Of a DNA stretch of 22,708 nt, positions 1-22,708 are shown in pieces; the stretch's first letter is position 1; every line of letters starts with the position of its first letter. Position numbers and translations under genes: made by a program. This stretch comes from a virus, in the IMG/VR virus record IMGVR_UViG_3300032214_000929, positions 1-22,708 of that record; one strand, 5' to 3'. The notes beneath the pieces were generated by a model, which was given only the letters and a program-made list of their open reading frames with translations, was not told where the DNA came from and made no database searches.

Positions 1-129
1 ATCCATTAAATTACACCAGCAATCTACACAATATGGAGAGCTGTAATACCAATAGATTATATAGGCTCGTTCAAATTTATCGCAATTACAACATCCTACC
101 TGCTGCTCTAATAAATAATTAAACTTCAA
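1..129 (-). CDS. Partial Cys-rich small protein, possible zinc-binding
   Basis: An open frame runs off the left edge. It starts at a TTG (129-127) overlapping the TGA stop of the upstream 97-residue gene, with GGAG seven bases before the TTG, a good ribosome binding site. The visible 43 residues contain a CCxC cluster near residues 12-15 and a CxxCxC cluster near residues 35-40, a spacing that could bind zinc as in small zinc ribbons. The frame stays open to base 1, so the C-terminus is outside the window. Overlap with the upstream stop suggests translational coupling. Function unknown; the zinc-binding idea is inferred from Cys spacing only. Confidence 0.5.
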   Translation of the reverse strand, partial: MKFNYLLEQQVGCCNCDKFERAYIIYWYYSSPYCVDCWCNLMD

Positions 130-419
130 TCCTTTACTCCAATCTTTTCCAAGTGTGCTATTTTCTCTTTATATTCTTTTGCATTAAACTCTTCCAATTG
201 TAATAAAACAGATTGGAATAAAGAATGACGTGATAAAACAATCTTTGGCTCTACATTACAATAAGATTCGAAAGGGATTGTATATGTACCTTTTCCAACT
301 TTCATTTTCAAATCACAAGTAATCCTGTTGAGTTTAATTTCAGAGATATATTTCATCTCAACATTAGTAAAACCCATAGCCTTAAACTTTGCAATTGTGA
401 TAAGTTCTTTGTATGTCAT
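126..419 (-). CDS. Hypothetical protein, 97 residues, probably leaderless
   Basis: I do not recognise a family. The protein starts MTYKELITIAKF, is mixed alpha/beta in character and ends in a charged Glu/Lys-rich helix; no signal peptide or membrane segment is seen. The frame is open further upstream to 689, but that extension would cross the divergent promoter region and overlap the plus-strand gene at 544 throughout. The start at 419 is preferred because a TTGCTA-17-TATAAT promoter (454-426) ends exactly six bases before this ATG and there is no Shine-Dalgarno sequence. The mRNA is therefore predicted to begin at or next to the ATG. Its TGA stop overlaps the TTG start of the Cys-rich ORF downstream. 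Confidence 0.7.
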   Translation of the reverse strand: MTYKELITIAKFKAMGFTNVEMKYISEIKLNRITCDLKMKVGKGTYTIPFESYCNVEPKIVLSRHSLFQSVLLQLEEFNAKEYKEKIAHLEKIGVKD

Positions 420-425
420 AGTACT

Positions 426-454
426 ATTATACACTAAAACGTTATATATAGCAA
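426..454 (-). promoter_or_regulatory. Minus-strand promoter, TTGCTA-17-TATAAT, abutting ATG at 419
   Basis: The -35 TTGCTA lies at 454-449 and the consensus -10 TATAAT at 431-426, with a 17-base spacer. Six bases separate the -10 from the ATG at 419, placing the expected start of transcription on or beside the start codon. The -35 sits in CCTTTGCTA, closely similar to CCTTTGCAA at the promoter of the HTH gene (6353-6325). Confidence 0.7.
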
Positions 455-479
455 AGGCAAAATTATTTTCACTATTTTC

Positions 480-508
480 TTGCAATCCTTTATAACCTAT
501 GCTATTAT
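480..508 (+). promoter_or_regulatory. Plus-strand promoter, TTGCAA-17-TATTAT
   Basis: The -35 TTGCAA lies at 480-485 and the -10 TATTAT at 503-508 with a 17-base spacer. It drives the 82-residue gene at 544 and probably the 48-residue gene behind it. It diverges from the promoter at 426-454. Confidence 0.65.
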
Positions 509-543
509 ATATCTGTTGGTGAGTTGAATGAAAGGTTAAAGTT

Positions 544-792
544 ATGGAAAAGATTTTTACGGTTGAAGAATTAAAAGGTAAAAAGATAAGAACCTTAGAG
601 AAGTTGTTATTAGAGCACAAGGGTATTAGTATTGAGTGTTTTGAAGAGTGGGAAAACATCAACAATATTAAAGTGATTAAATGGCACACTGATGATGATG
701 GACAAACATATGGTTATACCTCAGGTGGATTTACTCAATATTCCCTTAGAGAGTTTGTAATATTTCAATTAACTAGACAAGAAGAAAGATAA
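544..792 (+). CDS. Hypothetical protein, 82 residues
   Basis: No family recognised. It is a small soluble protein with a Lys-rich N-terminal helix and an aromatic/Gly-rich C-terminal half (YGYTSGGFTQYS). The start is supported by AAAGG (531-535), eight bases before the ATG, and a promoter at 480-508. It is followed closely by the 48-residue gene at 813; both leaders share the pattern AAAGGTT...TAAAGTTATG, as if one copied the other. The pair ends at the terminator at 963-994, forming a plus-strand cassette. Small early accessory proteins of phages often look like this, but no function can be assigned. Confidence 0.75.
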   Translation: MEKIFTVEELKGKKIRTLEKLLLEHKGISIECFEEWENINNIKVIKWHTDDDGQTYGYTSGGFTQYSLREFVIFQLTRQEER

Positions 793-812
793 GAAAGGTT
801 GGAGTTAAAGTT

Positions 813-959
813 ATGACGAAGCAAGAAATGATTGAAGTTAAGAAGTTTATTAAGAAGCATCATCCAAAGATTACTAATGCAGAATTGACAGATGAGTTTT
901 TACTAGAGCAGATTAAGTTTTATCGAGTTATGCAATTGAAAAAACAATTATCTAAATAA
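813..959 (+). CDS. Hypothetical small protein, 48 residues
   Basis: ATG at 813 with GGAG at 801-804, eight bases upstream, and stop TAA at 957-959. The protein begins MTKQEMIEVKKFIKKHH and is Lys-rich and probably all helical. It lies 20 bases after the 82-residue gene and directly before a strong terminator, so it is the last gene of a two-gene operon. No family recognised. Its leader, bases 795-813, is complementary without gaps at 15 of 19 positions to a predicted small RNA at 8591-8663. Confidence 0.65.
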   Translation: MTKQEMIEVKKFIKKHHPKITNAELTDEFLLEQIKFYRVMQLKKQLSK

Positions 960-962
960 ACA

Positions 963-1000
963 AATAAGCCTCAGATTTTACTCTGAGGCTTATTCTCTTT
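963..1000. terminator. Bidirectional intrinsic terminator
   Basis: A perfect 13-bp stem (963-975 with 982-994) has a 6-base loop. T-rich tails follow on both strands: TTATTCTCTTT on plus, and TTATTTGTTTATTT on minus. It separates the convergent 48-residue gene and the portal gene and should end both transcripts. Confidence 0.9.
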
Positions 1001-1035
1001 AGGAATATGGAATTAAAGAACCAACAATATTATAC

Positions 1036-2679
1036 CTAATCTTTTATTTTATCTCTTTCTCTTTTTGCAAATTCATAACCTGCATCACCACCCCAAAGAG
1101 ACCAAGCAATTCTGCCATTACTAGGATATCCGTCTTCACCAGGTTTAAATCCTTCTGCTTTTTTATCTACTTCATGTCTTGCAAAAAAACTATACATATC
1201 TAAAATATCCTTGTCTGATAGTTCTTCATTAGCTACAATTTGTCTAGCTCTTGCAATTCCTACATCTGTTCCACCACGACCAAACTCTTCTCTCCATGCT
1301 AACGCTCTTTTTGCCTCATCTTTCATACCTTTATTTGGCATTGCTTTGATTGATCTTACAAAACTATTAGGATTTTGAGTAGAGATTGGTGTGCCTTCTG
1401 GATGATAGATTTGCTCATCAGTTTCATTGTAATCATATCCAAGTAATCTCTTTGCTTCTGCTCTATCTATAATGCCGGATTTGTAGAGTAATTCAGCCCT
1501 TTTAGCTTCTTGGTATCCATCATCTTGTAATGCTTTAATCTTAGAAAGGTCCCAGTTGAAGAAATCACCTGGCATACTTTCTGCATATTCATTTAAAAGT
1601 GATTGAGTAATTGATTCAGCAAACACAGTAAGAAGAGGAATTACACCTTGATTCCATGCACTTTGTTCCGCTTCTTGCATGTTAGAATAGGTAGAATTTT
1701 GAAGACCTGCAGATAAGTTAAGGACCATACAGTTGAGTCCCATTGCGCTACTTACTCTTTCTTCCGGTGTATGACGAATAGCATCAAGAGCCATTTCATT
1801 AGGGCTGAATGATATCTTCTCGACTTTAAATGGACCAGACATAACAGCAACACTACCAGCATTGTCTCCGGTAAAACTGTCTTCTAAACGTCTTTTCATT
1901 GTTCTAAGGTCGTCATCTGAAATATCTACAATTTGATCAGTAGCATCAGGACTAACCATAATTGACGGAAGACCACTGTTATTCATCAATCCAAAAGCAC
2001 AAGAAGAAGCTACGTTATCTGTGGCTATTTCTCTTAGCGTACTCATTAAAGGTGATCGTCCAAGTCTATAGTCAACTGGATCACGACCGTAGGCAATGTG
2101 AATGATATCTTCCACAGCGACAGAATATGGAGTACCGTCAACAACATAATTATAATGTGTGATTGGATTTATATTATCTCCAACAGGCTGACATTGTTGA
2201 CTTGGTAAAAACTGCAATCCTATTACTGGACCGCCTTTAGATTTTCTTATTTTTCTGATATAAACGTTACCATAAATCTTGTAATCTATGATACAATTAG
2301 ACCAGAAACGAGTTGGAGCTAATTGGTATTGAGGATTTGCTAAGAGTGCAAGCATAGGATGTTCAGGATATTTTTCATATTCTGATTCTGATCCCTCTAC
2401 TAATCTATAAACCATTGGAAGCGCTTGAGAAAATGCTCTGATATAATAGTCCATTGCAATACTAACAATGGAGTTAAGCATCAAGTCACCAGCTATATTT
2501 TGCCAGTCTTTGTTTGTATTAGGTAAACGTCGAGAAAGGTTAGCAAATAAGTCTTGTAAACCAATTCCAGATAAATAGTTAGCTCCACGCATAACAGTAG
2601 GCAATGGAAGGTTTTGGCTTATATTTGCAATTGGTTGGTTCTTTGCTGATCTACCTAAAAAACGGTCAAATATTCCCAT
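1036..2679 (-). CDS. Phage portal protein (HK97 family) with extra C-terminal module
   Basis: The portal forms the dodecameric ring at the capsid vertex through which DNA enters and leaves and to which the tail joins. Residues up to about 440 show the HK97-family portal pattern: an N-terminal clip-forming part, GNVYIRKIRK and LQFLPSQQCQPV beta segments, the GRSPLM region, and a long C-terminal helix rich in N/Q (SNMQEAEQSAWNQGVIPL). At 547 residues it is longer than many portals of this family. The excess is a distinct module from about residue 450 (KRALAWREEFGRGG, ARARQIVANEELS, SFFARHEVDKKAEGF, GYPSNGRIAWSLWGGDAG), which I recognise as a stretch recurring in phage head-related proteins but cannot name. 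It is the last gene of the packaging operon, behind two HNH genes and before the terminator at 963-994. GAGG lies 12 bases before the ATG, a weak site. Confidence 0.93.
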   Translation of the reverse strand: MGIFDRFLGRSAKNQPIANISQNLPLPTVMRGANYLSGIGLQDLFANLSRRLPNTNKDWQNIAGDLMLNSIVSIAMDYYIRAFSQALPMVYRLVEGSESEYEKYPEHPMLALLANPQYQLAPTRFWSNCIIDYKIYGNVYIRKIRKSKGGPVIGLQFLPSQQCQPVGDNINPITHYNYVVDGTPYSVAVEDIIHIAYGRDPVDYRLGRSPLMSTLREIATDNVASSCAFGLMNNSGLPSIMVSPDATDQIVDISDDDLRTMKRRLEDSFTGDNAGSVAVMSGPFKVEKISFSPNEMALDAIRHTPEERVSSAMGLNCMVLNLSAGLQNSTYSNMQEAEQSAWNQGVIPLLTVFAESITQSLLNEYAESMPGDFFNWDLSKIKALQDDGYQEAKRAELLYKSGIIDRAEAKRLLGYDYNETDEQIYHPEGTPISTQNPNSFVRSIKAMPNKGMKDEAKRALAWREEFGRGGTDVGIARARQIVANEELSDKDILDMYSFFARHEVDKKAEGFKPGEDGYPSNGRIAWSLWGGDAGYEFAKRERDKIKD

Positions 2680-2714
2680 GTGTTTTAAAATCCTCGATGT
2701 AATCTAAAGTTATT

Positions 2715-3182
2715 TTACGATATATCTAAGTGCTTCCAATTTTTGCCAGTTTTAATGACAGATATGGTTCTAAAATCAACACCATATTCTGTAGCTAATT
2801 CTTGCCCTAAACCAAAATAATAGTTTTGTAATCTTTTTTTAATTTCTATTACTTGTTCAACTGATAATTTTTGCATACAATTAGTACCAGCATAAGACAT
2901 ATCAATCATATTACTGCTGCGTGTGTCTTGTCTTAAATGGCGAGGCGAGACACAGGATGAATTAGAACAGTTGTGGCATATTTCTAATTCTGGATCTAAT
3001 GCACCAATGAAATATTCGTAAGAAAAACGATGTGCTTTCATCAAAACTTTACCAACTCGAAATTGACCATATCCGTGTTGATTTTTACATGCTTGCCAGA
3101 TCCAACAACCGGTAGCTTCATCAATCACATATTTCTTATTGAATCTTAAAATTGGTTCTACTGCTTTTCTTCCTCTTGCCAT
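2715..3182 (-). CDS. HNH endonuclease (HNH_3-like), copy 1
   Basis: A free-standing HNH nuclease of 155 residues. Visible features in order: GCWIWQ and HGYGQFRV (about residues 25-42), AHRFSYEYFIG (about 50-60), the metal-binding core ICHNCSNSSCVSPRHL (about 68-83), and a C-terminal helix-turn-helix (ELATEYGVDFRTISVIKTG) followed by NWKHL, as in homing-type HNH proteins. The paired Cys residues suggest structural zinc. The next gene is a paralogue with the same layout. Both sit between large terminase and portal, where HNH genes are common; some such proteins assist terminase in cos-type packaging and others are selfish homing nucleases, and the sequence alone does not decide. It begins four bases after the upstream stop with no clear ribosome binding site, so coupling is likely. 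Confidence 0.88.
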   Translation of the reverse strand: MARGRKAVEPILRFNKKYVIDEATGCWIWQACKNQHGYGQFRVGKVLMKAHRFSYEYFIGALDPELEICHNCSNSSCVSPRHLRQDTRSSNMIDMSYAGTNCMQKLSVEQVIEIKKRLQNYYFGLGQELATEYGVDFRTISVIKTGKNWKHLDIS

Positions 3183-3186
3183 GTTC

Positions 3187-3654
3187 TTATATTACTATGT
3201 AAGACCACATTCTTCCTGTTTTTATGCTTGAAATAGTACTTGGATTAACTTTATAAAAATGAGCAATATCTTTGATTTGTCCTCTGTAATAATTCTTTAA
3301 TGCTTTTTTAATTTCTATAACTTCTTCAATTGATAAAACTTGAGCTGCATGTGTCCTAAAATATGATTTATCAATACAATTAGATGATTGAGTATCTTGT
3401 CTCAAATGATTATAGTTTACACATTTACGATTATTACATGAATGACAACATACAAATCCTTTAATTAATGGGCCAACGAAAGTCTCATAAGAAAATCTGT
3501 GTGCTTTAATTTGTTTATTTGTATTTAATCGAAAATTACCATATCCATCTTTATCTAATCCACCCTGCCAATTCCAGCAACCAGTCTCTTCATCAATTAT
3601 ATATTTTTCATTAAATCTTATTTTGGGATCTAATGATTTCCGTATTCTTTTCAT
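3187..3654 (-). CDS. HNH endonuclease (HNH_3-like), copy 2
   Basis: A paralogue of the gene at 2715-3182 and also 155 residues. It has the same order of elements: GCWNWQ, DGYGNFRL, AHRFSYETFVG, the core CCHSCNNRKCVNYNHL, shared LRQDTxSSNxID, then a helix-turn-helix (DIAHFYKVNPSTISSIKTG) and MWSYI. The two copies match along their whole length but have clearly diverged, so this is an old tandem duplication or two related insertions, not a recent copy. Its ATG overlaps the TGA of the large terminase (ATGA), making it translationally coupled to the packaging motor. A role in genome processing alongside terminase or in homing is possible; neither is shown. Confidence 0.88.
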   Translation of the reverse strand: MKRIRKSLDPKIRFNEKYIIDEETGCWNWQGGLDKDGYGNFRLNTNKQIKAHRFSYETFVGPLIKGFVCCHSCNNRKCVNYNHLRQDTQSSNCIDKSYFRTHAAQVLSIEEVIEIKKALKNYYRGQIKDIAHFYKVNPSTISSIKTGRMWSYIVI

Positions 3655-4982
3655 ATTGCCCTAAACTTAAATACTTTCTTTGTTGTCAATTCGTTAAATG
3701 CATCACTACAAGCATCCACAATATCGTCGTGGCTATCATATGGAAAGGTTTGAAATTCATTGAGTAAATCTTTATTCCAAATTGCTTTCTTCATAAAAAC
3801 ATTTCCATTATTTATTTGAACTGATAATGGTTCTGCCCTTACTTCTTTGCTTTTCGTAGGTCTAACAAACTCAATTATATAACCTGCAAGCATCTTAGTC
3901 CAGTAAAATGTGAGTGATTTCCCAGCGCTTCCGGGGTCAAGAGGTAAAGTAATCTTAACATCTTTACCATCAACTTCTGCAATTCTTAAAATCTTATCGT
4001 CTCTATCTTTTGTTCCAACCTGTTCACGCCATAAATCTAACAAGTAATAACAGTTATTGACATCTATTCCCATTAAAACACCAACAGAGTAGTCATTTTT
4101 TCCACTAGAGCTTGCAATATCATATGACCGAACAGTTCTAACCATTTTTGGAATATCGTCAATAATTTTGATAGAATCAGCATTAAACATTGCTCCTTCT
4201 TTAGGGATAGGTTTACCCATATATAAAGCACTAAAACCCATACTTCCCATAACAGATTTAATATCTAAATAATCTTGAGTTGAATATCTCTCAGGCCATA
4301 TAGATTCATTTAATTCTCTTCCTAGTAAATCATTTTCAGGATCATCACAAATAGCAGGAATATTTAAAACTACAAATGATGGGTCTAGCTCTGTTGCGAA
4401 AGCTATCACATCATCATTTGACCATCTAGTATTAATTAAAACCATTGCACCATTTGGCTCTAAACGTGAATACAAATCCTCACGGTAGAAGTCACGAATC
4501 TTTTCTTTCATAACAGGTGAATTAGCTTCTTCTCTGTTACGAATAAGGTCATCAGCCAGAATTAGGTTAAATCCGATTGAGGTTCTTGGATTATTAACTG
4601 AACCAACAAAATAAGTAGATCCATTAGGGATAGACCATTCATCTATACTTTGGTGGCTATTATTAAGTCCAGTTCTTTCAAGGCATATTTGTCTAGATTT
4701 GCGTGAGAATCTTCTTGATATGTTCTGAGAGTATCCACACACTAAAACATTAGAATTAGAATAATTTTCTAGGTAAAAAGAGGCAAATCTTAAGCACGTT
4801 TCACTCTTACCGCTCCTAGGTGGCAACGAGATAGCTAATCTTTTAATTTTTCCATCTGCTACTTGTTGTAAGTAATTGCAAATTAATGTTAAATGTTTTG
4901 CATTTACATTCCAATTGTTAGGCGTTGTTTCTGCTAAATACTTATGAAATTGGTTTTTCGTCGTCATCGATGATTTCTGCAT
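3651..4982 (-). CDS. terL: Terminase large subunit (packaging ATPase and nuclease)
   Basis: This is the motor that pumps DNA through the portal and cuts it. With the start used here (443 residues) the Walker A motif LPPRSGKSE is near residues 53-61 and the Walker B motif LILADD near 140-145. They are followed by the arginine-rich segment NREEANSPVMKEKIRDFYRED and a coupling motif region around INTRWS. The C-terminal RNase H-like nuclease shows SYDIASS with an acidic Asp, and a closing DDIVDACSDAF. The frame is open back to an ATG at 5123, but that would overlap the small terminase by 182 bases. Starts at 4982 or 4967 reduce the overlap to 41 or 26 bases; neither has a strong ribosome binding site, so the exact start is uncertain. 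It ends in ATGA with the HNH gene downstream. Confidence 0.93.
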   Translation of the reverse strand: MQKSSMTTKNQFHKYLAETTPNNWNVNAKHLTLICNYLQQVADGKIKRLAISLPPRSGKSETCLRFASFYLENYSNSNVLVCGYSQNISRRFSRKSRQICLERTGLNNSHQSIDEWSIPNGSTYFVGSVNNPRTSIGFNLILADDLIRNREEANSPVMKEKIRDFYREDLYSRLEPNGAMVLINTRWSNDDVIAFATELDPSFVVLNIPAICDDPENDLLGRELNESIWPERYSTQDYLDIKSVMGSMGFSALYMGKPIPKEGAMFNADSIKIIDDIPKMVRTVRSYDIASSSGKNDYSVGVLMGIDVNNCYYLLDLWREQVGTKDRDDKILRIAEVDGKDVKITLPLDPGSAGKSLTFYWTKMLAGYIIEFVRPTKSKEVRAEPLSVQINNGNVFMKKAIWNKDLLNEFQTFPYDSHDDIVDACSDAFNELTTKKVFKFRAI

Positions 4983-5370
4983 CGATAGTTTCTTCTCTTG
5001 AGGTAAGTTGTTTTTGGTTGATGTTGTTAGAGGCTTGGAGAATTGAAAGAGTCCAACATTCAAGTCTCTCGTGTAAGCTTGCAATGTCTCGTGCGGTATT
5101 ACTTCTGATATAATCTTTTTCAACTGCCACCTCTGCTATTGCATTTAAAGCGTCTAAATGTTTTTTTAATGAAACAGCTATATACTCTGATAAATTATCT
5201 CTTAAATCTAAAATAGCTCCAGAATATTTACCATCAATAATATTATCTTTAATTCTCCAGATAGCAGATTTTGATACCCCAGTTTGTCTATGGATTTCAT
5301 TAATAGTCATGCCCTGTAATAATAAAGCAATTACTTCTGGTTTCTTTTCTTCTGTTAGATTAGTACTCAT
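4942..5370 (-). CDS. terS: Terminase small subunit, HTH DNA-binding
   Basis: A 142-residue protein with an N-terminal helix-turn-helix (GMTINEIHRQTGVSKSAIW, about residues 20-38), a middle helical part rich in Leu/Ile that could form the oligomer core, and an acidic C-terminal tail (EIIDDDEKPIS) of the kind that contacts the large subunit. Size, position directly before the large terminase and HTH content all fit the small terminase, which recognises the packaging start site. No pairwise identity to a named phage can be claimed. Its ATG overlaps the TGA of the sigma gene by four bases, and its end overlaps the start of the large subunit, so all three are coupled. Confidence 0.82.
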   Translation of the reverse strand: MSTNLTEEKKPEVIALLLQGMTINEIHRQTGVSKSAIWRIKDNIIDGKYSGAILDLRDNLSEYIAVSLKKHLDALNAIAEVAVEKDYIRSNTARDIASLHERLECWTLSILQASNNINQKQLTSREETIDAEIIDDDEKPIS

Positions 5371-6134
5371 TTTAAAAAATCCAGTAAACTTTCCAAACCT
5401 TTATTTCTCAATTTAACGATTGCTCTATTAATAACACCATCGCTATCAATACCAAGGATTTTATCAACTTCTTTATAAAAATGTGGTTTATGTCCATTCA
5501 ATCCAAACTTTAACTCAATTGCCTGTTTTTCCAGTGGTTTTAGTGTATCTAGGATCTCATCAATACATATCTTAATCTCAGGATTTTTAATGCTTTCATC
5601 CACTCTGTCATGTATTAAAGATAAGTTATCAATAGTATATAATTTTCTTATTTCTAATGCCTTTTTGAGATCATTAAGACTATACCTTTCATCTGTAAGT
5701 GTCATTAAGAATTCATCCGAGTATTCTTTATCTTCATCTAAATGGTTGATTCTAAGTTTGGCTAAGTTGAGATGGGCTGGAATCTTAATCAAATTATTGT
5801 GATGTTCTAGTGCTCTTCTTAATCGCCCTAATATATAGTGATAGCAAAAAGTGTGGAACTTGAATCCTTTGCTTGGATCATAACAGTCTGCAGCTGCTAT
5901 TAATCCTTCAACTCCGTACATTACAAGGTCATCGTAATCTATGTTACTCCACCTATAATTCTTACAAATCTTATGGACTACTAGCATATTTAGTTCAATG
6001 TATTCGTCTAGGGCTTTCTCTCTATATTTAGTTTGTAATTGAGATGACAAAAAAGCATCTTGGGATAATGTTGGCCTTCCCTCATTATCTTTTTTAATGC
6101 TGTAATACTCAGGCCATCTTCTTATTTTTGTCAT
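5367..6134 (-). CDS. Phage-encoded sigma-70-family factor
   Basis: A 255-residue RNA polymerase sigma factor. Region 2 is clear at about residues 46-112: IDYDDLVMYGVEGLIAAADC, then YDPSKGFKFHTFCYHYILGR, the core-binding and -10-melting helices. A region 3-like start follows (IKIPAHLNLAK). Region 4 with its helix-turn-helix is at about 192-255 (LKPLEKQAIELKFGLNG ... ILGIDSDGVINRAIVKLRN). Lacking region 1.1 and being short, it resembles alternative (group 3) sigma factors. It would redirect host RNA polymerase, plausibly to late phage promoters, but its target promoters are not identified here. It overlaps the upstream HTH gene by 26 bases and the small terminase by four, so it is made together with the packaging proteins. 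No strong ribosome binding site is seen; coupling to the HTH gene is likely. Confidence 0.88.
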   Translation of the reverse strand: MTKIRRWPEYYSIKKDNEGRPTLSQDAFLSSQLQTKYREKALDEYIELNMLVVHKICKNYRWSNIDYDDLVMYGVEGLIAAADCYDPSKGFKFHTFCYHYILGRLRRALEHHNNLIKIPAHLNLAKLRINHLDEDKEYSDEFLMTLTDERYSLNDLKKALEIRKLYTIDNLSLIHDRVDESIKNPEIKICIDEILDTLKPLEKQAIELKFGLNGHKPHFYKEVDKILGIDSDGVINRAIVKLRNKGLESLLDFLK

Positions 6135-6318
6135 ATATATATAATAAAAGCTCTGTTTCTTCGACCCCTAATGCTATTGCTAATTTACTTATTGTTGATG
6201 GACGTGGCATACACCTTCCACTCATCCATCTACTTATTAATGGTTGAGCTACTCCAAGCTTTTCCGCTATTTCCATTTGTGTTAAATCAGTGATCAACAA
6301 GTCTTTTCTTAGTGCCAT
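6109..6318 (-). CDS. Small XRE/Cro-CI-type HTH regulator, probably leaderless
   Basis: A 69-residue single-domain DNA-binding protein with the Cro/CI fold: TQMEIAEKLGVAQPLISRWM, then SGRCMPRPSTISKLAIALGV, covering the usual five helices. There is no dimerisation or cleavage domain, so it is Cro-like rather than a full CI repressor. It is the first gene of the packaging operon and lies opposite a divergent plus-strand gene, the usual place for a regulator that controls both promoters and itself. A TTGCAA-17-TATAAT promoter ends six bases before its ATG, so the mRNA is probably leaderless, as known for lambda cI from PRM; AAAGG lies between the -10 and ATG but would not be in the transcript. 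Its targets are inferred only. Confidence 0.85.
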   Translation of the reverse strand: MALRKDLLITDLTQMEIAEKLGVAQPLISRWMSGRCMPRPSTISKLAIALGVEETELLLYIYDKNKKMA

Positions 6319-6324
6319 GCCTTT

Positions 6325-6353
6325 ATTATAACATTTTTCTATATATTTTGCAA
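6325..6353 (-). promoter_or_regulatory. Minus-strand promoter, TTGCAA-17-TATAAT, of the packaging operon
   Basis: The -35 TTGCAA is at 6353-6348 and the consensus -10 TATAAT at 6330-6325 with a 17-base spacer. The ATG of the HTH gene follows after six bases. The -35 is embedded in CCTTTGCAA, matching the CCTTTGCTA of the promoter at 426-454. The -10 reads GTTATAAT, an inverted copy of the divergent promoter's -10 at 6382-6389. Confidence 0.75.
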
Positions 6354-6360
6354 AGGATAT

Positions 6361-6389
6361 TTGACATTTAGAACAGTATTCGTTATAAT
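6361..6389 (+). promoter_or_regulatory. Plus-strand consensus promoter, TTGACA-17-TATAAT
   Basis: A perfect sigma-70-type promoter: TTGACA at 6361-6366, a 17-base spacer, TATAAT at 6384-6389. The expected start of transcription, near 6396, leaves a leader of only about 12 bases that is little more than the GAGG ribosome binding site (6396-6399) of the gene at 6408. It diverges from the HTH gene promoter; their -35 boxes are only seven bases apart, so a regulator bound between them could affect both. Confidence 0.85.
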
Positions 6390-6407
6390 GTTAGTGAGGT
6401 TAGGAAT

Positions 6408-6809
6408 ATGAAAAAGAAAATTAAGAGTTTGATTACTGATGATATGTTTGAAGAAAGAGAAGTAAATCCAATAGTTAATATTTTTGGTAATTATAGAATT
6501 ATTGGTGATTTAGAATTAGTAGCTGTAAATAACTATGAAAAAGTTAAAGTAAGTTTATATTTTAATTATATGAGTAAGTCTTTTTTCTTAGTTAAATTGT
6601 TTCAATCAGGCAAATATCATGTAGATTTTTTCAATTACAATACTTATGGTTTAAAAGAATTGTGTACACTTGACTATTTAAATAACCAAGAGATTTGTAG
6701 ATTTGAAGAAGATGATAAGAGTAATGGATTATTGTTTTATAGCAATTACGACAATATGTTTTTGTTGGTTAATTCAAGTGGTTTTAATCTTAGGATGAGA
6801 AAGGTTTAG
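6408..6809 (+). CDS. Hypothetical protein, 133 residues, in a self-contained cassette
   Basis: No family recognised. The protein starts with a Lys-rich stretch (MKKKIKSLITDDMF) and is then rich in aromatic and Asn residues in alternating patterns suggesting beta strands (GNYRIIGDLELVAV, SFFLVKLFQSGKYHVDFF); there is no signal peptide or membrane helix. GAGG lies eight bases before the ATG. It has its own consensus promoter (6361-6389) and a strong terminator (6826-6854), so it is expressed independently of the surrounding minus-strand operons, as phage moron genes are. Its divergence from the HTH regulator suggests it is an early gene that regulator controls; that is inference. Confidence 0.75.
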   Translation: MKKKIKSLITDDMFEEREVNPIVNIFGNYRIIGDLELVAVNNYEKVKVSLYFNYMSKSFFLVKLFQSGKYHVDFFNYNTYGLKELCTLDYLNNQEICRFEEDDKSNGLLFYSNYDNMFLLVNSSGFNLRMRKV

Positions 6810-6825
6810 ACTCTTGTAACAACTT

Positions 6826-6855
6826 AAAAAACCCCAGCAAAACTGGGGTTTTTTT
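6826..6855. terminator. Bidirectional intrinsic terminator
   Basis: A 12-bp perfect stem (AAAAAACCCCAG with CTGGGGTTTTTT, 6826-6837 and 6843-6854) has a 5-base loop. The outer A and T runs give a U-tract on either strand. It serves the convergent genes at 6408-6809 and 6857-7744. Confidence 0.93.
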
Positions 6856-6856
6856 A

Positions 6857-7744
6857 TTACTTCTTCAGTGCGTCTTTAACTCTCATATGCTTTAGTCTAT
6901 ATATAAGAGTCATTTTTCCAATTCCTGATTTATTAGACATATAGGTGAGACTAAATAAATCATAGTTCCCAGCTGGTTCTTTTGCATAATAACCAGCTCT
7001 TTTAGTTTTTGGACTTAGTATTTTAGTTTTGCCTTTAAACTCTATCTTCCAATATTTATTTTCAAATACTTCACGATTTTTGATAAAGCAATAATTTATA
7101 TACTTTTTTTGTTGATCATTAAGTCTTAAGAAATCTAAATAATATGAATCCATTTTCCCAGGATTTCTCCATACCAAATCTGCTATAGCTTTTATTACAG
7201 AAGGCATATCAATTTTTCCATCAGTAGTAGGAATTATATGTTGAGGCATGAATAGTTCTTTTTCAGGCTTTTTATTTTTACTACCTTTAGGTCTACCTGC
7301 ACTTCTTTTTTCTATCTGTTCAGTAATTTCTAATTTTACTGGTTCAAGAACTGGTTGCATTTCTTTTACTTTCAATTTTGTGCAATATTTAACAATGTAC
7401 TGATCAATATAACTTTCTAAAATACTTATGTAAGGATATGCCAAAAGATCATTAGTAGATAATTCTTCTGATAGAACGTTATTTTTAACCTGTTCTTCTA
7501 ACCAAAAATGTAATTTACTAAACTCATAATTTCCATCATTATAAGATCTCTGATTAAAATTGTGTTTAGCATCAGGAAAAAGTTTGTAATTTTTTTTCAT
7601 ATTTAAATTATCATTCCCTAGCCTGCGAAAAACTGCATTACCAAATTCATAAAATAAATTGATAGTAGTTTTCTTTTTTACTTTTGTTTTGATTCCATAA
7701 GGATCACCAATAGGATCTCCATAAGACATTTCATAATTCATCAT
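6857..7744 (-). CDS. DNA-binding-like protein with AT-hook motif, 295 residues, function unknown
   Basis: The middle has a basic AT-hook-like stretch (RSAGRPKGSKNKKP, about residues 147-160), which suggests minor-groove binding to AT-rich DNA. The C-terminal 30 residues (SNKSGIGKMTLIYRL, then RVKDALKK) match the short helix-turn-helix ending often found on phage homing nucleases and related DNA-binding proteins. The N-terminal half is not recognised, and I see no HNH or GIY-YIG active site. A DNA-binding or regulatory role is likely; a degenerate homing endonuclease is the alternative. AAAGGA lies about ten bases before the ATG. It has its own promoter at 7778-7806 with an 8-bp dyad inside it, so it is probably repressible, possibly by itself. 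It ends just before the terminator at 6826-6854. Confidence 0.75.
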   Translation of the reverse strand: MMNYEMSYGDPIGDPYGIKTKVKKKTTINLFYEFGNAVFRRLGNDNLNMKKNYKLFPDAKHNFNQRSYNDGNYEFSKLHFWLEEQVKNNVLSEELSTNDLLAYPYISILESYIDQYIVKYCTKLKVKEMQPVLEPVKLEITEQIEKRSAGRPKGSKNKKPEKELFMPQHIIPTTDGKIDMPSVIKAIADLVWRNPGKMDSYYLDFLRLNDQQKKYINYCFIKNREVFENKYWKIEFKGKTKILSPKTKRAGYYAKEPAGNYDLFSLTYMSNKSGIGKMTLIYRLKHMRVKDALKK

Positions 7745-7777
7745 TCCAATTTCCTTTCTTACATCTACAATACCATA

Positions 7778-7806
7778 AATCTATTCACTTGCAAATAGAT
7801 TGTCAA
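7778..7806 (-). promoter_or_regulatory. Minus-strand promoter with embedded dyad operator
   Basis: TTGACA at 7806-7801 and TAGATT at 7783-7778 are 17 bases apart. A perfect 8-bp inverted repeat, AATCTATT (7778-7785) and AATAGATT (7794-7801) with an 8-base gap, fills the promoter from -10 to the edge of -35. A dimeric repressor bound there would block RNA polymerase. It drives the 295-residue gene. Confidence 0.65.
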
Positions 7807-7943
7807 AATACTTATTTGAAGATTTATATGATTCTTATAAGTTCGAATATCTAGTATTATAAATCGTAATATATTTTCTTATACGTATTGTTCTGTAAGA
7901 ATTATTCTAAGGCTAAATATTGATTCCCTTGTTTAAGCATTCT

Positions 7944-7963
7944 AAAGCAATTAAAAGCAATTA
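7944..7963. repeat. Perfect 10-bp tandem duplication
   Basis: AAAGCAATTA occurs twice head to tail. With two copies only, it may be a protein-binding site or chance in AT-rich DNA. Confidence 0.6.
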
Positions 7964-8033
7964 GAAGAGGAAGACTTCGTCATTAATAAAAGAATTCAAT
8001 CTTAAGAGAGTTTGAATACAAGAAAAATTAGAT

Positions 8034-8062
8034 TTGACAACTATTACAAATACAGTTATAAT
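8034..8062 (+). promoter_or_regulatory. Plus-strand consensus promoter, TTGACA-17-TATAAT, abutting ATG at 8069
   Basis: TTGACA at 8034-8039, a 17-base spacer and TATAAT at 8057-8062. Six bases later is the ATG at 8069, so transcription should start on or beside the start codon. The -10 region (GTTATAATG) is identical to that of the promoter at 6361-6389. Confidence 0.85.
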
Positions 8063-8068
8063 GATGAC

Positions 8069-8275
8069 ATGAGTAAAGAAGAAGAATTGATTGTAGATCA
8101 ATGGTTAGAATTAATGGATAGCTATGATTTAGAAAAGATCAAAAAAGAAAACGATGAATTTGAAAAGAAGAAAGCTAAGGATTATAAAGAGATCAATCTT
8201 AAATACAAAATGATCTCTTTAAAAGAATTGAAGAAAAAGTATACAAAAGAGTATTTAGATGAGAGTTGCATGTAA
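8069..8275 (+). CDS. Hypothetical charged helical protein, 68 residues, probably leaderless
   Basis: Starts MSKEEELIVDQW and is very rich in Lys and Glu in heptad-like spacing, so probably a single long helix or coiled coil; no family recognised. The frame is open back to a TTG at 8012, but a perfect promoter (8034-8062) lies inside that extension and no good ribosome binding site precedes the TTG. The ATG at 8069, six bases after the -10, is therefore preferred and the mRNA is probably leaderless. The terminator at 8321-8356 ends the transcript, making this another self-contained plus-strand cassette between the two late operons. Confidence 0.7.
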   Translation: MSKEEELIVDQWLELMDSYDLEKIKKENDEFEKKKAKDYKEINLKYKMISLKELKKKYTKEYLDESCM

Positions 8276-8320
8276 TGTAAAAGACTATTGAGACATTTTT
8301 TATTCTTTCCTGAATAAACA

Positions 8321-8357
8321 AAAGACCAGGATTTTATTCTTGGTCTTTCTTTTTTTC
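8321..8357. terminator. Intrinsic terminator, strong on plus strand, weaker on minus
   Basis: An 11-bp stem with one G-T pair (8321-8331 and 8338-8348) has a 6-base loop, followed on plus by CTTTTTTTTC. On minus the tail is TGTTTATTC. It ends the 68-residue gene's transcript and could also stop readthrough from the tail operon. Confidence 0.85.
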
Positions 8358-8376
8358 TACTTTTGTAATTCTTTAG

Positions 8377-8385
8377 TTATCCACA
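8377..8385 (+). promoter_or_regulatory. Perfect DnaA-box match (TTATCCACA)
   Basis: The nine bases TTATCCACA equal the strong DnaA-box consensus and lie in AT-rich intergenic DNA beside a predicted small RNA. Only one copy was found nearby, so an origin role is open. Confidence 0.35.
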
Positions 8386-8412
8386 CAAGAATTCTTTTAT
8401 CGGTGATGTTAA

Positions 8413-8574
8413 TTAGCAAAGTAAGATATCCTCAATCACGTTAAAACGACTTGTTTTTCTAGTGATTTCCTCTATAATTTGTTGTTGTAATAAGATGAAC
8501 GTTAATTGATCCTTATCAGTTAAAATTGATAGGAAAAAACAAGGCTCAGGAGTGTATTGATTTTTTTTAGACAT
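8413..8574 (-). CDS. Possible small protein, 53 residues
   Basis: An ATG-initiated frame starting MSKKNQYTPEPC with an amphipathic helical middle (DQLTFILLQQQIIEEITRKT) and codon use like neighbouring genes. It lies 3' of the tail operon on the same strand. There is no ribosome binding site; TATTAT ends five bases before the ATG but has no good -35 partner. The plus-strand promoter of the predicted small RNA overlaps its start. It may be real, a remnant, or chance. Confidence 0.4.
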   Translation of the reverse strand: MSKKNQYTPEPCFFLSILTDKDQLTFILLQQQIIEEITRKTSRFNVIEDILLC

Positions 8575-8584
8575 CTGGTATAAT
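8557..8584 (+). promoter_or_regulatory. Plus-strand promoter with extended -10
   Basis: TTGATT at 8557-8562, a 16-base spacer and TGGTATAAT ending at 8584, which is an extended -10 with a consensus hexamer. No protein gene follows on the plus strand; a terminator lies about 50 bases beyond the expected start, so its product should be a short RNA. Confidence 0.6.
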
Positions 8585-8590
8585 ATTAGT

Positions 8591-8663
8591 GTACTTACAA
8601 TTGATATTTAACTTTTCTCCCAACCTTAAGAACGATCCTCTAAGAAATTAGAGGATTTTTTTT
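8591..8663 (+). ncRNA. Predicted small RNA, about 73 nt
   Basis: It is defined by the promoter at 8557-8584 and the intrinsic terminator at 8635-8663. The 5' part (8591-8634) is mostly unpaired and has a pyrimidine-rich stretch, CTTTTCTCCCAACCTT (8612-8627), that resembles an anti-Shine-Dalgarno sequence. The 3' part is the terminator hairpin with a T8 tail, the layout of many bacterial antisense small RNAs. No open frame of note lies within it. Bases 8609-8627 are complementary to the leader and first start-codon base of the gene at 813. Confidence 0.45.
8635..8663 (+). terminator. Intrinsic terminator, plus strand only
   Basis: A perfect 9-bp stem (ATCCTCTAA and TTAGAGGAT) has a GAAA loop and a T8 run (8656-8663). 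On minus it is followed by CGTTCTTAAGG, not a U-tract, so it does not serve the tail operon. It implies a plus-strand transcript starting after the previous terminator at 8321-8356. Confidence 0.9.
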
Positions 8664-8664
8664 G

Positions 8665-11649
8665 TTATGAGAAGGTTTGACCGTAGTTATCACTTTTGAC
8701 TACTGTAAGTCCATTGGTTGTATGGTTATATACTAAGTAAGGAACATCATCTCTCCAGTAACAACCAAGTCCACTATCTTCTACATTTCCAGTAATTACA
8801 TTAGAAGCAGCAGTTGTAATATTTCCTTGAGCATCAATAATTACTCTTTGAATATTTGAAGATGATGTTCTAAAAAAGATAATTTGAGTACCATTATTAT
8901 TAATTGCTATTGCAGGTGTAGTTCCATTTCCAATTACTGTACCCATAGTTGCTACTCCATCTACAAAATCGTCTAAAACATATCTTAAAATTGCACTATC
9001 AGATGCTCTTTCTGTTACTATAATCATTTGGTTAGTAAAAGTAGGTTCTAACCAAGCTACTGAAACATTATTCATTCCATTGATAGATGTTGGTAATGTA
9101 TCGAATGTTGAAAAATCAGTAGTATCACTAAAAATTAGCTCTACGTTATCAATATTTATTCTTGCAATACATGACTGATAAAATCCACTTAAATCTGCAG
9201 AAAGTATGTTTACTCCAGCAGGTACTGGTATTACATAAAAAGAACCACGAAATCTTTTAGCTGTAAATAGTTTAGTGATAGGAATTGTTCCTATAGAATA
9301 ACCTATCCTAGCTGCTTGTTCAGGTAATCCTCCAGGTAATCCAGTTTGATAAGAACCTAATATATCAGTAGTTCCTTGTCCCCATAAGTTACCACTAGTA
9401 TCTTCTAAATTAACAATTTCACCTGATTGTTGCTCTTGAACAAGTCCATGAGCAACAGACCTTAAACAAGCAAAAGAATACAGTAAAAGCTGTGTTTCTC
9501 CAGGTGCTTCTAGCTTAAAAGCATCAAAGTAATCTGGAGGATAATTGCAGTTTATACGATCAAAAATCATTTGAGTGTAAACATCCCTATCTTCAGATTC
9601 TTGACTTAAATCTCTAAGAATTGAAAAACTACTATTACCAGCAATACACTGTTGTCCAAAGCCATTTAGCCATGAAGCATAAGCATTATCTTTATCAAAA
9701 ACATATTGTAAAAAACCAGGGCTACTGCTTGGATTAAAAGAACCAGAAGCAGTCCAACCTATATGTATTTTTCCACCATCATATCCAACTCTGTTATTAA
9801 TATTAGTGCATAAGTCATCAACAGATAGTTTTATAGTATTAACAACACTTCCACCAAGAGTTAATTCATGAAGTAAATCGTATTCTTCTTCGTTCTTTCC
9901 ACTAATATCTTGTTCCCAAAATCTTCTTCCAAAATATTGCCTAGTATCACTATCTGTTTGCACTTTAACAAAACCATTATTAATAGATGCACCAACAGAT
10001 TGAAATCTTGAAAATGGAGCTACAAATGAGGCTTTTCCAGTATTATCTTCACGAGTTAATTTAATCTGTGAAATTAATATGTTTCCATTGTTTAAAATTG
10101 ATCCTATTTGACCAATTCCATACATATCCTCATTAATGATCCTTGCACTAGCAGCACCTGGAGGATAAGCAGCATTATATCTAGGATAAGGATTGTCTTG
10201 ACCTTGTAAATCTAAAAAGTTAGTATGTGCTATTCCTGCAAAACAAAGATCAATTCTTTTAGTTTGAGATCCAGTGTTCCATACTAAATCTTTTTCTAAG
10301 ATAGTAGTTGAACCATCAGAAGTAATGATAAGTTTAGCTGGTTCTGGTGAAGCACTAGCAGATGCACCAGTAATATCTAAATACCTATATCCAGACAAAT
10401 TGTATCTATTAAGTGAATTGTAAGTTCTTGTATTTCCAGCACCAGCAAGAATAGTGTTTTTGGAATGATAAATAGTAGCACCAGGTTTAAACCATCCTCT
10501 AAATGGTAATCTAGTAGCGTATTCATAATCATCATTAGCAATTAAAGATGCTGAAGAAATAGTATTTTCTATATATCCACTTGGTAAATTATCAAATGCT
10601 AAACTTTGATTGTTGGGAACACCGCCAATTTGGATGTTAGAATTAAAACTATACTTTTGGAATAATTCTTCTTCTTCAAAATTACCACCAGAAACAGTTA
10701 TAGTTCTTCCAGTAGTATCAAACTTAGTAATCGTTACATCAAGATCATCTGGATAAGAACTTTGCCAAGAATGGATAATTCCTTTGTTTTTAATATTTCT
10801 TTCTAATACAACGCTAGTATTAGCTTCAATAAAGTTTAATACAGATCCACCAAAAGCATCATCAGTACCTTGAACTTTTGCATCAACTATATTTGTTTGA
10901 TAAAAATAGTTATTGCTATCTATTTCATGTAAATATGTGTAATCTGGTATTGCAAGTGCATTAAGAGTTAAATTGCTTAATTGTAAATCTTGAACACCAG
11001 CTGTTGTACCTTTTGAAAATAATCTAGTATTTATTGTGTAATCATAATCAGTAAATGCTTCAGAAAGGAGTACATGAAAGTTTTCATTAACAATACCAGT
11101 ATCTAAACCAGTAACAGTAACAGTAAGATTTGAATTAGCATTTACTGGCATTTTTTCAAACAAGTCTAATGTTAAATAAGGTGGATGATATCCATAAGAT
11201 TCATCTTGAGTTATTGTTACTAGAGGATCTGAACCTAAGAATGCTGTTGCTATAAATGTAATTGGAAAAGAAACTTCTTTATAGTTGTAAACTAAAGGAT
11301 TAACTAATTCTGTACCAAGTTCTATCCTTCCAGATTTAACATAACCATCTGGATAAACAAGATCTACATCACAAACAAAAGTCCATCTCCAAAATCCAAA
11401 ATTAGGAGCATCAGCAGAACCTTTCAAAATCATTGCAAAATTAAGCTGAATTTCATATCCAAAATGATTTCCTATGTATACTCTTTCAACTATTCTACTA
11501 TATTCATAAAACTCTGGTGGTCTTGCAAATGATGGATCAACAGCAAGATATTTAATAGTAAAATTACCATTAAAAGCAAACCTACTTTGAATAGGTCTTA
11601 AAGTTATATCATCACCATAAGTTCCAGATATATTTAAAGGACTAGGCAT
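8665..11649 (-). CDS. Large tail-tip / receptor-binding candidate, 994 residues
   Basis: The last gene of the tail operon. The long protein is rich in beta-strand, Gly, Asn and Ser segments, as in tail-tip and adhesin proteins. The N-terminal 250 or so residues (YIGNHFGYEIQLNFAMILKG and nearby) look like a structured attachment domain. The C-terminus ends exactly in SDNYGQTFS, an Asp-box (BNR) motif of sialidase-type beta-propellers, preceded by repeating strand segments (TPAIAINNNGTQIIFF, GCYWRDDVPYLVYN). No catalytic residues are identified, so binding rather than cleavage is the safer reading. It starts at the TAATG overlap with the 1308-residue gene. Receptor binding is inferred from operon position and the C-terminal propeller. 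Confidence 0.65.
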   Translation of the reverse strand: MPSPLNISGTYGDDITLRPIQSRFAFNGNFTIKYLAVDPSFARPPEFYEYSRIVERVYIGNHFGYEIQLNFAMILKGSADAPNFGFWRWTFVCDVDLVYPDGYVKSGRIELGTELVNPLVYNYKEVSFPITFIATAFLGSDPLVTITQDESYGYHPPYLTLDLFEKMPVNANSNLTVTVTGLDTGIVNENFHVLLSEAFTDYDYTINTRLFSKGTTAGVQDLQLSNLTLNALAIPDYTYLHEIDSNNYFYQTNIVDAKVQGTDDAFGGSVLNFIEANTSVVLERNIKNKGIIHSWQSSYPDDLDVTITKFDTTGRTITVSGGNFEEEELFQKYSFNSNIQIGGVPNNQSLAFDNLPSGYIENTISSASLIANDDYEYATRLPFRGWFKPGATIYHSKNTILAGAGNTRTYNSLNRYNLSGYRYLDITGASASASPEPAKLIITSDGSTTILEKDLVWNTGSQTKRIDLCFAGIAHTNFLDLQGQDNPYPRYNAAYPPGAASARIINEDMYGIGQIGSILNNGNILISQIKLTREDNTGKASFVAPFSRFQSVGASINNGFVKVQTDSDTRQYFGRRFWEQDISGKNEEEYDLLHELTLGGSVVNTIKLSVDDLCTNINNRVGYDGGKIHIGWTASGSFNPSSSPGFLQYVFDKDNAYASWLNGFGQQCIAGNSSFSILRDLSQESEDRDVYTQMIFDRINCNYPPDYFDAFKLEAPGETQLLLYSFACLRSVAHGLVQEQQSGEIVNLEDTSGNLWGQGTTDILGSYQTGLPGGLPEQAARIGYSIGTIPITKLFTAKRFRGSFYVIPVPAGVNILSADLSGFYQSCIARINIDNVELIFSDTTDFSTFDTLPTSINGMNNVSVAWLEPTFTNQMIIVTERASDSAILRYVLDDFVDGVATMGTVIGNGTTPAIAINNNGTQIIFFRTSSSNIQRVIIDAQGNITTAASNVITGNVEDSGLGCYWRDDVPYLVYNHTTNGLTVVKSDNYGQTFS

Positions 11650-14600
11650 TAATAAACTCTCACGCTAAAGACATATGCACTTGTATTAGTACCATCAGAA
11701 ATCTCTAATTCAATGTTATTATAGATTTCATCTGCTTGTCCTGCATTTGGTGTCCATTGAACATTAGCATATTTTAAAACAATTCCATCAACAATACTAG
11801 CTGTCATTCCTGCAGGTTCATTATTTAATGTTGCAGTGTAAGTTGCCTCTGGATTAAAATTAACTATTTCAGAAGTAAACTCTAATAAGTTTTCATTTGT
11901 AATAATCTTTTGGTTTGCAGCTGGTGAATAATTAGTATTATTTAAAATTAACACATCATTATTTGGTACTGTAACTTTCTTAGCTCTGTATTGTGCAAAT
12001 CTAACGTTTGGTGCGTATAAAGTTGGAGTTTCAATTTGTCTTACGAAATCACATGACCAGTCTAATATTTGATAGGCTGTTTCCACATTATTTTGATCTG
12101 ATATGTAAATAATGTCTCCAATGTCTATGTAGTTATATTCTTTCAAATATATGGTGTAATTATTGAAAGGAATAGATGTACCAGAATCAAAAGTAGCATT
12201 AGCATTTAAATACAATTCAAAGTCATCAGTAATTGAATATACTCTACCAATTATAGTGCCTGAATTATCATATAAAATGTCACCAATTTCTAACTCTGTG
12301 GTGAATTCAGTTAATGTTCCAACAACCACATCAGTATTATCAAAGAATTGTATTTCTCCAGATAATAAAGCTGGACCGTTAGGAACAAAATGAGAAAGAC
12401 CATCATAATAAGTTAAGAAATCTGATTCAAACTCAACTATATCTCTGCCTGGAGTAAGTTTATTAAAGAACTGTTCAGCTGTTTGAATTACATCAGATTT
12501 AGTGTTCAACTTATCGTTTATCATTACAAAAGGATAAATGTCTCCAAGCCAGTTATCAGGTCTATCTGCTGGCAATAATCCTACAGATTGTGAATTGTAA
12601 TCATTCATTACATATTCAATTCTAGAACCATCAGATTTATCTAAACCAGTTATAATAATTCTATTTGCTTCTGGTGTTTCAAATGTTCTTTTAAGATTTC
12701 TAACTGTTCTCTTATAAGATGCATAAACTGGAATCAAACCATTATCTAAAGCTAATGTTTCACTAAGATAAAGATTTACATTATATAAAGCACTGTTATT
12801 AGAAGTGACATAATCATAATCTAATAATTTAAACTCTGTGTAATTGTTATATCCATTCTGAGAATTAGTTCTAGGACTCCAATCACATCTACCAAAAAAT
12901 ACAAAGTTTTGAGCATAGTCAGATCTTATTTTTTCAATAAATCCACCAGCAGAATCTCCAAGGTTAATTGCAAAGTTAAATTGTCCATTAGAGTTATTTC
13001 TGTTAATTGGAACATCAAATGCAAAAATAGTTGGAGATACATCTAATACTGGAGTTTGTGATACTCTGTTATATCCAAGTGTGGCTGTATTATTAACATC
13101 ATTTTGACCAGCACCAGCAAGCTGAATAACACCTGAAATAATATCTTGGAGTCTTTTGCTATCATAGTTTGGTGCAACATTAAAATATTGAGCATTTAAG
13201 CGTTGTTTTTTATCTATGGCAGTGAATGATAATAAGGCATATTCTTCATATGTATTAGCAAGTGGACCTGATTGTAAATAAGTAATATCAGGTGAATCTA
13301 GATATCCCTCAAATACTAAAAACTCTGAAAACAATTTATATGGAGAATAAGGTTCAGCAGCAAATTCTTCTGCTGTGTATCCATATAGAGTAAGAGCAGT
13401 ATCTGACTCAATCGAATAAACTAAACCTACGAATAATCCATTTTCTAAGTATATTTCTTGGTCAACAAATAGCTCTTCAGTAAATAAAGTATCTGTGCCT
13501 GTAAGTTGATCAGATGCACCTTTAGAAACAAGACCAGTAAGTATAAGTCTTCTAGGCTTCATAGTAACTTTTATTGGTCTATTTGAAAGTACATCAGGTT
13601 TACTAACACCTAAATCTTCTAATAATTTGGTTCTAGCATTCATGGATAATGAATACTCACCAGTTTCATTTCTTTGTAATGATAATGATTCTAATGCGCA
13701 AACAACATCAACTTCAGTGTTAGATGTATTTTCATTTAATAAAGATAAAGTTTGGTCATATGAATAAAACATAAAACCATAGTCTCTACTTGTAGTTGTA
13801 TCTGTAGCTTCTATTTTAATTCTAAAACCATTATTTATCCCATTAAATACATTTGTTTCAGAACCAGCAGCATTAACAATAGTAGTGTTAATAGCCACAT
13901 TCAAAACATTATCAGTAACTCCAAACAACTCAATTTGTCTATTATTTAAATAGTTGTTTGAATAATCATTAATATTTTTATAGAATCTACCTGAACCAAC
14001 ACCAATAGAACTTTTAGCAAATATAGTAAGTTGAGTATTGCTAATAATTGCATCTACTTGACCAATAAATGTACCATCACCAAGATATATTCTATCTTCT
14101 AAATTAAGTTCAGTTGTAAAGTTTGTTCCAACACCATTTACAATATTATCTCCAGTAGAAACTGATATAGTTCCGTTCATTCTAGGATAAATAGTAAACT
14201 TATTACCAGAACCTTGATAAATAGTTGGGTCTTCTAAATTAAGAACTGTATTGCTAGTTATAGTATCAACAATTCCAAGAATCATTCCACCGAAGAGTGA
14301 ACCTGGTACTTTAGCAACAAGCATATCTGAAACATTAACTTCAGTGGTGAAGAATGTACTTCCTCCAGTGACTAATGTTGGATCAGCATCAAATAATGAA
14401 AATGTAATTCCACCTGCAAATAATTCATAGTCAGGTGCATCTGGTGGAGTTGTTGATGGAGTTATTATTTGAGATAAAGCAGACCATTGACTTTTAAAAA
14501 ATAACTTAGCTGTTTGGAACATTATTTTTCCAGCTAAGATTTGTATTTTAAACTTGCCATCAGGAAGGATGATAGGAACTGTAGTTGGATTAGAAGCTTC

Positions 14601-15575
14601 GTAACCATTTATATTTAAAGGCGGATCTGGAAAAATATCACCACTACCGAGATCAGCAAAACTATGAGAGAAGTTAAGTCCAAATGAAGTTATGACCATT
14701 AACTCTCTACCACGGCAAGGAATTACATAAACATCATTAAACTGGTCATTTGGATTAATAACTGTGGTGATTGGACGACCTTGAGAGTAGTTGCTTTCTG
14801 TACGATTATAACTTGCTACTTTATTAGGTGTTAAAGTTGAATATTCACCAACAAAATCATAATTAGAATTAGCAGTTAACACTAGTTGCAAGTCATTAGT
14901 AACAGATGCAACTTCACCTAATTCTCTTCCATAAACATCAAGAAGAATATTTCCTGGTAATAATCCAAAAACAGCATCATCAAATTGAGTAAGAACGCCA
15001 GTAACAGTAGTACCAGTAGTTTGAGCTATGATTGTTCCAGGTAATTTAACATAACCACGATAAACATCACATCCTCCATCTTGCATAAAATGAAGTTGAA
15101 CATCTTTATCTCTATTAATTTCATTTGACCACATTAGTTTTAATAGTGGTTGTTTTGATGCACTCTTCTTTTGTAATTTAGAAAAAGAAAAGAAAATAGG
15201 ATCATTTCTTTCTTGAGTTCTGTCTAATTCAATGATGTCTTGTTGATCGTTAGTTAGTTCTGAATTAGATACTATATACCAGTCTCCAGCATTTTGAACT
15301 GCTTGTCTTTTCCATTTTATAGAGTTTGTAAAAATATAATCTGTGAAATCATATCTAGCATAATTGCCAGTATATAAAGTGCGCCATTCATCTGTCATTG
15401 GAAGAGGTTTTCCAAATAAAGATAAAGTGGCAGGATCAACTATGCAATCTTCTAAAGACCATGAGTCTATCTGAGTACCATCAGTACAAAAAATGAATGG
15501 TCCACGATTGTTCTGTCTCTCTTGCTTGTAATCAATGTATACATGCAAATCGCATTCTTCATATCCTAATGGCAT
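11649..15575 (-). CDS. Large tail / baseplate hub protein with repeated beta domains, 1308 residues
   Basis: It directly follows the tape measure gene, where distal-tail and hub proteins are encoded. At least five copies of a roughly 60-residue beta module are visible, with the pattern GTxFTTEL..GD.IY..G..IGxVxSIxSDTxLTL: about residues 182-243, 395-455, 467-528, 676-738 and 1074-1135. The copies are scattered, not in tandem, so they probably decorate a core. The C-terminal 75 residues (EPAGMTASIVDG, QWTPNAGQADE, ELEISDGTNTSAYVFSV) resemble a cadherin/Ig-like domain of surface adhesins. No lysozyme or peptidase motif is recognised. Both ends overlap neighbours by one base (TAATG), so it is coupled. 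The hub role rests on position and size. Confidence 0.7.
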   Translation of the reverse strand: MPLGYEECDLHVYIDYKQERQNNRGPFIFCTDGTQIDSWSLEDCIVDPATLSLFGKPLPMTDEWRTLYTGNYARYDFTDYIFTNSIKWKRQAVQNAGDWYIVSNSELTNDQQDIIELDRTQERNDPIFFSFSKLQKKSASKQPLLKLMWSNEINRDKDVQLHFMQDGGCDVYRGYVKLPGTIIAQTTGTTVTGVLTQFDDAVFGLLPGNILLDVYGRELGEVASVTNDLQLVLTANSNYDFVGEYSTLTPNKVASYNRTESNYSQGRPITTVINPNDQFNDVYVIPCRGRELMVITSFGLNFSHSFADLGSGDIFPDPPLNINGYEASNPTTVPIILPDGKFKIQILAGKIMFQTAKLFFKSQWSALSQIITPSTTPPDAPDYELFAGGITFSLFDADPTLVTGGSTFFTTEVNVSDMLVAKVPGSLFGGMILGIVDTITSNTVLNLEDPTIYQGSGNKFTIYPRMNGTISVSTGDNIVNGVGTNFTTELNLEDRIYLGDGTFIGQVDAIISNTQLTIFAKSSIGVGSGRFYKNINDYSNNYLNNRQIELFGVTDNVLNVAINTTIVNAAGSETNVFNGINNGFRIKIEATDTTTSRDYGFMFYSYDQTLSLLNENTSNTEVDVVCALESLSLQRNETGEYSLSMNARTKLLEDLGVSKPDVLSNRPIKVTMKPRRLILTGLVSKGASDQLTGTDTLFTEELFVDQEIYLENGLFVGLVYSIESDTALTLYGYTAEEFAAEPYSPYKLFSEFLVFEGYLDSPDITYLQSGPLANTYEEYALLSFTAIDKKQRLNAQYFNVAPNYDSKRLQDIISGVIQLAGAGQNDVNNTATLGYNRVSQTPVLDVSPTIFAFDVPINRNNSNGQFNFAINLGDSAGGFIEKIRSDYAQNFVFFGRCDWSPRTNSQNGYNNYTEFKLLDYDYVTSNNSALYNVNLYLSETLALDNGLIPVYASYKRTVRNLKRTFETPEANRIIITGLDKSDGSRIEYVMNDYNSQSVGLLPADRPDNWLGDIYPFVMINDKLNTKSDVIQTAEQFFNKLTPGRDIVEFESDFLTYYDGLSHFVPNGPALLSGEIQFFDNTDVVVGTLTEFTTELEIGDILYDNSGTIIGRVYSITDDFELYLNANATFDSGTSIPFNNYTIYLKEYNYIDIGDIIYISDQNNVETAYQILDWSCDFVRQIETPTLYAPNVRFAQYRAKKVTVPNNDVLILNNTNYSPAANQKIITNENLLEFTSEIVNFNPEATYTATLNNEPAGMTASIVDGIVLKYANVQWTPNAGQADEIYNNIELEISDGTNTSAYVFSVRVY

Positions 15576-17239
15576 TATGATCTCCGAAAACTAAAGTTCA
15601 AGTTATTAGAAGCAGAATACCCTCTAACAATTTTTTCAACACCACGAGTAATATCGTTTGATGCATTAATTTGTGGCGATTTTACACTTCTATTTGCACT
15701 CATTTGAACAGCAGAAATACCTTCTGATGCTAATTGTCCACCACCATAAGATAAGTTTCTTAAGGTCAATTCATTAGCTTTTTGTGTGTTTTGTACGATT
15801 AATGAAAGTAATGATTCTGACTTCTTATCTTGCTTCTTTTTCTTCTCTTTATCGTCTTTTTGCTGTGGAGAATCTGGTTGTTCAGGTGGCTTTCCTCCCA
15901 CTTTTTGCTTATCTAGAGGACTTACAGCAGGTTTTAAATCAATTGTTTGACCGAAAGCTTTAGTAATATCAGTTAAAAGGCTCATTGCTGACTTACCAGT
16001 AACCATATCTAAAGCTGCACCTAAAGCTTTTTGTCCAGCTGTAGCACCTTGAACTTTTACTTCAGCAATTACAGGAATTTTCTTTGCTAAATCAGTTCCA
16101 GTATATTTATCAATTGTTGAAACTACTGTTCTTAATTTATTTAAAATACCAGCTAATACATTGTTAAATATCGCAGGTATTTGTTGAGCTAAAGCTTGAA
16201 ATTCATTTTTAATAAATCCAATTGGATTAGTGAATATCATTGATATAACATTGGCAAAAATAGCAATTCTTTGAGTAATGAAGTTTAATGTTCCTAAAAC
16301 TACAGCTGCTATTAGTTGAAATATTTCTCTAAATCTTGGAGCTAGTCTTTGAAAAGATGAAATAATGCTACTAATATTTCTTTCAACTTGTTTAAACATT
16401 TCAGATTCAGAAATAGTAGCAAATACCTGATTAATGAATGTTGCAATATTTTGAAGAGAAGCACCAAGTTGATTAAATATTGGTGGTCCTGCTTTAAATA
16501 AATCAAAGAATCCAGCACCAAGAGTCCTTCCAGCTTTTTTAAATGCTTCATCTATATTATCTAAAGCATTTTGTAATCCACCAGTTGCTCTTGGTAATTT
16601 AGCAAATTCTTTAATAAGTTTATCAACAAACTCAGTTGCTGTAATACCTAGCTTTTGTATTTCTTCTGTTGATGAAGTACCAAAAGCAGCTTTCATTGCT
16701 GTTCTTACTTGTGGCACTCTTTCTGCTATTTGATTAATTTCTTCAGCAGATACAACACCCTTAGATTTGATTTGAGTAAGAGCTAATGCAACACCTTCTA
16801 ATTCAGCTTTACTGCCACCAACAAGAGCTAGAGCATTTCCAAATTGTTTTAATGCAGCTTCAGCAGTCTTAGCAGAAAAACCAGCAGCTTCAAGTCTAGT
16901 TACACCTTGAACTAACTGGTCAAAACCTAATCCTGGAGCTTTTGCCATTTCCTCTAATCTTGCAACTTGAGCTCTTAAACCACTAGTGCTTTCAGCGTAT
17001 GCAGCTAAACCTCTAATATTTGAATCGAATGCAATGGCTTGTTGTGCTGAGTATTGTGTTACTTTAAAAATAGCAGCACCTAAAGCAACAAATGCAGCAA
17101 CAGCAATACCAGCAGCTGTGGCAGAAGTCGTTGCACTAGTTCCAAGTTTTCCTAATGAAGCAGATACATCATTAGCATCAGCTTTGACTTTTTCTGCTCC
17201 AGTGCTACTAAACTTTACATTTGCTTCTGCTAGTGTCAT
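15575..17239 (-). CDS. Tape measure protein
   Basis: It sets tail length and is ejected ahead of the DNA. The N-terminal part has the tape-measure-domain pattern: an Ala/Gly hydrophobic stretch (TAAGIAVAAFVALGAAIF, about residues 41-58), then a helical region (GLGFDQLVQGVTRLEAAGF, VSAEEINQIAERVPQVRTAM, TEFVDKLIKEFAKLP) typical of the family. A second hydrophobic patch lies near residues 310-340 and a highly charged Lys/Asp/Glu linker near 440-480. At 554 residues it is on the short side; at about 1.5 angstroms per residue the tail would be about 80 nm. Its ATG overlaps by one base the TAA of the frameshifted chaperone product, as expected for the chaperone-tape measure pair. Confidence 0.92.
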   Translation of the reverse strand: MTLAEANVKFSSTGAEKVKADANDVSASLGKLGTSATTSATAAGIAVAAFVALGAAIFKVTQYSAQQAIAFDSNIRGLAAYAESTSGLRAQVARLEEMAKAPGLGFDQLVQGVTRLEAAGFSAKTAEAALKQFGNALALVGGSKAELEGVALALTQIKSKGVVSAEEINQIAERVPQVRTAMKAAFGTSSTEEIQKLGITATEFVDKLIKEFAKLPRATGGLQNALDNIDEAFKKAGRTLGAGFFDLFKAGPPIFNQLGASLQNIATFINQVFATISESEMFKQVERNISSIISSFQRLAPRFREIFQLIAAVVLGTLNFITQRIAIFANVISMIFTNPIGFIKNEFQALAQQIPAIFNNVLAGILNKLRTVVSTIDKYTGTDLAKKIPVIAEVKVQGATAGQKALGAALDMVTGKSAMSLLTDITKAFGQTIDLKPAVSPLDKQKVGGKPPEQPDSPQQKDDKEKKKKQDKKSESLLSLIVQNTQKANELTLRNLSYGGGQLASEGISAVQMSANRSVKSPQINASNDITRGVEKIVRGYSASNNLNFSFRRS

Positions 17240-17792
17240 TATCTTGCTCCAAATAAGGCTTTTAGAAGGCCAGAGGCATTTTCAGCCTCTGACTTTTCTA
17301 TTTCTCTTGCCACATATGCAACTTCAGCTATCTGGTCTAAAGTTAATTCAAGTTCTGTCGGATGCCTGTTCAAATATCTAACGCTGTAATATAATACTTG
17401 AGCAGAACATCCGATTAGTCGTTTTTTGCTTCTGTTACCTTGTCATCTAAATTGGTAGGAAAAGCATTAAGAAACTCTGCTAATACATGGTAAAAACATT
17501 CTTTATTGTCTTTAGCAAGTTGTCCAAACTCTTGATAAGCATTAATTGAATCTCCATCTTCTGGTTTTTCAACATAACACTTTGCTAACAATGCTACTTG
17601 ATATAACATTGCATCAGGATACTTTGGAAACTTTATTTTTAATGACTTAAGCAACTCACTATCTGGAAATAATGCTGCTGCTGTTGGCTCACTAAACTCA
17701 AGTACGCAAGGCTCATCAGTAAATTGTTGAATATCAATTTTAACAGATGGCCTTAACGATACTTTCTTAACTTTCGAAATTGCTTTAATCAT
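17239..17792 (-). CDS. Tail assembly chaperone fusion (GT-type) made by -1 frameshifting
   Basis: Ribosomes that slip back one base on A AAA AAC (17427-17421) leave the short chaperone frame after Asn124 and read 60 more codons, starting RLIGCSAQVLYYS and ending FGAR at the TAA at 17241-17239. The product is 184 residues. The added part (RHPTELELTLDQIAEVAYVA) has the character of lambda gpT-like extensions. The frame is open over the whole gap that otherwise looks noncoding, and its stop overlaps the tape measure ATG. By analogy with lambda gpG/gpGT, the extension should bind the tape measure and recruit tube subunits. Slippage efficiency is unknown. Confidence 0.88.
17415..17792 (-). CDS. 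Tail assembly chaperone, short form (G-type)
   Basis: A 125-residue product of unshifted reading. It has no recognisable catalytic motif; the helical C-terminal half (KYPDAMLYQVALLAKCYV, AYQEFGQLAKDNKECFYHV) fits the chaperones encoded between tail tube and tape measure, which coat the tape measure during tail assembly and are absent from the virion. The call depends on position, size and the frameshift site two codons before its TAA. The start at 17792 follows an AT-only stretch without a ribosome binding site and lies 18 bases after the tail tube gene, so translation may depend on readthrough from upstream. Confidence 0.85.
   Translation of the reverse strand: MIKAISKVKKVSLRPSVKIDIQQFTDEPCVLEFSEPTAAALFPDSELLKSLKIKFPKYPDAMLYQVALLAKCYVEKPEDGDSINAYQEFGQLAKDNKECFYHVLAEFLNAFPTNLDDKVTEAKND
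17421..17427 (-). other. -1 ribosomal frameshift slippery heptamer A AAA AAC
   Basis: The heptamer is in the correct phase (X XXY YYZ) relative to the chaperone frame, one codon before the stop (AAC GAC TAA). An AAGG Shine-Dalgarno-like sequence lies exactly ten bases upstream (17441-17438), the spacing that stimulates slippage in E. coli dnaX. No convincing downstream pseudoknot was found by eye. Confidence 0.88.
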
Positions 17793-17810
17793 ATATATAT
17801 TTTACAGTTA

Positions 17811-18251
17811 TCAGACGTAAACTTGAGTAAATCCAAATGCACCTAATTTAATAGTGGCAGTTTCCATTTCGACATCGCCTGGAGCATATGTTAATGAACT
17901 GTCAGTGATTAATCCTTGGTATGTAAGAGTAGAACCTGCACCGCCTGGAATAACCTTTACTTTGCACAAGAATCCAGTCTTATATGCAAAAATAGGACCA
18001 AGAGTGTCATCTACATAGAGTTCTAGGTCGAGAGTACCAGTAAGACCAGTGGTAAATGTGGCTTCTGTCTCGGAACAAAGTGTGGTAAGGTCAATTGTTC
18101 GTGCAGTGATAGTAGCTTTTACGCTCTTTGCTTGGCACTCGTAATTGACTGTTGGAGTAGCAGGTACAGACCCAGCTCCACCGGTTGCTTGTGAATCATC
18201 TGCAATACTAATTTCTACAGTTACTTCAGATGTTAATACTGGTTGTGGCAT
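17811..18251 (-). CDS. Major tail (tube) protein
   Basis: A 146-residue protein composed almost wholly of predicted beta strands, Thr/Gly/Ala-rich (ATFTTGLTGTLDLELYVDD, STLTYQGLITDSSLTYAPGD, METATIKLGAFGFTQV). Size, composition and position, between the tail-completion gene and the tail assembly chaperone, fit the protein that stacks as rings to form the tail tube. No named family signature is claimed. AAGGAAA lies before the ATG. Codon third positions look more G/C-rich than in the terminase region, consistent with a highly expressed structural gene; this was judged by eye. Confidence 0.82.
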   Translation of the reverse strand: MPQPVLTSEVTVEISIADDSQATGGAGSVPATPTVNYECQAKSVKATITARTIDLTTLCSETEATFTTGLTGTLDLELYVDDTLGPIFAYKTGFLCKVKVIPGGAGSTLTYQGLITDSSLTYAPGDVEMETATIKLGAFGFTQVYV

Positions 18252-18264
18252 GATAGTTTTTTCC

Positions 18265-18741
18265 TTAAATAACAGTATTGAATCTATATAACAGACTCAA
18301 CCCATAATCGACTCTACCATCCGATCCAATCTCGAATGGCTGATCAGTATCGTATCTCTGGCTCAAAAATGTTAAACCAGAAGCAGTTACAGTTTGTTTT
18401 GCAAGAAGTGTATCCACTCTATCAATTATTTCTTTTACTCTAGAATATGATATACTTCCATTTTTCTGATCCCATACTGTTATTCTAAATAATGGAATAG
18501 TGTAATATCTATCTCCACATAAAACAGTTTGATCAGATCCATCACTACCTAATCTTGAATAAACAACATAAGGTAATTGTGGCATTAATTGAGTTCTAGG
18601 ATCTTTTTCAGGCGCTACTTCTAAATAGATTCCTTGTTGATAATATGGAGCTTTAGAACCAGATAATAACGCAGCTAAAGTATCATCTGTACTTAGCGTG
18701 TCATAAATCCATTTGCTAATTATTAATGGTTCAAAACTCAT
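18265..18741 (-). CDS. Tail completion protein, DUF3168-like
   Basis: A 158-residue protein with the layout of DUF3168/tail-completion proteins: an N-terminal helix (PLIISKWIYDTLSTDDTLAA), a conserved PYVVYSRLGSDG segment, a strand with ITVWDQK, then a helix (YSRVKEIIDRVDTLLAKQ) and closing strands with RVDYGLSLLYRF. Such proteins cap the head-proximal end of the tail and join it to the neck. Its ATG overlaps the stop of the gp10-like gene by four bases (ATGA). It is followed after 13 bases by the tail tube gene. Confidence 0.85.
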   Translation of the reverse strand: MSFEPLIISKWIYDTLSTDDTLAALLSGSKAPYYQQGIYLEVAPEKDPRTQLMPQLPYVVYSRLGSDGSDQTVLCGDRYYTIPLFRITVWDQKNGSISYSRVKEIIDRVDTLLAKQTVTASGLTFLSQRYDTDQPFEIGSDGRVDYGLSLLYRFNTVI

Positions 18742-19136
18742 TTCTTTAATCCATTTAATTTGTCAATAAACCACTTTTTTGTTACTAAAAATGCAGGAAT
18801 GATAAATGGCCTTGGTCTCATCTTACTAGTGCCAAATTCAAGATATACTGCATAGTCTTTTTCTATCGATACAGTGGCTACCTTTCCATTTTTCTTAATT
18901 TTAATGCTCTTTAGCAAAGCTCCAGTATCATTTGCCGGAGCTTGACCAGGTGCAGAAGATTGATGTCTTTTGCCATTAGAATAGTATTGCTCACCGGATT
19001 TTGCACCGGTGAGAATACTTTTCTTCATCTCACTTGCCATCTTTTCAGCAGCTTTATCTGATATCTCATTTGCTTGTTTTATCAAGAGATCAAATTGTGC
19101 TTTATTGATTTTAAGATCGACAGTTGCATTTACCAT
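18738..19136 (-). CDS. HK97 gp10-like neck/tail-terminator protein
   Basis: A 132-residue protein with the family hallmarks: NDTGALLKSIKIKK near residues 68-81, YAVYLEFGTSKMRPRPFIIP near 93-112, and a C-terminal Lys-rich helix. In HK97-like phages this protein sits at the head-tail joint next to the tail completion protein, and the gene order here agrees. Its ATG overlaps the TAA of the 1157-residue gene by one base (TAATG), and its end overlaps the DUF3168-like gene (ATGA). Confidence 0.88.
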   Translation of the reverse strand: MVNATVDLKINKAQFDLLIKQANEISDKAAEKMASEMKKSILTGAKSGEQYYSNGKRHQSSAPGQAPANDTGALLKSIKIKKNGKVATVSIEKDYAVYLEFGTSKMRPRPFIIPAFLVTKKWFIDKLNGLKK

Positions 19137-22100
19137 TAAAGAGGTCTCACAAGAATGTTTAGAGGTCCAAGTTTAATTACATCTCCATCAGTAAGAGATA
19201 CAACTAAGGTATATCTTCCATCTGTTCCAGTAACTACAGTGTCAATATCGAAAGTAATTATGCCATTGCCAGCGAATTCAACTGTTGGAGTGTAAGTGGC
19301 AGCAAGAGCTCCAGATACATCAAAAACTTGAACAGAAACAGCGTAATTACCACCAATATTAAATGGAGATCCGTTACCATCGACTAGGTTAAGTTGAATG
19401 GTTTGGACACTATTTCTAAGGATATCTAATTGACCATCAGATCCTTCGGCAATTGATGTGATAACATATGGACCATTGACAACAGTTACAACACTTCCAG
19501 AAACAGCAGCATCATTAAGTTGCTTACCTGCAGTACCAGAAGTTGTTATAGATGCGATATTATAATTCCAGATGTCAAAGGCTGTTGCACCAGCGCCACT
19601 TGTTAATGTTCTTGGGCTATATGTCCATACAGTTCCAGCAATACCTGTCATAGAGTTAAGTGAAACGCCTACTGGATTGGTAACAGTATCAACAGTTCCA
19701 CCAGTAATAGTCTTGGTAGCTGCTGTCCATACTGTATTTGCAATTCCTGCCATAGATGCTGTTGCAACACTAACAGGACTTACTACATTTCCAACAGATC
19801 CTACAACACTGCCTACACTTCCACTAACAGAACCAGTAATATTTCCAGTTAAGTTGAATGATTGAGTGCCAGATAAAGAATATCCAGTTTTATCATTATT
19901 AGTGGTTACAGTTACACCATTAACAACACTAGTTACAGATCCACCAGTAATTGTTCTTGTTGCATATGACCAGATATTAGCTTCTAAAGTAGGTGAATTA
20001 GTATTAGTAGCAGCATTTGTAGCTTGATCATCTGCATTTCCAAGAGTAGAATCTGCACTTACACCACTTGAAAGTAATGTGTAGTTCCATACGTCGAAGG
20101 CTGAGATTCCAGTGGCTGCAGAAGTAAGAGTTCTAGTTGCATAATTCCATACTTCACTTGGAGCATTTTGAGTTGTTCCTGCAGCAGCTTCGTAAAGAAT
20201 ACCAGCAGCTTGTGTACTACCTGATAGATATGATAAATCAGTGTCCCAAACAGCATCTCTAATTTGTGATGCACCAGTTTGTGATGAAGCATTAGATGCA
20301 TTTGTATTTGCACTTTCAAGTGTTTCTTTAACAGTTGCAGGTTCTGTTGTGCCAGAATAGTTCCACACGTCGGCTGCGCTGATTCCAGAACCAGACGAAG
20401 CATTAGAAAGGTCAAATCCTGCACTTGGAGATGTGTATCCAGATATATCAGTTGACCATACTGTTGAAGCAATACCAGTCATTGAGGTAGTGGAAACATT
20501 AACATCAGAAGTGACAGAACCAACACTTCCTGAAAGATCTCCAGTAATGTTGCCTGTTAAGTTAAATGATTGAGTTCCTGATAATTCATAACCAGTCTTG
20601 TCGTTATTAGTAGTGACTGTAACTCCATCAACAACACTAGTTACAGAACCACCAGTGATTGTTCTATCAGAGTATGACCAAACGTCGCCAGCAGTTGCTC
20701 CAGCAGAAGAAGTAAGTGTACGAGTTGCATAAGACCATACTTCAACTGGTGTATTAAGTGTAGTTCCTGCAGCAGCTTGATATAATACTCCACCTGCAGT
20801 GTTAGTACCAATTTGTGCAGTAATTTCTTCATCCCAAACTGCATCTCTAATATTTGAAGTTGTAGTTTGTGAAGCAGCATTAGCAGCTTGGACATATGCA
20901 GATTCAAGTGTATCCTTGGTTGATGAAGTTACAGTAGTACCAATGTAATTCCATACATCTGCTGCTGTAATTCCTCCACCACTTGGTAATGCAGCTAGAT
21001 TAACCTGAGAACCTGCAGTTCCAGCAGTAGAAATAGCAGAGATATTATATTCCCATACATCGCCAGCAGTAATTCCTACACCACCACTAGCTGCTTGAGT
21101 TAAATCAAATCCAGCAGAAGGTGTTGAGTATGCAGAAACATCCTCTGACCAAATATCAGTAACGGATTGTGTTGAAATATCGACAGTGTTAGTAACCGTA
21201 GTTACTGTATCTGCAATACCTCCAGTAATTGTTCTATCTACATAGGTCCAAACATCACCACTGGTAATGCCAGCACCACTTGGTAAAGCAGCTAAATTAA
21301 GTTGAGTACCAGCAGAACCAGCAGTTGAAATAGCAGAGATATCAGTATTCCACACTGTTGATGCAATTCCAGTCATTGAAGCAGTAGAAACATTAACGTC
21401 AGCAGTTACAGAACCAACACTTCCAGTTACATTTCCAACAATATTACCTGTCCAAGAAGCCCCAATACCAGTTAATCCATCTTTGAGATATGTTGCAGCA
21501 TCAGCATCATTATCAATTCTATGAACATCTGCATCAACCATGTTAATGCCACCAGCAGAACGTAAAGTAACATTACCTACTACATTAGAAGCATCTGCTC
21601 TAAGAACAACCTTGCCATAAGTTCCATTTGTAGTATGAGAAGCAGTTGTTGATTCCCAAACAGTGTTAGCAACTCCAGCCATTGAAGCAGTAGTAACAGA
21701 AACAGGATCAACAACAGTGGTAACAGCTCCACCAGTAATTGTTCTGTCTGCATATGACCATACATCACCACTAGTAATGCCTGCTCCGCTAGGTAAAGCA
21801 GCTAAGTTAAGTTGAGTACCTGCTAAACCTGCACCTGAAACAGCAGAAATATCATAATTCCATACCTGTTCAGCAGCAGTAGTGGCTCCATTTCCAGCCA
21901 TGTACATAAAACCACTAGCATATGGTGGTGATGTACTGAAACCAGCAGATTCTGATAATTCAGCATTCCAAACATAGTCTCTAATAGTAGTACCGGATGG
22001 TAAATTACTTACATTTGTGTTAATATTTGCAAGTACTGTCTCTGCTGGATCACCTGGTCCTGGAATAACATAAGACCAGACATCACCAGAAGTAATTCCA

Positions 22101-22609
22101 GCTCCACCACTAGCAGCTAAATTAACTTGAGAACCAGCTAAACCTGCTCCAGTAACTCCAGAAATATCGTATTCCCAGACATCACCAGCAGTAATACCAG
22201 CACCAGAAGGTAATGCAGCAAGATTTAATTGACTACCAGCAGTACCAGCACTACTAAAAGCGGAAATATCAGCATTCCATACATCAGTTGGAGCAATAAA
22301 ACTACCGGAATAAGCATCATAAGCGGTTACATGAATAATTGCATCATAGTTTCTAGCACCAGTCGCAGTAACGTGGATACCAGCAAATCCTAATGTATCA
22401 ATTTCACCTGTGTCAAATTGATAGTAGTATTGACCATATCCTGTTTCTGCAAATGTTCCAGCAGAAGCAGCAAAAGTACCACCATTTTTTGCAACTAAAC
22501 CATATAGTGTTAAACCAGTTTCAGGCGTAGCTCCATCAGTTGCATCTACCATTAAAATAGGCACACGTCTTCTGGCTGCTGTAGATTCGCTTTGCTTTAC
22601 ATAAAACAT
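19136..22609 (-). CDS. Repeat-rich fibre- or decoration-like structural protein, 1157 residues
   Basis: There are three parts. Residues 1-100 (RRRVPILMVDATDGATPETG, GGTFAASAGTFAETGYGQYY, DTLGFAGIHVTATG) form a beta-rich N-terminal domain of a type I recognise from many phage genomes near the head-tail genes. Residues about 110-1015 hold roughly 24 copies of a short [VI]W motif in varied units (GDVWEY, AVWDTDLS, EVWNYATRTLTS, TVWSTDIS) mixed with GNVTGSVGSV-type Gly/Val runs. The last 100 residues (DILRNSVQTIQLNLVDGNGS, GRYTLVVSLTDGD) form an Ig-like domain resembling BppU-type N-terminal modules. Such architecture suggests an extended trimeric fibre. Its place before the neck genes, not after the tape measure, hints at a head or neck appendage rather than a tail fibre. 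GGAG lies eight bases before the ATG. The exact role is inference. Confidence 0.7.
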   Translation of the reverse strand: MFYVKQSESTAARRRVPILMVDATDGATPETGLTLYGLVAKNGGTFAASAGTFAETGYGQYYYQFDTGEIDTLGFAGIHVTATGARNYDAIIHVTAYDAYSGSFIAPTDVWNADISAFSSAGTAGSQLNLAALPSGAGITAGDVWEYDISGVTGAGLAGSQVNLAASGGAGITSGDVWSYVIPGPGDPAETVLANINTNVSNLPSGTTIRDYVWNAELSESAGFSTSPPYASGFMYMAGNGATTAAEQVWNYDISAVSGAGLAGTQLNLAALPSGAGITSGDVWSYADRTITGGAVTTVVDPVSVTTASMAGVANTVWESTTASHTTNGTYGKVVLRADASNVVGNVTLRSAGGINMVDADVHRIDNDADAATYLKDGLTGIGASWTGNIVGNVTGSVGSVTADVNVSTASMTGIASTVWNTDISAISTAGSAGTQLNLAALPSGAGITSGDVWTYVDRTITGGIADTVTTVTNTVDISTQSVTDIWSEDVSAYSTPSAGFDLTQAASGGVGITAGDVWEYNISAISTAGTAGSQVNLAALPSGGGITAADVWNYIGTTVTSSTKDTLESAYVQAANAASQTTTSNIRDAVWDEEITAQIGTNTAGGVLYQAAAGTTLNTPVEVWSYATRTLTSSAGATAGDVWSYSDRTITGGSVTSVVDGVTVTTNNDKTGYELSGTQSFNLTGNITGDLSGSVGSVTSDVNVSTTSMTGIASTVWSTDISGYTSPSAGFDLSNASSGSGISAADVWNYSGTTEPATVKETLESANTNASNASSQTGASQIRDAVWDTDLSYLSGSTQAAGILYEAAAGTTQNAPSEVWNYATRTLTSAATGISAFDVWNYTLLSSGVSADSTLGNADDQATNAATNTNSPTLEANIWSYATRTITGGSVTSVVNGVTVTTNNDKTGYSLSGTQSFNLTGNITGSVSGSVGSVVGSVGNVVSPVSVATASMAGIANTVWTAATKTITGGTVDTVTNPVGVSLNSMTGIAGTVWTYSPRTLTSGAGATAFDIWNYNIASITTSGTAGKQLNDAAVSGSVVTVVNGPYVITSIAEGSDGQLDILRNSVQTIQLNLVDGNGSPFNIGGNYAVSVQVFDVSGALAATYTPTVEFAGNGIITFDIDTVVTGTDGRYTLVVSLTDGDVIKLGPLNILVRPL
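19568..22282 (-). repeat. Coding repeat array ([VI]W motif units)
   Basis: About 24 VW or IW motifs recur over roughly 900 codons. Common units are a 30-residue block ending ALPSGAGITSGDVWSY and a larger block of about 170 residues that carries TNNDKTGYELSGTQSFNLTG and occurs in part twice. Copies agree better as protein than as DNA. Confidence 0.85.
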
Positions 22610-22649
22610 TATTTTTTCTCCGATATGATGCTGATAATAATATTATTCA

Positions 22650-22708
22650 TTATTGAGGGAAGCCTTGACCAAAACGTCTTCCATTAGACAAACCTGTTAC
22701 TGGAGGTA
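22650..22708 (-). CDS. C-terminal end of an upstream structural gene (partial)
   Basis: The frame entering from the right edge reads PPVTGLSNGRRFGQGFPQ and then TAA at 22652-22650. The end lies 40 bases before the 1157-residue gene, on the same strand, and is presumably part of the same operon. Only 18 residues are visible, so the product cannot be identified; a head or connector protein is expected here by gene order. Confidence 0.6.
   Translation of the reverse strand, partial: PPVTGLSNGRRFGQGFPQ

Follow-up and report, generated by a model that had tools for sequence, protein, structure and literature searches.

A conserved six-base distance between TATAAT and ATG predicts leaderless messages in an uncultivated family of tailed phages

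In the viral DNA considered here (record IMGVR_UViG_3300032214_000929, positions 1 to 22,708, 33% GC; this whole stretch of 22,708 nucleotides is referred to as the window), three genes carry a TATAAT element that ends exactly six bases before the ATG, which raises the question of whether their mRNAs begin at the AUG itself. A preliminary description of the sequence had predicted that they do. The window is a fragment of a tailed phage, encoding a portal protein, a large terminase and long tail-region proteins. Among 50,697 cultured phage records none matches it closely, and the nearest cultured phages by large terminase (TerL) and portal share only about 30-35% identity and have mixed hosts. 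Scans of genome contigs with the portal and TerL, made in search of a host or prophage, returned no match. No integrase was recognised among the window proteins scanned (the contigs are fragments), no tRNAs were found in 16 pieces of relatives, and an Rfam search of the window gave no match. Relatives were collected through scans of viral contigs, and 19 IMG/VR contigs were read whole, which with the window amount to 331 kb; this set is partly redundant and holds 22 distinct promoter sequences.

A pattern search of the window places TATAAT-N6-ATG at exactly three sites and nowhere else, 417-431 (-), 6316-6330 (-) and 8057-8071 (+), and these are the three genes named in the preliminary description. 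The genes and their promoters are the following.

126..419, minus strand: 97-aa gene with a leaderless-type start at ATG 419 and the spacer hexamer AGTACT; homologs with TATAAT-N6-ATG in 13 contigs
426..454, minus strand: promoter of the 97-aa gene, TTGCTA (454-449), N17, TATAAT (431-426)
6109..6318, minus strand: 69-aa Cro/CI-type HTH regulator, ATG 6318; Pfam HTH_3 (2.6e-10), PHROG transcriptional regulators
6325..6353, minus strand: promoter of the HTH gene, TTGCAA (6353-6348), N17, TATAAT (6330-6325)
8034..8062, plus strand: promoter of the 68-aa gene, TTGACA (8034-8039), N17, TATAAT (8057-8062), a full consensus
8069..8275, plus strand: 68-aa gene with a leaderless-type start at ATG 8069

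The −35 elements at 17-base spacing that had been described are present at all three sites (TTGCTA, TTGCAA and TTGACA), and the stated absence of a ribosome binding site in a leader holds for each, the six-base spacer being too short for a leader or a Shine-Dalgarno sequence. The pattern TTG-N20-TATAAT has four sites in the window, namely the three leaderless-type promoters and the leadered promoter of a 133-aa gene that starts at 6408. This gene and another starting at 544 had been put forward as leadered contrasts, and both indeed have a promoter, a leader and Shine-Dalgarno-like bases.

480..792, plus strand: leadered promoter and 82-aa gene from 544, TTGCAA-N17-TATTAT (480-508)
6361..6809, plus strand: divergent consensus promoter and 133-aa gene from 6408, TTGACA-N17-TATAAT (6361-6389)

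At the 544 gene, 35 bases lie between TATTAT and the ATG and the leader is about 28 nt long and contains AAAGG, while at the 6408 gene the distance from TATAAT is 18 bases, with a short leader that contains AGG. Leaderless-type and leadered promoters stand side by side in each genome. Small leadered cassettes with near-identical promoters and leaders (TTGCAA or TTGCAT-N17-TATTAT, followed by AAGG) recur in the vicinity of the portal and 97-aa genes; the series was located at 480-959 (+) in the window and at G008:5039-5691, G005:18784-19143 and G014:4344 in relatives.

The HTH domain of the 69-aa regulator spans residues 11-57, and the C-terminal dimerisation/cleavage domain of a lambda cI-type repressor is absent from this protein. 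Its gene overlaps that of a phage sigma-like protein, the second in an operon headed by the HTH promoter, which a terminator-like hairpin at 995-962 closes.

5367..6134, minus strand: 255-aa phage sigma-like protein; Pfam Sigma70_r2 (5.1e-9), phrog_351 RNA polymerase sigma factor (3.3e-33)
1036..5370, minus strand: rest of the operon, comprising a probable small terminase, the large terminase, two HNH proteins and the portal

To judge from this arrangement, the packaging operon is probably under the leaderless-type promoter of the HTH gene. The sigma-like protein of the terminase operon recurs throughout the family, with identities as low as 39%. The two HNH proteins, adjacent paralogs of 155 aa at 2715-3182 and 3187-3654 (-), lie between the terminase and the portal, and their number and place vary in relatives. 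The 97-aa protein has no match in Pfam or PHROG, and its predicted fold is of low confidence and has no convincing match in the PDB. The 68-aa protein is modelled as two helices (mean pLDDT 81) and has a weak antitoxin-like match (phrog_1381, 4e-4). Beyond it, a 53-aa ORF at 8413-8574 (-) shows 85% identity in G004-G006, versus 52-57% for the neighbouring 68-aa gene, and could be either a conserved gene or a piece of a non-coding element. The interval 8557-8665 (+) holds a promoter-like TTGATT-N16-TATAAT (8557-8584), behind which comes a terminator-like hairpin (8634-8657); it is a candidate for an RNA of about 75 nt, its −10 and terminator being kept in G004, G005 and G006.

Taken alone, the bare motif in the window is weak evidence and close to chance. 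The window has 39 TATAAT sites, for which 0.73 ATGs are expected at any single spacing and three are seen at spacing six; when spacings 3-9 are pooled, four are seen against 5.9 expected, with no enrichment. The sites gain significance because −35 elements are present, because they fall at real gene starts and because they are conserved in relatives. Across the 331 kb of the family, TATAAT with an ORF of 50 aa or more behind it occurs 32 times at spacing 6, four times at 5 and once at 7, and not at all at spacings 8-14; from 15 on, where the leadered genes set in, each spacing has 0-8. The histogram is thus bimodal, with a peak at six, a gap at 8-14 and the leadered genes at 15 and more. Four of the 32 sites at spacing six were set aside, three of which fall within an ORF resembling a capsid protease and the fourth in a different frame. 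Five unrelated low-GC phages that served as controls (205 kb) have three spacing-6 sites, none with a −35 element, and at least two of these lie inside annotated genes (of Staphylococcus and Latilactobacillus phages).

Loss of the six-base spacing in relatives had been named as an observation that would speak against leaderless messages. Across the window and its relatives the spacing is exact at 28 gene starts from four families, which are spread over 17 contigs: 13 starts belong to the 97-aa family, four to the 68-aa family, four to the HTH family and seven to a 75-aa gene. The last precedes the HTH gene in another lineage and takes its place as the first gene, and in G002, G003 and G007 the HTH gene follows it with an ATGA overlap. 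At all 28 starts, the first T of TATAAT lies at −12, in agreement with the TANNNT core by which leaderless (TA-led) genes are recognised, the start codon is ATG (which was itself part of the search pattern), and a Shine-Dalgarno sequence at working distance is absent. The spacer hexamers diverge in sequence (18 distinct) and are constant in length, although hexamer and spacing counts are not independent, as the families share ancestry. The −10 and spacer of the 97-aa gene are kept in 10 close orthologs. The spacing at the HTH gene is kept in G004, G005 and G006, with the hexamers AAAGGC, AGAGGT and ACTGGT, and in the same three contigs TATAAT-N6-ATG is kept at orthologs of the 68-aa gene whose proteins are 52-56% identical and have diverged N termini.

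There are exceptions. The 97-aa homolog of G014 (G014:5964) carries two ATGs in a row, at four and seven bases from the −10, and that of G015/G016 lies behind coding-like sequence without an adjoining TATAAT-N6 promoter. The HTH gene of G017 has a leader and a Shine-Dalgarno site, and another gene family in G015/G016 (G015:24442 (-); G016:10586) has a spacing of five. The layout can therefore be lost or shifted, but where a gene of these families comes first behind a TATAAT promoter, its spacing is nearly always exactly six.

In sigma70 promoters, the seventh base after the −10 is the usual start position for transcription, and a pyrimidine before an A is the usual initiator context. All 18 distinct hexamers end in C or T, which puts a pyrimidine at −1 and an A at +1 of the AUG. 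The leadered promoters of the same phages, whose cassettes are partly paralogous, for the most part show T as the sixth and G as the seventh base after the −10. The start position of transcription appears, from these bases, to be common to both kinds of promoter, with only the placement of the ATG differing. The reading frame gives no alternative upstream start in the four copies of the HTH gene and in the 97-aa homologs of G017, G018 and G020, where no in-frame start lies between the upstream stop and the ATG. In G002, G003, G007 and G011, a terminator-like hairpin (read by eye) lies directly upstream of the 97-aa promoter, arguing against read-through leaders. The −35 of the divergent promoter of the 6408 gene and that of the HTH gene are only 7 bp apart, which together with the hairpin leaves little room for a longer leader. 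A start one or two bases upstream of the A would, however, give a tiny leader rather than none.

It is thus very likely that sigma70-type transcription starts at the AUG of the three genes and yields leaderless mRNAs, and the earlier prediction to this effect is strongly supported by the exact and conserved spacing. A sigma70-type RNA polymerase would bind the −35 and −10 elements across the 17-base spacer and initiate seven bases past the −10, where the A of the ATG stands, so that the mRNA would begin with 5'-AUG. Translation would then proceed mostly by a 70S ribosome that recognises the 5'-terminal AUG without Shine-Dalgarno contact, and the HTH protein, which is Cro/CI-like, would repress these promoters. 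We infer the 5' ends, the use of the host sigma70, translation by 70S ribosomes and repression by the HTH protein, drawing for the transcription step on the sequence and for the translation step on the literature, in which leaderless mRNAs undergo 70S initiation on a 5'-terminal AUG (review PMC9031893).

The promoters share a further element, which bears on how they might be controlled. ATAAC precedes TATAAT at a distance of exactly nine bases in 26 copies in the family, many of them orthologs, versus 0-4 copies at other distances, and it is found in leaderless and leadered promoters alike; examples are 429-454 (-) in the window, L090 (G015) 2009 and L091 (G015:23559), with others in many relatives. 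A GT before the −10 makes the element readable as a dyad, ATAAC-N7-GTTAT, the right half of which is partly forced by the −10 itself. One guess is that this dyad may be an operator of the HTH protein. The preliminary description had called the three genes unlinked, and this has to be qualified, as in regulation they are not wholly so: they seemingly have a promoter element in common with leadered genes, and the HTH gene heads the sigma-terminase-portal operon.

Several other explanations of the layout deserve consideration. Promoters might simply be compact, producing leaders of 1-5 nt or mixed starts because intergenic space is small, without selection for a 5'-terminal AUG. The intergenic regions are indeed short, the choice of start can wobble by one or two bases, and the spacings of four and seven in G014 and of five in the G015/G016 family are of the kind expected. 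Compactness nevertheless predicts scattered spacings, in place of 32 at six and none at 8-14, and the pyrimidine that ends every hexamer fits a start exactly at the A, so that this explanation is distinctly unlikely. It is very improbable that TATAAT is kept as the operator of a repressor and not as a promoter, with transcripts that start further upstream. The recurrent ATAAC-N9-TATAAT and the overlap of its dyad with the −10 are consistent with such a role, but −35 hexamers are present at N17, leadered promoters contain the element as well, the 7 bp between the divergent −35s at the HTH gene leave no room for an upstream start, and an operator would fix neither the distance to the ATG nor the pyrimidine that precedes it. 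Coincidence in an AT-rich genome would account for a motif that is near chance in the window alone (0.73 expected, three seen); it was ruled out by shuffles, spacing histograms, control phages and relatives, since the layout is kept in these, the neighbouring spacings are empty and the five unrelated low-GC phages have no such peak, and its probability is practically nil.

A further proposal would add to leaderless transcription rather than replace it, namely that the leaderless genes form a regulon translated preferentially when 30S initiation is impaired during infection. A fixed set of small genes, together with the sigma/packaging operon, would across the phage be leaderless and be made when canonical initiation is down, as in late infection, starvation or host shut-off. 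There is a precedent in phiYS40, with leaderless middle and late mRNAs, raised IF2 and lowered IF3 (PMC3594737), and both promoter types coexist in each of the present genomes. On the other side, no initiation-altering gene was identified among the proteins scanned, and the genes concerned include the one that opens the packaging operon, along with small genes that have no function in common. By analogy with phiYS40 such a regulon is conceivable, but it is on balance unlikely.

Leaderless transcription from these promoters, if correct, means that comparative sequence alone points to an uncultivated phage family that keeps several predicted leaderless genes over long evolutionary times. Leaderless genes beside leadered ones, behind the same kind of promoter, offer a naturally paired comparison for the question of why a phage keeps some messages leaderless, and in calling start codons and promoters in such phages one should reckon with ATGs that coincide with the start of transcription. 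Leaderless phage mRNAs are already known (lambda cI, PaaR2, phiYS40), if uncommon, and what is new is this well-conserved case in a phage family. The lambda cI mRNA from PRM is a known leaderless mRNA of a phage repressor. For PaaR2, of a cryptic prophage of E. coli O157:H7, 5' RACE placed the transcription start at the AUG (PMC8630535). The present case resembles both in having a phage HTH regulator with a Cro/CI-type domain (HTH_3, 2.6e-10), an AUG start (predicted here) and a short divergent intergenic region, of 97 bp at paaR2/ydaS (PMC8630535) and 89 bp here. It differs from them in that the layout extends to non-HTH families of the same genome and in that the 69-aa HTH gene heads a sigma-terminase-portal operon.

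In phiYS40, a phage of Thermus thermophilus, many middle and late mRNAs are leaderless, and a shift in IF2 and IF3 has been proposed (PMC3594737). As in phiYS40, several leaderless genes (predicted here) occur in one phage beside leadered ones; there, the evidence is experimental and the host is Thermus, whereas here the set is small, predicted from sequence and served by full −35/−10 promoters. Leaderless genes in bacteria are marked by a TANNNT that precedes the start by about 12 bp (Zheng 2011, PMC3160421), and in Deinococcus it is common for a −10 element to lie 6-7 bp ahead of an ORF (PMC12340547). The phage genes share both features, a TANNNT some 12 bp before the start and a −10 at 6-7 bp before the ORF, with the TA-led genes of Actinobacteria and Deinococcus-Thermus (PMC3160421, PMC12340547). 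Those genes, however, are cellular and most frequent in high-GC groups, whereas the genes described here belong to AT-rich phages and combine a −35 with a consensus −10.
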